A DNA stretch of 64,000 nt from Eubacterium sp. (GTDB lineage: Bacteria; Bacillota; Clostridia; Oscillospirales; Acutalibacteraceae). The first letter of the stretch is position 1, and each line of letters opens with the position of its first letter. The notes under the pieces were generated by a model. That model was not told the origin of the DNA. It saw only the letters and a program-made list of their open reading frames with translations, and made no database searches. A program made the translations under genes and the position numbers. Shown piece after piece: positions 1 through 64,000 of this stretch. The DNA lies in contig JAFUEH010000016.1 in the NCBI GenBank assembly GCA_017463985.1, positions 1 through 64,000 on the forward strand, read 5' to 3'.

Positions 1-97
1 AGCTGGCAATATGGAAATCAAAAGATAACCATACCGCCAACTTGTATGCTCTATTTTTCTACTTTTACCAATTTTTCAACTATTCTTCTGAAAAACG

Positions 98-124
98 CCC
101 CTTAAGTATTTAATCCTTAAGGGG
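98..124 (-). terminator. Probable terminator for the minus-strand gene 192-767
   Basis: A 9-bp perfect stem (CCCCTTAAG / CTTAAGGGG) closes a 9-nt loop. Read on the minus strand it is followed by GCGTTTTTC, a short U tract, so it best fits as the end of the gene transcribed leftwards from 767. Confidence 0.5.
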
Positions 125-141
125 TATTTCGACAGACTGAG

Positions 142-166
142 AAGGACGCTGCGGCGTCCTTTTTTT
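142..166 (+). terminator. Rho-independent terminator
   Basis: Stem AAGGACGC / GCGTCCTT (8 bp) with a TGCG tetraloop, followed by a run of seven T. The T run is on the plus strand, so it terminates a gene coming from left of the window. Confidence 0.75.
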
Positions 167-191
167 ATGCTTTCATGATGCATTAGGATAA

Positions 192-767
192 TCAAACGAT
201 CATACCTTGCTCGATCCAGCTCATGACTGCCGGATATTCCTCCTTGTAGGCGTCCAGCCGTTCGGTGTTGGAATCAACAAACGCCTGAAATTCGTCTACG
301 TCCTCAAACGCAAAGGTGAAATCCTGCTCAAAATCGTAGGTGGCGCAAAACAGGTAATCGAACAGATCGTCTGCCGAAAACAGCTCCAGCAGCTTGTCGG
401 CCGTTGCTTCTGTCAGATAGTCCAGCGCATTTTTGACGGTGATTTCATCGTCCTCGTCATCCGTATCGATTTCCGGATCCTCATAGCAGTAATCGACGAT
501 CTGATCGATGGAAATACCCAGTGTTCCAAGTGCTTCCAGCACGTCCTCAAAGCCGGTTTCGTTCACCTCGTCATACATTCTGTAAACAAATTCACCGATA
601 ATATTTTGTATGGCATAAGCCTTGAAAACAGCGTCGATCTCGTTGTCCTCCTCATCGGTCACAACAAAGCCGTCCTCCTCGAGGTTATCCCACAGCAGCT
701 CATACAGATAAACATATTTATCCTTTTCTTCAAAAATGGCTTCGTGAATGTAATTTGCCAAGTCCAT
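192..767 (-). CDS. Acidic hypothetical protein (191 aa)
   Basis: I do not recognise this protein. It is very acidic, with Asp/Glu clusters around residues 30-45 and 95-110, rich in Phe/Tyr/Leu, with no signal peptide, membrane segment or cysteine motif, so a soluble cytoplasmic helical protein is likely. The start codon is well supported: a GGAGGG ribosome site lies 6 nt upstream of the ATG, and a TTGACA-N18-TATTTA promoter is further upstream on the same strand. It is a single-gene unit, separated from the next gene to the right by a palindromic element. The composition would suit an adaptor or an inhibitor that mimics nucleic acid, but that is speculation only. Confidence 0.7.
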   Translation of the reverse strand: MDLANYIHEAIFEEKDKYVYLYELLWDNLEEDGFVVTDEEDNEIDAVFKAYAIQNIIGEFVYRMYDEVNETGFEDVLEALGTLGISIDQIVDYCYEDPEIDTDDEDDEITVKNALDYLTEATADKLLELFSADDLFDYLFCATYDFEQDFTFAFEDVDEFQAFVDSNTERLDAYKEEYPAVMSWIEQGMIV

Positions 768-820
768 AGTCGCCCTCCGTACCGTAGTAGTATATCAGCT
801 TTTCAATATTCTATACTATA

Positions 821-850
821 TAAATACCATTTTCAATATTGCATTGTCAA
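821..850 (-). promoter_or_regulatory. Sigma-A-type promoter for the gene 192-767
   Basis: On the minus strand TTGACA (850-845) and TATTTA (826-821) are separated by 18 bp. The surrounding DNA is AT-rich and contains other TTGAAA / TAGAAT pairs, so the exact start of transcription is uncertain. Confidence 0.5.
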
Positions 851-904
851 TCATTTTACGATATAATATTTACAGTTGCACAACGCTTTATTAATACGAC
901 GTTA

Positions 905-1215
905 AAATCCGTGTGTTATCTTAAGCATAGGCGACTCGAACACGGTAGCCTAAAATCACTGAAAATGTCATATCTGCACATTTTTCTCCTCACCATACGC
1001 GAGTATGCTCTCGTCGAAGAAATGCACAGCTATACTCATTTTTAGCGATTTTAGGTGCGCAGCAGTTTAAAAAGTGCTGATTGGCGGTTAGACAAGGCAA
1101 AAAGCACAGAAATACTTGCCGTATTTCGAGCATTTTTAACGCAGTATAAGCGTCAATCAGCCTTTTTAAACCTCGCCGGGTTCGAGTCGCCTATGCTTAA
1201 GCAACATACGGTAAC
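905..1215. repeat. Palindromic three-arm element, copy 1
   Basis: The outer arms 920-941 and 1180-1201 are a perfect 22-bp inverted repeat, and the match continues imperfectly outwards to about 909 and 1211. Inside are two further hairpin arms: one closed by CCTAAAATC (949-957) with GATTTTAGG (1048-1056), and one closed by GTTTAAAAAG near 1067 pairing with CTTTTTAAAC ending near 1173. Drawn as RNA this is a three-way junction. A core at 1094-1126 recurs, inverted, in the element at 20783-21111. The outer arm contains GGGTTCGA, like a tRNA T-loop, but no tRNA can be folded. No protein is encoded. It fills the gap between the genes ending at 767 and starting at 1234. Confidence 0.8.
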
Positions 1216-1233
1216 TATTTATGAGGTGTTTTT

Positions 1234-2253
1234 ATGGATAATATGAACGGTACAAACGGGATTTCGCAGCCGACCGGCGGCGATAAAAAAAAGAAAACAA
1301 GAATTATCATTATTGTAGCGGCGCTGGTTGCCGTGCTGGTAGCCGGTGCTGTGACGGCGTTCGTTTTAAGCAGGCAGCACACGGTCAATTTTGAAAAAAA
1401 GACCAACGGCGACTATGAGATCGTCACGGACGCGAACGGTGAGCCGGTAACGGATGAGTTTGGTGAAGTGGTGACCATTCCGATCGGTGAGGTGACAGGC
1501 GCAGCAGAGGACAGCACGGACCCGTCGCAGGTAGGCAACGCCGGGAATGCCGGCGGCACCACAGCGGCAGGCGGTACCACTGCAGCAGGCGGAAATGCCG
1601 GTACTACCACCGCAGGCGGCAGCGGCAGTGACAGCGCAGCTACGACAAAGCAGACGATTAAGAAGCCGGACGCACCGGCAGCGGTCACCGGCGTGAAGGT
1701 AACGGACGCCGGCGAGGATAGCCTGACCGTGAAGTGGGATAAGGTGAAATGCGACGGTTACCAGATCAGCTACAGCGAAGATAATATTCACTGGACGAAT
1801 TATCCGACAGATCTCAGCAGTACCTATACGAGTAATTCGCTGAAGCTGTCGAAGCTGACCCCGTATACGCGTTACTATTTCAGCGTGCGTGCTTATAATA
1901 TCAATGAGGCAGGCGCTTCGGCTTCGGCTTGGTCGGCAACCGTCTACGGCGATACGCTGGAGGTGAAAAAGGAACGTCAGATCGAGGTCACTGTGAAGCT
2001 GCCGCGCGATTCTAATAAAGCGGACACGCTGGAAATTTGGGTGGACAACGAGCTGGCCTATACAGGCGATGTGCTGCTCAACGGCAGTGAGCAAATCGTC
2101 AAGCTGGATAAAAAATATAAGGGCGTTGTGACGGTTTGGGCAGGCCTCAAATCAGAGGACGTGGCTTCACAGAAGAAGGTCGGCGGCTATGATGTGGCGC
2201 TTGACCTTACCTCGATCGGTATCGATACGATCGAGGAAGAAGAGGAACTGTAA
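1234..2253 (+). CDS. Membrane-anchored fibronectin type III protein (339 aa)
   Basis: The N-terminus is cytoplasmic and polar, ends in KKKK, and is followed by one membrane helix (about residues 23-46), so the rest faces outward. Next comes an acidic segment with the motif DANGEPVTDEFGEVVT, a low-complexity Gly/Ala/Thr linker (about 105-140), a fibronectin type III domain (about 150-245, with the typical LTVKWD, GYQISYS and YYFSVRAYN strands) and a C-terminal beta-rich region of about 90 residues ending in an acidic tail. A role in envelope binding or adhesion is inferred from this architecture. The start is supported by GAGGTG 5 nt before the ATG. It is monocistronic and closed by a terminator. 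The GC-rich repetitive linker could vary in length between strains. Confidence 0.8.
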   Translation: MDNMNGTNGISQPTGGDKKKKTRIIIIVAALVAVLVAGAVTAFVLSRQHTVNFEKKTNGDYEIVTDANGEPVTDEFGEVVTIPIGEVTGAAEDSTDPSQVGNAGNAGGTTAAGGTTAAGGNAGTTTAGGSGSDSAATTKQTIKKPDAPAAVTGVKVTDAGEDSLTVKWDKVKCDGYQISYSEDNIHWTNYPTDLSSTYTSNSLKLSKLTPYTRYYFSVRAYNINEAGASASAWSATVYGDTLEVKKERQIEVTVKLPRDSNKADTLEIWVDNELAYTGDVLLNGSEQIVKLDKKYKGVVTVWAGLKSEDVASQKKVGGYDVALDLTSIGIDTIEEEEEL

Positions 2254-2263
2254 CAGAATAGAC

Positions 2264-2295
2264 AATCGGGAGCCTTGATGGGTTCCCGATTTTTA
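2264..2295 (+). terminator. Rho-independent terminator
   Basis: The inverted repeat AATCGGGA...TCCCGATT around a GCC TTGAT GGG centre is followed by five T. It separates the fibronectin III gene from nifJ. Confidence 0.75.
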
Positions 2296-2327
2296 TATTA
2301 TTATTTGTAATTATTGAGAATTAGCTG

Positions 2328-2356
2328 TTGAATTTGACATTTTAAGGTGTTATAAT
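2328..2356 (+). promoter_or_regulatory. nifJ promoter
   Basis: TTGAAT (2328-2333), a 17-bp spacer and a perfect TATAAT (2351-2356). A TTGACA at 2334 is only 11 bp from the -10 and is probably not used. Confidence 0.7.
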
Positions 2357-2439
2357 ACAGAGTGGTAATTTGGGAAGTGAGCTTTTCACTGCTCCCGAGC
2401 CTTTATTAATCAGTAATTTTATTTAGGGAGGAACTTCCA

Positions 2440-5400
2440 ATGGCAAGAAAAAAGAAAACCATGGATGGTAACAGCGCTGCCGCACACGTAAGCTATGCGT
2501 TTACCGAGGTCGCTGCTATCTATCCTATCACCCCTTCTTCACCGATGGCGGAGGAAACCGACGCAATGGCAGCAAGAGGTGTGAAAAACCTTTTCAATCA
2601 GACTGTTAAGGTTGCCGAGCTTGAATCAGAGGCCGGTGCAGCAGGTGCTGTTCACGGTTCGCTTTCAGCCGGTGCTTTAACCACCACCTACACCGCTTCT
2701 CAGGGTCTGCTGCTGATGATCCCGAATATGTATAAGATTGCCGGTGAGCTGATCCCGAGCGTTATTCACGTATCCGCTCGTTGCGTATCAACACACGCGC
2801 TGAACATTTTCGGTGACCATTCTGACGTCATGGCTTGCCGTCAGACGGGTTATGCAATGCTCTGTTCTGCGAACGTTCAGGAGGTCATGGATCTCGGTGC
2901 GGTAGCTCACCTGGCTACCCTCAAGAGCCGTGTGCCGTTCCTGCACTTCTTTGACGGTTTCCGTACCTCTCACGAAGTACAGAAGATCGAAACCTGGGAT
3001 TATGAAGAGCTGCGTGACCTGCTCGACGAGCAGGATGTCGCTGACTTCCGTGCAAGAGCGCTTAATCCGGAAAGACCGGTACTGCGCGGCTCTGCGGAGA
3101 ACTCTGACATCTTCTTCCAGCACAGAGAGGCTTGTAATAAGTATTATAACGACGCTGTGGCTGCTACCCAGCTTTACCTGGACAAGGTTAACGAAAAAAT
3201 CGGCACAAATTATCAGCTGTTTAACTACTACGGTGCTGAGGATGCCGAGAGAGTGATCGTTGCGATGGGTTCTGTTTGCGATACGATCAAGGAAACCGTT
3301 GATTTCCTGAATGCACGCGGCGAAAAGGTTGGTATGGTTTGCGTACACCTTTACAGACCGTTCTCTGCAGCGCATCTGGTTGACGCACTGCCGGAGACTG
3401 TTAAGAGCATTTCTGTTATCGACAGAACGAAGGAGCCCGGTTCCCTCGGTGAGCCGCTTTATCTTGATGTTGTGGCTGCTCTGCGCGGTACTAAGTTCGA
3501 TCAGGTTCCTGTATACGGCGGCCGTTACGGCCTTGGTTCTAAGGACACCCTACCGGCGCACGTTATCGCTGTTTATAACAACATGGTTGCTGACGCGCCG
3601 AAAAAGCAGTTCGTGCTTTCGATCGAGGATGACGTAACCGATCTTTCCCTGCCTGTTACCGAAACACCGGATACCACGCCGGCCGGTACGACTTCCTGTA
3701 AGTTCTGGGGTCTTGGCTCTGACGGTACTGTCGGTGCTAATAAGGACTCTATCAAGATCATTGGCGATCATACCGATATGTATGCACAGGGCTACTTCTT
3801 CTATGATTCCAAGAAGTCCGGCGGTATTACCGTATCCCACCTGCGCTTCGGTTCCTCACCGATTACCTCTACTTACCTGATTAATAAGGCTAACTTTGTC
3901 GCTTGCCACAATCCGTCGTATGTGGATAAGTACGACATGGTTCAGGACCTGCTTCCGGGCGGCACCTTCCTGCTGAACTGCATCTGGAGCCCTGAGGAAC
4001 TCGACGCGAACCTGCCGGCGGCGATGAAGCGCTACATTGCGAATAACGATATTAATTTCTATACCATCAACGGTATCAAGATTGCTGAGGAGGTTGGTCT
4101 CCCGGGTCGTGCTTCTACCATTCTGCAGTCCGCTTTCTTCACCATCAGCGGTATCCTGCCGGTTGATGAGGCGATCGGCTACATGAAGGAAAAGGTTGTT
4201 GCCAAGTTCTCTAAGAAGGGACAGGCCATTGTTGATGCTAACTGCAACGGTATTGACAGAGGCTCTAAGGAAGTTGTTAAGATCGACGTTCCGGAGGCTT
4301 GGAAGACCGCAGAGGACGCTCCGAGAGAGCTGAACGTTGCTACGGACAGACCGGAAATGAAGAAGTTCGTTAAGAATATCCTTGATCCGGTTGGCAGACT
4401 CCACGGTGACGATCTGCCGGTATCTGCCTTCCTTGACAGCCCGGACGGCGTTTATCCGCAGGGTTCCGCTGCGTTTGAAAAGAGAGGTATTGCCGTTAAC
4501 GTTCCGGAGTGGGATGCTTCCAAGTGCGCTCAGTGTAACCGTTGCGCTATGGTTTGTCCGCACGCCGTTATCCGTCCGATCGCGCTGACAGATGAGGAAT
4601 TGGCTGCTGCACCGGCAGAGACTAAGACGGTTGACCTGAAGGTACCGAAGAACAGCGGTCTGAAGTATGCGCTGATCGTATCTACGCTGGACTGCACCGG
4701 CTGTGCTTCCTGTGCTAATGTATGCCCGACGAAGTCGCTGACCATGAAGCCGATCGCTTCTCAGCTTGACGAGCAGAAGGTGTTCGACGCGCTTGTTGAC
4801 ACCGAAATCAAGCCGACTGTTGCTACCAATACGCTGATCGGCGTTCAGTATAAGAAGCCATATCTTGAATTCTCCGGCGCTTGCGCAGGCTGCGGTGAAA
4901 CACCGTATGCTAAGCTTGCTACACAGCTGTACGGCGATAAGATGTATATTGCTAACGCAACCGGTTGTTCCTCCATCTGGGGCGGTTCCGCACCTTCCAC
5001 TCCGTACACTGTTGATAAGAACGGCCACGGTCCGGCATGGTCCAACTCCCTGTTCGAGGATAACGCTGAGTTCGGTTACGGTATGTACCTTGCTCAGAAG
5101 CAGATCCGTGAAAGATTGGCTCAGGACGCTGTTGTGCTCTCTGAGGCAGGTATTGCAGAGGCTGACGCTTGGCTTGCTTCTTATGAAGACGCTGCTAAGA
5201 ACGAGGCTGACGCACAGGCACTCATTGCTGCTGTGAAGGCTGCTTCCCTTGAGGGCGAGGCTGCTGCAGCGGCTGAGGACTTCCTGAAGGACGCTGACTA
5301 CGCTGCCAAGAAGTATCAGTTCATCTTCGGCGGCGACGGCTGGGCTTATGATATCGGCTTTGGCGGTCTGGATCACGTTATCGCTTCTAACGAGGACGTT

Positions 5401-5970
5401 AACATTGTTGTATTCGATACCGAGGTTTATTCCAATACCGGCGGTCAGGCTTCTAAGGCGACGCCTACCGGCGCAGTGGCTAAGTTCGCTGCCAGCGGTA
5501 AGGTCGTTAAGAAGAAGGATCTTGCGGCCATCGCTATGAGCTACGGTTACGTTTATGTTGCACAGGTAGCCATGGGCGCTAACTACAACCAGTGCCTGAA
5601 GGCCTTCCAGGAGGCTGCTGCCTATAACGGCCCGTCTATCATTATCTGCTATGCACCTTGTATCAACCACGGTATCAAGATGCCGTTCAACCAGGCAGAG
5701 CAGAAGAAGGCAGTAGATGCCGGTTACTGGAACCTGTTCCGCTACAATCCGGCGCTGATCGCTCAGGGCAAGAATCCGTTCTCGCTCGACAGTAAGGCAC
5801 CGTCTGCTGACTACGTTGAATTCATCAACGGCGAAACAAGATATTCTTCACTCAAGCGCTCCTTCCCGGGCAAGGCTGAAGAACTCTTCGCTATCGCAGC
5901 TGAGAATTCTGTTGAGAAGTACAACAAGCTTGCAAGACTGGTTGATTACTACGCTCCTGCTAAGGACTAA
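2440..5970 (+). CDS. nifJ: Pyruvate:ferredoxin (flavodoxin) oxidoreductase
   Basis: Cytoplasmic enzyme that oxidises pyruvate with CoA to acetyl-CoA and CO2 and passes electrons to ferredoxin or flavodoxin, the main pyruvate-oxidising step in anaerobic clostridia. At 1176 residues it is a full-length single-chain enzyme. The N-terminal TPP/substrate domains begin with the YAFTEVAAIYPITPSSPMAE region. The ferredoxin-like domain shows CAQCNRCAMVCP from residue 696 and CTGCASCANVCP from residue 752, two 4Fe-4S ligand sets. The C-terminal TPP-binding half has CAGCGETPY, the cofactor motif GGDGWAYD (964-971) and TEVYSNTGGQ. A strong AGGGAGG site precedes the ATG. It has its own promoter and terminator. 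Codon use is strongly biased, as in a highly expressed gene. Confidence 0.97.
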   Translation: MARKKKTMDGNSAAAHVSYAFTEVAAIYPITPSSPMAEETDAMAARGVKNLFNQTVKVAELESEAGAAGAVHGSLSAGALTTTYTASQGLLLMIPNMYKIAGELIPSVIHVSARCVSTHALNIFGDHSDVMACRQTGYAMLCSANVQEVMDLGAVAHLATLKSRVPFLHFFDGFRTSHEVQKIETWDYEELRDLLDEQDVADFRARALNPERPVLRGSAENSDIFFQHREACNKYYNDAVAATQLYLDKVNEKIGTNYQLFNYYGAEDAERVIVAMGSVCDTIKETVDFLNARGEKVGMVCVHLYRPFSAAHLVDALPETVKSISVIDRTKEPGSLGEPLYLDVVAALRGTKFDQVPVYGGRYGLGSKDTLPAHVIAVYNNMVADAPKKQFVLSIEDDVTDLSLPVTETPDTTPAGTTSCKFWGLGSDGTVGANKDSIKIIGDHTDMYAQGYFFYDSKKSGGITVSHLRFGSSPITSTYLINKANFVACHNPSYVDKYDMVQDLLPGGTFLLNCIWSPEELDANLPAAMKRYIANNDINFYTINGIKIAEEVGLPGRASTILQSAFFTISGILPVDEAIGYMKEKVVAKFSKKGQAIVDANCNGIDRGSKEVVKIDVPEAWKTAEDAPRELNVATDRPEMKKFVKNILDPVGRLHGDDLPVSAFLDSPDGVYPQGSAAFEKRGIAVNVPEWDASKCAQCNRCAMVCPHAVIRPIALTDEELAAAPAETKTVDLKVPKNSGLKYALIVSTLDCTGCASCANVCPTKSLTMKPIASQLDEQKVFDALVDTEIKPTVATNTLIGVQYKKPYLEFSGACAGCGETPYAKLATQLYGDKMYIANATGCSSIWGGSAPSTPYTVDKNGHGPAWSNSLFEDNAEFGYGMYLAQKQIRERLAQDAVVLSEAGIAEADAWLASYEDAAKNEADAQALIAAVKAASLEGEAAAAAEDFLKDADYAAKKYQFIFGGDGWAYDIGFGGLDHVIASNEDVNIVVFDTEVYSNTGGQASKATPTGAVAKFAASGKVVKKKDLAAIAMSYGYVYVAQVAMGANYNQCLKAFQEAAAYNGPSIIICYAPCINHGIKMPFNQAEQKKAVDAGYWNLFRYNPALIAQGKNPFSLDSKAPSADYVEFINGETRYSSLKRSFPGKAEELFAIAAENSVEKYNKLARLVDYYAPAKD

Positions 5971-5985
5971 GCAATATACAAAAAT

Positions 5986-6020
5986 AGGACTGTCTCATAA
6001 GAGGCAGTCCTTTTATTTTT
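5986..6020. terminator. Bidirectional terminator between nifJ and the Xre gene
   Basis: Stem AGGACTG (5986-5992) / CAGTCCT (6005-6011), followed on the plus strand by TTTATTTTTT and on the minus strand by ATTTTTG. It can end nifJ and the convergent regulator gene. Its sequence resembles the terminator at 8375-8407. Confidence 0.8.
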
Positions 6021-6231
6021 TCGGTGGATACGGTTCTTTTACATCAGTCAAATCCATCAGAAAATCTAAGCTAGTATGATAGAATTTCGCGAGAAGTATG
6101 AGATTTTCGGTCGTTGGCATAATCTCCCCGTTTTCATATTTCGAGAGGATACTTTGGCTAATACCGGTCTTCATTTGTACTTTTATTTGTGTATAGTCAT
6201 TTATAACGCGAATCAATTTGATGTTGCGCAT
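6013..6231 (-). CDS. Small Xre-family DNA-binding regulator (72 aa)
   Basis: Single-domain helix-turn-helix protein of the Cro/CI (Xre) type. The segment QIKVQMKTGISQSILSKYEN is the HTH, followed by the usual GEIMPTTENLILLAKFYHTS and a short tail, so there is no effector domain. The start is set by GGAGG 7 nt before the ATG at 6231; a longer reading that begins at 6267 lacks a ribosome site. It is transcribed away from the AT-rich region that carries the promoter for the wall-binding protein gene, so it may repress that divergent unit and itself. The target is inferred from position only. It belongs to an AT-rich segment unlike the neighbouring nifJ. Confidence 0.8.
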   Translation of the reverse strand: MRNIKLIRVINDYTQIKVQMKTGISQSILSKYENGEIMPTTENLILLAKFYHTSLDFLMDLTDVKEPYPPKK

Positions 6232-6276
6232 GGTACTATCCTCCTTTCCTTCATTCTTATCATACATATTTTATTC

Positions 6277-6305
6277 TTGACAATAATAATTATTATGAAT
6301 ATAAT
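6277..6305 (+). promoter_or_regulatory. Consensus promoter of the AT-rich island
   Basis: TTGACA (6277-6282), a 17-bp spacer and TATAAT (6300-6305), a perfect consensus. It overlaps the upstream region of the divergent Xre gene, a natural place for an operator. Downstream come a decayed small gene (6403-6607) and then the wall-binding protein gene. Confidence 0.7.
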
Positions 6306-6402
6306 ATGAATGTGGTGAATAATTTAAGGGCGTTTTAAGAGATATTTCCGTTTTGCATCTGTGTATGATTTTTTCACCCAATACAATTTAGAGGGAGGGA
6401 TA

Positions 6403-6607
6403 ATGATAGATTACAGTTGACCTATATACAGTTTGCAAGCAGTACGGCAACACTGCTAAAAATGGCACCCATCTTACAAGAAGGGGGTAAAACAGCAAAC
6501 ATTACATAGGCTATTCGCCAATTGAAGCTAAAGAAATATCTCAGAAACAAACAATATTATATTTTAAGATTAAATTTTTAAGCAACAAAATATGGGAGAC
6601 ATCATGA
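6403..6607 (+). pseudogene. Decayed small gene with frameshift and nonsense codon
   Basis: A strong GAGGGAGGG ribosome site precedes ATG at 6403, but that frame stops after MIDYS. If one base near 6409 is ignored, a protein-like frame runs from 6410: ITVDLYTVCKQYG..., is broken by TAA at 6488-6490, and continues in the same frame with NSKHYIGYSPIEAKEISQKQ and on to TGA at 6605-6607. Together this looks like a small protein of about 65 residues with one frameshift and one nonsense mutation. I cannot name the family. Its end overlaps the start of the next gene, as in an operon. Alternatively this is an untranslated leader of about 290 nt that happens to look coding. Confidence 0.4.
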
Positions 6608-8370
6608 AAAAATTTATAAGTTTATTATTTTCAACCATCATACTGTTAAGCACCGTTGCCGGTTTCAATATTACCACTTATGCAGCTTATGATACTATTG
6701 ACACTGCAAGAAATATGACGCTTGGAACAACCTATTCAAGTTCTATTACTAGTAGTAATAATATCGATTATTATAAATTTACGATAACGTCGTCATCGGC
6801 AGTCAATTGGAAGTTTATTGGTGCAATTAATCAAGTTCATATTTATTTCTACAATGCTGACGGTAGTGATTTATGGTATAACTATTATGATGCTAACAGC
6901 TCCGGTCAGATTTCATTAGACAGGTCTATCGATTTAACAAAAGGTACCTACTATATTGCTGTATCGAAGCGAAACGGTTACACTGGCAATTACTCGTTGA
7001 CGGTTTCTGCTGTTTCAGCCGGCGAAAGCTTTAATGAAACCGGGAAGGGTACTAACAATACCATTCAAACAGCCAACAACATATCGCTTGGTACTACCTA
7101 CAAGGGACAAATTGCATACAATGATAATGTTGATTATTATAAATTTACGATAACGTCGTCATCAGCAGTCAATTGGAAGTTTATTGGTGCAATTAATCAA
7201 GTTCATATTTATTTCTACAATGCTGACGGTAGTGATTTATGGTATAATTATTATGACGCAAACAGTTCTGGTCAAGTAGAACAGAATAACTCGATTGATT
7301 TAACAAAAGGTACTTACTATATTGCTGTATCAAAACGAAACAGTTACACTGGCAATTACTCGTTGACGGTTTCTGCTGCTACAGCCGGTGAAAGCTTTAC
7401 TGAAACCGGGAACGGAACTAATAACACCATTCAAACATCCAACAGCATATCGCTTGGTACTACCTACAAGGGACAAATTGCATACAATGATTATGTTGAT
7501 TATTATTCATTTGACGTATCCGATTCGACCGGTATCCACTTGAATTTGGAAGGCGAAGTCAAAGGTATAAATATTGATATTTATAATAAAGATAGCGCCT
7601 CTGTATTCAGCGATTATTATTATGCCAACAGTGCTGGAAAAATAGTCGTAAATGAAAACATTACCATGCCAAATGGTAAATACTATTTAAAAATTTCCCA
7701 ACGCAACAATGCGACAGGCAATTATCAATTCAAGCTTGGCAGTGTCAAAATCGGCTGGCAGAATATTAACGGAAAATGGTTCTACTATCCGCCCGAAGCT
7801 AACGGTGATACAATAGCCATCGACTTTTGGGCAATTGACGGCAAGTACTACTATTTCGGTGATGACGGTGTTATGCGTACAGGATGGCAAACAGTAAACG
7901 GTAACACATATTATTTCAGCAAAGACGGTTCAGCACTGAGATGGAGCCAGAAAATTGGAAATAAGTACTATTATTTTAACAGTAGCTATGTTCTTCAAAA
8001 GGGTTGGCTAAAAATATCCGGAAAGTGGTATTTGTTCCGTTATGCGGATGGCTCTATGATTACAGGATGGTACAAAGGCGGTAAAACTTGGTACTACTTC
8101 AACTCGTCCGGTGTGATGCAGACAGGTTGGCAAAAAATTGGTGGGGCTTGGTATTGGTTCAATACATCCGGTGCTATGAAAACAGGCTGGCAAAAGATCG
8201 GTGGAACATGGTATTACTTCAAAGCCTCCGGTGCGATGCAAACCGGCTGGACGAAAATAGGCGGGAAATGGTATTATTTCAATACGTCTGGTTCTATGCG
8301 TACCGCCAACCTGACACAAGGCGGAAAAACCTATCGCTTCTATTCAAGCGGTGCTTGTATAAATCCATAA
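6604..8370 (+). CDS. Secreted PPC-repeat protein with choline-binding-type wall repeats (588 aa)
   Basis: A signal peptide (1-28, cleavage after TTYAA likely) is followed by three tandem beta-sandwich units of about 122 residues that resemble pre-peptidase C-terminal (PPC) domains: each starts with an NTIQTANNISLGTTY-like segment, then VDYYKFTI and ends GTYYIAVSKRN..TGNYSLTV. Units 1 and 2 are almost identical in DNA. From about residue 395 onward come about nine cell-wall-binding repeats of the GWQKIGGKWYYFNTSGAMKT type, ending in GGKTYRFYSSGACINP. No catalytic domain is present, so a structural, adhesive or glycan-binding role is inferred. The start at 6604 is chosen because GGGAG lies just upstream; an ATG at 6592 lacks a site. 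The gene is clearly more AT-rich than its neighbours, a sign of acquisition. Confidence 0.85.
   Translation: MKKFISLLFSTIILLSTVAGFNITTYAAYDTIDTARNMTLGTTYSSSITSSNNIDYYKFTITSSSAVNWKFIGAINQVHIYFYNADGSDLWYNYYDANSSGQISLDRSIDLTKGTYYIAVSKRNGYTGNYSLTVSAVSAGESFNETGKGTNNTIQTANNISLGTTYKGQIAYNDNVDYYKFTITSSSAVNWKFIGAINQVHIYFYNADGSDLWYNYYDANSSGQVEQNNSIDLTKGTYYIAVSKRNSYTGNYSLTVSAATAGESFTETGNGTNNTIQTSNSISLGTTYKGQIAYNDYVDYYSFDVSDSTGIHLNLEGEVKGINIDIYNKDSASVFSDYYYANSAGKIVVNENITMPNGKYYLKISQRNNATGNYQFKLGSVKIGWQNINGKWFYYPPEANGDTIAIDFWAIDGKYYYFGDDGVMRTGWQTVNGNTYYFSKDGSALRWSQKIGNKYYYFNSSYVLQKGWLKISGKWYLFRYADGSMITGWYKGGKTWYYFNSSGVMQTGWQKIGGAWYWFNTSGAMKTGWQKIGGTWYYFKASGAMQTGWTKIGGKWYYFNTSGSMRTANLTQGGKTYRFYSSGACINP
6766..7252 (+). 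repeat. Near-identical direct repeat inside the PPC-repeat gene
   Basis: About 120 bp at 6766-6886 recur at 7132-7252 with only a few silent differences, an offset of 366 bp (122 codons). The third unit has diverged. This indicates a recent intragenic duplication or gene conversion. Confidence 0.8.
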
Positions 8371-8374
8371 TAAT

Positions 8375-8407
8375 AGGCTGTCTCGCTTAAGGCGAGGCAG
8401 CCTGTTT
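8375..8407 (+). terminator. Rho-independent terminator
   Basis: A 12-bp stem AGGCTGTCTCGC / GCGAGGCAGCCT with a TTAAG loop, followed by GTTTT. Similar in sequence to the hairpin at 5986-6011 on the other side of the AT-rich island. Confidence 0.75.
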
Positions 8408-8433
8408 TACATACTACTTTTGTTTTGCTGCGG

Positions 8434-8913
8434 TCAGCAAGGAGAGGCGGACAGTATCGTGTTCAGCAGGGCGGTGCAGCCCTTTTCAATATCCTGATAG
8501 CACTGATCGAAGTCGCGTGTATACCATGGGTCGGAAACATCGCGCGGTGTATGGGTGTAATCCAGCAGGCGGTGTATTTTCCCCTCGCTGTCACCACCGA
8601 GCAGGCGCGGCATACAGCGCATATTTTCTCTGTCCATTCCGATGAACAAATCATACTTTTCATAGTCGCGTTTTTTGAGAAGCGTGGCTCTTTTTTCATG
8701 ATCGAACGGAATGCCCTTGCGCTGCATAACAGTCTGCGCAGGCGGATAGATCGGCGCGCCGGTGCCGTTCCATATTTCATCGGTATGGGTCGCTTTTGAT
8801 ACAATGAGAAATTCCTTTTCTCTGCCTGCGCGTTTTACCAGTGCTTTCATGACGAATTCCGCCATCGGTGAACGGCAGATATTCCCGTGACAAACAAAAC
8901 AAATTCTGACCAT
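8434..8913 (-). CDS. Low-molecular-weight protein-tyrosine phosphatase (159 aa)
   Basis: Cytoplasmic phosphatase for phosphotyrosine (or phosphoarginine/small phosphomonoesters). The active-site P-loop CHGNICRS is at residues 8-15 (Cys8, Arg14), right after the first beta strand VRICFV, as in the family. The general-acid loop is DPWYT near residue 127. Length matches the usual 150-160. The start at 8913 is set by AAGGAG 7 nt upstream; an upstream extension reaching 8970 has no ribosome site. It is a lone gene. Such enzymes often control capsule or exopolysaccharide kinases, but no tyrosine kinase is visible here, so the substrate is open. Confidence 0.92.
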   Translation of the reverse strand: MVRICFVCHGNICRSPMAEFVMKALVKRAGREKEFLIVSKATHTDEIWNGTGAPIYPPAQTVMQRKGIPFDHEKRATLLKKRDYEKYDLFIGMDRENMRCMPRLLGGDSEGKIHRLLDYTHTPRDVSDPWYTRDFDQCYQDIEKGCTALLNTILSASPC

Positions 8914-8984
8914 CGCTTGCTCCTTGCATTTTGATAAGAATATTGTAAAAGATAACGGCAGAAAAGTCAAACGGGAATTAATGC

Positions 8985-9013
8985 TTGACGTTTGACAAAA
9001 GGTGCTTTATATT
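8985..9013 (+). promoter_or_regulatory. Promoter of the Na/Pi transporter gene
   Basis: TTGACG (8985-8990), 17 bp, TATATT (9008-9013). A second TTGACA at 8992 offers a poorer spacing. The gene starts about 50 bp downstream. Confidence 0.6.
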
Positions 9014-9061
9014 ATATTTGAGGAAATTTAAGTTTTTGACAACAAGGAGTTTGTCGTTTTT

Positions 9062-10699
9062 ATGGGAATTGTCAATATTATTAATTTATTTGGCGGTCTG
9101 GGGCTGTTCCTGTTCGGTATGAAATATATGAGCGAGGGCATCAATCAGGTGGCCGGACCGAAGATGAAAAATATGCTGGAGCGCCTGACGCGTAATCCGG
9201 TCAAGGGCTTCTTTTTGGGTGTGCTCGTGACGGCGGTGATTCAGTCGTCCTCTGCGGCCACCGTTATGGTTATGGGCTTTTTGAACGCCGGTATTATGGA
9301 TATGGCACAGGCAACGGGCGTGATCATCGGTACGAATATCGGAACCACAATCACCGCTGTGCTGATTGCGGTGGACGTTTCCGCCATTGCACCGATCTGT
9401 ATATTTATCGGTACGGTGCTGGCGCTGTTTTCTAAAAAGCAAAGCAAGAAGTATCTCGGCCAGATCATTCTCGGCTTCGGCATCCTGTTCTTCGGATTAA
9501 AGTACATGAGCGGTGACGCTGCTATGGGCGTGCTGAAAACCAGCGAGTCCTTTCAGCACTTTATTACACTGGCGAATAATCCGCTCCTCGGTATCCTGAT
9601 CGGTGTACTGATCTGTTCTGTGCTCCAATCCTCCAGCGCTGCCGTCGGTGTGCTGCAGGTGCTGGCGCTGCAAGGCCTGATGCCGCTGAGCTTTTCGTTC
9701 TTCCTGATCATTGGTATTAACGTCGGCTCGGTAATGCCGTTGTTTATTTCGTCCTTCGGGGCGAAAACGAACGCCAAGCGCGCTGTTTTCATATTCTTTT
9801 TCATTGACTTTATCGGTATGCTGATCTTTACGTCGGTAGCGCTGCTGACGCCGTTCCTCTCTTGGGTAGAAACCCTGTCCGCAAACGGTTCTGTGCAGGT
9901 CGCTATTGCCCATATCATTTTCAAGACAGTGCCGGCAATTTTGTTAGTACCGTTTATTAAGCAGGTCGGCAAGCTGTCCGAAAAGCTGATTCCGGCCAAG
10001 GAGCATGACAGCGCCTTCCGCTTTACCTATATTGACAAGCGCTTTATGGACAATCCGTCCGCCTCCGTGCTGCAGGTCAGCTCTGAGGTGGAGCGCATGG
10101 CGACGCTGGTACGCAAAAATATTGTGCTGTCCTGTGAGGATGTGCTGGCGCAATCCATAGAGAACGCCCGTGAGATCAAGGATAATGAGGAGCTGATCAA
10201 TTGGCTCAATCACCATATTTCCGACTTTTTGGTCACGCTCAGCTCGCACGATCTGAACGCAGAAACCTCGGAATCGATCGGTAAGCTGTTCCATGTCATT
10301 ACGGACCTGGAGCGTATCGGTGACCATGCGCTGAATATTCTGGAACGCAATGAAACGGCGCTGAACGGCTCGCTGGACTTTTCAGAGGCCGGACGGAAGG
10401 AATTTGAAACCATTTATGAAAAGGCACTGGAGCTGTTTGACCGTTCCGTTGGTGCGTTCGTGAACAAGCATTTGCCGGACGAGGAGGAACAGCAGCTTCA
10501 TTTCCTGGAGGATACGATCGACTCTCTGACGCTGCAGTCGCAGGATAACCACGTACAGCGCCTGCGCGACAAAACGTGTCATACCGCTTCCGGCGTGGTG
10601 TTTACGAAGCTGCTGCAGGATCTGGAGCGCATTGGCGACCATTCCTATAACATCGCCTGGGCAGCCAGAAAGGATAAAAAGCTGATTCGTCAGATTTAG
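9062..10699 (+). CDS. Na/Pi cotransporter family protein with C-terminal PhoU-like domain (545 aa)
   Basis: Membrane protein of the NptA/PNaS family. The N-terminal ~310 residues hold two inverted repeats of membrane helices, each marked by the family signature QSSSAA (near residues 60 and 193), which line the ion and phosphate path. The C-terminal ~220 residues are two PhoU-like helical bundles with the repeated motif LERIGDHALNI / LERIGDHSYNI, cytoplasmic and probably metal-binding. Expected function: sodium-coupled phosphate movement or export with phosphate-dependent control. AAGGAG lies 12 nt before the ATG, longer than usual, so translation may be modest. The next gene starts 2 nt after the stop, suggesting translational coupling. 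Confidence 0.92.
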   Translation: MGIVNIINLFGGLGLFLFGMKYMSEGINQVAGPKMKNMLERLTRNPVKGFFLGVLVTAVIQSSSAATVMVMGFLNAGIMDMAQATGVIIGTNIGTTITAVLIAVDVSAIAPICIFIGTVLALFSKKQSKKYLGQIILGFGILFFGLKYMSGDAAMGVLKTSESFQHFITLANNPLLGILIGVLICSVLQSSSAAVGVLQVLALQGLMPLSFSFFLIIGINVGSVMPLFISSFGAKTNAKRAVFIFFFIDFIGMLIFTSVALLTPFLSWVETLSANGSVQVAIAHIIFKTVPAILLVPFIKQVGKLSEKLIPAKEHDSAFRFTYIDKRFMDNPSASVLQVSSEVERMATLVRKNIVLSCEDVLAQSIENAREIKDNEELINWLNHHISDFLVTLSSHDLNAETSESIGKLFHVITDLERIGDHALNILERNETALNGSLDFSEAGRKEFETIYEKALELFDRSVGAFVNKHLPDEEEQQLHFLEDTIDSLTLQSQDNHVQRLRDKTCHTASGVVFTKLLQDLERIGDHSYNIAWAARKDKKLIRQI

Positions 10700-10701
10700 C
10701 G

Positions 10702-12252
10702 GTGAAAAATATGGAAGACAAACGGACACAGCTGGATAAACTGCATACACTCTTGAGGGGAAAGGATCTGCGCATTACGAAGGGAGAGCCTTATACCGAG
10801 GTGCGTCCTTTTGATTATTCCTCCTATTATCCGGAGGAGGACTATATCACAGCGCAGGCGCCGCCGACGGAACGGGTCTTTGACATCCGTAACTATGGCG
10901 CGGACACGGCGGTAGAGGATAACGCTCACGCTATTAATGTCGCTGTCAGCCTTGCGTCGGAGTGCGGCGGCACTGTGCTGGTCAGCGGCGGAGAATACGT
11001 GACGACTACCGTTTACCTGCTGTCTAACGTTACGCTGTGGATCGAAAAAGGCACTGCACTCGTGGCAAACCGGACCGGTATCGGTTACGATCATAAAGGC
11101 ATTTTGCACGCGGACGGTGTGGAAAATATCACCTTGACCGGTGGCGGTAAGATCAAAGGCAACGGCGAGCTGTTCGGCTTGCGACCGCAGGCGGAGGCTA
11201 ACACGACCGTTCACCCGGAGGTGATCGACGTGATTCAGATGCGCCGCGATTACCGTGCCCAGCTGCGGTTTGCGCATCCGTCCAAATACGGAGGACCGGT
11301 GTATTTCCGTAATTGCAGCAATGTGACCGCCGAGAACATCATTATTGAGGATGCCGCCCATTGGTCCTTCCGCCTGGAGAACTGCAACGGTGTGAAGGTG
11401 CAGAACTGCGTGATCAATAACAACCGCAATGTGGCGAACGCCGACGGGTTTGATATTGCCGGCAGCAGCCACATCCGTATTACGCATTGCTTTGTGTCTA
11501 CGTCAGACGACGGTATTTGTCTGAAAAATGCGGTTTGGCTGGGCAACCGCGGCGCGATGAGCGATATACATATCCGTGACTGCGAGGTGATCTCGCGCAC
11601 CAATGCGGTTAAGATCGGCACAGAGACGACCTATCCGATCCGTCACGTGACGGTAGAGGACTGCCGTTTTCTCATGACGGACGTTTATCCCGGTTCGGTC
11701 AGCGGTATTGCGATCGAAAGCGCGGATGGCGCCGCTGTCAGCGATATAACTGTCAGAAATATTACAATGCGTCGTGTTACCTGTCCTATTTTTATACGCC
11801 TGTGTAACCGTAACCGCGCGGCAACGGTTACGGCAGCGAGCGCCAACGCGGTGGAGTTTGGGCAAAAGAAGAGGCGCGGCGGCACAGTTGGTGAAGACGC
11901 CTTTGACGGCAAGGGCTCTGTCAGCAATATCCTGATTGAACAGGTAACGGCAGAGGAAGCGGAGCTGCCGGTGATCGTGGCAGGGTATACACAGCGCCGC
12001 CACACCAGGTATGTTGAAAACGTCACCCTGAAGGATATTGATATTCAGTATGCGCCGTATAAAGAGGTCTACGACCGGCGGCGGTTTATTCCCGAATATG
12101 CGGATGTCTATCCTGAAAGCTGGCGCTTCCGTAACCTGCCTGCCTACGCTTTGTGGGCGCGTCACGTCAAGGGGCTGAAGCTGCTGGATTTTAACTGCAC
12201 CGTACCGAAAAGCACGTGGAAGGAAAAAATCATCACCGATGATGTGATTTGA
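10702..12252 (+). CDS. GH28-like (polygalacturonase-fold) right-handed beta-helix protein (516 aa)
   Basis: A pectate-lyase-like N-terminal segment (VFDIRNYGAD..DNAHAINVAV) leads into a right-handed parallel beta helix typical of glycoside hydrolase family 28. The acid pair region is visible: NADGFDI (N-x-D-G) and STSDDGICLKN, holding the aspartates expected for catalysis. The usual GHG motif is not evident; the equivalent strand reads SRTNAVKIGTE. There is no signal peptide, so it should act in the cytoplasm on imported oligogalacturonides or related glycans. GTG at 10702 is 2 nt after the upstream stop; ATG at 10711 is an alternative and neither has a good ribosome site, in line with coupling. 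Pairing with a phosphate transporter is unexplained. Confidence 0.8.
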   Translation: MKNMEDKRTQLDKLHTLLRGKDLRITKGEPYTEVRPFDYSSYYPEEDYITAQAPPTERVFDIRNYGADTAVEDNAHAINVAVSLASECGGTVLVSGGEYVTTTVYLLSNVTLWIEKGTALVANRTGIGYDHKGILHADGVENITLTGGGKIKGNGELFGLRPQAEANTTVHPEVIDVIQMRRDYRAQLRFAHPSKYGGPVYFRNCSNVTAENIIIEDAAHWSFRLENCNGVKVQNCVINNNRNVANADGFDIAGSSHIRITHCFVSTSDDGICLKNAVWLGNRGAMSDIHIRDCEVISRTNAVKIGTETTYPIRHVTVEDCRFLMTDVYPGSVSGIAIESADGAAVSDITVRNITMRRVTCPIFIRLCNRNRAATVTAASANAVEFGQKKRRGGTVGEDAFDGKGSVSNILIEQVTAEEAELPVIVAGYTQRRHTRYVENVTLKDIDIQYAPYKEVYDRRRFIPEYADVYPESWRFRNLPAYALWARHVKGLKLLDFNCTVPKSTWKEKIITDDVI

Positions 12253-12267
12253 TCAAAGAAATATTAG

Positions 12268-12295
12268 TGGGAGAGCCTGTGCTCTCCCAGTTTTT
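12268..12295 (+). terminator. Rho-independent terminator
   Basis: Perfect 9-bp stem TGGGAGAGC / GCTCTCCCA with a 4-nt loop, followed by G and five T. Confidence 0.85.
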
Positions 12296-12345
12296 ATGAA
12301 AGCTGGAAAAATTATGAACAATTTCCGAAAAAAAGAAATTTATTA

Positions 12346-12374
12346 TTGACAAACGATAATTCTTGTGCTATATA
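12346..12374 (+). promoter_or_regulatory. Promoter of the 12.4-16.0 kb membrane-protein cluster
   Basis: TTGACA (12346-12351), 17-bp spacer, TATATA (12369-12374), with AT-rich DNA upstream. It sits 28 bp before the first start codon. Confidence 0.75.
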
Positions 12375-12401
12375 TACCTTGAAACTGAAAGGAGGCTGTC
12401 C

Positions 12402-13022
12402 ATGAAAAAGCGAACGAAAACGGTTTTGGTTATCCTGGCGGCCATCGTGGTATTCAGTGTCGTTTGGCATTTTACGGTGGTGGACGTCACCTATCGCGGC
12501 AATAACGCCGTCCGGCATTTTTACGAGGTTTACGGCGATAGCGGTCTTGCTCCGGAAAAAAGAACCGCGGAACTGGTGGCGGAGCTGGGCGACTGCGAGC
12601 GCTACTCGCTGACGCTGCGCAGGCGCTTGACTGCCATTTGGACTTCCTACGGCATGGCGCTGGTGGGTACGTACAATGAAGAAAACTACCAAAAACAAAA
12701 GGAATATATGACAACGCATTACGTCTTTGCCGGTCCGGAGGATACTGCGATTTTAAAGTTTGTCCCCACGCCGGATACCGCCTTTTCGTTTGATATCAAT
12801 CGTTGGCATTTTCGTATCCTGAAGGAGGCGGACGGCGCGCACGGTCTTTCCTATTATTACATTCCTGAGGTGTTCCGCATGGTTGCCTTTAACGATACTG
12901 AATATAAGATTGCCTTCTTAACCTTTGGAGATCAAGACCAGGATTGCTTCGGTGAACACAACGACGAGGATGAATTGCAGGAATTCGTCAACAATCAGTT
13001 CAGTTACCATTTTAAAAAATGA
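12402..13022 (+). CDS. Hypothetical protein with one N-terminal membrane helix (206 aa)
   Basis: I do not recognise the family. Residues 1-6 are basic (MKKRTK), residues about 7-26 form one hydrophobic helix, and the remaining ~180 residues are predicted outside the membrane, mixed alpha/beta, with no cysteine motif, so it is either a membrane-anchored or a secreted protein. The start is fixed by AAAGGAGG 6 nt upstream. It is the first gene behind a good promoter, and its stop overlaps the earliest in-frame ATG of the next gene, so it belongs to the same operon as the DUF2975/Xre pair. Confidence 0.7.
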   Translation: MKKRTKTVLVILAAIVVFSVVWHFTVVDVTYRGNNAVRHFYEVYGDSGLAPEKRTAELVAELGDCERYSLTLRRRLTAIWTSYGMALVGTYNEENYQKQKEYMTTHYVFAGPEDTAILKFVPTPDTAFSFDINRWHFRILKEADGAHGLSYYYIPEVFRMVAFNDTEYKIAFLTFGDQDQDCFGEHNDEDELQEFVNNQFSYHFKK

Positions 13023-13036
13023 CGGAGGAAATGATG

Positions 13037-13513
13037 ATGAAATACACTGACAAAACAACGGGCTTAACGCATTTCATAGTAAGGCTGTGCTATGTACTGT
13101 TGGCCGCTTCGGTGATCGCCTTTCCGATACTGATGCGCGCCTCGGAGGAGGATTTCTACTATTTCGTGATGCTTGCCGGTCACGGACGGTACTTGATCGT
13201 TCCATATTACCTTGTTGTGCCGGCGGGATATGTGGCGCTGATCTGCCTTGATAAAATCCTGTCTAACATTAAAAAAGACCTTGTGTTTGACAGCCGCAAT
13301 ATCCGGTTGCTGAACATTATCACCGGCTGCTGCTTGTTTGCCGCTGCGGTCGGGCTGGTCTCTTATGTCGTGATCGCCCTGATTTATCAGTCTATTGAGA
13401 CCGTGTTTTTATTGGCGGCAGGCGAAGCGTTCATGGCGCTCGTGGTCAGGGTCGTGCGCAACGTGCTCAAAAAGGCCATCGTCATCAAGGAAGAAAACGA
13501 CTTAGTGGTATAA
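13037..13513 (+). CDS. DUF2975-family membrane protein (158 aa)
   Basis: Four hydrophobic segments (about residues 10-30, 45-70, 90-120 and 122-142) with short loops and the conserved FDSRNIRLLNII segment before helix 3, as in the DUF2975 family (Bacillus YoaS). Members are regularly paired with a small Xre regulator, as here. The biochemical role is unknown. Three consecutive ATG codons (13031, 13034, 13037) follow GGAGG at 13024-13028; the third gives the best spacing (8 nt), the second is also possible. The ATG at 13019 overlaps the upstream stop but precedes the ribosome site. Confidence 0.8.
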   Translation: MKYTDKTTGLTHFIVRLCYVLLAASVIAFPILMRASEEDFYYFVMLAGHGRYLIVPYYLVVPAGYVALICLDKILSNIKKDLVFDSRNIRLLNIITGCCLFAAAVGLVSYVVIALIYQSIETVFLLAAGEAFMALVVRVVRNVLKKAIVIKEENDLVV

Positions 13514-13527
13514 CAGGAGGGACAGAA

Positions 13528-13731
13528 ATGATTGTAGTGAACCTGGACGTTATGCTGGCTAAGCGTAAAATGAGCTCGCTGGAGCTGGCGAATAAAATCG
13601 GCATCACGCAGGCCAACCTGTCGATACTTAAAACCGGCAAGGCAAAAGCAATCCGCTTTTCTACCTTGGATGCGATTTGCCGTGAGCTGGATTGCCAGCC
13701 GGCGGATATTCTCGAATTTACGGAGACGTAA
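13528..13731 (+). CDS. YozG-like small Xre-family regulator (67 aa)
   Basis: A compact helix-turn-helix protein: VNLDVMLAKRKMSSLELANK begins the domain, GITQANLSILKTGKAKAIRF is the HTH with recognition helix, and LDAICRELDCQPADILEF is the C-terminal cap typical of the YozG/HTH_26 group. It directly follows the DUF2975 gene (14 nt gap, AGGAGGG ribosome site), the standard two-gene arrangement of this family. It most likely represses its own operon. No effector domain is present. Confidence 0.88.
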   Translation: MIVVNLDVMLAKRKMSSLELANKIGITQANLSILKTGKAKAIRFSTLDAICRELDCQPADILEFTET

Positions 13732-13733
13732 GC

Positions 13734-13929
13734 ATGGACCGGAAAACCAAAAGGCTAACCGCTGCTGTTATCGTGCTGGCGGTATTGTCACCTCCGTACG
13801 GATATGATCGATACGAACGACTATTATTTTTTAGAATATGCGCACCGGTCGGATCCACTGCGCTTTTACACCGTGTGGTTTTACGATCAGCAAACGCATA
13901 GACTGTATCATTTTTGGTATGATGACTGA
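13734..13929 (+). pseudogene. Frameshifted small membrane-protein gene
   Basis: GGAG 8 nt upstream supports ATG at 13734, giving MDRKTKRLTAAVIVLAVLS, a basic N-terminus plus hydrophobic helix. After about 13793 that frame becomes unconvincing, whereas the +1 frame from 13795 reads RTDMIDTNDYYFLEYAHRSD and continues with a Tyr/Phe/His-rich stretch to ...LYHFWYDD and TGA at 13927-13929. Joined by a one-base shift near 13790 they make a ~65-residue protein with one membrane anchor and a small outer domain. No slippery heptamer is evident, so a mutation (or an assembly error) is more likely than programmed frameshifting. Neighbouring genes are intact. Confidence 0.55.
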
Positions 13930-13952
13930 TGAAGATAGGAAAGGAGTCTATC

Positions 13953-15968
13953 ATGGATAACCGTTATCAACAAAACCGTCAGAACCCCGCACAGGGTCAG
14001 CCTGTACAGGGATATTACTATCCGCCGCAGTCGGGTACTGTGCCGCAAGGTGCTGCCCAGCCGCCGGTCAGCCGGCCGCAGGCTACCCGTCCGGCGCCGT
14101 ACTATGCGCAGCCGGGGAATGCTAACCCGTATTCCTATCCCTATCCGGCCGCTTATCCGCCGGTAGCGCGTAAGGTGTATCCGCCCTTTAGTAAAAAGGA
14201 AAATATTTTCCTTTGGCTGTTTTTGGCGTCGGCGTTCCTCTTTGTGGATTTTGCGCTGTTCAAGGGCTTTCACCTTGGCTTTACCGTGGCTTATGCTGTG
14301 CTGTTTGTACTCTCAACCGTTTTCCTGTGGAAAAAGGAAACACGGCTGCCGCTGTTTCCGGTAGCGTGCGGCGTGATTTCGCTCTTTGGCGCGGTCACGT
14401 TCACGCTGTATGATAACTATCTGGTCAACGCCTTAATGTTCTTCCTGATTGCCGGACTGTACACCGTGTACTGCGTCGGCATCAGCGGTACCTTTACGCA
14501 AAAGCAGGGCAGCTTTAAGATGCTGGCGGACGTGGCGAAGGGCGGCTTGCTGCAGCCCTTTGCGCATCTTGGCGATGTGTTCGGCTCGCTGAAGGCGAGT
14601 ACAGAGAGAAAAAAGCGTAACCTCAGCGCTTTACTGGGCGTGCTGGTGGCGATACCGGTGCTGGTGATCGTGGTATACCTGCTGGTGAAGAGCGACGCCG
14701 CATTTGAAGGCTTGGTCGGTGCGATTGCTAAAAATATCGGCCTTTATCTGTTGGAGCTGATACTGGCTGCCGTGCTGCTGCCGTTTTTGCTGTCCTTTAT
14801 GCTCGGCAAAAAGCGCCCTGCCGCCAAAAGCAGCGCTGCTGTAAAGACGACGGCGCGCAATATCCCGATTGCCGGCTGCGTTTCCTTCTTATGTGTGATC
14901 TCGCTGACCTATCTGATCTACCTGTTTTCACAGCTGGCGTATTTTTTCAGCGCCTTTGAGGGCTTTTTGCCGGAGGGATACGAGCATACGGCAAGCGCGT
15001 TTGCGCGCAGAGGCTTCTTTGAAATGTTTGCGATCTGCGTGATCAATGTGACCATGATCGCCTTTATCAACGCCTTTTCACGTCGTAATGAAAAGGGTAA
15101 GACGGCAACTGCCATTAAGGGGATGTCGCTGTTTGTCGCACTGTTTTCTGTATTGATGATCGCGACTGCTATGCAAAAAATGAGACTGAATATCTCTACC
15201 TACGGTTTCACGGCAAACCGCCTGCTGGTGTCGATGCTGATGCTGATGATGCTGGTAGTGTTCCTGTTCTTTATCCTGCATATCTTTGTGCCGAAGCTCA
15301 GCTATATGCAGCCGGTGATCCTGATTTGCTCCTGCCTCTTTGTGGCGCTTTCGTTTGCAAATATCAATGCGCTGACGGCACAGTATAATATTCAGGCGTA
15401 CGAAAACGGAACGGCAGAATCGCTGGATGTGGCGCATCTTGCCTCGCTTGGCGGTGAAGCGCTGGACGCGCTGACCTATATTTCTGAAAACGGCGACATT
15501 CCAACAGCCAATCAGGCGGATATTGCTCTGTGTCAAAAAATTGAATATGATTACGAAGAACATATCGTATTTGAGAACGGTGAGTTCTGCGTCGTTGACA
15601 ATGCAAAGGACTTCCGCCGTTACTGCCGTGCGAATTATCATGAATGGCAGCGGATCGCGGATTATATGAACGCGCTGGATAAAGAGAGTCACCTCTATCG
15701 GACTTACCTGCTGTTCCATAGCGGCTATTATGATGAGGAGGAAAATTCCTTTGATGTCTGGGAAGAGGACAGTGACGAAAATCATTACTATGTTTTTAAT
15801 GAAAAAACAGGGGAATATGACGAAACCGAGCCGCCTTATGCGTATGATTATGACGATGAATATGATTACGATGATGACTACGATGCGTATGATTACGACG
15901 ATGAGTACGAGGATGACGCCGACGGTGATGGCGGCGCGGATATCTTTGATTTCGAGTATGACGATTAA
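13953..15968 (+). CDS. DUF4173-family polytopic membrane protein with acidic tail (671 aa)
   Basis: The N-terminal ~80 residues are disordered and rich in Gln, Pro, Tyr and Ala. Then come about 12 hydrophobic segments (to residue ~490) with the family signature FFSAFEGFLPEGYEHTASAF and ARRGFFEM, as in DUF4153/DUF4173 proteins of Firmicutes. The last ~190 residues are soluble and end in a striking run of alternating Tyr, Asp and Glu (about residues 625-671). AAAGGAG 6 nt before the ATG at 13953 sets the start. Molecular function is not known for the family. It follows the membrane-protein cluster and is closed by a perfect terminator. Confidence 0.82.
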   Translation: MDNRYQQNRQNPAQGQPVQGYYYPPQSGTVPQGAAQPPVSRPQATRPAPYYAQPGNANPYSYPYPAAYPPVARKVYPPFSKKENIFLWLFLASAFLFVDFALFKGFHLGFTVAYAVLFVLSTVFLWKKETRLPLFPVACGVISLFGAVTFTLYDNYLVNALMFFLIAGLYTVYCVGISGTFTQKQGSFKMLADVAKGGLLQPFAHLGDVFGSLKASTERKKRNLSALLGVLVAIPVLVIVVYLLVKSDAAFEGLVGAIAKNIGLYLLELILAAVLLPFLLSFMLGKKRPAAKSSAAVKTTARNIPIAGCVSFLCVISLTYLIYLFSQLAYFFSAFEGFLPEGYEHTASAFARRGFFEMFAICVINVTMIAFINAFSRRNEKGKTATAIKGMSLFVALFSVLMIATAMQKMRLNISTYGFTANRLLVSMLMLMMLVVFLFFILHIFVPKLSYMQPVILICSCLFVALSFANINALTAQYNIQAYENGTAESLDVAHLASLGGEALDALTYISENGDIPTANQADIALCQKIEYDYEEHIVFENGEFCVVDNAKDFRRYCRANYHEWQRIADYMNALDKESHLYRTYLLFHSGYYDEEENSFDVWEEDSDENHYYVFNEKTGEYDETEPPYAYDYDDEYDYDDDYDAYDYDDEYEDDADGDGGADIFDFEYDD

Positions 15969-15972
15969 CAGC

Positions 15973-16009
15973 TTTCGGTTTACCGCTCGGCGGTAAACCG
16001 AAATTTTTT
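15973..16009 (+). terminator. Rho-independent terminator
   Basis: Perfect 14-bp stem (15973-15986 with 15990-16003), 3-nt loop TCG, followed by six T. Confidence 0.9.
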
Positions 16010-16075
16010 GCGATATATTTTGCCTTTTGGCGGACTATATTGTGAGAAGCTTCTACAGAAAGAGGGGTGAACACA

Positions 16076-16615
16076 GTGAACAGAGCTTATGCGAGCGAGA
16101 GGCTGGAGGCGGCGTATACGCAGTACGCTGCGCCGTTGGAGCGTTTTTGCAGCGTTAGACTGGGCGAAGCGCGTGACAGCGCCGCCGACTGTGTTCAGGA
16201 AGCCTTTCTGGTGTATTACAAACGGCTGCTGAAGGGAGAACGTTTTGATAATCCGCGTGCCTTCCTTTATAAAACAGCCGACCTGACAGTGCGTAAGGCG
16301 AGGGAAAGGTATTTCAAAAACGCTAAGCGCACAAAGCCGCTGGAGGACGCGCAGGGCGTAGCTTCTGAGCTGAAGGCATTTCAGCCGGACCTGCTGGATT
16401 ATGACGCGCTGAAGGCGCTGCTGCTGTCAAGGCTCAGCGAAGAGGAACAATTGCTTTATCAGATGAAGTACGAGGAACACAGGAGCCTGAAGGAAATTGC
16501 AGCAGTGTTGAACAGCAACCCTGCGGCGGTAGCGAACCGCACGTCGCGACTGCGCAAGAAGATCAGCGGTCTGATTGATCTGGTATTAGAAGAAAACGGG
16601 AAAGGAGGCGGTTAA
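16076..16615 (+). CDS. ECF-type RNA polymerase sigma factor (179 aa)
   Basis: Region 2 is seen at about residues 10-75 (the YTQYAAPLERFCSVRLG and DCVQEAFLVYYKRLL segments, core-polymerase and -10 binding), and region 4 at about 120-175 (LLYQMKYEEHRSLKEIAAVL, then NPAAVANRTSRLRKKI as recognition helix). No region 3, so group 4. GTG at 16076 is preferred because AGAGGGG lies 8 nt upstream; a GTG at 16067 overlaps that site. The stop is followed within 1 nt by the next start codon, so it is coupled to a membrane protein that is probably its anti-sigma factor and to a wall-bound surface protein that is its likely target. Confidence 0.88.
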   Translation: MNRAYASERLEAAYTQYAAPLERFCSVRLGEARDSAADCVQEAFLVYYKRLLKGERFDNPRAFLYKTADLTVRKARERYFKNAKRTKPLEDAQGVASELKAFQPDLLDYDALKALLLSRLSEEEQLLYQMKYEEHRSLKEIAAVLNSNPAAVANRTSRLRKKISGLIDLVLEENGKGGG

Positions 16616-16616
16616 G

Positions 16617-17261
16617 GTGACCCTGACAGTGAACAGAGAAGCCGTGTTGACGGTATTGGATGAAGCACAGCTGCACCGTGAAATCGCCGCTTACCTGGAG
16701 GAAGTGATGGGGACAGAGCTGGCAAAGGAGGCGCCTGACTGTGACCTGATCGATGAATGCGTCGCCGTGCTCGAAGCATTGCAAAGTAACGGAGAAGCTG
16801 CTCCGATGCTGCGCCTGCGCGTGACAAAGCCGCAGCTGACCGCATACTGCCGGCGGCATTCCAAGCGCGGCGCGGTGCAAAAGGGTGTGATCGCCGCAGC
16901 ATTAGCGCTCGTGATCAGCGGTACGGCAGCGTTTTATACCGTTCCGGCCTTTGCGGGCAGTGTACGTACGCTGTTTGAGCGCGTGGTCTATTCGCTGACA
17001 ACGGCGGTAGCGGACACGGAGGAGGACGGCGAGGTCGTTTCTATCTATGCCACCGTTCCGGAAAACGGTGACGTCCGTAACGCTGCGGTCACCGCCGTCC
17101 TGCGCGACGGCAGTGAACAAGCAGTGCCGCTGAACGACTGCCGTATTACTCAAACGACTGAGGAAGCAGACGGCGAACGCTATGTGCTGACGGTGATTGC
17201 CTATAAAGGCTGTGCCTGCAGTCTGATCACGGAAGCAGAGGAAGGAGTGACCGAACCGTGA
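16617..17261 (+). CDS. Membrane protein, putative anti-sigma factor (214 aa)
   Basis: A cytoplasmic N-terminal domain of about 85 residues (acidic, helical, including LDEAQLHREIAAYLEEVMGT) is followed by one membrane helix (about 87-108) and an outer domain of about 105 residues with beta character. This is the layout of ECF anti-sigma factors, and the position directly behind the sigma gene agrees. I see no clear zinc-binding HxxxCxxC motif, so the family is not proven. GTG at 16617 has AAAGGAGG 8 nt upstream. Its TGA stop overlaps the GTG of the next gene, so all three genes are co-translated. Confidence 0.65.
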   Translation: MTLTVNREAVLTVLDEAQLHREIAAYLEEVMGTELAKEAPDCDLIDECVAVLEALQSNGEAAPMLRLRVTKPQLTAYCRRHSKRGAVQKGVIAAALALVISGTAAFYTVPAFAGSVRTLFERVVYSLTTAVADTEEDGEVVSIYATVPENGDVRNAAVTAVLRDGSEQAVPLNDCRITQTTEEADGERYVLTVIAYKGCACSLITEAEEGVTEP

Positions 17262-20200
17262 GAAATATGAAAAAATTCCTGAGTCTGCTGCTGGCAGTGC
17301 TTATGGTGATCGCGATGCTGCCGCTTAGTAGCATCGCAGCGCTGGCAACAGCGTCAGACAACACTTTTGATGTTAAAATCATTTACGAAAGCGGCAGCCG
17401 CCGGTACGGCGAGATCACCGCTTATAATGGAAGCGATACGTCGGTGACCTTTCCGTCGCAGATCGGTGATGTGCAAATCGTCGGCGTGTCGATCACGAAA
17501 CAGCCGAAGGAGGCGAATGCCTTGCGGTCGGTAACGGTCAGCGAGGGAATTATCTACATTGGCGCGAATACCTTCAGCGGCTGCCGTGCGCTGCAGATCA
17601 CACTGCCGGAAAGCCTGCGCTATATCGGCACGCGTGCTTTTAATTTTTCCTCGATTGCGCGTATTAATTTTCCGTCCGGTCTGGAGGGAATCGATATGTT
17701 TGCGTTTGACAGCGTTACCTTTGCCGATACGGCGGTAACGCTGCCGGACAGCCTGCTGTACCTTGGTACTTATGCCTTTGCAGAATCCAATATTACCGCT
17801 TGCCATTGTGGCAGCAGAGTCAAACCGGCCCTTATGGAATATGCTTACCCGGGCAGCGTGATCGAGCGTTATGCCGCCTTCACGATTCCGGGCACCGATG
17901 GCGAGGTACTGCCCTTTGCCTGCTGTGAGGAGCTCCGGCTGTTGAGCGCTGATCCGGAAAATCCGTATATCACCGTGAAGGATAACGCGCTCTACACGGA
18001 CGGCGGCAGAACGCTACAGGTTGTTGCCGGTGACCGTGACCGCTTTTCGATCGATGATACGGTGGAAACACTTTGCCCTTATGCCTTCCATGAGGGACAG
18101 CATATCGGTGAGCTGTATATCGGCAGCGGCTTACAGACCTTGCCGGAGGACGCCTTTGCCGGCATGAATATCGGTAGCGTACAATTCAGTGCTGCCTGTC
18201 AGCTGCGGAAAATCAGCAATGGCGCTTTTTCCGGCGCTACGGTGGCTGAGCCGCTGGTGATTCCGAAAAGTGTACAGGAAATTGAAGAGTCTGCATTCAG
18301 TACGGCCACCCTGTCTGATGTTAGTTTTGAAGAAAATTCGTCGCTGTCGGTAATGCATTATCATGCGTTCTTTAATGCGGTTGTCAACAGTGTGGATTTT
18401 TCCAATTGTCGGGCTATGACTTTGCTTGGCAGAGGTAGCTTTTCCTATTCCACGCTGCGCACCGTGGACTTGTCGAATACTTTGATCGGAAAGCTCGAGG
18501 GATACACCTTTGAGGGCTGTGAGGAGCTGACATCAGTGATCCTGTCGGACTATACGTCTGAGCTTGACAGCAATTGCTTTAAGGACTGCGACAGTCTTGA
18601 AGAGGTTCATTACGGTTATTCCATCACGATTCCGTCAGACGAACAAATACCGTTCAAGCACGATGCGGCGTTTGTTCAGTGGACGACGGTGGGAGATTTT
18701 AAATTCGCAGAGTATGAGGATTATGCCAGCTTAGCAAAGTATCAAGGAGAAAAGGAAATCGACACCTTAACCATCCCCGATACGGTTAACGGTAAGCCCG
18801 TAAAGGAGATTCGTAAAGATGTTTTCAACGCGTCGCTGAAGCAGTGCCGTCAGGTCATACTGCCGCAGCAACTGGAAGTGATCGGCCCGAATGCCTTTTT
18901 TAACAGCGGTATTACGGAGATCGAGCGATTTCCCGATGCACTGAAATATATTGGCTCCAATGCCTTTGCCTCCAATCCGCTGACGGCTTTGCAGCTGAAT
19001 GACGGCTTGCTGTATATCGGCGGGAGCGCCTTCCGCGGCAGCGATATTGCCGATTTTACCGTGCCGGATACGGCGGTGCGCGTCGGTTACTATCCTGTGA
19101 AACAGTGTCAAACGCTTTCCTTCGGCGCAGCTGTTAGGAATATCGAGGAGACGCTGGGTTTGGAAGAGGAGAGCGGCGACGCTGTCCGGAAAACACTCGC
19201 TGCGATCACGGTAAGCGACAGTAATCCGTGCTATACGTCAAAGGACGGCGTGCTCTACAACAAGGATATGACGGAGCTGATTTATTATCCGGCCGACAAG
19301 CCTGATCGGGAGTTCGTCGTACCCGAGAGTGTGCAGGTGATCGGTGAGTATGCCTTTCGGGAGGCGCAGCACCTCGAAAAGATGACCTTGACCGCGGTGC
19401 GCCGTATCGGTCAGGATTCCTTTGAGGGCTGTCGGGTGCTGCAAACGGTCGTATTCAAAAACGACGTGTCCATTCAGCGGCTCAAAAGTACCTTTGCTGA
19501 TCTCAGCACACTGACGACTGTTGTATTTAAAGATGGCGCCGAGGTGGTGCAGCTGAGTTATACCTTTTGCGGCACCTCGCTGACCGATATTTGTCTGCCG
19601 TCCGGCGTGAGAGCTGTTAACGGTGCCTTTGCCGATGTCAGAACGCTGCGTTCTGTTACCTTCTCCGAGGGGATCGAAACGGTCGGCGCCAACGCCTTCC
19701 GCGGTACTGCACTGACGGCGCTGTCCCTGCCGCAGAGCTTGCGCCATATCTCACAGGACGCTTTCGCGGATTGTGTTGATTTACAGCAGCTGTCGCTCGG
19801 CGGCACACAGTATATCGGTAAAAACGCTTTTGCCGGTTGCCTTTCTCTGACCCAGGTAGATCTGACCGGCATACGCACCGAACCGGATGCGTTCAAAGAC
19901 TGCATTAATCTGAAAAAGCTCCGCTTTGATGATCTGCAAAGCCAGACCCCGATTACGGAGGACGCGTTTGAAGGAAACGGATCGGTAGAAACGGTTGTGA
20001 TCGGGTCGTCTGTCAGTGAAATTCAAAGCCGCGCCTTTGCCGATTGTACAGCGTTGGAGACGGCATATATTTCCGATAGCGTGACGGCGATCGCGGAGGA
20101 TGCCTTTGACGGTTGTGAGCAGCTGACGATCGTATGTATGGCCGGCTCGCCGGCGATGCATTATGCCGTGAGCAATAATATTCCGTATCAAACCTTTGTG

Positions 20201-20785
20201 ATCGCGCCGATTCCTGACCAACCCTATACCGGACGTGCCGTTACGCCTGCATTGCAGGTATCGCAGGGCGGCAAGCGCCTGACCGTTGATAAAGAGTACC
20301 GTGCCATTTATAGCGATAATGTGCAGATCGGTACGGCGACGGTGACCGTCGTCGGCCTCGGTGATTACAGTATTTTTGGCACAACAGCGAAGTTTCATAT
20401 CGTCGCATCGACCGTGAAAAACGGCTGGCAGCAGCGCGGCGGACAGTGGTATTATTACCGCGGCGGCAGCGCTGTTCGCTACTGGCAGAAAATCAGCGGT
20501 AAGTGGTATTATTTCAATACGCAGGGTGTGATGCTGACCGGTTGGCTGAAGGCAAAAGGAAAATGGTACTACCTGCGCGACAGCGGTGCGATGGCTACCG
20601 GCTGGGTAAAGGTAAAGGGGAAGTGGTACTACCTGAATACAGACGGCGCGATGCAAACGGGCTGGCTCAAGCTCGGCGGAAAATGGTATTACCTCAATAC
20701 GGACGGCGCTATGCGCACAGCAAGCTTAAAGCAAGGCGGTAAGACCTACCGTTTTAACAGCAGCGGCGTCTGCACCAATCCATAG
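17258..20785 (+). CDS. BspA-like leucine-rich repeat surface protein with wall-binding repeats (1175 aa)
   Basis: Signal peptide at 1-32 (FLSLLLAVLMVIAMLPL core). Residues ~40-985 are an irregular array of LRR_5 (BspA/Treponema pallidum type) repeats, recognisable by units such as VQVIGEYAFREAQHLEKMTL and IGKNAFAGCLSLTQVDL. A short bacterial Ig-like unit (~990-1050; YTGRAVTPALQV..GTATVTVVGLGDY) follows, then five or six choline-binding-type repeats (GWLKAKGKWYYLNTDGAMQT) and the end GGKTYRFNSSGVCTNP. Role: non-covalently wall-attached adhesin or host/glycan-binding protein, inferred from relatives. GTG at 17258 overlaps the upstream stop, AAGGAG 10 nt before it. The stop TAG lies inside the left arm of a palindromic element. 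Confidence 0.9.
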   Translation: MRNMKKFLSLLLAVLMVIAMLPLSSIAALATASDNTFDVKIIYESGSRRYGEITAYNGSDTSVTFPSQIGDVQIVGVSITKQPKEANALRSVTVSEGIIYIGANTFSGCRALQITLPESLRYIGTRAFNFSSIARINFPSGLEGIDMFAFDSVTFADTAVTLPDSLLYLGTYAFAESNITACHCGSRVKPALMEYAYPGSVIERYAAFTIPGTDGEVLPFACCEELRLLSADPENPYITVKDNALYTDGGRTLQVVAGDRDRFSIDDTVETLCPYAFHEGQHIGELYIGSGLQTLPEDAFAGMNIGSVQFSAACQLRKISNGAFSGATVAEPLVIPKSVQEIEESAFSTATLSDVSFEENSSLSVMHYHAFFNAVVNSVDFSNCRAMTLLGRGSFSYSTLRTVDLSNTLIGKLEGYTFEGCEELTSVILSDYTSELDSNCFKDCDSLEEVHYGYSITIPSDEQIPFKHDAAFVQWTTVGDFKFAEYEDYASLAKYQGEKEIDTLTIPDTVNGKPVKEIRKDVFNASLKQCRQVILPQQLEVIGPNAFFNSGITEIERFPDALKYIGSNAFASNPLTALQLNDGLLYIGGSAFRGSDIADFTVPDTAVRVGYYPVKQCQTLSFGAAVRNIEETLGLEEESGDAVRKTLAAITVSDSNPCYTSKDGVLYNKDMTELIYYPADKPDREFVVPESVQVIGEYAFREAQHLEKMTLTAVRRIGQDSFEGCRVLQTVVFKNDVSIQRLKSTFADLSTLTTVVFKDGAEVVQLSYTFCGTSLTDICLPSGVRAVNGAFADVRTLRSVTFSEGIETVGANAFRGTALTALSLPQSLRHISQDAFADCVDLQQLSLGGTQYIGKNAFAGCLSLTQVDLTGIRTEPDAFKDCINLKKLRFDDLQSQTPITEDAFEGNGSVETVVIGSSVSEIQSRAFADCTALETAYISDSVTAIAEDAFDGCEQLTIVCMAGSPAMHYAVSNNIPYQTFVIAPIPDQPYTGRAVTPALQVSQGGKRLTVDKEYRAIYSDNVQIGTATVTVVGLGDYSIFGTTAKFHIVASTVKNGWQQRGGQWYYYRGGSAVRYWQKISGKWYYFNTQGVMLTGWLKAKGKWYYLRDSGAMATGWVKVKGKWYYLNTDGAMQTGWLKLGGKWYYLNTDGAMRTASLKQGGKTYRFNSSGVCTNP

Positions 20786-21111
20786 CCATAGCACTCGCAT
20801 TCGAACCACGGTTTAGAATGGCAAATTGAACTTATTTCTACGTTGAAAATGCTTACTGTGTATAAGTTCCATTAACCAAATTATAAATTTGGAATGTCAC
20901 TTACGCAATACGGCAAGTATTCCTGTGCTTTTCGCCTTGAACTAAGCCCAATTTGCTCATTCTAAACTGCAAAGCACCTAAAACCGTGGGAGTTAAGATG
21001 AAGTTTGGTGCTTTGAGGGCGCAGCTTGGCTGTCGCCAAGCAAGAACGAAAACATCAAAGTTCGCTTAAATACACGGTTTTAGGCGGGTTCGAATACGAG
21101 CGCTATGGCTA
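20783..21111. repeat. Palindromic three-arm element, copy 2 (inverted relative to copy 1)
   Basis: Outer arms 20783-20807 and 21087-21111 match as a 25-bp inverted repeat with two mismatches. Inner arm one is closed by GGTTTAGAATG near 20811 with CATTCTAAAC near 20960. Inner arm two is closed by CCTAAAACCGTG (ending ~20995) with CACGGTTTTAGG (~21074-21085) and contains a GCTTGG/CCAAGC hairpin. The core 20907-20939 is the reverse complement of 1094-1126 in copy 1, and the order of the two inner arms is also reversed, so this is the same element in the opposite orientation. It fills the gap after the BspA-like gene and codes for no protein. Confidence 0.8.
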
Positions 21112-21116
21112 ATGAT

Positions 21117-21156
21117 AAAGCAGCTTGGAAGATTTCCCTCCCAAGCTGCTTTTTTT
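21117..21156 (+). terminator. Rho-independent terminator
   Basis: 12-bp stem AAAGCAGCTTGG (21117-21128) / CCAAGCTGCTTT (21141-21152) and a T run to 21156. It would end the sigma/anti-sigma/BspA operon after passing through the palindromic element. Confidence 0.85.
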
Positions 21157-21169
21157 GACTGTGAAAACA

Positions 21170-21203
21170 CAAAAAGCTGCCTCGCACACCGGAGAGACAG
21201 CTT
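21170..21203 (-). terminator. Terminator of the DUF378 gene
   Basis: On the minus strand AAGCTGTCTC pairs with GAGGCAGCTT (one mismatch) and runs into TTTTTGTG. It lies just past the stop of the gene at 21215. Confidence 0.7.
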
Positions 21204-21214
21204 CTTTGTTCTGC

Positions 21215-21427
21215 TTACTCGCTTCGGTGATCACGGAACAGCAGACTGATGCACCATATTGCAGCCAGACCGACCAACGTATAGATAATACGGGAAAGTA
21301 CCGCGTCCTGTCCGCCAAAAATCCATGCCACCAAGTCGAACTTGAAGATGCCGATCAGTCCCCAGTTGATACCGCCGATAATATTCAGTATCAAGGCGAT
21401 GCGGTCAACAATTTTCATATTCATCAT
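21215..21427 (-). CDS. DUF378-family small membrane protein (70 aa)
   Basis: Two membrane helices: about residues 8-28 (ALILNIIGGINWGLIGIF) and 44-64. The NIIGGINWGLIG motif, followed by FDLV and the GLAAIW segment, is the signature of the DUF378 family (Bacillus YuzA). Function unknown; probably a structural or stress-related inner membrane protein. AAAGGAGTG precedes the ATG; two Met codons at the start (MMNMK) leave the exact start open by one or three residues. It forms its own unit between two terminators and the convergent BspA operon. Confidence 0.85.
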   Translation of the reverse strand: MMNMKIVDRIALILNIIGGINWGLIGIFKFDLVAWIFGGQDAVLSRIIYTLVGLAAIWCISLLFRDHRSE

Positions 21428-21491
21428 AAAAAAATCACTCCTTTTTACCTAGTTTGTGCAAAAGAGAGTGATTTTATGCTGTGAGATGGAT

Positions 21492-22445
21492 TTAAATTTT
21501 TGTCAGCAAAAATTCGAGCTTGCCGCTGACGGTATAGTCTCCGAAAACAGCCGGTACCAGGAAGGAATCGCCTTTTTTAGCGGCACGACCGTTCACGCTG
21601 CCGTTGCCGTCCAGTATCAGCAGGTGATGAAAGCTGCTGCCGTCTGTGGAAAGTGACACAGCGCTCTCAACATCGTAACGGTCAACGGAAAACAGATCGC
21701 AGGCTGTCAATTTTTGGAAAATATAGCCGTCCTGCTGCTCCTCGTTCCCGAGTGGTTTGGTATCATGCTGCGGCGGTTTGGTAACGGATACGTCAACAGC
21801 CTTGTCAATATGCAGCTCGCGCGGCTTGCCGTCCTTGCCGACTCTGCCGTAATCATAGACACGGTAGGTACAGTTAGAATTTTGCTGGATCTCCGCAATC
21901 AGCGCACCCTTGCCGATCGCGTGTACCGTGCCGGCCTCAATGAAGAATACGTCGCCCTTTTTGACCTTCACGCGATTGAGCTGCTCGAGGAGGGTATTGT
22001 TTTCGATTGCCGCTTTGAAGGCGGCGGCAGTGATTTCTTTTTTGAAGCCGTAGATCAGCTCTGCACCGTCGGCGGCGTCCAGCACATACCACATCTCCGT
22101 TTTGCCGAATTCATTTTCAACACGGCGTGCGTAATCGTCGTCAGGATGTACCTGAACAGAAAGATTGTCATGTGCGTCGATCAGCTTGATCAACACCGGA
22201 AAGTAGGGAAAACGCAGGCACGCTGTACCGCCGATCTTTTCTGTTCCTACGGCGTCAAGCACCTTGTCGAGCGGTTGTCCGTCATACGCGCCGCCCTCAA
22301 CGGTGTTCATGCCGTCCTTGTGACAGGCAAGCATCCAACCCTCTGCCGTTTTGTCAAAGCCGGTGTCAAAGCCGTAATCACCGACCAGACGTGTGCCGCC
22401 CCAAATATAGTCTTTAAATACCGGTTTCAGTTTTAATATTTCCAT
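21492..22445 (-). CDS. manA: Mannose-6-phosphate isomerase, class I (317 aa)
   Basis: Interconverts mannose 6-phosphate and fructose 6-phosphate in the cytoplasm, linking mannose use and GDP-mannose supply to glycolysis. The family start LKPVFKDYIWGGTRL is present, and the zinc site is seen as VQVHPDD, KTEMWYV and later GTVHAIGKG, followed by EIQQNSNCTYRVYDYGR. Length matches the short Gram-positive class I enzymes (~315). The ATG at 22445 is preferred; a TTG at 22457 would add four residues (M-V-I-F) without a better ribosome site. It is a single gene, transcribed away from the ABC-F operon. Confidence 0.95.
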   Translation of the reverse strand: MEILKLKPVFKDYIWGGTRLVGDYGFDTGFDKTAEGWMLACHKDGMNTVEGGAYDGQPLDKVLDAVGTEKIGGTACLRFPYFPVLIKLIDAHDNLSVQVHPDDDYARRVENEFGKTEMWYVLDAADGAELIYGFKKEITAAAFKAAIENNTLLEQLNRVKVKKGDVFFIEAGTVHAIGKGALIAEIQQNSNCTYRVYDYGRVGKDGKPRELHIDKAVDVSVTKPPQHDTKPLGNEEQQDGYIFQKLTACDLFSVDRYDVESAVSLSTDGSSFHHLLILDGNGSVNGRAAKKGDSFLVPAVFGDYTVSGKLEFLLTKI

Positions 22446-22561
22446 GAAAATCACCAAAATACATTAGAATTATTCATATTATAATAAATTCCCTCTTCAC
22501 ATTCAAGTCATTTTGTTGTAAAATATATTGACCAATTCTGAAACGGAGAAGTTAGACGCTT

Positions 22562-24463
22562 ATGGCAGTGCTGGATGTACAGAATTTATCGCTTTCCTTT
22601 GGCGAGGATACGCTCTTTGAGGGCGTTTGTTTTGATGTCAAGGAACGCGAAAAGGTGGGCCTAATCGGCTGCAACGGCGCCGGCAAAACGTCCCTGTTTA
22701 AGCTGATCACCGGCGAGTACACGCCGGATACCGGCAGCTGCTTTATCGGCAAAGGCGTCAAGCTCGGTTATATGGAACAGCACACCTGCTCAGCGGAACG
22801 AACCGTATATGAGGAGCTGATTTCCGTATTCAGCGACCTGATCGCGATGGAACAGGAACTGGAGCTGCTCAGCGACCGGTTGACAAACGGTATTGGTATA
22901 CAAAGCGAGAATATTGAAAGGCAAGACCTCTTAACAGAGCAGTTTCATCGCGAGGGCGGCTTGACCTATCGCAGCATGACGCGCTCGGCTTTACTCGGCC
23001 TTGGTTTTACGGAGGAGGAGTTTGCGAAGCCGACGGCAAAGCTGTCGGGCGGACAGCGCTCAAAGCTGATCTTAGCCAAGCTGTTGTTGAGTAAAGCGGA
23101 CTTTCTGCTGCTGGATGAGCCAACGAACCATCTGGATATTCAGGCGGTTGAGTGGCTGGAGGGCTTTTTAAAGGACTTCACCGGCGCGTGCCTGATCGTC
23201 AGCCACGACCGTTACTTTTTGGATAAAATCACCGGCAAAACGGTGGAAATAGAAAATAAAAAATGTCGCTGTTACAACGGTAACTATTCTGTTTTTCTTC
23301 AAAAAAAGGCGGCCGAGCAAAAGGCCATTGAAGAAAAATATGAGAATGATATGAAGGAGATCGAGCGCATTGAAGGCATCATTGCGCAGCAGCGGCAGTG
23401 GAACCGTGAGAAGAATATCAAAACGGCTGAAAGTAAGGAAAAGCAGATCGAACGTATCAAGGCGCAGCTCGTGATCCCCGACAGTAAGGTAGAAAAGATA
23501 CGTTTTGATTTTACACCGCGGATGATCAGCGGTGAGGAGGTACTGGTGGCTTCCGACCTGGCAAAGTCCTTTAGCGGCAAGCCGGTATTTCGGAATGTCG
23601 GGCTGCGGATCATGCGCGGTGAGCGTGTGTTCCTGTTGGGGGATAACGGCTGCGGTAAGACGACGCTGCTCAAGATCTTGATGCAGGATTATGCGGCGGA
23701 CGACGGTTATTTTAAATTCGGTGCAAACGTGTTTACCGGCTACTTTGACCAGGTACAGGCAAAGCTGGATCTGAACAAAACAGCGCTGGAGGAGATCTGG
23801 ACAAGCTTTCCGTTCATGACGGAAACGGCCGTGCGCAGCGCGCTAGCCGCTTTTCTGTTCAAGGGAGACGATGTGTTTAAGCTGCTGCGCGACTGCTCGG
23901 GCGGCGAGCGCGCCAGGGTAGCGCTGCTGAAGCTGATGCTTGGTAAATTTAACTTTCTGCTGCTCGATGAGCCGACGAATCATCTCGATGCGTTCTCACG
24001 CGAGGAACTGGAAAAAACACTGTTGGCTTACAGCGGTACGATGCTGATCGTCAGTCATGACCGCTATTTTATTAATAAGCTGTCCACCCGCATTTTGGAG
24101 CTGACGCCGGACGGTGTGCGCGAATACCTCGGCAGCTATGACGCGTATGCCGAGAAGAAAGCACAGTTGGAAAGCACGCCGGAGAAGGCGGCGGAAAAGG
24201 CGCCGAAAAAGGTCAACGAATACCAGCGCCGTAAGGAACAGCAGTCCCGTATTCGCAAGGCCAAAACACGGTTGGCAAAGTGTGAGCAGGAGATAGAAGA
24301 AGCAGAGCAGCTACTCGCTGCGATCGATGAAAAAATGGCGCAAAGCAGCTACGAGGAGCTGCTGACGCTGACCGCACAGCTGGAAGAAACGACACAGCTG
24401 CGCGATACACTGTATGAGGAGTGGGAAGCGCTGAGCGAGCTGCTTGCCGCAGGTGAAGAATGA
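22562..24463 (+). CDS. ABC-F family ATPase, translation factor type (633 aa)
   Basis: Soluble protein with two ABC domains and no membrane segments, the ABC-F layout; members act on the ribosome as translation or rescue factors. Domain 1: Walker A GCNGAGKTSL, signature LSGGQRSKL, Walker B LLLDEPTNHLD. Domain 2: GDNGCGKTTL, SGGERARVAL, LLLDEPTNHLD. The linker (residues ~245-310) is a charged helical hairpin, and residues ~560-630 form a C-terminal coiled coil as in the Uup/YdiF/YfmR branch, so an antibiotic-resistance role is less likely than housekeeping. GGAG is 13 nt from the ATG, a weak site. The stop overlaps the next start (ATGA). Confidence 0.92.
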   Translation: MAVLDVQNLSLSFGEDTLFEGVCFDVKEREKVGLIGCNGAGKTSLFKLITGEYTPDTGSCFIGKGVKLGYMEQHTCSAERTVYEELISVFSDLIAMEQELELLSDRLTNGIGIQSENIERQDLLTEQFHREGGLTYRSMTRSALLGLGFTEEEFAKPTAKLSGGQRSKLILAKLLLSKADFLLLDEPTNHLDIQAVEWLEGFLKDFTGACLIVSHDRYFLDKITGKTVEIENKKCRCYNGNYSVFLQKKAAEQKAIEEKYENDMKEIERIEGIIAQQRQWNREKNIKTAESKEKQIERIKAQLVIPDSKVEKIRFDFTPRMISGEEVLVASDLAKSFSGKPVFRNVGLRIMRGERVFLLGDNGCGKTTLLKILMQDYAADDGYFKFGANVFTGYFDQVQAKLDLNKTALEEIWTSFPFMTETAVRSALAAFLFKGDDVFKLLRDCSGGERARVALLKLMLGKFNFLLLDEPTNHLDAFSREELEKTLLAYSGTMLIVSHDRYFINKLSTRILELTPDGVREYLGSYDAYAEKKAQLESTPEKAAEKAPKKVNEYQRRKEQQSRIRKAKTRLAKCEQEIEEAEQLLAAIDEKMAQSSYEELLTLTAQLEETTQLRDTLYEEWEALSELLAAGEE

Positions 24464-25695
24464 GTGAAAAAGTGGTAATTATCGGCGGCGGCGCGGCCGG
24501 TCTGATGGCCGGTGCCGAAGCTGCCAAACGGGGGCTGGATACGGTGATTCTGGAAAAGATGCCCCGTCCGGCCAGAAAAATGATGATAACCGGTAAAGGG
24601 CGCTGTAACGTGACGAATGCCTGCTTTGAGCTGGAGGAGCTGATCGCCCACGTCCCGACGAACGGCAGGTTTTTGTATTCTGCCTTTTCTGCCTTTATGC
24701 CTTATGATACGATTGCGCTGGTGGAGGCGCTCGGCGTACCGACGAAAATTGAACGCGGCAACCGCGTTTTTCCGGTGTCTGATAAGGCAGTGGATGTGGT
24801 GGATGCGTTCGTTGCTTATGCAAAGCAGTGCGGCGCCGCCATTATTCAGGGAACGGCTGAAGCATTGGAAACGGAAAACGGTCGGGTGACGGCGGTGCTG
24901 ACAGACAGCGGTGAACGCTTGGCCTGCGATGCGGCGGCGATCTGTACCGGCGGCTGTTCCTACCCGTTGACGGGCTCTACCGGCGACGGTTACCGTTTGG
25001 CCAAATCGGTTGGCCATCGGGTGACGGCGCCGACGCCCTCCCTTGTACCGCTCGTGGCTTCTAATAATTTTATTCCGCGTTTACAAGGTCTATCGCTCAG
25101 AAATGTGTCGCTCCGTGTGCTCGACGGCGACAGAGAGGTATACCGCGATTTTGGTGAAATGCTGTTCACGCATTACGGCGTGAGCGGCCCGATCGTGCTT
25201 TCCGCTTCCGCCCATATCAGGGAACCGGAGGAAAAGACGTATCGCTTGGTGCTGGATCTGAAGCCGGCACTGGATGAGAAAGCGCTGGATCTGCGCTTGC
25301 AGCGTGATTTTAAAGAGAATAACAATAAAGATTTTATTAACTCTTTGTCAAAGCTCTTGCCGAACAAGCTGATTCCCGTTATAGTAGGTCTGTCGGGCAT
25401 TGCGCCGTCAGCAAAATGCAACAGCATTACGCGTGAACAGCGTTTTGCGCTGGTGCAGCTGCTGAAAAATCTGACGCTGAATGTTACCGGCTTCCGTCCG
25501 GTGGAGGAGGCGATCGTCACCTCCGGCGGTGTGAATGTGAAGGAGATCAATCCGAAAACCATGCAGTCTAAAATTGTGCCGAACCTCTATTTTGCAGGCG
25601 AGGTAATAGATGTGGATGCGTATACGGGTGGCTTTAATTTGCAGATAGCCTTTTCGACCGGCTATCTGTGCGGACAGAATATAGGAGGAGAATAA
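24460..25695 (+). CDS. NAD(P)/FAD-dependent oxidoreductase, HI0933/YhiN family (411 aa)
   Basis: Flavoprotein with the N-terminal dinucleotide-binding motif GGGAAGLMAGAEAAKRG and the family motif KMMITGKGRCNVTNA. The middle carries LFTHYGVSGPIVLSASAH, and the C-terminus holds EAIVTSGGVNVKEINPKTMQ and the FAD-closing GEVIDVDAYTGGFNLQIAF, all diagnostic of the HI0933-like (BaiN-related) proteins. The substrate of most members is unknown. It lies between an ABC-F gene (4-nt overlap) and cmk (1-nt gap), a conserved-looking clostridial operon. Confidence 0.92.
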   Translation: MSEKVVIIGGGAAGLMAGAEAAKRGLDTVILEKMPRPARKMMITGKGRCNVTNACFELEELIAHVPTNGRFLYSAFSAFMPYDTIALVEALGVPTKIERGNRVFPVSDKAVDVVDAFVAYAKQCGAAIIQGTAEALETENGRVTAVLTDSGERLACDAAAICTGGCSYPLTGSTGDGYRLAKSVGHRVTAPTPSLVPLVASNNFIPRLQGLSLRNVSLRVLDGDREVYRDFGEMLFTHYGVSGPIVLSASAHIREPEEKTYRLVLDLKPALDEKALDLRLQRDFKENNNKDFINSLSKLLPNKLIPVIVGLSGIAPSAKCNSITREQRFALVQLLKNLTLNVTGFRPVEEAIVTSGGVNVKEINPKTMQSKIVPNLYFAGEVIDVDAYTGGFNLQIAFSTGYLCGQNIGGE

Positions 25696-25696
25696 G

Positions 25697-26359
25697 ATGG
25701 TAAATGTGGCTATTGACGGGCCTGCAGGTGCAGGAAAAAGCACCATTGCCAAGGCGGCTTCTAAAGCGCTCGGCTATATCTATGTGGATACCGGCGCGCT
25801 GTACCGTACTGTTGCGTTGGCGGCAGTACGCGCTGAGGTGATTAACGATACAGAAAGAATCATTGCGCTGCTCGACAGCCTGCAGGTTGAGCTGCAGTAT
25901 GTGGACGGTGTGCAGGCGGTGCTGCTGAACGGTGAGGACGTTTCGGCCTATATCCGTACGCCTGAAATTTCAATGGGCGCGAGTAAGGTCTCTGCTATTC
26001 CGGCGGTCAGAGCCTTCCTGCTTGACTTACAGCGCGACATCGCCAAAAAGAATAATGTGATCATGGACGGCCGTGACATTGCTACGGTGGTGCTGCCGCA
26101 GGCAGAGGTCAAGATCTTTTTGTTTGCTTCGCCGGAGTGCCGTGCCGAGCGCCGCTATAAAGAGCTGCTGGAAAAAGGCGAAAGCGTGATGTATGAGGAT
26201 GTGCTTGCCGATGTCAACCAGCGCGATTACCAGGATTCTCACCGTGAAATTGCTCCTTTGAAGCCCAGTAAGGAGTCCGTTTTACTCGATACTTCAGAGC
26301 TGGATCTGAAGGCCTCTATTCAGGCAGTGATCGATATTATTAAGGAGAAAACGGCGTGA
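25697..26359 (+). CDS. cmk: Cytidylate kinase (220 aa)
   Basis: Phosphorylates CMP and dCMP with ATP in pyrimidine nucleotide recycling. The P-loop GPAGAGKST is at residues 8-16, followed by the substrate motif YVDTGALYRTVAL, the NMP-binding segment NGEDVSAYIRTPEISMGASK and MDGRDIATVVLPQAEVKIFL, with the lid near RRYKEL. Size is standard. AGGAGGAG lies close upstream of the ATG. Operon position between the FAD oxidoreductase and plsC, with plsC overlapping its stop. Confidence 0.97.
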   Translation: MVNVAIDGPAGAGKSTIAKAASKALGYIYVDTGALYRTVALAAVRAEVINDTERIIALLDSLQVELQYVDGVQAVLLNGEDVSAYIRTPEISMGASKVSAIPAVRAFLLDLQRDIAKKNNVIMDGRDIATVVLPQAEVKIFLFASPECRAERRYKELLEKGESVMYEDVLADVNQRDYQDSHREIAPLKPSKESVLLDTSELDLKASIQAVIDIIKEKTA

Positions 26360-27009
26360 GAGAGTTTGATTATTCCAAGGTAAGAAAATATAAATTTTAT
26401 CGCTTTGCCGTCACTGTATTCGGTCCGATTTTTAAGAGTCTGTATCATCTGCGGTATAAGCAGACGGAGAACATTCCGGCGGATAAGCATTATATCGTTG
26501 CGATCAACCATACCTGTGCGCTCGATCCGGTGTTTGTCGCGCTTGCTAAGGGTATTCCGGCGCTGCACTTTATGGCCAAAATGGAGCTCTTCAAAAATCC
26601 GGTTGTCGCATGGGTGATTACCCATCTTTACGGCTTTCCTGTGAAGCGCGGCCAAGGCGATACTACGGCGGTGGATTACGCCAAACAGATCGTTAAGGAG
26701 AACCACGTGCTGGCCCTCTGTCCGGAGGGAAAGCGTATTAAGGATAAGGACGGTGTGCCGCAAAAGGCAAAGCCCGGCGTTACCATGATCGCGCAGGCGA
26801 CCGGTGCGGCGATCTTACCGGTTGCTATTTGTGCGAAGCAGAAAATTAAACGCGGTGTGCCGGTTACGGTGGTATTCGGTGAGCCGATCACCGTGGAGGA
26901 GCTCGGTATTGCCGACCGTGAATGTACGCGTGAAGAATTTAAGGAAGCCGCTAACGTCGTCATGGAACGCATTGCCGTCATGAGAGAGAAGGAATTAAAT
27001 GGAGATTAA
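26356..27009 (+). CDS. plsC: 1-acyl-sn-glycerol-3-phosphate acyltransferase family protein (217 aa)
   Basis: Membrane-associated acyltransferase that makes phosphatidic acid from lysophosphatidic acid. The catalytic NHTCALDP (H-x4-D block) is near residues 51-58, the glycerophosphate-binding CPEGKR near 116-121 and KPGVTMIAQATGAAILPVAI further on, all in the normal order. GTG at 26356 overlaps the stop of cmk. The gene for IspH-S1 begins 11 nt before its end, so translation is coupled. The order cmk-plsC-ispH/rpsA is well known from clostridia. Confidence 0.93.
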   Translation: MREFDYSKVRKYKFYRFAVTVFGPIFKSLYHLRYKQTENIPADKHYIVAINHTCALDPVFVALAKGIPALHFMAKMELFKNPVVAWVITHLYGFPVKRGQGDTTAVDYAKQIVKENHVLALCPEGKRIKDKDGVPQKAKPGVTMIAQATGAAILPVAICAKQKIKRGVPVTVVFGEPITVEELGIADRECTREEFKEAANVVMERIAVMREKELNGD

Positions 27010-29104
27010 GCTGGCCAAAACCGCCGGCTTTTGCTTCGGCGTAGACAGAGCGGTCAATTTGGTTTATGAGCTGGTGGAAAAAGGCGAAAGGGTCTGTACC
27101 CTCGGGCCGATCATCCACAATAAACAGCTGGTGGCCGATTTGGAAAATAAGGGAGTTAAAATTATCAGCGAGCCTTCGGAATGTCCCGAGGGCTATCTGC
27201 TTGTGGTGCGCACACACGGCGTGGAAAAGGAAGTCCTTGCCGATATTGAAAAGCGCGGCCTGCCGTACGTCAACGCCACCTGTCCGTTCGTGACAAAAAT
27301 TCACAATATTGTCAAAAAACAGGCAGAGGGTGTGCCGGTGCTGATCGCCGGTGACCGTAATCACCCTGAGGTCAAGGGCATTATGAGCTATTGCAACGGC
27401 AAGGTTTATGTGTTCAAAAATGAAGAAGAATTGGACGAAATATTACAAAATCCTGAAATTGACAAAAATTCTGAGGTAGTTGTCGTTTGCCAGACAACTT
27501 TTTCCAAAAAAATTTTTGATAATTCTCAAAAAAAAATAAAAAAAGTCTATACAAACTTGTATTTATTTGATACAATATGTAATGCGACAGCGGAGCGCCA
27601 AACAGAAGCCTTTGAGATTTCCGAAAAGGCAGATGCGATGGTCGTTATCGGCGGTCGCCATTCATCAAACACCTGTAAATTAAGGGATGTCTGCGCAGCC
27701 AACTGCCCGGCATACCTGATTGAAACGGCGGACGAGTTAAAGGACATTGACTTTTCCACTTGCGGTGTCGTTGGTGTAACAGCCGGGGCGTCTACGCCCG
27801 CGGTAATTATCAAGGAGGTACTCAAAACCATGTCCGAAGAAATTAAAGAAAAGGAAGTTGAAACAGCTTCAGCCGTTGCCGATGAAGTTGTGGAGACAGC
27901 AGAAACCGCTGAAATGGCTGCCACTGAGCCTGCTGTCGAAGCATCTGCTGATGGTGAGGCATCCTTTGAAGAATTGCTTAACGAGTCTTTTAAGGGAGTT
28001 GAAAACAGCAAGGTCGTTCAGGGTACTGTCAGGGAGATCACTCCGACTGAGGTATTTGTAGACGTACCGGGAAGAAAGCAGACAGGCGTTGTCGCTATGG
28101 AAGACCTTTCAGCAGAACCGATCGCAAAGTGCGAGGACGTTGTTGCTGTGGGCGATGAGCTCAGCCTCATCATCATGAAGACAGACGATAAGGACGGTAT
28201 CATCCGCCTTTCCAAGCGCTTGTTTGACGCATCCAAGGGTTGGGATGAGATTGTCGCTGCTAAGGAGACTGAGGAAGTTCTTGAAGGAGTTGTGACTCAA
28301 ACCATCCGCGGCGGTGTGCTTGTTTCAACAAAGGGTCAGAGAGTGTTTGTTCCGGCATCACTTACCGGCCTCAGAAGAAACGAAGACCTTGAGGTGCTCA
28401 AGGGCCAGACCGTTAAGTTCAAGATTATTGACGTAACACCGGCAAGAAGACGCGCAGTCGGCTCCATTAAGGTAATTGCCGACGCCGAAAGAAAAGAGAG
28501 AGAGGACGCTCTTTGGGCCACGCTTGAGGAAGGCCAAAAGATCACCGGTACGGTGAAGTCGCTCACCTCTTACGGCGCATTTGTTGACCTGGGCGGCATT
28601 GACGGTATGGTACATATTTCTGAGCTTTCATGGTCCAGAATCAAGCATCCTAGCGAGGTCGTTAAGGTTGGCGATACCGTTGAGGTCACCATTAAGGCGC
28701 TCGACGAGGAAACCAGAAAGATTTCCCTTGGCTTCAAGAAGATTGAGGACAGCCCGTGGGAGGTTATGAAAAGAGATTATCCGGTCGGTACTATTGTTGA
28801 CGCAAGAATCGTCAGCTTTGCTACCTTCGGTGCTTTCGCTAACATTCTGCCTACCGTTGACGGTCTGATCCATATCAGCCAGATTGCTAACGAAAGAATC
28901 AAGGCGCCGCAGGACGTCCTGAAGGTTGGCGACATCGTGAAGGCAAAGATCATCGACATCGACTATGATAAGAAGAGAGTTTCTCTTTCCATCAAGGCTG
29001 CTCTTGAGTCAGAAGAGGCTGAAGAGGAAGAAGCAGAGTTGGAGGAAGCAGTAGCCGAGGAGGCTCCCGTTGAGGAAGCTCCTGCAGAGGAAACTGCTGA
29101 ATAA
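26999..29104 (+). CDS. ispH: IspH / ribosomal protein S1 fusion (701 aa)
   Basis: Two activities in one chain. Residues 1-~282 are 4-hydroxy-3-methylbut-2-enyl diphosphate reductase, last step of the MEP isoprenoid pathway; the 4Fe-4S ligands are Cys12 (AGFCFGV), Cys95 (NATCPFV) and Cys194 (CNAT). After an acidic Ala/Glu/Thr linker, residues ~335-680 carry four S1 RNA-binding domains (for instance GTVKSLTSYGAFVDLGGIDG), and the tail is poly-Glu/Ala. Such fusions are known in clostridia. Inside the gene an AAGGAGG (27812-27818) lies 11 nt before an in-frame ATG at 27830 (residue 278, MSEEIKEKE), exactly at the domain border, so free S1 may also be made. The IspH part contains an AT-rich stretch with long A runs near 27505-27545. 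Confidence 0.95.
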   Translation: MEIKLAKTAGFCFGVDRAVNLVYELVEKGERVCTLGPIIHNKQLVADLENKGVKIISEPSECPEGYLLVVRTHGVEKEVLADIEKRGLPYVNATCPFVTKIHNIVKKQAEGVPVLIAGDRNHPEVKGIMSYCNGKVYVFKNEEELDEILQNPEIDKNSEVVVVCQTTFSKKIFDNSQKKIKKVYTNLYLFDTICNATAERQTEAFEISEKADAMVVIGGRHSSNTCKLRDVCAANCPAYLIETADELKDIDFSTCGVVGVTAGASTPAVIIKEVLKTMSEEIKEKEVETASAVADEVVETAETAEMAATEPAVEASADGEASFEELLNESFKGVENSKVVQGTVREITPTEVFVDVPGRKQTGVVAMEDLSAEPIAKCEDVVAVGDELSLIIMKTDDKDGIIRLSKRLFDASKGWDEIVAAKETEEVLEGVVTQTIRGGVLVSTKGQRVFVPASLTGLRRNEDLEVLKGQTVKFKIIDVTPARRRAVGSIKVIADAERKEREDALWATLEEGQKITGTVKSLTSYGAFVDLGGIDGMVHISELSWSRIKHPSEVVKVGDTVEVTIKALDEETRKISLGFKKIEDSPWEVMKRDYPVGTIVDARIVSFATFGAFANILPTVDGLIHISQIANERIKAPQDVLKVGDIVKAKIIDIDYDKKRVSLSIKAALESEEAEEEEAELEEAVAEEAPVEEAPAEETAE
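27812..27832 (+). promoter_or_regulatory. Internal ribosome site and start at the IspH/S1 border
   Basis: AAGGAGG at 27812-27818 and ATG at 27830-27832 in frame with the fusion. Translation from here would give a 424-residue S1-like protein starting MSEEIKEKE. The spacing of 11 nt is longer than optimal. Confidence 0.45.
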
Positions 29105-29112
29105 TTCATCAA

Positions 29113-29147
29113 AAAAGCATCTCCGGAAGGAGATGCTTTTATTTTTT
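29113..29147 (+). terminator. Rho-independent terminator
   Basis: 12-bp stem AAAAGCATCTCC / GGAGATGCTTTT with a GGAA tetraloop, followed by ATTTTTT. It ends the ABC-F to IspH-S1 operon. Confidence 0.9.
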
Positions 29148-29204
29148 GTCACAAATCCGCTTTCCGACGGCACTTAAAAGATGACGCGTCAAGGAGGAAG
29201 CACC

Positions 29205-29720
29205 ATGAACGAAACAGAACTGGTCATCGCAGCGAAGCAGGGAGACATTCATGCCTTTGGCGAGCTGTATGCATTATACGAACGTAAGCTCTATCACTAT
29301 GCGTTGTATCGCTTAGCTGATCGGGACGACGCGATGGATACGGTACAGGATTGTGCACTGAGGGCGTGGGAAAGTCTTACGGACCTGAAGCATCCGGAGG
29401 CATTTTCTGCCTGGCTGTTTAAAATTCTCAGCCGTTGCTGTAACAGAAAGATCAAAGAGCAGATCACCCGACGGAAGAACGACGATATTGAGGATTATGC
29501 GCAGCTGCTTTCTGCCGACTGCGGCAGCCTGTCTGACCGTTTAGCATTAGAACGGGCGTTGGAGCTGTTGAGCGATAAGGATCGCGATATCGTTTTGCTT
29601 TCGGTCGTGGCCGGTTTGAAGAGCAAGGAGGTTGGCCGGATTGTCAGGAAGTCGCCGGCGAATGTACGGCAGCGTCTGCACCGTAGCCTTCAAAAAATGA
29701 GAAGCGAATTAAAGGAGTGA
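29205..29720 (+). CDS. ECF-type RNA polymerase sigma factor (171 aa)
   Basis: Region 2 spans about residues 5-75 (VIAAKQGDIHAFGELYALYE, then DRDDAMDTVQDCALRAWESL and HPEAFSAWLFKILSRCC), and region 4 about 110-168 (LSDKDRDIVLLSVVAGLKSK, then VGRIVRKSPANVRQRLHRSL). Standard length for group 4 factors. AAGGAGG sits 6 nt before the ATG at 29205. The next gene starts within 3 nt and encodes a membrane protein, probably its anti-sigma factor; a subtilase with wall repeats follows. The arrangement repeats the one at 16.1-20.8 kb, although the two sigma factors are clearly different proteins. Confidence 0.9.
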   Translation: MNETELVIAAKQGDIHAFGELYALYERKLYHYALYRLADRDDAMDTVQDCALRAWESLTDLKHPEAFSAWLFKILSRCCNRKIKEQITRRKNDDIEDYAQLLSADCGSLSDRLALERALELLSDKDRDIVLLSVVAGLKSKEVGRIVRKSPANVRQRLHRSLQKMRSELKE

Positions 29721-29722
29721 CA

Positions 29723-30805
29723 ATGATGAATAAGAACGATTACGATTTCATTGCTGAAAAATTTGAAAAAACAGAACCGGAGGTGCCGCTGCGCTTGCAA
29801 AAGGAGAATATCAAGCGCCTGGTTCAGCAGCCGAAGGAACAAAAAAGAACAGTGCGCATACCGTCGAAAGCACTGATAAGCATCGCCGCCTGCTTGGTGC
29901 TGCTGGTGACCGGCGTATGCGGCGTCGGTGCCGCTACGGGCAGGCTCAGCTCACCAGCCCTATCGGACACAGTGGGTTCGCAGTTTGCGCTGGTGGTATA
30001 TGCTGAGGAAAACGGCGAAACAGTGCCGGTTACCGTGGACGGCAGCGGCGCGTTGCCGCAGGATAGCGCGCGGTTAAACTATTTTGAAATCGATGGTGGC
30101 GATATCGAGGATTTCTTCCGTGAGAATTTACAAATCAAAGGGGAGAATATCGAGGAGGTGTCGGTCTCCTGCAAAACAGGCTCTTTCTATTATTTTGATT
30201 ATGACTATGTAGAATATCTACAGAACCGAGGAGAGTATTACGACATTATCGTACCTTATGAGGTCATTCAGGGAAAGGATTATTATATAGACGAGAACAA
30301 CAACTATGTAACAGACTTGTATTCCGATCAGGAGCTGATTGAGCTGATGCTGGATTATGCGCAGAACAGCGGCGACGAAAGGTGCTTCCTGCGTGAACCG
30401 GTCAGAGCGGCAGAGGACTATACGCTCGGCGGTATCGTGAACACCTTTGAAAATGAAGCGGGTGATACCCTGTACGGCGTTATTTCGGTGGACACACTGA
30501 AAAAAATTGACCAATATTTTGCCCTGACGGCGGAATACGAACCTGCAAACGAGGCGGATTGGCCGGTGTTACAGCAGGTGACGATGGTGAATTATCTGGA
30601 TAGAGATGCTATCAGCCTGCCTGCTTGGTTTCCTGCAGTTTTTAATCACTTTACAGAGGACGACAGCTTGCCGAGCGAACAGTATTCCGAGCTGACCGGC
30701 GATATCCTGACGGTGACCGTTACCTTTAAAGACGGCACACAGCAGACAGCAGATTATGATTTCAGCTTTGATGACGACGGTTGGCTGACGGTCTCCAAAA
30801 TCTGA
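29723..30805 (+). CDS. Membrane protein, putative anti-sigma factor (360 aa)
   Basis: A short cytoplasmic part (residues 1-~48: acidic DYDFIAEKFEKTEPEVPLRL followed by a basic stretch), one membrane helix (about 50-72), then an outer domain of ~290 residues rich in Asp, Tyr and Glu. No catalytic motif is recognisable. The position right behind an ECF sigma gene and the topology suggest an anti-sigma factor that senses something outside the membrane. GGAG is 5 nt before ATG 29723; a second ATG follows at once. GTG at 29717 overlaps the ribosome site and is unlikely. The gene ends at a terminator. Confidence 0.65.
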   Translation: MMNKNDYDFIAEKFEKTEPEVPLRLQKENIKRLVQQPKEQKRTVRIPSKALISIAACLVLLVTGVCGVGAATGRLSSPALSDTVGSQFALVVYAEENGETVPVTVDGSGALPQDSARLNYFEIDGGDIEDFFRENLQIKGENIEEVSVSCKTGSFYYFDYDYVEYLQNRGEYYDIIVPYEVIQGKDYYIDENNNYVTDLYSDQELIELMLDYAQNSGDERCFLREPVRAAEDYTLGGIVNTFENEAGDTLYGVISVDTLKKIDQYFALTAEYEPANEADWPVLQQVTMVNYLDRDAISLPAWFPAVFNHFTEDDSLPSEQYSELTGDILTVTVTFKDGTQQTADYDFSFDDDGWLTVSKI

Positions 30806-30817
30806 ACGACGACCGAA

Positions 30818-30848
30818 AAGGCGGCAGAGGCGACTCTGCCGTCTTTTT
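30818..30848 (+). terminator. Rho-independent terminator
   Basis: Stem AAGGCGGCAGAG / CTCTGCCGTCTT (one G-T pair) with a GCGA tetraloop, then a T run. It separates the sigma/anti-sigma pair from the subtilase gene. Confidence 0.85.
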
Positions 30849-30870
30849 GTCAATCCGTTTGTGTTGTCAA

Positions 30871-30899
30871 TTGCTTTTTTATCAATCATATCCTATAAT
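30871..30899 (+). promoter_or_regulatory. Promoter of the subtilase gene
   Basis: TTGCTT (30871-30876), 17 bp, TATAAT (30894-30899), 30 bp before the ATG. The perfect -10 suggests housekeeping sigma rather than the adjacent ECF factor. Confidence 0.65.
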
Positions 30900-30928
30900 A
30901 TAATCAGCATACTTTCGGAGGTTTTATC

Positions 30929-33900
30929 ATGAAAAGACGCATCGCCATAATGGCGGCAATTCTTTTAATCATATCCTCATCGTTTGTGACAGTGCCTGTT
31001 ATGGCGACGGAAGCAGCTGTTGAGACAGAGTCGGTAGGCGACGTCTATGATGCGCTGGCGGAGCAGGATAACGCCGCGGTGCAGACGCTGACACTGACGG
31101 AGACGGCGGACGTTATCGCTGAGCTTGACCGCGACGCTGACTATGTTACTGCGGACGAGGCTGCGGAGGAGGACGTTGTGACCGAGGAGGATACGACGTT
31201 TCAGACGAAGCGGCTGCTGGTAAAGACGCAGCGGCTTGATAACGATTTCGGCGCGGAGCAGGTGATCTGTTATGCCGATGATGAGTATATTCTCTGCTAT
31301 GCCACGGCGGAGCAGGCGTCGCTTGCGCTGCAGTGCTTTGACGAGGAGGGCGTTGCGGAATACGCCGAGCCTGACAGTGTTGGCGGTATCTCCACCGTTC
31401 CGACCGATATGCAGCCAAACAGCAGCACCAGTCACATCAGAGTGCCGGAATATATGAATACGCTGGATATCAGCAAGCTGCGCAGCATCACGGTTGCCGT
31501 AGTGGATACCGGCGTTGATACGGCGCATGAATATCTGCAGGGACGTATTGTGAGCGGCGGCTATGATTTTATCGAATCCGATACCGATGTGACGGACGAC
31601 AACGGTCACGGCACGCACGTCAGCGGCATTATTGTCAATGCGACGCCAAGCAATGTAAAAATATTGCCGATCAAAGCCATGAATTCCGCCGGCAGCGCCG
31701 CAGACAGCACCGCTATTTTGGCGATCCGTTATGCAGCCGATCACGGTGCAGACATTATTAATATGAGCTTTAGCTATCAGGATAGCTTAAATGCGATCCA
31801 GAGCGCTATTGATTATGCAAAAAGCAAAAATTGCCTGTGCGTGGCAGCGGCCGGTAACGATTTTATAGATGCCTCTACTGTTGCACCGGCGGGCTGCGAC
31901 GGCGTGCTGACAGTCAGCGCGGTGGACGATAGCGATACGATGTGCGCCTTTTCCAACTTCGGTGACGTGGTGGATATTGCCGCACCGGGTAGCAGTGTCT
32001 TAAGCAGCGTGCCAAATAATAAATATCAAAGAATGAGCGGCACCTCGATGGCGACGCCTTATGCGGCTGCGGCTGCTGCGCTGATCGCTTCGCAGAAAAA
32101 AAGCATTACGCCTGACGCCTTGAAGGAAGCAGTCTGTGCCGCCACGGTGGACTGCGGTCCTGTCGGAAAGGATATTTTTTACGGCAACGGTGCGCTCTCG
32201 TTTGCCAAAATCTTAGGCTATGATATTGCGCCGAGCAAAGTAGGACTGCTGATGAACCTGCCGGACGACGGTATCCCGTACGCCAAAATGTTACCCGATA
32301 ATTATAAGTCCATGAAGCCGGAATATCACTTTTTGATGCCGCGCGTCTCCAATGCGAATGCCACGGATAAAACGGTTACCGTCACCGTAGAAGACCCCTC
32401 TATATTAGAGATGGATTGCTTTATTATTCGCCCAAAGAAGCCCGGTACCACGACGGTGACCTTTACCACGGCGAACGGCAAGTCGATGTCTCAGCAAGTC
32501 ACTATTATAGACAGCGATCTTTGGCTGGATTATGCGGCGAGCAGCTACGGCGGCGGTAGCGGTACGATGACAGATCCCTACCTGATCGAGACGCCGGAGC
32601 AGATGGCGAAAATGGCGCTTGATTATCAGTATGACCGTATTAGCACACCGCTGTATTTTCGCCAGACAAAGGACATTGATCTGTCCGCCCACCAATGGTT
32701 TTCAATTAAGGCAAGAAATCCGGAGCACGTTTCCATAGCTGCGAACTATGACGGCGGCGGCTATGAAATTCGCGGCTTAACAGCGCAGGAAAGCGTGATG
32801 CATCTGGATAATTATCAATACGGTTTGTTTGCCTTTAACACAGGCCATTTAGAAAACATTCATTTAGTGGATACGAATATTGATGCTGTTCATGATGTCG
32901 GCGGGCTATGTGCGCATTTCTACGGCAGCGCGGCCTATTGCAGCGTCAGCGGCATTGTCCGTAGTGCCACTGCTAATGCAGGCGGTTTATTTGGCAGAAT
33001 CAATATCGGTACCGGCGATCCCACGCACGAGGTGATTCACGACTGCTATACCGATGCGGCGGTTTATGGAGAATGGGCAGGCGGTATTGTTGCCGATTAC
33101 GCAACCTCCTGCAGGCTGTACCGCTGCGTCAGCGAGGCGACGGTATCGTCACCGGACAGCAAATATACCGGCGGTATTGCCGAGATCGCAGCGCCGAGTG
33201 AGGTCATTTTGGCACGAAGGGTTGTGCCGATAGGCGGCTCCGTGATAGATAACTGCCTTTCCTCTACCAATATTTTTGCGTTCAAAAAATTTTACGAAAA
33301 CGATACCTACTATGCTGACGGCTCCTTGCTGAAGGCGACGGTGAAGGATTGCTATGCACTGGAGGATCGGATCACGGAAGACACCGATCCGGAGAACACG
33401 CAGATCACGGTATTAGACCGACTGCCTGATAGCCAAGCGGCGTTTGAAGCGGTGATGGGAGAACGTGCTGCCGAATGGGATTTTGACACCGTATGGGAAT
33501 TTGTTGACGGCAAGCTCCGTCTCCGCCGCCGTGCTTATCAGCCTCAAACGGGCGATTTTGATTACGTCAACCTTGACGGTGTAGCGATCCTTACAGGCTA
33601 TCGCGGAAAGAGTAAGGACGTTGTGATTCCGTCAACGGTGGACGGCTTGCCCGTGCGCTATATTAAGCATCATTTTGAGCTTTACGGTACGCCGGTCACC
33701 TCTCTGACCTTCCCCTCCTCGGTGGAACGCATCGCCGGTTGTGCCTTTGCAAATGCAGCTTCGCTGCAAAAGGTCACCTTCAGCGAAGGCTTGAAGGCGA
33801 TCGGCTACGACGCTTTCTACAATACAGGGCTTTGTTATCCTGTTATATTACCGAAAAGCCTGCAGGATTACGGACCGTTTGCTTTTGCGTGCGACAAGCT

Positions 33901-34813
33901 GGAGGATGTGTATTTCCAAACGCCGGCCACCGCGCGTATCTCCTCTACCTTGGGAAGTGACTACAGCAAAACGGTGTTCCATTATCCGGCAGATTATACC
34001 GACGCGTGGAAGAACGAACGCTTTTCCAAGTATACGACGAAGCCGTTTGCATGGAACAGCGTATGGGGACTCTATCACAACTATGGCGACGCCGCGGTGT
34101 CGCTCCCGTATCACAAGGCGGTCGCTCTGCAGGTTCAGTTTGTGAATCCGAAGGCGGTCAACAAAGGCCTCCACTGGTCTTGCGATAGCATTTACTTCAC
34201 TGTAGATCAAAAGGGAAATATCACCTGCAATCATTTCGGCTCACAGGCTACCGTAACAGTTACTTCTGACGACGGCAGCGCTGTTACAAAAATCCGCGTC
34301 CGTACCGATCCCAGCCTCAAGGCGTATGACGATTGGTTCACCTACGGCGGAAAAAAGTATTACATCTTAGTGAGCGGTGATTATGCGCAGGGCTGGAAAA
34401 AGATCAACGGAAAATGGTATTATTTCAATGCCGATAAGATCATGCAGACCGGTTGGCAAAAGCTTGGCGCGTGGTACTATTTTGCGTCTGACGGCGCCAT
34501 GCGTACCGGTTGGCAAAAGGTGAGCGGCAAGTGGTATTACATGAACAGCAGCGGCGCCATGCGTACCGGTTGGCAAAAGGTGAGCGGCAAGTGGTATTAC
34601 ATGAATAGCAGCGGTGCCATGCAGACCGGCTGGCAAAAGCTCGGCGGTAAGTGGTATTACTTTAACGGCAGCGGCGCCATGCAGACCGGCTGGCAGAAGC
34701 TCAGCGGTAAGTGGTATTATTTTGAAAGCAGCGGCGCCATGCGGACAGCTAACCTGACGCAGGGCGGCAAAACCTACCGCTTCAACAGCAGCGGTGCGTG
34801 TCTGAATCCGTAA
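30929..34813 (+). CDS. Secreted subtilisin-like serine protease with LRR and wall-binding repeats (1294 aa)
   Basis: Signal peptide 1-27, then an acidic propeptide (~28-160). The S8 peptidase domain has the full catalytic triad: Asp193 (AVVDTGVD), His227 (NGHGTHVSG) and Ser373 (MSGTSMATPYAAA), with oxyanion Asn in AAAGND. After it come a beta-rich spacer, a GLUG-like beta-helical region (~535-850), a short LRR_5 stretch (~875-1010), a bacterial Ig-like segment and six or seven wall-binding repeats (GWQKVSGKWYYMNSSGAMRT), ending GGKTYRFNSSGACLNP. It should be a wall-attached protease acting on external or host proteins. It has its own promoter, AGGAGG-like site (CGGAGG) and terminator, and stands directly behind an ECF sigma/anti-sigma pair. 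Confidence 0.92.
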   Translation: MKRRIAIMAAILLIISSSFVTVPVMATEAAVETESVGDVYDALAEQDNAAVQTLTLTETADVIAELDRDADYVTADEAAEEDVVTEEDTTFQTKRLLVKTQRLDNDFGAEQVICYADDEYILCYATAEQASLALQCFDEEGVAEYAEPDSVGGISTVPTDMQPNSSTSHIRVPEYMNTLDISKLRSITVAVVDTGVDTAHEYLQGRIVSGGYDFIESDTDVTDDNGHGTHVSGIIVNATPSNVKILPIKAMNSAGSAADSTAILAIRYAADHGADIINMSFSYQDSLNAIQSAIDYAKSKNCLCVAAAGNDFIDASTVAPAGCDGVLTVSAVDDSDTMCAFSNFGDVVDIAAPGSSVLSSVPNNKYQRMSGTSMATPYAAAAAALIASQKKSITPDALKEAVCAATVDCGPVGKDIFYGNGALSFAKILGYDIAPSKVGLLMNLPDDGIPYAKMLPDNYKSMKPEYHFLMPRVSNANATDKTVTVTVEDPSILEMDCFIIRPKKPGTTTVTFTTANGKSMSQQVTIIDSDLWLDYAASSYGGGSGTMTDPYLIETPEQMAKMALDYQYDRISTPLYFRQTKDIDLSAHQWFSIKARNPEHVSIAANYDGGGYEIRGLTAQESVMHLDNYQYGLFAFNTGHLENIHLVDTNIDAVHDVGGLCAHFYGSAAYCSVSGIVRSATANAGGLFGRINIGTGDPTHEVIHDCYTDAAVYGEWAGGIVADYATSCRLYRCVSEATVSSPDSKYTGGIAEIAAPSEVILARRVVPIGGSVIDNCLSSTNIFAFKKFYENDTYYADGSLLKATVKDCYALEDRITEDTDPENTQITVLDRLPDSQAAFEAVMGERAAEWDFDTVWEFVDGKLRLRRRAYQPQTGDFDYVNLDGVAILTGYRGKSKDVVIPSTVDGLPVRYIKHHFELYGTPVTSLTFPSSVERIAGCAFANAASLQKVTFSEGLKAIGYDAFYNTGLCYPVILPKSLQDYGPFAFACDKLEDVYFQTPATARISSTLGSDYSKTVFHYPADYTDAWKNERFSKYTTKPFAWNSVWGLYHNYGDAAVSLPYHKAVALQVQFVNPKAVNKGLHWSCDSIYFTVDQKGNITCNHFGSQATVTVTSDDGSAVTKIRVRTDPSLKAYDDWFTYGGKKYYILVSGDYAQGWKKINGKWYYFNADKIMQTGWQKLGAWYYFASDGAMRTGWQKVSGKWYYMNSSGAMRTGWQKVSGKWYYMNSSGAMQTGWQKLGGKWYYFNGSGAMQTGWQKLSGKWYYFESSGAMRTANLTQGGKTYRFNSSGACLNP
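34496..34740 (+). repeat. Tandem 60-bp repeats coding for wall-binding units
   Basis: At least four consecutive 60-bp units at exact 60-bp spacing. Units starting at 34501 and 34561 differ at only two positions; those at 34621 and 34681 are also close. Each encodes one GW-x-KxxGKWYY repeat. Such identity favours copy-number change by slippage or recombination. Confidence 0.85.
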
Positions 34814-34827
34814 ATATCATTAACTAA

Positions 34828-34858
34828 AAGACGGCAGGAGTTTTCTCCTGCCGTTTAC
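34828..34858. terminator. Bidirectional terminator
   Basis: 10-bp stem ACGGCAGGAG / CTCCTGCCGT with a TTTT loop; plus strand runs into TTACTT, minus strand into CTTTTAG. It ends both the subtilase gene and the convergent minus-strand operon. Confidence 0.8.
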
Positions 34859-34879
34859 TTTATAGGTACTGTTTATTCG

Positions 34880-35467
34880 TTATGCTTCTGTGATTTCGAC
34901 GGTTTCTATGATAACGTCGTTCAGCGGCTTGTCGCCTCGGTCAGTCCTGACGGCGGCAATCTCCTCCAGCACGTCCGCACCGTCGATCAGTTGTCCGAAA
35001 ACGGTGTGGTGAAAATCCAGCCATGGCGTACCGCCGACAGCCTTATAGTTGTCAATACATTCTCTTGGATAGCCGTGCTCGGTCAGCTCCTCCATCTGCG
35101 CCAGCATCTGCGGCGGTGCGGTTTTTGCCTGTACAATAAAGAACTGAGAGCCGTTCGTGCCCGGACCAGAATTGGCCATAGACAGCGCGCCGTAATAGTT
35201 GTGCGCTTCTTCGCTGAACTCATCCTCAAACGGCTTTCCCCAGATGGATTCGCCGCCGGTGCCGTTGCCCTTTGGATCGCCGCCCTGAATCATAAAATCT
35301 TGGATGATCCGGTGGAAGATCAGCCCGTCATAATAGCCGTTTTTGGCGTGGGTGGTGAAATTCTCCACCGCCTTCGGTGCGATCGTGGGGAACAGCACAA
35401 AGGTCATGTCTCCGCGGTTGGTTTTCATGGTTGCTTTCAGTCCGTCTTTTACCTGTAATTGATTCAT
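34880..35467 (-). CDS. Cyclophilin-type peptidyl-prolyl cis-trans isomerase (195 aa)
   Basis: Catalyses proline isomerisation in protein folding. The conserved [20 protein letters not shown] active-site block, [20 protein letters not shown] and GSQFFIVQ, and later the [14 protein letters not shown] segment are all present. No signal peptide, so cytoplasmic. Compared with minimal cyclophilins it has an insertion of about 30 residues in the region [20 protein letters not shown], common in Firmicutes enzymes. AAAGG lies 10 nt upstream of the ATG. It is the last gene of the leftward operon after a GH2 gene, with an 18-nt gap. Confidence 0.95.
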
Positions 35468-35485
35468 CTTGAAACTGCCTTTCTT

Positions 35486-37183
35486 TTATAGCTTGACGTC
35501 TGCATTGATCTGCTGCAGCACGTCTTTGTCAATTTTCATGACCTTGCGGTCGTAAGTCATCAGTCCGTTCAGTTCATCCTCTACGTCCGTTACCTGGGTG
35601 TAAACCGTCGCCGCCAGTCCCTTCGGGATCTGCGGAATGATCGTCTTGCGGAAGAGCTTCTCGTAAGCGGCTGTCAGGCTTTGCTTTGAGCCGTAAATTT
35701 TATAACCGAACATTTTGTTATTGAAGGTGTGTCCCTTGACCCGTGTGGAAAGTCCGCCGAACTCTGTCAGCAGCCACGGCTTGTCGCCCTGCTTTACCAC
35801 GATCGGCGTAAAGTAAATGTGCTTGGAGATGACGTCGGTCACTCCACGGTCATGCCAGCCGGAGGCGCTGTCCACGGTTCGTGTCGGATCCCATTTCTTT
35901 AACAGCTCGTAAGCAGCAGCCGAATCAAACTGCCCCCAGCCCTCATTGAACGGAACCCATAGCGCAATGCACGGGCAGTTGTAGAGTGTATCGACCATCT
36001 CCTTCAGCTCACGGTAATAGAGCTCGCGCGCTTCGGTGCTGGTTCGGCGGAACGTTTTGTAATTGCTGTCGTCCAGGTTGATGCCGATGAACGGCAGAGC
36101 GCTGACCTCCAGCCCGTATTCGCCGCCGCCGTTGATCATGTCCTGCCATACCAAAATGCCGTTGACATCGCAGTAATGATACCATAACAGCGGTTCGATC
36201 TTAATATGCTTACGCAGCATATTGAAGCCGCACGCCTTAACCGTTTTGACGTCAAATTCCATTGCGGCATTGCTTGGCGGCGTTAAGAAACCATCCGGAT
36301 AGTAGCCTTGGTCCAGCAGACCGTTGTGAAAATAGGGCTTGTTATTCAGAAACAGGCGCGGCACGCCGTTTGCGTCGGTGCCAGTGCTGAATTTTCTCAT
36401 ACCGAAATAGGAGCGCACCGTGTCCTTGCCGTAACGGAAGGTAACGTTGTACAGGAACGGGCTTTCCGGTGACCACGGCTTAAAATCCGGTAGTTTCACC
36501 GTGACGTCCGTGGTGTCTGCCAACAGCGTATCGCCGTCATAAACGGCGATCTGAACGCCGTCTGCGCCGTCGAAATCAAAGTGTACCTGCTCATGATCAA
36601 AATCCGGCGTGATGCGAACACTGTGAATATATTCCTTTGGAACGGATTCCAGCCATACGCTCTGCCAAATACCGGACTGCGGTGAATACCAGATACCGCC
36701 GCGCTTTGTTTTTTGCTTGCCGCGGGAATATTCGTTATCCTCGCACAGATCGCGCACGATCACGTTCAGCGTGTTTTCTCCGTCTGTCAGATAGTCCGTC
36801 AGCTCTACGGTGAACGGGGTGTAACCGCCGTGATGTGTGGCGATCAGCTTACCGCCCAGCAGTACCTTGGCAATTTGGTCAACCGCGCCGAAATGCAGCA
36901 GAACGCGCCCACGGTTAAAGCCCTCCGGCAAGGTAAAGCGCTTTTCATAAACCAGGTATTCACTGTGCTTCAGTACGCGGTTCACGCCTGACAGCGGCGC
37001 TTCCGGCGAAAACGGTACAGTGATCTTATATTCATAAGCTGACGGCAGCTCCTCGCCCTCGGTGAAGGCCAACGACCATTCGCCGTTCAGGCTGATATAG
37101 CTGTCGCGCACGAATTGCGGCCGTGGGTATTCGCTGAGAGGCGCCTGCCTGTTCAGGTCTTCTCCCCATTTTGTCAATAGCAT
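35486..37183 (-). CDS. Glycoside hydrolase family 2 protein (565 aa)
   Basis: Resembles short beta-galactosidase/beta-glucuronidase-type GH2 enzymes: an N-terminal sugar-binding jelly roll (~30-200), an Ig-like middle domain (~205-270) and a TIM barrel. The acid/base is Glu414 in WVPFNEGWGQFD and the nucleophile Glu474 in PWLLTEFGGLS; MLRKHIKIEPLLWYHYCDVN is the barrel signature. There is no signal peptide, so it acts on imported oligosaccharides; the exact sugar cannot be read from the sequence. GGAGG is 7 nt before the ATG, whose A is also the last base of the upstream ABC gene's stop (TAATG), so the two are coupled. Confidence 0.9.
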   Translation of the reverse strand: MLLTKWGEDLNRQAPLSEYPRPQFVRDSYISLNGEWSLAFTEGEELPSAYEYKITVPFSPEAPLSGVNRVLKHSEYLVYEKRFTLPEGFNRGRVLLHFGAVDQIAKVLLGGKLIATHHGGYTPFTVELTDYLTDGENTLNVIVRDLCEDNEYSRGKQKTKRGGIWYSPQSGIWQSVWLESVPKEYIHSVRITPDFDHEQVHFDFDGADGVQIAVYDGDTLLADTTDVTVKLPDFKPWSPESPFLYNVTFRYGKDTVRSYFGMRKFSTGTDANGVPRLFLNNKPYFHNGLLDQGYYPDGFLTPPSNAAMEFDVKTVKACGFNMLRKHIKIEPLLWYHYCDVNGILVWQDMINGGGEYGLEVSALPFIGINLDDSNYKTFRRTSTEARELYYRELKEMVDTLYNCPCIALWVPFNEGWGQFDSAAAYELLKKWDPTRTVDSASGWHDRGVTDVISKHIYFTPIVVKQGDKPWLLTEFGGLSTRVKGHTFNNKMFGYKIYGSKQSLTAAYEKLFRKTIIPQIPKGLAATVYTQVTDVEDELNGLMTYDRKVMKIDKDVLQQINADVKL

Positions 37184-38898
37184 TAAGCATCCTCCTTTTC
37201 CTCTAATACGATTTTACCGTCAACGATCTGCACGTGCTTGTTGCATATTTTGAGCGCTGCGCGCTTATGCGACACAATGATGCAGGTCTTGTTTTTTAAT
37301 TCCTTTAAATTGGTCAAAAACTCCAGCTCTGTCTGCTCGTCCAGTGCCGAGGTCGCTTCGTCCAAAAGCATGACGGGCGAATCGGAAAGCAGAGAACGTG
37401 CGATTGCCAGCCGTTGCAGCTGCCCCTCTGAAAGACCGATGCCGCGTTCTCCGATCACGGTTTCCAGCCCGTCCGGCAGCGTAGAGATAAATTCCTCTGC
37501 GCACGATATGCGGATCGCCTCGGCAATCTCCTCATCAGTAGCGGCACCGTTGATGAAGGTAAGGTTGTCCCGTATCGTACCGCTCAAAATAAAGTTACCT
37601 TGCGGTACGTAAGAGAACAGTCGGCGGGTGTGGAAGTCCACCGGTATGCTGTCGCCGTCCTCCAGCTGCAGTGTAATACGCCCGTCCTGAACCTTGAAAA
37701 CGCCGAGCAGCAGCTTGAGCAGGGTGCTTTTGCCAATACCGGAAATACCCATAATGGCAACAAAATCGCCCTTGCTGATCTGCAGAGAGGTGTCTTCCAG
37801 GATGATGTCGCGGTCATATTTAAACGAAATATGCTCAAAATCGATCGCCTGAAGCTGCTCGTAGGTTGCTGCGACCGCGATCGGCTCTGCGGTATCGGAT
37901 TCTTCGTCGGGCAAGGCTTCGATCTCCATCAGCCGTTCACAGGAGGCGAGCAGAGAAAAATACTGCGGCATGATCGCAGAAAGTGAAGCGAACGGTTGCT
38001 GGATCTGATTGACAAGCTGGAGCATAGCGGTGACTGTACCGTAATCCATCCCGTGGATCAGCCGGTAAGCACCAAAGGCCAGCGCAAATACATAACCCAG
38101 ATTGAATACGGCGCTTATGCCGGCGTTGGCCGCGATACCGAAAAAGCGGCGCTTCATTCTGACCTTATAGTTTTCCGCCTGCAGCTCTTCAGCCGTATCG
38201 TGCATTTTCTTTTCAACTGAAAAGGCCTTGACGACCAGCAGGCTGGTGATCGTTTCCTGAATAAAGGAACGTGTTTTGCCCTCTGTCTGCTGTACCTCCT
38301 TGTGCAGTCGCTTCAGTGTTTTTCTGAAGAACTGCGTGAACAGGAATACCATCAGACCGCCCACTAAAAATACCAGCGCAAAAATTTTATCGATCACGAC
38401 TAAATAGGCAAAGGCGCAGCCAAGCCGTGTGATAAACAGCACGATGTTCGGCACGATCGAGATGACGCCGTCGGTAATGACATTGACGTCGTTATGGATC
38501 CTGTTTTGCAGTTCACCGGTATGGTACGCAGTGATTTTGGCATAATCCTTTTTGAGCATCGTTTTCAGGATATGCTGCTTAATGATCCATTCCAGCTTGC
38601 AGCGGCAGCGTTCCGTCTGGCTGCGTGAAATCAGCGAAAGCAGCAGCTGTACGGAGATTAATATCAAAAAGCATACCGCGTAATAGATGACCTTTTGCTG
38701 CGATTTGTCAATGACAGCGGCGTTGATGATGTTTTTTGAAAAATTGGCATAGACGATGGTCAGCACGGCAGTGATTACATTGGCCGCAATAATCGTCAGC
38801 AGCTTCCAACGCTGGCTGCGTGCAATGGAATACAGCCATTTCAGTGTTGCAAAATCTGATTTTTGAAATTTTCTTCTGGTGTTGTTTTCCTGTTCCAA
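37183..38898 (-). CDS. ABC exporter, fused membrane and ATPase domains (571 aa)
   Basis: Half-transporter of the MsbA/LmrA/peptide-exporter type. Six membrane helices occupy residues ~35-310, then the ATPase domain: Walker A GISGIGKSTL, signature LSEGQLQRLAIARSLL (a Gln linker and Glu instead of Gly in the third position of the usual LSGGQ), Walker B VMLLDEATSALD and switch His in IIVSHKR. No N-terminal C39 peptidase domain. The start codon appears to be TTG at 38898 with AGGACGG 7 nt upstream. It follows an S26-like peptidase gene by 16 nt, and its stop overlaps the GH2 start. Substrate unknown; the peptidase suggests a peptide, the GH2 enzyme a sugar. Confidence 0.88.
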   Translation of the reverse strand: MEQENNTRRKFQKSDFATLKWLYSIARSQRWKLLTIIAANVITAVLTIVYANFSKNIINAAVIDKSQQKVIYYAVCFLILISVQLLLSLISRSQTERCRCKLEWIIKQHILKTMLKKDYAKITAYHTGELQNRIHNDVNVITDGVISIVPNIVLFITRLGCAFAYLVVIDKIFALVFLVGGLMVFLFTQFFRKTLKRLHKEVQQTEGKTRSFIQETITSLLVVKAFSVEKKMHDTAEELQAENYKVRMKRRFFGIAANAGISAVFNLGYVFALAFGAYRLIHGMDYGTVTAMLQLVNQIQQPFASLSAIMPQYFSLLASCERLMEIEALPDEESDTAEPIAVAATYEQLQAIDFEHISFKYDRDIILEDTSLQISKGDFVAIMGISGIGKSTLLKLLLGVFKVQDGRITLQLEDGDSIPVDFHTRRLFSYVPQGNFILSGTIRDNLTFINGAATDEEIAEAIRISCAEEFISTLPDGLETVIGERGIGLSEGQLQRLAIARSLLSDSPVMLLDEATSALDEQTELEFLTNLKELKNKTCIIVSHKRAALKICNKHVQIVDGKIVLEEKEDA

Positions 38899-38914
38899 AG
38901 CTTTTTCCGTCCTG

Positions 38915-39364
38915 TTATCTTTTGATAAGTCTGCGTTTCACAAAGTGATAAATGCGTTCGGCTAACAATACTGCCGGCCGCAGCGGCCGCAGCGCTACCC
39001 ATACCTTCGCATACAGCCGCTGGGCTTTGCCCTCGCGGCAGTCGACATAGCGTTTACCGTTTCGGTAGAAGCCGGCCAAAACGCCGCAGATCATGTCGTC
39101 CGTTACCTTTTCGGTATAGGTACAGTTGTCACCGACGATCGTGTACCAGCCGTCATGCACCTCCGTAACACGGTGCAAGACATATTTTCCGTTCTTTCGG
39201 CGGTAAAGTGCAATGTCATAACGCTGCAGTCGATCCTCGTTTTTAACAACAATAATGTTATCCCGATGATGGCGCAGCAGCGGCCACATGGAAAAGCCGG
39301 AGGTCAGGCTGGTGTATTTGCCGTAGATATCGAGCGTTTCTTGGATACCGGTCTCTTGCTCCAT
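38915..39364 (-). CDS. S24/S26-family (signal-peptidase-like) protein (149 aa)
   Basis: A compact peptidase-like domain: the SGFSMWPLLR box carries the putative catalytic Ser (about residue 24), DIALYRRKNGKYVLHRVTEV gives the beta strands with His in place of the usual Lys (a Ser-His dyad like SipW-type and ER-type signal peptidases), and YTIVGDNCTYTEKV is the conserved GDN box. The C-terminus is basic and amphipathic, with a weakly hydrophobic segment that may touch the membrane, but no N-terminal membrane anchor is present. GGAGAGG precedes the ATG. First gene of the operon with an ABC exporter, which suggests maturation of an exported peptide; no precursor gene is visible nearby. Confidence 0.75.
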   Translation of the reverse strand: MEQETGIQETLDIYGKYTSLTSGFSMWPLLRHHRDNIIVVKNEDRLQRYDIALYRRKNGKYVLHRVTEVHDGWYTIVGDNCTYTEKVTDDMICGVLAGFYRNGKRYVDCREGKAQRLYAKVWVALRPLRPAVLLAERIYHFVKRRLIKR

Positions 39365-39398
39365 GTTACCTCTCCTTTACATAAACTTATTCATGCTA

Positions 39399-39426
39399 AT
39401 TATAGCATAAATAAATAATAATGCAA
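39399..39426 (-). promoter_or_regulatory. Promoter of the peptidase/ABC/GH2/cyclophilin operon
   Basis: Minus strand TTGCAT (39426-39421), 16 bp, perfect TATAAT (39404-39399); the first start codon follows about 35 bp on. It lies in the only AT-rich stretch between the two leftward transcription units. Confidence 0.7.
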
Positions 39427-39430
39427 TATT

Positions 39431-40126
39431 TTACGTAAATCTGCTGATAAGGCTGTTGTGGCATTGCCACTCCAAGGCGTCGTCAAGCGGCGCCGGCACC
39501 GTACCGGTCATGCGGCGGATCAGCTCATCGGCTAAACGCGGATTTTTAGGGAGCACCGGCCCGTGCGAATAGGTGCAAAAGGTGCTGAGGTACAGCAGTC
39601 CCTCGCCGCCGTCCTCGCCGTTATTTCCATAACCGCGCACCACGCGGCCCAGCGGCTGCAGACTGCCGGTCAGATACGTTTTGCCACTGTGATTTTCAAA
39701 GCCCACCACGCGGCCAAAAACCGTATCAAACACCGTATTGCCGATCATACGCTCCGGTGTGCCGACGGTGTAAAAGGGCAGCACGCCTGCCAGCTTCAGC
39801 TCGCTTCCGCCTGCTGTTTTGTAATATTCGCCAAGCAGCTGATAGCCTCCGCAGATTGCGAGTACCGGCTTGCCGCTGTGTATCCAGTAGGCGAGCATGG
39901 CTGCCTTGCGGCGTACATCCTTGGCTACCAGCTGCATTTCGCGGTCCTGCCCACCGCCGATGAACAACAAATCTCCCTCCGGCAGATTTTCGCCAATGCC
40001 GACGGCTACGGTTTCGCAGCCGAAGTGCCGTTGCGTCAGCCGCTGTGTAAGACAGCGTATATTGCCGGTATCAGCGTATAGGTTCAGCTCCTTTTGATAC
40101 AGATGGATCATGCGGATCTTTCTCAT
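39431..40126 (-). CDS. gatD: Lipid II isoglutaminyl synthase, glutaminase subunit GatD (231 aa)
   Basis: Class I glutamine amidotransferase-like protein of the CobB/CobQ type; with MurT it amidates the D-Glu of the peptidoglycan stem peptide to D-isoglutamine. The nucleophile is Cys92 in VLAICGGYQLLG, the catalytic His lies in YSHGPVLPKNP near residue 189, and DLLFIGGGQDREM is the usual glutamine-site loop. Length is close to other GatD proteins (~240). The ATG at 40126 has AAGGAG 8 nt upstream and overlaps the murT stop (ATGA), as expected for a two-subunit enzyme. Confidence 0.95.
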   Translation of the reverse strand: MRKIRMIHLYQKELNLYADTGNIRCLTQRLTQRHFGCETVAVGIGENLPEGDLLFIGGGQDREMQLVAKDVRRKAAMLAYWIHSGKPVLAICGGYQLLGEYYKTAGGSELKLAGVLPFYTVGTPERMIGNTVFDTVFGRVVGFENHSGKTYLTGSLQPLGRVVRGYGNNGEDGGEGLLYLSTFCTYSHGPVLPKNPRLADELIRRMTGTVPAPLDDALEWQCHNSLISRFT

Positions 40127-41454
40127 TCCCAAAACTCCTTGCCGCCAAAACGGCGGATGAAATGACGACGTAGCTGCATCATGACGGTATAACTGGCAAA
40201 AACAACGAAATCGCTGTCTGCCGCGGCAATGTGATCCGTAAGATCATCATAGCTGTTGCCGCTGAAAATATCCGTCACGTGAATGTTGTCGTATTTCAGC
40301 CGCAATGCCATATCCTCTGCGCGGATACCGGCGGTGCATACCTGTGGGTTCTTCATTGCGATCGGCGTAAAATCGCAATCCCATATCCAGCTGACATCGG
40401 TGCCGTCCGCCTCATTGTCATTCAGCGCAAAGCACATTGACGGTGCGTTCTTGACGGTACAAATATAGCGAATACAGCTGGAAAGACCGACCGGATTTTT
40501 TACCAGCAGCAGTAAGACGGTGTGCTTTCCGCATCGAAAACGTTCCATTCTGCCAAAAGCGCCTGTAAAGCTGCAAAGACAGTCGGTGTGTCTGATGCCG
40601 ACGGCACGTAAGACCGTAGCAGCAGTGAGAAAATTGTAGACATTATAGATGCCGCCGAGCGCTGTCGTACAAAGGGCTGTCTCCTCCGGCATACATAGTA
40701 AAAAGCCGGAGCCGAGCGCGGAGGCGCTGATATCGGCCGCAGCACAGTCCGGCGTGCGGCGGCAGTAGCCGCAGTGTGGACAGTAAAAATTACCCAGCTG
40801 TGCAAAAACGCGGCTTTGGTAACGCAGCAGCGTGCCGCAGCGGGGACAGTGCCGATTGTCCGAAACGACGGCGGCCATGCCGATATCATCGTTGATCCCA
40901 AAGGTGAGCACCCTGTTCGGAAAAGCATCAGCAATGGAATAGGTCAGCGGACAGTCGCCGTTGAGGATCAGCACCGCGTTAGGACACGCAGCGATACCTT
41001 CCTTGATTTTGGCGAGCGTGTGGCTGATCTCTCCGTAGCGGTCCAGCTGATCGCGAAAGAGATTGGTTACGGCGATCACTGCGGCGTTCAGGTTTGCGGT
41101 GATCAGCGGCAACGAGCTTTCGTCACATTCCAAAATAGCATAGTCCTTGCGGCATTTGCCGGTGACAGTACAGTTCATGATAAAGGCGGTGACAACGCCG
41201 GTGAGCATGTTAGCGCCGCCGCGGTTGACAAAATAGGAAGAACCGCATTGCTGCATCGCGTGCGCCAGCAGTGCGCAGGTGGTCGTCTTGCCGTTTGTGC
41301 CTGTCACACAGATGACGCGCACACCGCGCGACAGACGGGAAAGAATATTCGGCCGCAGCCGTAGGGCAAGCTTGCCCGGCAGGGTTGTGGCGCCGCGGTG
41401 CAGCAGGCGGAGCAACAGCGCGGTCAGCTTAGCAATTAATACAGCAATCATCAT
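40123..41454 (-). CDS. murT: Lipid II isoglutaminyl synthase, ligase subunit MurT (443 aa)
   Basis: Mur-ligase-like ATPase that activates the glutamate carboxylate for amidation by GatD. P-loop VTGTNGKTTTCALLAHA lies near residues 48-64, the family Cys4 zinc ribbon (CPRCGTLL ... CPHCGYC) sits near residues 200-230, and the C-terminal DUF1727 domain follows. The start MMIAVLIAKL has no visible ribosome site; a TATAAA lies just 6 nt upstream of the ATG on the coding strand, so the message may be leaderless. It is transcribed divergently from the radical SAM gene. murT and gatD overlap by 4 nt. Confidence 0.94.
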   Translation of the reverse strand: MMIAVLIAKLTALLLRLLHRGATTLPGKLALRLRPNILSRLSRGVRVICVTGTNGKTTTCALLAHAMQQCGSSYFVNRGGANMLTGVVTAFIMNCTVTGKCRKDYAILECDESSLPLITANLNAAVIAVTNLFRDQLDRYGEISHTLAKIKEGIAACPNAVLILNGDCPLTYSIADAFPNRVLTFGINDDIGMAAVVSDNRHCPRCGTLLRYQSRVFAQLGNFYCPHCGYCRRTPDCAAADISASALGSGFLLCMPEETALCTTALGGIYNVYNFLTAATVLRAVGIRHTDCLCSFTGAFGRMERFRCGKHTVLLLLVKNPVGLSSCIRYICTVKNAPSMCFALNDNEADGTDVSWIWDCDFTPIAMKNPQVCTAGIRAEDMALRLKYDNIHVTDIFSGNSYDDLTDHIAAADSDFVVFASYTVMMQLRRHFIRRFGGKEFWE

Positions 41455-41466
41455 ATTTAATTTATA

Positions 41467-41494
41467 TTGAAAAAATCTGGTGCTATGCTATAAT
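41467..41494 (+). promoter_or_regulatory. Promoter of the radical SAM gene, likely giving a leaderless mRNA
   Basis: TTGAAA (41467-41472), 16 bp, TATAAT (41489-41494). The ATG starts at 41501, the expected +1, and no Shine-Dalgarno sequence lies between. Confidence 0.6.
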
Positions 41495-41500
41495 TGAAAT

Positions 41501-42376
41501 ATGAAATATGTAACGTTTAACCAATATTTACAGCGGCGTTTCGGCTGTAAGGTCTATAAGCTGGCCATCGACGGCGGCTTCACCTGTCCAAACCGTGACG
41601 GTACTTGCGGTACGGGAGGCTGTATATTTTGCTCTCAAGGCGGCAGCGGCGACTTTGCACAAAGCCGTTTGCTGTCCGTAACGGAACAAATTGAGCGCGG
41701 TAAGCAGCTGGTGGCCGCTAAAATCAAAAGCGGAAAATACATTGCCTATTTTCAGGCGTTTACGAATACTTATGCGCCAGTAGCAGTGCTGCGCGCCAAG
41801 TATGAGGAAGCGCTGCGCCATCCGGATATTGTTGCACTTTCAATCGCCACCCGTCCCGACTGTCTGGGGGAGGACGTGTTGGCGCTCCTCAAAGACATCA
41901 ACACTGTGAAGCCAGTCTTTGTTGAGCTTGGCTTACAGACGGTGCATGAGGATACGGCGCGTTATATCCGCCGCGGTTATCCGCTGTCAGTTTATGACCG
42001 TGCAGTGGAGCGACTGCATCATATCGGAATCAATGTCGTCACGCACCTGATCATCGGTCTCCCGGGTGAAACGAAGCAGGATATGCTTGACAGTGTTCAA
42101 TATGTTTGTCGGGTGACAGACGGTATTAAGCTACAGCTGCTGCACGTGTTGGAGGGAACCGATCTCGCCACAGAATACAAAAACGGCCGCGTGAAGGTGC
42201 TGTCCCTTGAGGAATATACCGATATTATCAAAAGCTGCGTGGCGCTGATTCCGCCGACGGTGACGGTGCATCGTCTGACCGGCGACGGCGCAAAACGTGA
42301 TCTGCTTGCCCCGCTGTGGTCAGCTGATAAAAAACGCGTGCTGAATACCATCAACAAAGCATTGAACGAATCGTGA
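41501..42376 (+). CDS. TIGR01212-type radical SAM protein, YhcC-like (291 aa)
   Basis: Radical SAM enzyme with the cluster ligands Cys29, Cys41 and Cys44 in FTCPNRDGTCGTGGCIFC, the YhcC-type spacing (C-x11-C-x2-C). The following QGGSGDFA, YFQAFTNTYAP, SIATRPDCL, VELGLQTVHEDTA and LIIGLPGET segments are diagnostic of the family, which resembles coproporphyrinogen and MiaB-type barrels; its reaction is not firmly known. No SPASM or other extension. No ribosome site precedes the ATG and the promoter -10 ends 6 bp upstream, so translation is probably leaderless. It is monocistronic and closed by a strong bidirectional hairpin. Confidence 0.9.
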   Translation: MKYVTFNQYLQRRFGCKVYKLAIDGGFTCPNRDGTCGTGGCIFCSQGGSGDFAQSRLLSVTEQIERGKQLVAAKIKSGKYIAYFQAFTNTYAPVAVLRAKYEEALRHPDIVALSIATRPDCLGEDVLALLKDINTVKPVFVELGLQTVHEDTARYIRRGYPLSVYDRAVERLHHIGINVVTHLIIGLPGETKQDMLDSVQYVCRVTDGIKLQLLHVLEGTDLATEYKNGRVKVLSLEEYTDIIKSCVALIPPTVTVHRLTGDGAKRDLLAPLWSADKKRVLNTINKALNES

Positions 42377-42391
42377 AAAAATATGTATGAA

Positions 42392-42424
42392 AAAGCGTTG
42401 CAAACCAAGTGTTTGCAACGCTTT
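42392..42424. terminator. Bidirectional terminator
   Basis: Perfect 14-bp stem (42392-42405 with 42411-42424) and a 5-nt loop. The minus strand runs into TTTTTC right after the stem, the plus strand into TTTGAATTT. It separates the radical SAM gene from the convergent glycosyltransferase. Confidence 0.85.
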
Positions 42425-42428
42425 GAAT

Positions 42429-43619
42429 TTACCACGGATATGGCTCCTGCGGCTTTGATTTGAAATTGTCGATGACGATATGATACCGGTCATAAGCCCT
42501 TCGGATGCTTTCCTCCCAGGAAATATAAATATTGTCCTGTGCTTTTTGACCGACACGGGCCAGCAGGTCTTTATTATCCAGAATCTTGTCGATGGCTTCT
42601 GCGTAGCTGTGCGGTGATTCAAAGCAGATGAAGCCGGTCTCACCGTCCACAATGCCCTCGGCTGCACAGGAATCACGCACTAAAACAGACGGTGTTGCCG
42701 AAGCGGCAGCCTCTCTGACCACCAGACCGTTCGTGTCAAACAGTGAGGGAAAGATCAGCAGCTCCGCAGCCGCATAATACAGCTGCAGTTCGCGGCGATT
42801 ATTGATCATACCGGTCAATATCACTTTATCCTCTATACCGATCTTAGCACAGTAGCGGCGCAGCGCTTTCTCGCCAGGACCGATGCCGAGAAACAGCATA
42901 CGAAAGTCCCTGCCTCTGTCCTTTAACAGCTTCATTGCGTCAGCGATCAGCCGGAGGTTTTTATACCACATCAGTCTGCCGACAAATATAAAGATCGGAA
43001 TATTAGCCGGTATCTGATGCTTCCTTCTGATGATCGCCTTTTCCTCCTCGGTAGCCGTGATTTTCGGTAGGTCGCAGCCGTTGGGCATGACCACGTAATC
43101 GCCCTCATAGCCCATGATTTTCAGTGAATCAGCCGTTCCCTGACTGGTGACCCATACCTCGTCGGCACAGCGGATATCCTTGCCGATCATGGTGTATGCC
43201 TTCTGACGGATCGCAAGCGATTTTACTCTGGCGTCAATGTCGTATTCAAATTTTGTGTGATAGGTCAATATCGTGGGAATGCGCTTGATCCGGTTGACAC
43301 GCCTGAAAAAATAGCTGGTGGCAACAGGACAGTGGGAGTGCAGCAGGTCAAAATCCATGCCGACAATATCCTCCGCATACTGCCGCTTGAACGGCCAGCC
43401 GACGGGGTAGCCCTCGCCAAATGTAAACAGACTTTTGTACCGGTAAACGGGATAGGGAAAAATGTAGTCCTTTTTATTCGGATTATCCGGCGTGATGATC
43501 ACGGCCTCTCCGAGGTCACGGTTGATATAATCGGCATAAAATTTGATGACGGTATTGACGCCGTCAACGGTCGGAAAAAACGAGTCGTTACCAAGGGCTA
43601 TTTTCAGCTTTTCGCTCAT
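42429..43619 (-). CDS. Glycosyltransferase family 4, diacylglycerol glucosyltransferase-like (396 aa)
   Basis: GT-B fold glycosyltransferase, retaining. The start LGNDSFFPTVDGVNTVIKFY and LLHSHCPVATSYFFRRV, ILTYHTKFEYDID match bacterial 1,2-diacylglycerol 3-glucosyl/mannosyltransferases, which make membrane glycolipids or lipoteichoic-acid anchors. The C-terminal donor domain shows FVGRLMWYKNLRLIADAMK and the EX7E motif region LLIFPSLFDTNGLVVREAAA. Soluble or peripheral, no membrane helix. GAGGT lies 7 nt before the ATG. It is a single gene facing the radical SAM gene. The exact acceptor cannot be read from the sequence. Confidence 0.88.
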   Translation of the reverse strand: MSEKLKIALGNDSFFPTVDGVNTVIKFYADYINRDLGEAVIITPDNPNKKDYIFPYPVYRYKSLFTFGEGYPVGWPFKRQYAEDIVGMDFDLLHSHCPVATSYFFRRVNRIKRIPTILTYHTKFEYDIDARVKSLAIRQKAYTMIGKDIRCADEVWVTSQGTADSLKIMGYEGDYVVMPNGCDLPKITATEEEKAIIRRKHQIPANIPIFIFVGRLMWYKNLRLIADAMKLLKDRGRDFRMLFLGIGPGEKALRRYCAKIGIEDKVILTGMINNRRELQLYYAAAELLIFPSLFDTNGLVVREAAASATPSVLVRDSCAAEGIVDGETGFICFESPHSYAEAIDKILDNKDLLARVGQKAQDNIYISWEESIRRAYDRYHIVIDNFKSKPQEPYPW

Positions 43620-43696
43620 GCCATTTACCTCGCTAAGAAGTTTTTGTCTATTATAGCATACCTATCCGTTTTTGTAAAATAATAAATATATTTTTC

Positions 43697-43725
43697 TTGA
43701 TAATAGTTAGCGGCTGTTATATAAT
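43697..43725 (+). promoter_or_regulatory. Promoter of the hprK-glcK-murB-rapZ-whiA operon
   Basis: TTGATA (43697-43702), 17 bp, TATAAT (43720-43725), 33 bp before the hprK start codon. No terminator is seen until after whiA. Confidence 0.75.
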
Positions 43726-43758
43726 TACAATGAGAAAGTTTATATAGGAGATACTGCG

Positions 43759-44724
43759 ATGTCAGAGCAATATTTTGTAACGCTGGACAAGATCGTAGAA
43801 AACCATTCCTTAGAGGTTGTCTATGTTCCGAAGCCGGCCACAGAAATTAAAATTGATACGAACGAGGTCAACCGACCGGGTATTGTGCTTACAGGGTATG
43901 TGGATTATTTTGATCCGAAGCGTATTCAGATCCTCGGCTGGACGGAGCTGGGCTTTTTGGAGAATATGTCTAATGCTAAGCGCAGTGAGGCGTTGGGCTT
44001 TTGGCTTGGGTTACATCCGGCGGCTGCCGTGGTGACGCGCGGCCTTGAAATTCCGGAGTATTTCACCAAGGCCTGTGAAGCGTATCAGGTGCCGCTCCTG
44101 CGTACAAAGGAGGAAACGTCGCCGTTTTTGGCGGCTTTGATCGGCTATCTGAACCGCGAGCTGGCGCCGCGTATTACGCGCCACGGCGTGCTGGTTGAGG
44201 TGTACGGTGAGGGCGTACTGATCGTAGGTGAAAGCGGTTGCGGCAAAAGTGAAACAGCGATCGAGCTGATCAAGCGCGGCCACCGCCTGATTGCTGACGA
44301 CGCAGTGGAGATCCGTAGGGTGTCCGATAACGTGATCCAAGGCTCCTCTCCCAGCAATATCCGCCATTTTATTGAGCTGCGCGGCATCGGCGTGATCAAT
44401 GCCCGCCGTATCTTCGGTATGGGCGCGGTGAAGCTGTATGACAAAATTGATATGGTGATCCAGCTGGAGGATTGGGATCCGACCAAGGCGTATGACCGGT
44501 TGGGATTGGAAAATGAGTTTACAAAAATCCTTGGCGTGAAGGTGCCGGTGATCACGGTGCCGATTACGCCCGGCCGTAACCTGGCGGTGATCGTAGAGAC
44601 CGCCGCAATGAATAACCGTCAAAAGAAAATGGGCTATAACGGCGCGAAAGAGCTAATGCATAACCTCGGCATCTATGACATAGAGCCGAATGAAACTGAA
44701 ATTGATATATGGATGCAGGATTAA
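43759..44724 (+). CDS. hprK: HPr(Ser) kinase/phosphorylase (321 aa)
   Basis: Bifunctional sensor that phosphorylates HPr on Ser46, and removes the phosphate again, in response to glycolytic intermediates, the centre of carbon catabolite control in Firmicutes. The N-terminal MurF-like domain (1-~130) is followed by the kinase core: P-loop GESGCGKS (157-164), LIADDAVEIRR and the HprK signature RGIGVINARRIFGMGAV, and the C-terminal GRNLAVIVETAAMN. AGGAG precedes the ATG. It leads an operon with a ROK glucokinase, murB, rapZ and whiA; kinase and sugar sensor together fit nutrient signalling. Confidence 0.97.
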   Translation: MSEQYFVTLDKIVENHSLEVVYVPKPATEIKIDTNEVNRPGIVLTGYVDYFDPKRIQILGWTELGFLENMSNAKRSEALGFWLGLHPAAAVVTRGLEIPEYFTKACEAYQVPLLRTKEETSPFLAALIGYLNRELAPRITRHGVLVEVYGEGVLIVGESGCGKSETAIELIKRGHRLIADDAVEIRRVSDNVIQGSSPSNIRHFIELRGIGVINARRIFGMGAVKLYDKIDMVIQLEDWDPTKAYDRLGLENEFTKILGVKVPVITVPITPGRNLAVIVETAAMNNRQKKMGYNGAKELMHNLGIYDIEPNETEIDIWMQD

Positions 44725-44741
44725 GAAAGAGAGGGTGTACA

Positions 44742-45692
44742 ATGTATACGATCGGAATTGATTTGGGCGGCACGAATATCGTCGCCGCTGTGGTAGACGA
44801 ACAGTACCGTATTTTGGCCAAAGCCAAAACGCCGACGGCTATGCCGCGCTCGGCTGCGGAAATTTTTGACGACATTGCGCGCGTCAGCATAGAGGCTGTG
44901 GAAAAGGCAGGCTTGCTGATGGACGATATTGCTGCGATCGGTATGGGAACGCCGGGCACAGTGAATAAAGAGGGGATTATTGAATTTGCCAATAATCTCG
45001 GTTTTGACCATATCCCTGCTAAGGACATGATCCGCGAACGCCTCGGCAATAAGCCTGTTTTTGTAGAAAACGACGCCAACTGTGCGGCGCTCGGTGAGGC
45101 CTTTGCCGGCTGCGGTAACGGCTGCCGTAACTTTGTGGCCGTCACGCTTGGAACGGGCGTCGGCTCCGGTGTGATTTTGGACGGCAAGATCGTGTCGGGT
45201 GTGAATAACGCCGGCGGCGAATGCGGTCATACGGTGATCGTGGTGGACGGCGAGCCTTGTACCTGCGGCCGTAACGGCTGCTGGGAGGCGTATGCCTCTG
45301 CGACAGCGCTGATCAACCAAACGAAGGCGGCGATGGAGCTGCATCCCGATTCCGTTATGCATGAACTGGCTAAGGAAGAAGGCAAGGTCTCCGGAAGGAC
45401 TGCGTTCGATGCGATGAGAAGAAACGACGCAGCCGGTATCAAGGTGGTAGAACAGTACATAAAATATGTTGCGGCCGGTCTGACGAATCTTGTCAACGCG
45501 CTCCAGCCGGAAATCATCTGCGTGGGCGGCGGTATTTGTAACGAAGGCGAAACGCTGATGCGTCCGTTGCGCCGCTATGTGGAAAAAGAGCGTTACAGCG
45601 TTTATTCCAAGGAGCAGACGCAGCTGATGAAAGCCGAGCTTGGCAACGATGCCGGCATTATCGGCGCCGCTATTTTAAATCAAGTGCATTGA
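44742..45692 (+). CDS. ROK-family glucokinase (316 aa)
   Basis: Phosphorylates glucose (or a related hexose) with ATP. The ATP-binding start IGIDLGGTNIVAAVVDE, the catalytic FVENDANCAALGEAFAG, TLGTGVGSGVILDGKI, the ROK zinc site in GECGHTVIVVDGEPCTCGRNGC (Cys ligands) and EAYASATAL are all present. ROK proteins may also use N-acetyl-hexosamines, so substrate is inferred from the glucokinase-like length and motifs. AGAGGG sits 6 nt before ATG 44742; the reading that starts at 44709 overlaps hprK and lacks a site. Gap to hprK 17 nt. Confidence 0.92.
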   Translation: MYTIGIDLGGTNIVAAVVDEQYRILAKAKTPTAMPRSAAEIFDDIARVSIEAVEKAGLLMDDIAAIGMGTPGTVNKEGIIEFANNLGFDHIPAKDMIRERLGNKPVFVENDANCAALGEAFAGCGNGCRNFVAVTLGTGVGSGVILDGKIVSGVNNAGGECGHTVIVVDGEPCTCGRNGCWEAYASATALINQTKAAMELHPDSVMHELAKEEGKVSGRTAFDAMRRNDAAGIKVVEQYIKYVAAGLTNLVNALQPEIICVGGGICNEGETLMRPLRRYVEKERYSVYSKEQTQLMKAELGNDAGIIGAAILNQVH

Positions 45693-45704
45693 CGGTGAGT
45701 ATAT

Positions 45705-46604
45705 TTGAACAGAGTAATTGAACAGCTGAAAGCAAATCAGATAGAATACGTTGAAAATGAGCCGATGGTGCGTCATACCACCTTTAAGATCGGTGGGCCT
45801 GCGCGGCTATTGGTCATGCCGAGAACAGCCGAGCAAGCGGCGCAGACCGTCAAGGCCTGCCGTGCGTTCGGCGTACGGTTTATGGCGGTAGGAAACGGCT
45901 CTAATCTGCTGGTAGCGGACGAAGGCATCGACGCGTGCGTGATCCTGCTGGGCAAAGGCTTTGACGCCGTTCGCCTGCTGGATGATACCACGATTTATGC
46001 CGAGGCCGGCGCACCGTTGATCAAGGTGTGCAGCTTTGCGCTGGAGCACGGTTTAACGGGTCTTGAATTCGCCTACGGTATTCCCGGCTCCTGCGGCGGT
46101 GCGGCTTTCATGAATGCCGGCGCTTACGGCGGTGAAATGAAGGATGTGCTGTACCGCTGTGACCATATCGACGGTGACGGCAACACCGGCTGCCTGGAGG
46201 GCGAGGCCTTGGCGCTGTCCTACCGTCATTCTGCCTATTATGAAAACGGCTGCACGGTGACCGGACTTTACCTGAAGCTCGAGAGGGGCGATCGGGAAGC
46301 CATCAAAGCCAAAATGACCGAGCTGCTGGGCAGGAGAAAAGATAAGCAGCCGCTGGAATATCCTTCTGCCGGCTCCACCTTTAAACGGCCGGAGGGCTAT
46401 TTTGCCGGCGCGCTGATAGAGCAATGCGGGCTGAAGGGTACTGCTGTCGGCGGCGCACAGGTAAGCGAAAAACACGCCGGCTTTGTGATCAATACCGGCG
46501 GCGCCACCTGTCAGGACGTACTGGCACTGTGCCGTCAGGTCAGCGATACTGTGAAAAAGGAAACGGGCGTAACGCTCGAAATGGAAATAAGAGTAACCTC
46601 ATAA
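45705..46604 (+). CDS. murB: UDP-N-acetylenolpyruvoylglucosamine reductase (299 aa)
   Basis: FAD enzyme that reduces UDP-GlcNAc-enolpyruvate to UDP-MurNAc, second committed step of peptidoglycan synthesis. FAD-domain motifs: MVRHTTFKIGGPARLLVMPR, VGNGSNLLVADEG and GLEFAYGIPGSCGGAAFMNA; the C-terminal catalytic part has YPSAGSTFKRPEGYFAGALI (catalytic Ser) and EKHAGFVINTGGAT. This is the short type IIb enzyme of Firmicutes. The start is TTG at 45705, preceded by GGTGAG. It lies 12 nt after the glucokinase gene. Confidence 0.96.
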   Translation: MNRVIEQLKANQIEYVENEPMVRHTTFKIGGPARLLVMPRTAEQAAQTVKACRAFGVRFMAVGNGSNLLVADEGIDACVILLGKGFDAVRLLDDTTIYAEAGAPLIKVCSFALEHGLTGLEFAYGIPGSCGGAAFMNAGAYGGEMKDVLYRCDHIDGDGNTGCLEGEALALSYRHSAYYENGCTVTGLYLKLERGDREAIKAKMTELLGRRKDKQPLEYPSAGSTFKRPEGYFAGALIEQCGLKGTAVGGAQVSEKHAGFVINTGGATCQDVLALCRQVSDTVKKETGVTLEMEIRVTS

Positions 46605-46641
46605 ACCGCTGAGGAAATGGGATAAAGCTAAGGAACAGACT

Positions 46642-47499
46642 ATGCGCGAAATTCTTTTTTTAACCGGTGTGTCGGGCGCCGGCAAGTCCACGGCCATGAG
46701 CTTTTTGGAAGACATTGGCTATTACTGTATTGATAATATGCCGGCCGAGCTGATTTCAGTTTTTATCGGACTGATGGAAAAAAATGACGAATATCATAAA
46801 ATCGCCATTGTGGCAGACGTGCGTAACAAGGGCGTTTTTCCGGCGTTTCAGGAGGCAGTCAAAAACCTCAAGGATGAGTATACCGTTAAAATCATTTATC
46901 TTGACTGCAAAAATACTGCCCTGCAAAAACGGTATAAGCTTACACGTCGTAAGCATCCGCTGGCAGATAAGTTTTCGGGCGAGATCGAAAAAGCACTGGT
47001 GTATGAAAAGAAGCTGTTGCAGCCAATCCTGCAGAACGCCGATTATGTAATCGATACGTCCGATCTGTCGGCTGCGGAGCTGCGCGAGCGTCTGACGCAG
47101 ATCCTACTCGACGACGACCGTGATGTGATGAATCTACACGTCGTATCCTTTGGCTTTAAGCACGGTATTCCTACCGATGCTGATTTTATGCTGGATGTGC
47201 GCTGTCTGCCGAATCCGTATTGGCTGGAGTCACTGCGCGCCAAGAGCGGCCTGGATCAAGAGGTAACGGACTACGTGTTCAGCTTTCCGGAGACGCAAGA
47301 GCTACTCGACAGGCTGATCGCCCTGCTGGATTATTTAGCGCCGCTGTATATTAAAGAAGGCAAAAGCCAGCTGGTGATCGCGATCGGCTGTACCGGCGGC
47401 AATCACCGCAGCGTGGCGATTGCGGAAGCCTTGGCGCGGCATTTTGAACAAAGCTGGGATAACGTTACCGTTAACCATCGCGATATTAACAGAAGGTAA
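46642..47499 (+). CDS. rapZ: RNase adapter protein RapZ / nucleotide-binding protein YvcJ (285 aa)
   Basis: P-loop protein; in enterobacteria RapZ guides RNase E to GlmZ and senses glucosamine-6-phosphate, in Bacillus YvcJ affects competence. The Walker A GVSGAGKS is at 9-16, the conserved DIGYYCIDNMPAELI follows, then VADVRNKG, IYLDCKNTALQKRYKLTRRKHPL and the C-terminal IAIGCTGGNHRSVAIAEAL, VTVNHRDINR. The order murB-rapZ-whiA is common in Firmicutes. Only 2 nt separate it from whiA. Its upstream gap of 37 nt contains a GGGATAAAGC-type region but only a weak AAGGA ribosome site. Confidence 0.95.
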   Translation: MREILFLTGVSGAGKSTAMSFLEDIGYYCIDNMPAELISVFIGLMEKNDEYHKIAIVADVRNKGVFPAFQEAVKNLKDEYTVKIIYLDCKNTALQKRYKLTRRKHPLADKFSGEIEKALVYEKKLLQPILQNADYVIDTSDLSAAELRERLTQILLDDDRDVMNLHVVSFGFKHGIPTDADFMLDVRCLPNPYWLESLRAKSGLDQEVTDYVFSFPETQELLDRLIALLDYLAPLYIKEGKSQLVIAIGCTGGNHRSVAIAEALARHFEQSWDNVTVNHRDINRR

Positions 47500-47501
47500 T
47501 T

Positions 47502-48407
47502 ATGTCATTTTCTTATGAGGTCAAAAACGAATTAGTCAGCAAAGAGCTGGAAAATAATTGCTGTAAAAAGAGTCTGCTGTACGGTATGGCTCTTTTTGCA
47601 AAGCAGTTTTCATTCAGAAGTATTGTTTTTCAAAGCGAAAATAAACATACCGTCACGCTGTACCAAACGCTGTTGCAGGAGCTTTGCAACGTCAGCAGTA
47701 ACGCCGTCGCCTCACCGTCCGGTAAGACCTTTACCGTTACGCTCTCGGACAGCGCCGTCTGTGCGCGTCTGATGGCGTATTTCGGCCACGGTGAGCACGA
47801 AACAAGCCTGAAAATTAACCATTCTAACTTCACCTGTCCGTTGTGTCCGAATGCCTTTTTGGCAGGGGTGTTTTTGTCGTGCGGTACGGTTTCTTCGCCG
47901 GAAAAGGATTATCACCTGGAGTTTACCGTTCCGTTTCTGAATTTGTCCAAAAGCCTGATTACGCTGTTGCAGGAGCTGGAGCTGGAGCCGAAGCTCGGCA
48001 ACCGCAAGGGCTACCATATTATCTATTTTAAGGACAGCAGCGCCATCGAGGACTGTCTGTATATTATGGGCGCTTCTGCGTCGATGTTCGATATGATGAA
48101 TGTCAAGATCGTGAAGGAAATCCGTAACTCCGCCAACCGCCGTGCGAATTGTGAAACGGCGAATATTGAAAAAACGGTCAATGCCGCGATGCCGCAGCTG
48201 GAAGCAATTATTAAGCTCAAGAAATCAAAGCGGCTGGAATCGCTGTCGCCGGCTTTGCGCGAGATGGCGAAAATCCGGCTGGAAAATCCGGAGCTGTCCC
48301 TTCAGGAGCTGGCGGAGCAGTTCGATCCGCCGCTGACGAAAAGCGGCGCCAACCACCGTCTCAAACGTCTGATGCAGCTAGCGGCGGAAATCGACGGTCA
48401 GCAGTAG
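47502..48407 (+). CDS. whiA: DNA-binding protein WhiA (301 aa)
   Basis: WhiA has a LAGLIDADG homing-endonuclease-like N-terminal fold without nuclease residues and a C-terminal helix-turn-helix. It regulates division and sporulation in actinobacteria, and cell-division robustness and chromosome segregation in Bacillus. Seen here: SFSYEVKNELVSKE at the start, CPNAFLAGVFLSCGTVSSPEKDYHLEF in the middle, NRRANCETANIEKTVNAA and the HTH LSLQELAEQFDPPLTKSGAN..RLKRL near residues 255-290. It is the last gene of the hprK operon; no clear terminator follows. Confidence 0.96.
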   Translation: MSFSYEVKNELVSKELENNCCKKSLLYGMALFAKQFSFRSIVFQSENKHTVTLYQTLLQELCNVSSNAVASPSGKTFTVTLSDSAVCARLMAYFGHGEHETSLKINHSNFTCPLCPNAFLAGVFLSCGTVSSPEKDYHLEFTVPFLNLSKSLITLLQELELEPKLGNRKGYHIIYFKDSSAIEDCLYIMGASASMFDMMNVKIVKEIRNSANRRANCETANIEKTVNAAMPQLEAIIKLKKSKRLESLSPALREMAKIRLENPELSLQELAEQFDPPLTKSGANHRLKRLMQLAAEIDGQQ

Positions 48408-48682
48408 TGAAAAACAGTTTGAGTAGAGAAGCGGAGACGATGGGCGATTGATGGAAGCCTGGTCGTTTGACAAAAAGTCCATAAGTTGTGTCGATATCTT
48501 CTGCCAACCGGTGCATATTTTTTGATTACAATAATAGGCTGTTGCCTGTCAGCTGTGACGGCTGCTGTATGGATTCTCTCTAATCGTGTGGAAGGATAGG
48601 ACGGCAGTCAAACACAGAATTTATAGACTTTTATACTTTTTACTAATAACTATTACTATACCATGATTCGGAGGCATTACTC
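48408..48682 (+). other. 275-bp gap before dnaE
   Basis: No open frame of interest on either strand and no clear terminator for whiA. A TTGACA at 48468 has no good -10 at 16-18 bp. AT-rich DNA at 48620-48670 must carry the dnaE promoter, but I cannot pick a convincing -35/-10 pair. CGGAGG precedes the dnaE ATG. Confidence 0.4.
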
Positions 48683-51600
48683 ATGTTCACCCACCTTCAC
48701 CTTCATACGCAATTTAGTTTGCTGGACGGCGCGTGCCGTCTCGGCAATCTTGTCGCGCGCGCGAAGGAGCTGGGCATGACCTCCTTGGCGATCACGGATC
48801 ACGGCAATATGTACGGCGCCGTGGACTTTTACCGTGAATGTAAAAAGCAGGGAATTCAGCCGATCATCGGCTGCGAGGTGTATGTGGCGCCGCGTTCTCG
48901 CTTCGACAAGGAAAAAGCGCCGGACCGCGATTATCACCATCTGATTTTGCTGGTGAAAAACGAAACGGGATACAAGAACCTGATCAAAATGGTATCGCTT
49001 GGCTTCACCGAGGGCTTTTACCGCAAGCCGCGTATTGACCGCGACCTGCTCGAAAAGTATGCGGAAGGCCTGATCTGTCTTTCCGCCTGCCTTGCCGGTG
49101 AGATTCCTCAGCTGCTGCTGCAGCGCGATTACGAGGGCGCGAAGCGTGAGGCGCTTTGGTATGCCTCCGTATTTGGCGAGGGCAATTACTATCTTGAATT
49201 ACAGGATCACGGCTTGGACGAGCAAAAAATTGTGCTCGACGGGCTGAAACGCCTGCATGACGAAACCGGCCTGCCGCTGGTAGCGACCAATGACGTTCAC
49301 TATGTCAATCGGGAGGATGCGGAGATTCAGCAGGTGCTGATCTGTATTGCGACGAACCACGTCCTCGGTGAGGACACCGGCCTGGAATTTCACAGCGATC
49401 ATTTTTATCTGAAAAGTGAAGAAGAAATGCGCGCTGTTTTTGCCGATGTGCCGGAGGCAATTGATAACACACAGTTGATTGCCGAGCAGTGTCGCTTTGA
49501 TTTTGAGTTCGGCAATACAAAATTGCCGTATTTCGCCACGCCGGGGAACATGGATCACTTTGCCTATTTCCGGCAGCTATGCTATAAAGGAATGCATAAG
49601 CGTTACGGTACGTCGGTGCCACAGGAATATATCGACCGGTTAGAATACGAGCTGGAAACGGTCAATACCATGGGTTATACCGACTACTATCTGATCGTGC
49701 AGGATTTTGTGCGCTTTGCAAAGTCAAAGGATATTCCCGTCGGACCCGGCAGAGGCTCGGGCGCCGGTTCGCTCGCAGCTTACTGCATCGGTATTACGGA
49801 TTTAGACCCGATGAAGTATGACCTGATCTTTGAGCGTTTTCTGAACCCTGAGCGCGTCTCTATGCCCGACTTTGATATTGACTTCTGCTACGAACGGCGG
49901 CAGGAGGTTATTGACTATGTCACCGAAAAATACGGGTACGACCATGTTGCGCAGATCGTTACCTTCGGTACGCTGCAAACGCGTGCGGCGATCCGCGATG
50001 TCGGCAGAGTTATGGGAATGCCGTACGCGGTGGTCGACGCGGTTGCCAAATTAATTCCGAATGTTTTTAAAATAACAATAGACGACGCCGTGAATAAGAG
50101 TAAGGAACTGCGCGCCGCCATGGCGGAAAACGAGCAGGTGGCACGCCTGATTGAGATCGCGCGCAAGGTGGAGGGTATGCCGCGCAATACCTCTACGCAC
50201 GCCGCCGGCGTGGTGATTACGCACGATCCGGTATCCTCTTATGTGCCGCTGGCGACGAATGACGGACTGGTGGTTACGCAGTATATCATGACCACGCTGG
50301 AGGAGCTTGGTCTGCTTAAAATGGACTTTTTGGGCTTGCGGACCTTGACCGTGATCGACGACGCTGCGAAGGCGTCCGGCGTGAATATCCATCAGATCCC
50401 GATCGACGATCCGAAGGTATATAAAATCTTTTCCACCGGTAAAACGGAGGGAATTTTTCAGTTTGAATCCGGCGGCATGAAACAGATGCTGATGAATTTG
50501 GCGCCTACGCGACTGGAGGATCTGATTGCCGCGACCTCGCTTTACCGTCCCGGACCGGCAAGTCAGATAGATACGTTTGTCGCCAATTCTAAAAATCAGC
50601 ATAAAATACACTACGCGACGCCGCAGCTGGAGCCAATCCTGAAAAACACTTATGGCTGTATTGTCTATCAGGAACAGGTGATGCAGATCTTCCGCAGCCT
50701 TGCCGGCTATTCTTACGGCAGGGCGGATGTGGTGCGCCGTGCGATCAGTAAGAAAAAGCCGGAGGTACTCGAACGGGAGCGCGAGAGCTTTATTGAAGGC
50801 TGTCGGCAAAACGGTATTCCGGCAGAAACCGCAACGGCTATTTTTAACGAAATGACGGATTTTGCCGGCTATGCGTTTAATAAGTCGCACGCTGCCTGCT
50901 ATGCGCTGGTGGCTTATCAGTGCGCCTACCTGAAATGCTATTATCCGGCGGCGTTTATGGCGGCGCTGCTGACCTCTGTACTGGATTCGTCGAATAAGGT
51001 GGCGCGCTATATTGCGGAATGTAAGCGCCTTGGATTGCGACTGGCGCCTCCGGATATTAACGCTTCTATGAAGGGCTTTACGGCCAGCGGCAATGTGATC
51101 AACTATGGCCTGCTCGGCATTAAAAATTTGGGCAACGATTTCATTGAGGAGATCATTGCCGAACGGCAAAACGGACCCTTTCAGGATATTTTTGATTTCT
51201 GCGAGCGGATGCAAAGCGGCCATTTTAACCGACGCGCAGTGGAATCGCTGATACGCTGCGGCGCGATGGATGGCTTTGACGCCAACCGCCGTCAGATGCT
51301 GCAGGGCTTGCCGGTGCTGGTGACGAATATCGAGGAAAACCGCCGTAAAACGATGTACGGTCAGGTGGGACTGTTTGATATCAGCGAGGAGTTCGGCACC
51401 GCGTTCGACCTGCCGGAGGTAGAGGAATTTTCTCAGCAGGAGCGCCTGCAGATGGAAAAGGAAATGACAGGGCTGTACCTGTCCGGTCATCCGATGGATA
51501 AATATGAACGGTTTATGGAGGAAACCGGCTGTGCCAATACCTTTGAGCTGCTGGAAGCGGCGAAGGGCGGCGCTGCGTACCGGGATCGTTCACCGGTGAC

Positions 51601-52147
51601 CTTCTGCGGCATTATTACGCATATTACCGTTAAGCAGACGCGTACGAACAAAGCCAACATGGCCTTTGTGACGCTGGAGGATCTGTATGGCAGTATTGAA
51701 GTCGTACTGTTTCCGAAAATCTTTATGCAGTTCAACGGGCTGATCAGCGACGGCAGCGTCATCGCTGTTCGCGGCACGCTTTCCGTGGAGGAAGAAAAGG
51801 ATCCGAAGATTTTGGTGAATGCTGTCTACAAGCCGAATCATGCCGGTCGGGATGCCCTGCGTAAGCCGCCGGCGCCTGTCGCTGAACCACACCCAGCCGA
51901 ACCGCCTGCTGTTAAGAGCGGCCGACGGGGCCTGTTCCTGAAATTCCGTTCCGCAGACGACGAGCGCCTGCGCAAGGCCGGTGTGATCACCTCGATCTTT
52001 GAGGGAACACTGCCCTTGTACTATTACTATGAGGATGAAAAAAAGTATGTCCGTCAGCCGCAGGAGCGATGGGTGGACGTGAATGATACGATGCTTTCAG
52101 AGCTGAAACGGCTGTTGGGCGAGGAAAATGTGGCCGTCAAAAGTTAG
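48683..52147 (+). CDS. dnaE: DNA polymerase III subunit alpha (1154 aa)
   Basis: Replicative-type C-family polymerase. The N-terminal PHP domain (1-~270) starts FTHLHLHTQFSLLDGACRLG and keeps its metal-binding His residues, including ITDHGNMYGAVDFY. The palm has GPGRGSGAGSLAAYCIGITD and the catalytic aspartates Asp396 and Asp398 (PDFDIDF) and Asp548 (KMDFLGLRTL). The tandem helix-hairpin-helix (~790-860) and OB fold (~965-1060) follow. No exonuclease insertion, so this is DnaE rather than PolC; in Firmicutes DnaE extends primers for PolC. The last ~90 residues (Pro-rich, then an added small domain) are an uncommon tail. Confidence 0.96.
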   Translation: MFTHLHLHTQFSLLDGACRLGNLVARAKELGMTSLAITDHGNMYGAVDFYRECKKQGIQPIIGCEVYVAPRSRFDKEKAPDRDYHHLILLVKNETGYKNLIKMVSLGFTEGFYRKPRIDRDLLEKYAEGLICLSACLAGEIPQLLLQRDYEGAKREALWYASVFGEGNYYLELQDHGLDEQKIVLDGLKRLHDETGLPLVATNDVHYVNREDAEIQQVLICIATNHVLGEDTGLEFHSDHFYLKSEEEMRAVFADVPEAIDNTQLIAEQCRFDFEFGNTKLPYFATPGNMDHFAYFRQLCYKGMHKRYGTSVPQEYIDRLEYELETVNTMGYTDYYLIVQDFVRFAKSKDIPVGPGRGSGAGSLAAYCIGITDLDPMKYDLIFERFLNPERVSMPDFDIDFCYERRQEVIDYVTEKYGYDHVAQIVTFGTLQTRAAIRDVGRVMGMPYAVVDAVAKLIPNVFKITIDDAVNKSKELRAAMAENEQVARLIEIARKVEGMPRNTSTHAAGVVITHDPVSSYVPLATNDGLVVTQYIMTTLEELGLLKMDFLGLRTLTVIDDAAKASGVNIHQIPIDDPKVYKIFSTGKTEGIFQFESGGMKQMLMNLAPTRLEDLIAATSLYRPGPASQIDTFVANSKNQHKIHYATPQLEPILKNTYGCIVYQEQVMQIFRSLAGYSYGRADVVRRAISKKKPEVLERERESFIEGCRQNGIPAETATAIFNEMTDFAGYAFNKSHAACYALVAYQCAYLKCYYPAAFMAALLTSVLDSSNKVARYIAECKRLGLRLAPPDINASMKGFTASGNVINYGLLGIKNLGNDFIEEIIAERQNGPFQDIFDFCERMQSGHFNRRAVESLIRCGAMDGFDANRRQMLQGLPVLVTNIEENRRKTMYGQVGLFDISEEFGTAFDLPEVEEFSQQERLQMEKEMTGLYLSGHPMDKYERFMEETGCANTFELLEAAKGGAAYRDRSPVTFCGIITHITVKQTRTNKANMAFVTLEDLYGSIEVVLFPKIFMQFNGLISDGSVIAVRGTLSVEEEKDPKILVNAVYKPNHAGRDALRKPPAPVAEPHPAEPPAVKSGRRGLFLKFRSADDERLRKAGVITSIFEGTLPLYYYYEDEKKYVRQPQERWVDVNDTMLSELKRLLGEENVAVKS

Positions 52148-52150
52148 GGC

Positions 52151-52179
52151 TTGACTTTTCATCATGAATTCATTAAAAT
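52151..52179 (+). promoter_or_regulatory. pfkA promoter
   Basis: TTGACT (52151-52156), 17 bp, TAAAAT (52174-52179), starting 3 bp after the dnaE stop codon and about 55 bp before pfkA. Confidence 0.6.
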
Positions 52180-52233
52180 AGCCTTTGATTAACACGGTTA
52201 AGTAAGTTTGCTCTCTTGAGGAGGATATAGGAA

Positions 52234-53199
52234 ATGAAAACAATAGCAGTATTAACAAGTGGCGGCGATGCACCGGGCATGAATGCGGCCATCCGTGCCG
52301 TGGTCAGAACCGCTTGTGAAAACGGTATCAGAGTGCTGGGCGTAAAGCGCGGCTATAACGGCCTTATTAATGGCGATTTCGTAGAGATGGATCTGCGCTC
52401 TGTTTCTGATATTATCAACCGCGGCGGTACGATCCTTTATACCGCCCGTTCGGCTGAATTTGCTACGGAGGAGGGCATGCAAAAGGCTGTTCGTACCTGC
52501 CGTGAGCACGGTATCGACGGCGTAGTCGTGATCGGCGGCGACGGTTCCTTCCGCGGTGCGCGCGACCTGTCTGAAAGAGGCGTTCCCTGCGTTGGCATCC
52601 CGGGCACGATCGATAACGATATTGCCTGCTGCGATTATACGATCGGCTATGACACTTGCCTGAACACGATCGTGGAGATGGTGGACCGTATCCGTGATAC
52701 CACCGAATCTCACGACCGCTGCTCGATTATCGAGGTCATGGGTCGCCGTGCCGGTTACCTGGCGCTGAATTCCGGTATTGCCTGCGGCGCTACCTCTATT
52801 CTCATTCCGGAAATCCCGTTTGAGATCGAAAAGCACGTTATTGAACGTATGAAGAAAACCATGCAGACCGATAAAAAGCACTTTGTTATTCTTGTAGCCG
52901 AGGGCTGTGATGTGGACGTAAAGAAGCTTGCTGCGGAAATTCAGGAAAAAACCGGCGTTGAGTCCAGAGCAACGGTGCTTGGTTATACCCAGCGCGGCGG
53001 CTATCCGACAGCAAAGGACAGAATCATGGCGACCCGCATGGGCAACTATGCTGTGAAGCTGCTGATGAAGGACATCGGTAACCGTGTCGTAGCAGCACAG
53101 AAAGAAGAGGTGCTGGACTATGACATCTTTGAAGCGCTCAACATGAAAAAGAGCATTGACATGGATCTGTACGAAACAGCGCACGAGGTTTCTATCTGA
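52234..53199 (+). CDS. pfkA: 6-phosphofructokinase, ATP-dependent (321 aa)
   Basis: Phosphorylates fructose 6-phosphate to fructose 1,6-bisphosphate, the committed glycolytic step, which also feeds the HprK signal. The nucleotide loop LTSGGDAPGMNAAIRAVVR is at the N-terminus, GGDGSFRGARDL is the ATP/Mg site (Gly rather than Lys after GGDGS.., fitting ATP use), PGTIDNDIACCDYTIGYDT holds the catalytic Asp, and MGRRAGYLAL binds the sugar phosphate. Length equals the bacterial homotetramer subunit (~320). AGGAGG is 9 nt from the ATG. A terminator follows immediately. Confidence 0.97.
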   Translation: MKTIAVLTSGGDAPGMNAAIRAVVRTACENGIRVLGVKRGYNGLINGDFVEMDLRSVSDIINRGGTILYTARSAEFATEEGMQKAVRTCREHGIDGVVVIGGDGSFRGARDLSERGVPCVGIPGTIDNDIACCDYTIGYDTCLNTIVEMVDRIRDTTESHDRCSIIEVMGRRAGYLALNSGIACGATSILIPEIPFEIEKHVIERMKKTMQTDKKHFVILVAEGCDVDVKKLAAEIQEKTGVESRATVLGYTQRGGYPTAKDRIMATRMGNYAVKLLMKDIGNRVVAAQKEEVLDYDIFEALNMKKSIDMDLYETAHEVSI

Positions 53200-53244
53200 T
53201 TGCTGTTTTACGTTTCGTCCGAAAACTTATGTTTAAAAATACGG

Positions 53245-53276
53245 AAAACGCCTACACTAAGTGTGGGTGTTTTTTT
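53245..53276 (+). terminator. pfkA terminator overlapping the spoIVB ribosome site
   Basis: A 13-bp stem (53245-53257 with 53261-53273, one G-T pair, loop TAA) is followed by T to 53276, directly before the spoIVB ATG at 53277. The only Shine-Dalgarno-like sequence for that gene (GGGTG) lies inside the right half of the stem. Confidence 0.75.
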
Positions 53277-54473
53277 ATGCGTAAATTTATTAGAATCGGT
53301 GACGCGGTGCTGGCGGCTGTCTGCGCTGTGATCCTGGCTTTTGTAGCGATCGGTAATGCTTTGCTGCCGGATACGCTGATCCGTTATGAAAATGACGGCG
53401 ATCAGCTCACAGCTTTCTATTCTTGTACAGCAACCAGTACGCAGTCGGTTGACTATCAGAAAGGCGCTTCCTCCGAAGAAACGCTGCGCTTTTTGCACAC
53501 GGTGCCCGTGAAGCAGGTTAAGGTGACGTCTAAGCAGACCGGTACGGTGTATGTCAGCGGCGAGGTGTTCGGGATTAAGCTCTACACCGATGGTGTGATT
53601 GTAGTCGGTACGCAAAGCGTAGACCTCGGCGGCGGAGAAACCGCTAACCCGGCAGCTGACGCGGGTATTCAGGTGGGGGATATTTTGGTGGCGATCGATG
53701 ATCGGCCGGTGTACTCAGCCGGCGAGGTGACCGATATTCTGAATGAAAATAACGGCTTGTCCTATTCCGTTCGGCTGAAGCGGGACGGGCGCTATAAAAC
53801 CTTTGAGCTGACGCCTGCCTATTCACCGCGCGAGGGCAGCTATAAGGCAGGCTTGTGGGTGCGTGATTCCACCGCTGGTATCGGCACGGTTACCTTCTAT
53901 AATGCGGAGAACGGAACGTTTGCATCGCTTGGGCACCCGATCAACGATGTAGATACCAACGAGCTGATGCCCTTGCTGGAGGGGGAAGCCGTCAGTGCTG
54001 AGGTTACGAATGTACAACGCGCCGGCACCGGCTCAACCGGTTCCCTTTGGTGCGATTTTAAATCGGATACCAAGGGAACGCTGACGGAAAATACCGATTG
54101 CGGTCTGTACGGTGCTTATCAGTCGCTGCCGGCTACCGCAGAGCCGGTACCGGTGGCCTCTCGGCAGGAAGTCAAAAAAGGCGGCGCCCAAATACTCTCC
54201 ACCGTGGAGGGAACAGAACCGCAGTTATATGATATTGAGATTACAAAAATCAGTTATAATAAAGAGGGCGAGCAAAAGGATATTGTGTTTAAGGTGACCG
54301 ATCCGGCGCTGCTGGCAAAAACGGGCGGCATTGTACAGGGAATGAGCGGCAGTCCGATTCTGCAGAATGGGAAGCTGGTCGGCGCGATCACGCACGTGAT
54401 CGTGAATCACCCGGAAAAGGGCTACGCTATCTTTGCGCAAACCATGTACGAAAAAAGCCGGACGCTCGGCTGA
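53277..54473 (+). CDS. spoIVB: SpoIVB serine peptidase (398 aa)
   Basis: Sporulation protease secreted from the forespore; in Bacillus it cleaves SpoIVFA to release pro-sigma-K processing in the mother cell. One N-terminal membrane anchor (about residues 7-27), a PDZ domain (~115-190, with AGIQVGDILVAIDDRPVYSA) and an S55 peptidase domain with His220 (ASLGHPIND) and Ser359 (GMSGSPILQNGKLVGAITHV), the catalytic pair of the family. Start taken at 53277 where the membrane anchor begins properly; an ATG at 53229 would add residues from inside the terminator. spo0A, its frequent clostridial neighbour, is not next to it. Confidence 0.93.
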   Translation: MRKFIRIGDAVLAAVCAVILAFVAIGNALLPDTLIRYENDGDQLTAFYSCTATSTQSVDYQKGASSEETLRFLHTVPVKQVKVTSKQTGTVYVSGEVFGIKLYTDGVIVVGTQSVDLGGGETANPAADAGIQVGDILVAIDDRPVYSAGEVTDILNENNGLSYSVRLKRDGRYKTFELTPAYSPREGSYKAGLWVRDSTAGIGTVTFYNAENGTFASLGHPINDVDTNELMPLLEGEAVSAEVTNVQRAGTGSTGSLWCDFKSDTKGTLTENTDCGLYGAYQSLPATAEPVPVASRQEVKKGGAQILSTVEGTEPQLYDIEITKISYNKEGEQKDIVFKVTDPALLAKTGGIVQGMSGSPILQNGKLVGAITHVIVNHPEKGYAIFAQTMYEKSRTLG

Positions 54474-54659
54474 CATGACGGCGCACGATAGGAACTTAAC
54501 CTACATTTAGTTACCAGCAATGTCTACGCTTCTATATCTTGTCCTTTATTGGACTTTGTGCAATATTCACGAATTTTTTACAAAATCTTTGTTGAATTAT
54601 ACGAATTTGAAAAAGTTTACAATTTTTTTATTTTTTTCAAAATTTTTCTCAAAAAGCGC
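54474..54659 (+). other. AT-rich gap upstream of the S10 operon promoter
   Basis: No gene seen. 54565-54655 is strikingly T- and A-rich with phased A and T tracts, as in UP elements and curved DNA of strong ribosomal promoters. A weak GTCC/GGAC hairpin near 54541-54556 is the only terminator candidate for spoIVB. Confidence 0.5.
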
Positions 54660-54688
54660 TTGACACGGCGCTTTTTATATTATATAAT
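54660..54688 (+). promoter_or_regulatory. S10-spc ribosomal protein operon promoter
   Basis: Perfect TTGACA (54660-54665), 17 bp, perfect TATAAT (54683-54688), preceded by an A/T-tract region. A second promoter is not evident before rpsJ. Confidence 0.85.
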
Positions 54689-54694
54689 AGCCGA

Positions 54695-55030
54695 GCATGT
54701 GAAGTTGCGTATATATTATATATTAATATGCACTCACGTCCAACACTGATATGCGATGATGCCGGAGGTTGCGTCCGCAGCACTACCCGATGTGTGCTGC
54801 TTAACCCGGACGGGAATTTCGGCGGAGTATGTCCGATTTAAAACCGGGCGAAACTAATCCAGACTACTTTGATATTAGGTGACTTGCGAACGCTTAATAT
54901 TTAAAGGGAAATTCTGCGTCCGAATGAAGCTTCATTCGGTTTAATTAATGAGGCGGCAGGAAACACCCGGCCTCGTAGTCAAAAACACAGAACGGTTTGG
55001 AAGCTCGCACCAAAAAATTCATGGAGGAAT
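54695..55030 (+). promoter_or_regulatory. Long structured 5' leader of the S10 operon
   Basis: About 340 nt lie between the promoter and rpsJ. Clear stems are GTCCG-CAGCAC (54773-54783) with GTGCTG (54794-54799) and CGGAC (54807-54811), and a perfect 20-nt palindrome CCGAATGAAGCTTCATTCGG (54920-54939) followed by TTTAATTAAT. No reading frame is convincing. A ribosomal-protein-binding autoregulatory leader is the likely role; the family is not identified. Confidence 0.6.
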
Positions 55031-55035
55031 TAAAA

Positions 55036-55350
55036 ATGGCAGCAAGCAAAGTCAAAATCAGAATCCGCTTAAAGGGCTACGATCACTCACTCGTTGATCA
55101 GGCTGCGGAAAAAATTGTTGAAACTGCAAAGAGAACCGGCGCACAGGTTAGCGGTCCTATTCCGCTTCCGACGGAGATCGAAAAGGTAACCATTCTTCGC
55201 GCTGTGCATAAGTACAAGGATTCGCGTGAGCAGTTTGAGCAGAGAACACACAAGAGACTCATCGACATTCTCAGACCTTCCAACAAAACCGTGGAAGCGC
55301 TGACAAGTCTTGAGCTCCCGGCCGGCGTTGAAATCGAAATTAAGCTGTAA
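55036..55350 (+). CDS. rpsJ: Ribosomal protein S10 (uS10, 104 aa)
   Basis: Head protein of the small subunit, also the NusE transcription antitermination partner. The [20 protein letters not shown] start, the loop [20 protein letters not shown] and the H-motif [18 protein letters not shown] are standard. The ATG at 55036 is chosen because GGAGG lies 8 nt upstream and the length then equals that of other S10 proteins (102-105); a longer reading from 54997 adds 13 atypical residues. First gene of the S10 operon, followed by a 70-nt structured gap before rplC. Confidence 0.97.
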
Positions 55351-55352
55351 TC

Positions 55353-55404
55353 GGTTATCAATAAAGGCTGAGGTCATGTTGGGTGTGAATCCCAACCAAT
55401 AACC
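55353..55404 (+). other. Hairpin in the rpsJ-rplC gap
   Basis: GTTGGG (55378-55383) / CCCAAC (55391-55396) forms an inner stem, and GGTTAT (55353-55358) / ATAACC (55399-55404) an outer one, just before the rplC ribosome site. No T tract follows, so this is not a terminator; processing or translational control is possible. Confidence 0.5.
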
Positions 55405-55420
55405 AAAGGAGGAATAAAAC

Positions 55421-56053
55421 ATGAAGAAAGGTCTTATCGGTAAGAAAATCGGCATGACACAGATCTTCGACGAAAAGGGAAACGTTATTCCTGTAACCGT
55501 TGTTGAGGCTGGTCCGTGCGTGGTTGTTCAGAAGAAGACAATGGAAAACGACGGCTATGAAGCAGTCCAGGTTGGTTTTGGCGACGTAAAGGTTACGCGC
55601 GTTAACAAGCCAATGAAGGGTCACTTCGACAAGGCTGACGTTGCTCCGAAGAAGGTGCTCAAGGAGTTCCGCCTTGAGGACACAGCAGCTCTTAACGTAG
55701 GCGACATCCTGAAGGCAGACACCTTTGCCGAGGGCGACATCGTTGATGTTAAGGGTACCAGCAAGGGTCACGGTACTGCCGGCGCCATCAAGCGCTGGAA
55801 CTTCAGCAGACTCCGTATGACTCACGGTACAGGTCCTAACCATCGTCACCAGGGCTCGCTCGGCGCGTGCTCCAGTCCGTCCAGAGTATTCAAGGGCAGA
55901 AAGATGGCAGGTCATTACGGTCACGAAAAGGTAACAATCCAAAACCTGACGGTCGTTAAGGTTGACGCTGAGAACAATCTCATCGCCATCAAGGGCGCAG
56001 TTCCCGGACCTAAGGGCGGCATTGTTGTTATCGCAGACGCAGTGAAAGCTTAA
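55421..56053 (+). CDS. rplC: Ribosomal protein L3 (uL3, 210 aa)
   Basis: Early 23S rRNA-binding protein near the peptidyl transferase centre. [20 protein letters not shown] at the start and the long loop [17 protein letters not shown] with [33 protein letters not shown] are the hallmark sequences. The length is usual for Firmicutes (~209). AAAGGAGG lies 8 nt before the ATG. Second gene of the operon, 17 nt before rplD. Confidence 0.98.
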
Positions 56054-56070
56054 CGAAAGGAGAGAAGAAA

Positions 56071-56694
56071 ATGGCAAAGGTTCAGGTTTATAACCAGGAA
56101 GGTAAGAAAACCTCCACGATCGAACTTGCGGATTCCGTATTCGGCATCGAGCCAAACGCAAACGCAATGCATCTTGCAGTTGTCAGCTATCTGGCAGCAC
56201 AGCGCCAGGGCACTCAGTCCACTCTCACTCGTTCAGAAGTAAGCGGCGGCGGTAAGAAGCCTTGGAGACAGAAGGGTACCGGTCGTGCCCGCCAGGGTTC
56301 AACAAGAAGCCCACAGTGGACACACGGCGGTATCGCACTCGGCCCGAAGCCGAGAAAATACAGCGCAGATCTCAACAAGAAGGTTAAGAGACTTGCCATG
56401 AAGTCAGCGCTTTCTACGAAGGTGGCCGACGAGGAACTGATCGTTGTTGACGACATCAAGCTTGACGCTATCAAGACGAAGGCAGTGGTTGATATCCTTG
56501 CTAAGCTTGATACCGCTAAGAAGACCCTCATCGTTACCGAAACGGCTGACGAGGTTATCTATAAGAGTGCTCGCAACATCGAGGGCGTCAAGGTATCACC
56601 GGTTAACGCGCTGAATGTTTACGACATCCTTAACTGCGACAGCTTCGTTGTTCTGGAAGCTGCAGCAAAGAAAATCGAGGAGGTATATGCATAA
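56071..56694 (+). CDS. rplD: Ribosomal protein L4 (uL4, 207 aa)
   Basis: Large-subunit assembly protein whose loop lines the exit tunnel; in enterobacteria also the repressor of the S10 operon. Seen: NQEGKKTSTIELADSVFG, then the tunnel loop RSEVSGGGKKPWRQKGTGRA-RQGSTRSPQWTHGG and the globular C-terminal part VDDIKLDAIKTKAVV..LNVYDIL. AAAGGAGAG precedes the ATG. Its stop TAA shares one base with the rplW ATG, so L4 and L23 are translationally coupled. Confidence 0.98.
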   Translation: MAKVQVYNQEGKKTSTIELADSVFGIEPNANAMHLAVVSYLAAQRQGTQSTLTRSEVSGGGKKPWRQKGTGRARQGSTRSPQWTHGGIALGPKPRKYSADLNKKVKRLAMKSALSTKVADEELIVVDDIKLDAIKTKAVVDILAKLDTAKKTLIVTETADEVIYKSARNIEGVKVSPVNALNVYDILNCDSFVVLEAAAKKIEEVYA

Positions 56695-56990
56695 TGAAAA
56701 CAGCACAGGATATTATCCTCAGACCGATCGTTACTGAGGAATCCATGATGGGTATTATGGTTAAGAAGTATACCTTCAAGGTAGCAAAGACTGCTAACAA
56801 GATCGAAATCGCTAAGGCAGTCGAGGAAGCGTTCCCGGGCACAAAGGTTGCTAAGGTCAACACGATGCACGTTCGCGGCAGAAAGCGCCGTCAGGGCTAC
56901 AACGTTGGCTACACCCCGTCCTGGAAGAAGGCAATTGTTACTCTTACGGAAGATTCAAAGGAAATTGAATTCTTCTCAGATATGATGTAA
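56694..56990 (+). CDS. rplW: Ribosomal protein L23 (uL23, 98 aa)
   Basis: Binds domain III of 23S rRNA at the tunnel exit and docks trigger factor and SRP. The start DIILRPIVTEESM (ILRPIVTEKS-type), KKYTFKVAKTANKIEIAKAV and VNTMHVRGRKRRQGYNVGYT are characteristic. Normal length. TAATG overlap with rplD. A structured gap of about 105 nt follows before rplB. Confidence 0.98.
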   Translation: MKTAQDIILRPIVTEESMMGIMVKKYTFKVAKTANKIEIAKAVEEAFPGTKVAKVNTMHVRGRKRRQGYNVGYTPSWKKAIVTLTEDSKEIEFFSDMM

Positions 56991-57029
56991 TCACTATATA
57001 CCTTATATATAGAAAGCGACTCAAAAACC

Positions 57030-57077
57030 ACGGATGATGAGGTATGAAGGGTGCCATCCCTTCGCAAAGTTGTCCGT
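57030..57077 (+). other. Nested hairpin in the rplW-rplB gap
   Basis: Inner stem GAAGGG (57046-57051) / CCCTTC (57058-57063) and outer ACGGA (57030-57034) / TCCGT (57073-57077), ending 10 nt before the rplB ribosome site. No T tract. It resembles in layout the hairpin in the rpsJ-rplC gap. Confidence 0.5.
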
Positions 57078-57095
57078 AGAATAAGGAGAATTATA

Positions 57096-57929
57096 ATGGC
57101 AGTAAGAAATTATAAGCCGACAACGCCGGGTAGACGTAATATGTCGGTAATCGATTATTCTTCTTTATCAAAGGTTGCTCCTGAGAAATCACTTCTTGAA
57201 CCGCTTAACAAGAAGTCAGGTCGTAACTCATACGGAAGAATTACCGTTCGCCACAGAGGCGGCGGAAACAGAAGAAAGTACCGTGTAATCGACTTTAAGA
57301 GAAACAAGTTCGATATTCCGGCCGAAGTGCTCACCATCGAGTACGATCCGAACAGATCCGCTCACATCGCTCTCATCCAGTATGAGGACGGCGTAAAGAG
57401 CTATATCACCGCTCCTGAGGGTCTGAAGGTTGGCGATACCGTTATCGCCGGTACGGACGTTGATATCGTTACCGGTAACGCTCTCCCGCTGGAGAATATG
57501 CCGGTTGGTACGATCGTTCACAATGTAGAGATGTATCCGGGCAGAGGCGCTCAGCTGGCTCGTTCCGCCGGCAACAGCGCACAGCTGATGGCTTTGGAAG
57601 GCCCGTACGCACTGCTCAGACTGCCCTCCGGCGAGCTGAGAAACGTGCCGAAGCAGTGCATCGCTACAGTAGGCGTTGTCGGTAATGCCGAGCACGCTAA
57701 CGTTAAGATCGGTAAAGCCGGTCGTAAGCGCAACATGGGTTGGCGCCCGACCGTCCGCGGTTCTGTTATGAACCCGAATGACCACCCCCACGGCGGTGGT
57801 GAAGGTAAGTCACCTATCGGTCGTCCTGGTCCGTGCACACCTTGGGGCAAGCCGGCTCTTGGTTATAAGACACGTTCTAAGAAGAAGGCATCTAATAAGA
57901 TGATCGTTCGCCGCAGAAACGGCAAATAA
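57096..57929 (+). CDS. rplB: Ribosomal protein L2 (uL2, 277 aa)
   Basis: Core 23S rRNA-binding protein essential for subunit joining and peptidyl transfer. Starts [40 protein letters not shown] and the catalytic-centre block [39 protein letters not shown] are intact, including the conserved His of PHGGGEG. The start at 57096 has AAGGAG 7 nt upstream and yields the exact usual length (~276); an upstream extension to 57051 lies in the hairpin region. Followed at 19 nt by rpsS. Confidence 0.98.
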
Positions 57930-57948
57930 ACGGAAAGGAGAAGATTAA

Positions 57949-58221
57949 ATGAGTAGAAGTACTAAAAAAGGCCCTTATGTAGAAGAAAGCCTTTACAAAA
58001 AGGTAGAAGCTCTCAACGCCAAGGGCGACAAGCAGGTTATCAAAACCTGGTCAAGAAGTTCAACAATCTTCCCTGAGTTCGTTGGTCACACGTTTGCTGT
58101 TCACGACGGAAGAAAGCACGTTCCTGTATACGTAACAGAGGACATGGTTGGACATAAGCTCGGTGAGTTTGCACCGACAAGAACCTTCAGAGGCCACGCC
58201 GGCTCTAAGACAGGTAAATAA
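57949..58221 (+). CDS. rpsS: Ribosomal protein S19 (uS19, 90 aa)
   Basis: Small-subunit head protein that pairs with S13 and contacts t[43 protein letters not shown] and [20 protein letters not shown] are standard; the C-terminus is [20 protein letters not shown] lies before the ATG. 14-nt gap to rplV. Confidence 0.98.
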
Positions 58222-58235
58222 GCGAAAGGAGAATT

Positions 58236-58577
58236 ATGATGGAAGCAAAAGCAAAAGCAACATACGTTCGTATTTCTCCGAGAAAGGTAAAGATCGTTCT
58301 TGACCTTATCAGAAAGCAGCCTGCTGACAAGGCGGTAGCCATTCTCAAGTACACACCGAAAGCTGCTTGCGAGCCGGTATCCAAGGTTCTCAAGAGCGCG
58401 ATGGCAAATGCTGAGAATAACCTGAATATGGACGTATCCAGATTATATGTAGCAGAAGCTCACGTTGCACCGGGCCCGATTCTTAAGAGAATCCAGCCGA
58501 GAGCACAGGGCAGAGCCTACAGAATCAATAAGAGAACATCACACATTACCCTGGTACTCAGGGAAATGGAAGACTAA
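58236..58577 (+). CDS. rplV: Ribosomal protein L22 (uL22, 113 aa)
   Basis: Tunnel-lining large-subunit protein. [39 protein letters not shown] and the beta-hairpin tip [17 protein letters not shown] are present; the hairpin tip shows no macrolide-resistance insertion. Two ATG codons follow each other (58236, 58239); the second is 7 nt from AGGAG and may be preferred, which would shorten the protein by one residue. Confidence 0.97.
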
Positions 58578-58595
58578 GCGAGGAGGAAAAGTTAA

Positions 58596-59303
58596 ATGGG
58601 ACAGAAATGTAATCCTACCGGTTTAAGAATCGGCGTTATCAAGAACTGGGACTCCCGCTGGTACGCAAAGAAGGGCGATTTTGCCGATACGCTTGTTGAG
58701 GACTATAACCTCCGTAAGTATCTTCTTAAGAGCCTTTACAGCGCTGGTGTTCCGAAGATCGAAATTGAAAGAGACGCAAAGAGAGTCAGAATCAACATCC
58801 ACTGTGCGAAGCCGGGTATGGTTATCGGTAAGCAGGGTGCAGAGATTGAAAAGCTCAAGGAAACTTGTGCTAAGAAGCTCGGCAAGGATCCCAGCGAAGT
58901 TTTCATTAACATCGTAGAGATCAAGAGCCCTGACCTCAATGCTACGTTAGTTGCACAGTCGATCGCTCAGCAGCTTGAAAGACGTGTTGCTTTCAGAAGA
59001 GCTGTAAAGGGCGCTATCAGAAACACCATGCGCCTTGGTGCTCGCGGTATCAAGATCATGGTTTCCGGCAGAATCGGCGGTGCAGAAATTGCGCGTTCAG
59101 AGACCTATAAGGAAGGTACGATTCCGCTTCAGACAATCCGTGCCGACATCGACTACGGCTTTGCAGAGGCTGCTACCACCTACGGCAGACTGGGCATCAA
59201 GGTTTGGATCTACCAGGGTGAGGTTCTCAGAGAATCCCGCAATTCTAACAGAAGAAATAACAGAAGAAACAACAATCGTCGCAGGGAAGGGGGAAATAAG
59301 TAA
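58596..59303 (+). CDS. rpsC: Ribosomal protein S3 (uS3, 235 aa)
   Basis: Small-subunit head protein at the mRNA entry with helicase activity. [20 protein letters not shown], the KH domain with [16 protein letters not shown], and [37 protein letters not shown] are present. The C-terminal tail is an unusual low-complexity run of Asn and Arg (about residues 215-235) that is probably disordered. The stop overlaps the rplP start (TAATG). Confidence 0.98.
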
Positions 59304-59728
59304 TGCTCTTACCTAAGCGTGTGAAGCACAGAAAGCAGCACAGAGGCAGAATGACCGGTGCCGCTATGAGAGGTAACAAGGTAACTTATGGTCAGTACGG
59401 TCTTGCTACAACCGAGCCGGCTTGGATCACCGCCGCTCAGATTGAAGCAGCCCGTATCGCTATGACCCGTTACACCAAGCGTGGCGGTCAGGTATGGATC
59501 AAGATTTTCCCTGACAAGCCGATCACCGCAAGACCTGCCGACACCCGTATGGGTAAAGGTAAAGGTAACGTTGACTACTGGGTAGCAGTAGTAAAGCCGG
59601 GCAGAATTATGTTTGAGCTCGGCGGCGTTAGCGAGGACGTTGCCCGTGAGGCAATGCGTCTTGCAGCTAACAAGCTCCCTGTAAAGTGCAAGTTTGTTAA
59701 GAAAGAAGAAGAGGGAGGCGAGCAGTAA
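59303..59728 (+). CDS. rplP: Ribosomal protein L16 (uL16, 141 aa)
   Basis: Organises the A-site tRNA elbow in the large subunit. [60 protein letters not shown] (with the RMGKGKG loop) and [13 protein letters not shown] are intact. GGGGG lies 9 nt before the ATG. It overlaps rpsC upstream and rpmC downstream by one base each, so three genes are translationally coupled. Confidence 0.98.
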
Positions 59729-59931
59729 TGAAAGCATCAGAAATCAGAGAGCTCTCCGCAGAGCAGAGAGCAAAGAAGCTGACTGAGCTCAGAGAAGAGC
59801 TCTTCAACCTTCGTTTTCAGCAGGCTATCAACCAGCTCGAGAACCCTATGAGAATTAAAGCAGTCAAGAAAGATATCGCTCGCATCCTTACCGTGGAAAG
59901 AGCTATCGAGCTTGAAAATGCGGATGCATAA
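59728..59931 (+). CDS. rpmC: Ribosomal protein L29 (uL29, 67 aa)
   Basis: Small helical protein at the tunnel exit near L23. [40 protein letters not shown] and [19 protein letters not shown] match the family in full. The TAATG overlap with rplP replaces a separate gap; GGAGG lies 9 nt before the ATG. Confidence 0.97.
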
Positions 59932-59945
59932 GGAGGTAGCTAACG

Positions 59946-60200
59946 ATGGAAAGAAACCTCAGAAAGACGAAGATCGGCGTTGTGACATCTAACAAGATGG
60001 ACAAGACAGTTGTCGTTACCATTTCAGAGAGAGTTAAGCACCCTCTTTATAACAAGATCGTTAACAACACCATCAAGTACAAGGCTCATGACGAGAATAA
60101 TGAATGCCAGGTAGGCGACAAGGTTCAGATTATGGAAACCCGTAAGCTGTCCAAGGACAAGAACTGGCGCGTCGTGAAGATTGTAGAGAAAGCTAAATAA
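59946..60200 (+). CDS. rpsQ: Ribosomal protein S17 (uS17, 84 aa)
   Basis: Early 16S rRNA 5'-domain-binding protein with an OB fold. [40 protein letters not shown] and [20 protein letters not shown] are the conserved blocks. AAGGAGG lies 8 nt before the ATG. A 175-nt gap with a palindromic hairpin separates it from rplN. Confidence 0.98.
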
Positions 60201-60267
60201 TCATCGCGATTGTAGGCTTTTAACAGGTATATATTTATTACATTATATATACGGCAAAATGGTACTA

Positions 60268-60300
60268 ACGTGGCGGAGCGTCGAGGACGTCGCTCCCTAC
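60268..60300. repeat. Palindromic hairpin in the rpsQ-rplN gap
   Basis: GGAGCG-T-CG / CG-T-CGCTCC around an AGGA loop (60275-60296), flanked by GTGGC and CTACGG. No T tract, so not a typical terminator. The GC-rich unit in AT-rich surroundings looks like an interspersed palindromic repeat that has landed in the operon. Confidence 0.6.
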
Positions 60301-60375
60301 GGAATTTAGTCATATTGAAAATAATAACTGCAACTTAGCAAAGTGTTATTTTGCAGTACGAAGGAGGAAAACGCT

Positions 60376-60744
60376 GTGATACAACAGGAAAGTCGTCTTA
60401 AAGTCGCAGACAACACCGGCGCCAAAGAGATTCTTTGCATTCGCGTTCCGGGCGGCTCAGGCAGAAAGTACGCCAACATCGGCGATGTTATCATTGCAAC
60501 CGTTAAGAAAGCGGCGCCAGGTGGCATCGTAAAGAAGGGCGAAGTTGTTAAAGCAGTCATCGTTCGTACAACTAAAGGTGTACGTCGTGATGATGGACAG
60601 TATATTCGTTTTGACGAAAATGCTGCCGTAATTATTAAAGAGGATAAAACGCCTCGCGGCACACGTATTTTTGGCCCCGTAGCAAGAGAGCTTCGTGAAA
60701 AGGATTATATGAAGATCCTCTCTCTCGCTCCGGAAGTACTTTAA
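60376..60744 (+). CDS. rplN: Ribosomal protein L14 (uL14, 122 aa)
   Basis: Interface protein and docking site for the silencing factor Rsf[61 protein letters not shown] and [20 protein letters not shown] are standard. GTG at 60376 is the start: AAGGAGG lies 8 nt upstream and the length becomes exactly 122, the family norm; a reading from 60343 adds 11 alien residues. First gene after the only large gap of the operon. Confidence 0.97.
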
Positions 60745-60758
60745 TGGAGGTGCCGACT

Positions 60759-61061
60759 ATGAGTAAAATGTTTGTTAAGACCGGTGATACCGTCGAGGTA
60801 CTCAGCGGTAAGTCTAAAGGCGTCAGAGGCGAGGTTATCGCTGTTAGCCCGAAGGAAAACAAGGTTATCGTCAAGGGTGCTCAGGTAGTTACTAAGCACG
60901 TAAAGCCCCACAGAATGGGTGAGCAGGGCGGTATCGTTGAGGTTGAATCGGCTATGTACGCTTCTAAGGTTCAGTTAGTTTGCCCGAAGTGCGATGAGGC
61001 GGTACGCGTCGGTCGCAAGGACGGCAAGAGAGTTTGCGTTAAATGCAAGCACGAGTTTTAA
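60759..61061 (+). CDS. rplX: Ribosomal protein L24 (uL24, 100 aa)
   Basis: Initiator of large-subunit assembly, near the tunnel exit. FVKTGDTVEVLSGKSKGVRG is the KOW motif, VKGAQVVTKHVKPHRMGEQG follows, and the C-terminal CPKCDEAVRVGRKDGKRVCV with CVKCKHEF gives two CxxC pairs, a zinc-ribbon form of L24. ATG at 60759 is set by GGAGG 8 nt upstream. 14-nt gap from rplN. Confidence 0.97.
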   Translation: MSKMFVKTGDTVEVLSGKSKGVRGEVIAVSPKENKVIVKGAQVVTKHVKPHRMGEQGGIVEVESAMYASKVQLVCPKCDEAVRVGRKDGKRVCVKCKHEF

Positions 61062-61079
61062 GGAAGGGAGGACATAACA

Positions 61080-61622
61080 ATGGCAGCAAGACTGAAGGAA
61101 GTCTATAAGAACGAAATTGCTCCTGCGCTCATGAAGAAGTTTGAGTACAAATCTGTTATGCAAATCCCGAAGCTCGACAAGATTGTAATCAACGTAGGCG
61201 CAGGCGAAGCGCGTGAAAACTCAAAGGTAATTGACGCAATCGTAGCCGATGTAACCCAGATCGCTGGTCAGAAGCCGGTTGTCTGCAAGGCTAAGAAGTC
61301 AGTTGCTAACTTTAAACTCCGTGAGGGTATGCCGATCGGTGTAAAAGTAACTCTTCGCGGTGACAGAATGTATGAATTCCTTGACAGATTCTTCAATCTG
61401 GCACTTCCGAGAGTTCGTGACTTCAGAGGAATCAACCCGAACTCCTTCGACGGCCGCGGCAACTATGCTATGGGCGTGAGAGAGCAGCTGATTTTCCCTG
61501 AAATCGACTATGACAAGATTGACAAGGTTCGCGGCATGGACATCATTATGGTTACCACCGCTAATACCGATGAAGAGGCCAGAGAGCTGTTAAAGCTGCT
61601 CGGTGCTCCATTCTCAGCGTAA
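61080..61622 (+). CDS. rplE: Ribosomal protein L5 (uL5, 180 aa)
   Basis: Binds 5S rRNA and contacts the P-site t[63 protein letters not shown] and [20 protein letters not shown] are present, with [20 protein letters not shown] at the end. AAGGGAGG precedes the ATG. 12-nt gap to the S14 gene. Confidence 0.98.
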
Positions 61623-61634
61623 GGAGGGATTATC

Positions 61635-61820
61635 GTGGCTAAAACATCTATGAAGGTGAAGCAGGCAAGACCTGCCAAGTATTCAACAAGAGCATATAAC
61701 AGATGTAAGATCTGCGGTAGACCTCATGCTTATCTTCGTAAGTACGGTATCTGCAGAATCTGCTTCAGAGAGCTTGCTCATAAGGGCGAGATCCCCGGAG
61801 TGAAGAAGTCATCTTGGTAA
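61635..61820 (+). CDS. rpsZ: Ribosomal protein S14 type Z (uS14, 61 aa)
   Basis: Zinc-ribbon form of S14: four cysteines in [20 protein letters not shown] bind Zn, followed by [18 protein letters not shown]. The short 61-residue form is typical of Firmicutes; the zinc-free long form is not seen in this window. The start codon is GTG with GGAGGG 7 nt upstream. A 38-nt gap follows before rpsH. Confidence 0.98.
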
Positions 61821-61858
61821 GAACTGAGAATTGCTAATTTTATAAGGAGGAAATATCA

Positions 61859-62257
61859 ATGCATATTACAGATCCGATTGCTGATATGCTTACAAGAATT
61901 CGTAATGCCAATTCAGCAAAGCACGAAATAGTAGATATTCCTGCATCAAATATGAAGAAGGCAATCGCTCAGATTCTTCTTGATGAAGGTTATATCGCAG
62001 CCTATAAAGTAATTGAAGACGAGAAGCAGGGAATGATCCGTGTTACTCTTAAATACGGCGAAAACAAGTCACAGGTTATCACCGGTCTCAGAAGAGTTTC
62101 TAAGCCGGGCCTGAGAATCTACAGCAGTGTAGAGGATATGCCGAAGGTCATGAAGGGACTTGGTATCGCGATCGTATCCACTTCAAAAGGTATTATGACA
62201 GACAGAGAAGCTCGCAAGCAGAACGTTGGCGGCGAGGTATTAGCATTCGTTTGGTAA
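61859..62257 (+). CDS. rpsH: Ribosomal protein S8 (uS8, 132 aa)
   Basis: Binds the central domain of 16S rRNA; in E. coli it represses the spc operon by binding the L5 messenger. [60 protein letters not shown] and GGEVLAFVW are standard. Strong AAGGAGG 8 nt before the ATG. Confidence 0.98.
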
Positions 62258-62272
62258 GGAGGTGCAGTAAGG

Positions 62273-62815
62273 ATGTCACGTATAGGTTTAAAGCCAATCG
62301 TTATTCCTGCCGGCGTTGACTTTTCAGTTGACGACAACAACACTGTAACCGTTAAGGGACCAAACGGTACTCTTACGCAGGATGTTCATAAGGACATCAA
62401 GGTTAACGTTGACGGCAGCGTAGTTACTTTAGAAAGACCATCTGACGATAAAGAGCACAGAGCCCTTCACGGCCTGTACAGAGCTCTTCTCGCCAACATG
62501 GTAACAGGTGTTCATGAGACCTTCAAGAAAACACTGGAGGTTAAGGGCGTCGGTTACAGAGTTCAGGTATCCGGCGACACGCTCACCATGAACCTTGGTT
62601 ATTCACATCAGGTGATCATGAAGGCACCTGAGGGAATCAAGATTGAGTGCCCGAACGCTAACACGATCGTGATTAGCGGTGCCAGCAAGCAGGCGGTAGG
62701 TCAGTTCGCAGCGCAGGTGCGCGAGAAGAGACCGCCGGAGCCGTATAAGGGCAAGGGTATCAAATACTCAGACGAGCATATCCGCCGTAAGGAAGGCAAA
62801 GCAGGTAAGAAATAA
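62273..62815 (+). CDS. rplF: Ribosomal protein L6 (uL6, 180 aa)
   Basis: Large-subunit protein at the factor-binding site. SRIGLKPIVIPAGVDFSVDD, VKGPNGTLTQDVHKDI, LEVKGVGYRVQVSGDTLTMN, GYSHQVIMKAPEGI and the C-terminal IRRKEGKAGKK are typical of the two-domain protein. GGAGG lies shortly upstream. 18-nt gap to rplR. Confidence 0.98.
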   Translation: MSRIGLKPIVIPAGVDFSVDDNNTVTVKGPNGTLTQDVHKDIKVNVDGSVVTLERPSDDKEHRALHGLYRALLANMVTGVHETFKKTLEVKGVGYRVQVSGDTLTMNLGYSHQVIMKAPEGIKIECPNANTIVISGASKQAVGQFAAQVREKRPPEPYKGKGIKYSDEHIRRKEGKAGKK

Positions 62816-62833
62816 AGGAAGGAGTGAATTACA

Positions 62834-63193
62834 ATGGTTTCTAGACAGGATTCTAACAAAGCAAGACAGAAGCGTCATATCCGTGTTCGCGGTAAGATCA
62901 GCGGTACTGCTGAGTGCCCGAGACTCAATGTATATCGCTCCCTCGCTAACATCTATGCTCAGCTGATTGATGACGAGAACGGTGTAACACTCGCTCAGGC
63001 ATCAACCGTTGAGAAGGAATTTACCGAGTATGGCGGAAATGTTGAGGCAGCGAAAGCTGTTGGTAAGAAATTAGCTGAAAGAGCCGCTGAAAAGGGCATT
63101 AAGGAATGCGTTTTTGACCGCGGCGGTTACGTATATCACGGCAGAGTTGCTGCAGTAGCAGACGGCGCCCGTGAAGGCGGACTTGAGTTCTAA
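62834..63193 (+). CDS. rplR: Ribosomal protein L18 (uL18, 119 aa)
   Basis: Binds 5S rRNA with L5. [60 protein letters not shown] and [19 protein letters not shown] are conserved. AAGGAG precedes the ATG. 18-nt gap to rpsE. Confidence 0.98.
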
Positions 63194-63211
63194 AGAAGGG
63201 AGTATATTGTT

Positions 63212-63718
63212 ATGGTAAATAATAAGATTGACGTATCTTCAATGGAACTTGAAGAAAGAGTGGTTGCCATCAACCGTGTTTCCAAGACCGTAAAGGGTGG
63301 TAGAATTTTCAAATTCTCCGCGCTGGTAGTGGTTGGCGACGGCAACGGCCTTGTTGGCTTCGGTATCGGCAAATCTGGCGAGGTTCCGGACGCTATCCGC
63401 AAGGGCATTGAGGATGCTAAGAAAAACGTAATCAAGGTTTCACTCAGAGGAACGACGATTCCTCACGAGATCAAAGGTAAGTTCGGCGCAGGCGAGGTTA
63501 TTCTGCTGCCCGCTCCGAAGGGTACCGGCGTTATCGCCGGCGGTCCGGTCCGTGCGGTTGTTGAGACCGTCGGTATTAAGGACATCCGTACCAAGGCAAT
63601 CCGTTCCAATAACCCTTGCAACGTTGTCAGAGCTACCATCAACGGCCTGAGCCAGCTCAGAACCGCTGACGAGGTTGCTGCCATCAGAGGCAAGAGTGTT
63701 AAGGAAATCGTAGGTTAA
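63212..63718 (+). CDS. rpsE: Ribosomal protein S5 (uS5, 168 aa)
   Basis: Decoding-fidelity protein of the small subunit. [40 protein letters not shown] and the loop [20 protein letters not shown] (the ram/spectinomycin loop region is KVSLRG... without an obvious resistance change), [20 protein letters not shown] are intact. GAAGGGAG precedes the ATG. 13-nt gap to rpmD. Confidence 0.97.
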
Positions 63719-63731
63719 GGAGGGGTTTGAC

Positions 63732-63911
63732 ATGGCAGATGTAAAAATCAAGCTTACAAAGAGCTTAATCGGCTGTAAGGATGACCAGATCGCCACAGCC
63801 CACTCACTTGGTCTTCGTAAAATCGGCAATATTACCATTCAGCCTGACAACGCTCAGACACAGGGTAAGATCAAAAAGATCTGTCACCTTGTAACAATTA
63901 TTGAAGAATAA
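63732..63911 (+). CDS. rpmD: Ribosomal protein L30 (uL30, 59 aa)
   Basis: Small large-subunit protein. Translation from the ATG at 63732 gives MADVKIKLTKSLIGCKDDQI, then AHSLGLRKIGNITIQPDNAQ and a C-terminus CHLVTIIEE, matching the family (normal length 58-61). AAGGAGGGG lies upstream. It stands in its standard place between rpsE and rplO. Confidence 0.96.
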   Translation: MADVKIKLTKSLIGCKDDQIATAHSLGLRKIGNITIQPDNAQTQGKIKKICHLVTIIEE

Positions 63912-63925
63912 GGGGGAGACAGAAT

Positions 63926-64000
63926 ATGAAATTACATGAACTTTCTCCTGCAGAGGGCTCAAAGAAGGCTGTTAAGAGAATCGGACGCGGTCCGGGCTCA
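63926..64000 (+). CDS. rplO: Ribosomal protein L15 (uL15), 5' part only
   Basis: The first 25 codons: MKLHELSPAEGSKKAVKRIG followed by RGPGS, the conserved N-terminus of L15. The window ends inside the gene. GGGGGAG lies upstream of the ATG. secY would be expected next. Confidence 0.93.
   Translation, partial: MKLHELSPAEGSKKAVKRIGRGPGS

Follow-up and report, generated by a model that had tools for sequence, protein, structure and literature searches.

A probable gene-less, TA-inserting MITE of clostridia with a hairpin core that recurs in three phyla and ends that differ by lineage

Introduction

Correia/NEMIS, RUP and ERIC elements are bacterial MITEs with TA ends, and the accessible part of PMC2229807 describes them as short, gene-less and intergenic units with terminal inverted repeats and a very stable fold. 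For MITEAba12 the mover, ISAba12, was inferred from terminal repeats identical to those of a resident IS, the likeness being confined to the ends (PMC6382973, accessible part). REP palindromes are intergenic palindromic repeats of high copy number (PMC3733652, accessible part). The elements described here resemble the first group in each of those features, MITEAba12 in how a mover is recognised, and REPs in being intergenic, palindromic and numerous.

MITEs are usually known by their ends and within narrow host groups, whereas the present family is united by its centre. Two members, elements 1 and 2, lie in a 64-kb stretch of Eubacterium sp. DNA (the window). We consider it probable, at roughly 75%, that both are gene-less MITEs that insert at TA and are moved in trans through their terminal repeats, with a core that may act in cis and ends that may change with the transposase.

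Results

Two closed elements in the window

A reading made from the sequence alone (the sequence-only reading) had described a closed three-arm element at 905-1215, sealed by a perfect 22-bp inverted repeat. The closed three-arm plan holds; the bounds do not, since the element runs from 922 to 1199 and the imperfect pairing of 909-917 with 1203-1211 falls outside it (Table 1). These boundaries match the point at which homology between copies in relatives ends, at ~278 bp. The 22-bp repeat is present within a 26-nt inverted repeat at 96% (920-945 / 1176-1201). For element 1 the predicted fold is a three-way junction of -134.5 kcal/mol, whereas 100 shuffles average -70.6 ± 5.7 (z -11.2, or -12.0 when folded as DNA), and element 2 forms a closed three-way junction with z -12.7 as RNA, so that the fold first proposed is far stabler than shuffles in both.

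An 83-nt segment is common to the two elements, 77% identical and inversely oriented (1046-1128 / 20904-20986), in agreement with the shared, reversed core of the sequence-only reading, and the reversed arm order of element 2 follows from reading a near-palindrome on the opposite strand. Element 2 is the longer owing to a nested ~52-nt palindrome beside the core hairpin. This AT-rich insert occurs in two copies of the window's genome (element 2 and the C19 copy, L016) and is perhaps a second, smaller mobile palindrome. The TAG stop of the neighbouring LRR/choline-binding gene is formed by the left TA of element 2 and the next G. Neither element (278 and 329 bp) contains an ORF of at least 90 aa, as expected from the earlier statement that no transposase lies inside. 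Correia-type ends read TATAGTGGATTAA..., and the ends of elements 1 and 2, TA followed by AGCATAGG and TA followed by GCCATAGC, do not fit them. A third match of the core covariance model (R2) in the window, at 50811-50858 (16.3 bits, E 0.061), was regarded as chance.

Table 1 Positions of the two elements, their parts and neighbouring features in the window
Feature	Position	Strand	Basis or remark
Element 1	922..1199	+ (core strand)	TA (922-923) to TA (1198-1199), 278 bp; sequence read
Left terminal inverted repeat / outer stem, element 1	924..945	+	Repeat search, fold
Right terminal inverted repeat / outer stem, element 1	1176..1197	+	Repeat search, fold
Arm A, accessory arm of element 1	947..1056	+	Fold, consensus structure
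Arm B of element 1, contains core	1065..1171	+	Fold, covariance model, consensus structure
Conserved core hairpin (AAGGC...AACGCAG), element 1	1094..1144	+	R2 match 1084-1153, 75.1 bits
Short imperfect flank pairing	909-917 with 1203-1211	none	Outside element 1; fold
Promoter-like TTGCAT-N17-TATAAT	839..867	+	Also in four relatives without the element
fn3-domain protein gene	1234..2253	+	3' of element 1
Element 2	20783..21111	- (core strand)	TA (20783-20784) to TA (21110-21111), 329 bp; sequence read
~52-nt palindrome beside core hairpin of element 2	20853..20904	-	Same insert in C19 copy
Left half of core in element 2 (33-bp segment)	20907..20939	-	R2 match 20829-20948, 39.7 bits
LRR / choline-binding protein gene	17258..20785	+	Stop codon overlaps left TA of element 2

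Upstream of element 1 lies a putative promoter, which is common to four relatives that lack the element; element 1 therefore appears to sit within the 5' untranslated region of the fn3 gene, with its core strand in sense. The order of the left gene, the fn3 gene and the pyruvate-ferredoxin oxidoreductase gene is kept in three relatives (L416, L424, L426), and a fourth (L417) keeps the left gene and the fn3 gene in order. Among loci taken at the left gene, none of those of 11 relatives gave an R2 match, while the window's own locus did. A loose core pattern (up to two substitutions) matched L416 and L426, in both cases in lysine-rich coding sequence; these were rejected as elements, R2 giving nothing there. 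The sequence-only reading had proposed looking for empty sites: at the window's locus these relatives lack the element, and the Neisseria pair described below shows one site with and without it.

Elsewhere in the window, an S10-Clostridia ribosomal protein leader (RF03136) was matched at 54747-54851 with 36.8 bits against a gathering score of 35.1. Three ORFs (6592-8370, 17258-20785 and 30929-34813) carry related ~60-bp repeats near their 3' ends, the second of them being the LRR protein with choline-binding repeats.

Copies in the genome and its relatives

What had been taken for a family of two copies is larger: an arm-B covariance model, built from 15 sequences, finds 8 copies in the window's genome (2.58 Mb, 41 contigs), and a DNA search shows truncated ones as well. 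The copies in this genome are 77-85% alike by plain DNA comparison. Further copies in related genomes, on which the sequence-only reading had made its proposal depend, are common. The DNA search matched 19 of 40 genomes and the arm-B model 45 of 60, own included in both, the latter spanning 11 of 24 genera with up to 26 matches per genome. Five genomes (G001, G011, G012, G047 and G051) hold pairs of copies that are 97-99.6% identical over ~278 bp, together with diverged pairs, down to ~70%. Identity between the near-identical copies ends at the same point on both sides, the copies being bounded by TA and their flanks unrelated. The copies in the window's own genome are older; the near-identical pairs are those of relatives.

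Several copies lie at contig ends. Two stumps (G001:C92:12117-12158 and G073:C1:458431-458478) consist of little beyond two ends placed back to back, and look like copies that have lost their interior. An autonomous, core-carrying element was sought and none seen: ORFs lying up to 2.5 kb from the core in the 80 listed loci formed no family common to more than five of them.

A core in three phyla with varying ends

A hairpin core of ~51 bp is common to elements of Bacillota, Bacteroidota and Pseudomonadota, and the terminal repeats differ by lineage and also within Neisseria. A scan of a genome-contig collection with a pattern that fixes 23 letters, for which a hand estimate gives ~0.2 matches by chance over the entire collection, found at least 120 stretches, a figure that shows breadth and not frequency, with 80 loci among the matches listed. 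Those listed include records not marked as MAGs in each phylum: Pseudoflavonifractor sp. An44 in Bacillota, Lewinella cohaerens DSM 23179 and Phaeodactylibacter xiamenensis in Bacteroidota, and Neisseria dentiae in Pseudomonadota, as well as Pasteurella testudinis and Cerina litoralis. Core-sharing relatives in gut clostridia, Neisseria and Saprospiraceae make an unusually wide range for such an element. Most Neisseria and Saprospiraceae elements measure 150-162 bp between the TAs (the ~160-bp type) and are thus too short for arm A.

No match was found in the viral contigs, phages or E. coli genomes searched. A plasmid search gave no match for the Neisseria element; for the Oscillospiraceae element it returned one and three records, a Borrelia record being doubtful. 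No description of the core was found in the open-access literature searched by title and start of abstract, with subscription journals and bioRxiv outside its scope, and the accessible parts of PMC10969869, PMC3733652, PMC2229807 and PMC6382973 contain no such core.

Two variants stand apart. Three G073 loci (L341 2540-2830, L355 and L356) have an additional hairpin in the asymmetric loop of the core, which makes that loop larger. The ends of four G047 copies (L116-L118 and L121) resemble a tRNA T-arm (GGGAGTCGAACCC); the 64-kb window contains no tRNA gene.

Probable conservation of the palindromes as DNA

Twenty elements from the window's own order, chosen by a length filter of 268-282 bp after near-identical ones had been dropped, yield a consensus three-way junction with 72 pairs, of which 53 show one or more compensatory double changes, the kind of change between copies that the sequence-only reading had predicted for the stems. 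Watson-Crick pairing reaches 0.83 in the outer stem, 0.84 in arm A and 0.93 in arm B, and falls to 0.51, 0.62 and 0.72 with partners from other elements. Similarly, 94.0% of cells pair in a 60-sequence core alignment, against 33.7-49.2% when slid and 69.1% when shuffled.

Among pairs predicted on both strands, G-U and A-C wobbles occur evenly in three alignments (6:4, 9:12 and 40:29; p 0.75, 0.66 and 0.23), a comparison of limited power because Watson-Crick pairs dominate. This evenness favours a DNA palindrome or hairpin correction over a single transcript, and the palindromes look conserved as DNA, or by hairpin correction, rather than as one RNA.

Even wobbles are also what hairpin-templated correction would give if the core had no function of its own, the arms being kept palindromic by correction and the wide spread reflecting recent horizontal transfer, as the same ends (TAGGGCTTCCTGACAATT) in Pasteurella testudinis and Neisseria sp. 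suggest. We think this account rather unlikely. Correction would erase fixed bulges, yet the fixed bulges of the core recur in three phyla; and the core has stayed alike where ends and outer stems have drifted far apart, bearing in mind that in the core alignment the letters set by the scan pattern were bound to be invariant. A passive MITE of one transposase would be expected to keep its ends better than its centre; here it is the other way round, which suggests that the core does something in cis. Candidate roles are an aid to transposition, a site for a host factor, or a fold that makes insertions tolerable.

The sequence-only reading had left room for a structured RNA/DNA element. A structured RNA could be either a cis-regulator or a unit spreading via its transcript, and its stems would be kept by transcript folding. 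Such an RNA would suit the very stable folds, the extensive covariation and the apparent sense position of element 1 in a 5' untranslated region. Core-strand-specific predictions favour G-U over A-C (20:4, 67:21 and 73:32), but those of the other strand favour the opposite wobbles, each strand preferring its own as expected from the method, and the pairs common to both strands are even. The core strand folds better in 28 of 32 elements from outside the order (17/21 other and 11/11 Neisseria-group), yet in only 6 of 27 from within it, a contradictory result that amounts to 34/59 overall (p 0.058). Folding each strand gives 295 G-U pairs in 4727 against 303 in 4733, and no Rfam family matches the element at gathering score, the only matches being weak and due to chance. 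With wobbles lacking a strand preference, we regard the RNA reading as improbable.

Probable insertion at TA and a candidate mover

TA on both sides is usual in the main type of element. In N. dentiae the element is bounded as TA[element]TA, and in G073 the flanks are joined with TG, the adjoining pieces being 93-96% identical; the pair was read by eye, with some of the right flank wrongly placed by MAFFT. Target duplication of TA plus one later substitution would account for what is seen, the evidence being this single filled/empty pair, whose empty site reads TG.

Genome G061, of a Neisseria sp., contains an 871-bp transposon that encodes a 250-aa transposase and has ends reading TA followed by GGGCTTCCTGACAATT. 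Its end is identical to that of core-bearing elements of the same genome over 16 of 16 bp plus TA, the same 18 letters being found in 3 of 8 element loci while the others differ. The transposase belongs to the IS5 family (NF033580, 252 bits against a cut-off of 110; DUF4096, DDE_Tnp_1), a group of transposons that we take to be IS427. Given these identical ends, the resident transposon is likely to be the mover of the matching copies in G061. End identity is seen in Neisseria only; elsewhere the mover is one we would infer. The mobile, MITE-like unit suggested at the outset gains from the sharp-ended near-identical copies, the filled/empty Neisseria pair and, in this one Neisseria genome, the matching ends of a resident transposon.

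G073 also has a two-frame IS5-type transposon, 812 bp between TAs, whose ends agree with those of a rarer element variant there over 13 bp plus TA. The commonest end occurs in 56 copies there; no pair encloses a transposase among the longer-spaced pairs inspected, and no transposon partner lies within 3 mismatches. Two longer arrangements were rejected as autonomous elements, neither containing a transposase: one has 740 bp with an L-PSP/RidA-type gene between two half elements, and the other a single end 5' of a SIMPL-domain gene. The comparison with transposase termini that had been proposed succeeded in part: matching ends were found in G061, while searches of the window's genome for PF01609 and PF13358 gave no match. 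Across the genus, PF01609 was found in 10 of 80 genomes, and by eye none of 11 loci, one of them partly masked, had fitting ends. The core model matched none of the transposons, a match at L376 belonging to a neighbouring element.

An IS630-type mover was also rejected. PF13358 transposons (13 matches, in G073 only of 8 genomes) carry Correia-like ends instead. These ~915-bp transposons (L360-L372), with ends TATAGTGAATTAAAATAAGAA, are a candidate mover of Correia-like elements. A 116-bp insertion in G073 (L327 1732-1847), absent from N. dentiae, has ends similar to TATAGTGAATTAAAATAAGAA.

A subfamily in putative terminator loops

Copies with ends like GGGTGGGCAACTTAGGGAT, found in two families of the order, lie inside hairpins, one half of the stem being on each side of the element, in most cases with T-runs further out; as many copies have T-runs on either side, we claim no strand preference. 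For the 11 copies with both flanks (six from G001, two each from G006 and G027, one from G048), the two flanks have a mean pairing energy of -19.4 kcal/mol, compared with -10.0 (sd 4.0) in 110 cross-pairings, although none of the 11 lies below every cross-pairing. The uninterrupted flank stem measures 5-14 bp (mean 8.5, against 4.3 in the cross-pairings). Most are preceded by AA on the left and followed by TAA on the right, TA being absent at the left. A palindromic target for all copies was rejected, the property being confined to this subfamily: in TA-bounded copies the stem is 4.38 against 4.30 (n=90, nine of 99 places having been dropped as misassigned or spurious, with a few doubtful ones remaining). 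An earlier duplex-energy test on all 99 places gave -10.0 against -8.0 (sd 4.2), with 13% in the lowest 5%, a small excess due in part to misassigned ends.

Movement by another route, through a two-base crossover or a single-strand intermediate (a site-specific recombinase, or an IS110-like or hairpin-binding transposase) with TA as the shared dinucleotide, is very improbable: TA flanks alone cannot separate duplication from a shared dinucleotide, the AA/TAA flanks of the subfamily lie in hairpin loops and the window's genome yielded no PF01609/PF13358 mover, but the terminal inverted repeats are long and, in some copies, identical to those of a co-resident IS5-family DDE transposon.

Discussion

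On our preferred reading, the MITE would insert at TA, and a transposase acting in trans would read its terminal inverted repeats. The window's copies may owe their movement to a broadly similar transposase that is now missing from the assembly. The core would act in cis as a DNA module, its palindrome with fixed bulges aiding the spread or tolerance of the element, and the family could persist by switching its ends to suit whichever transposase is resident.

A more elaborate form of this, which we put forward tentatively, holds that the element carries two signals: exchangeable ends that follow the resident transposase, and a fixed core that gives the element its identity and is recognised by a conserved factor of host or mobile origin, with one branch living in terminator loops. 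There, a closed fold in the loop of a terminator hairpin would leave the terminator stem able to form. If that branch is real, it offers a low-cost landing site chosen by fold.

A family united by its centre and spanning clostridia, Saprospiraceae and Neisseria would imply that such elements can change movers and cross phyla. MITE finders that work from the ends would split one such family into many. The core, for its part, is a concrete bait for finding its binder.

Among known systems, REPs differ in build, being 20-40 bp long with GTAG or CGTC tags and tyrosine transposases (PMC3733652, accessible part), where the present elements have long TA-bounded inverted repeats. MITEAba12 makes 9-bp target duplications within one host family (PMC6382973, accessible part), against TA and three phyla here. 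The IS5-family transposons with DUF4096 (NF033580) have ends and TA flanks as in some core-bearing Neisseria elements; unlike these, they carry a transposase and no core. Correia/NEMIS, RUP and ERIC, as the accessible part of PMC2229807 presents them, are known from narrow host groups, whereas the core described here is found in three phyla with varying ends, and its clostridial form differs from them further in folding as a three-way junction.
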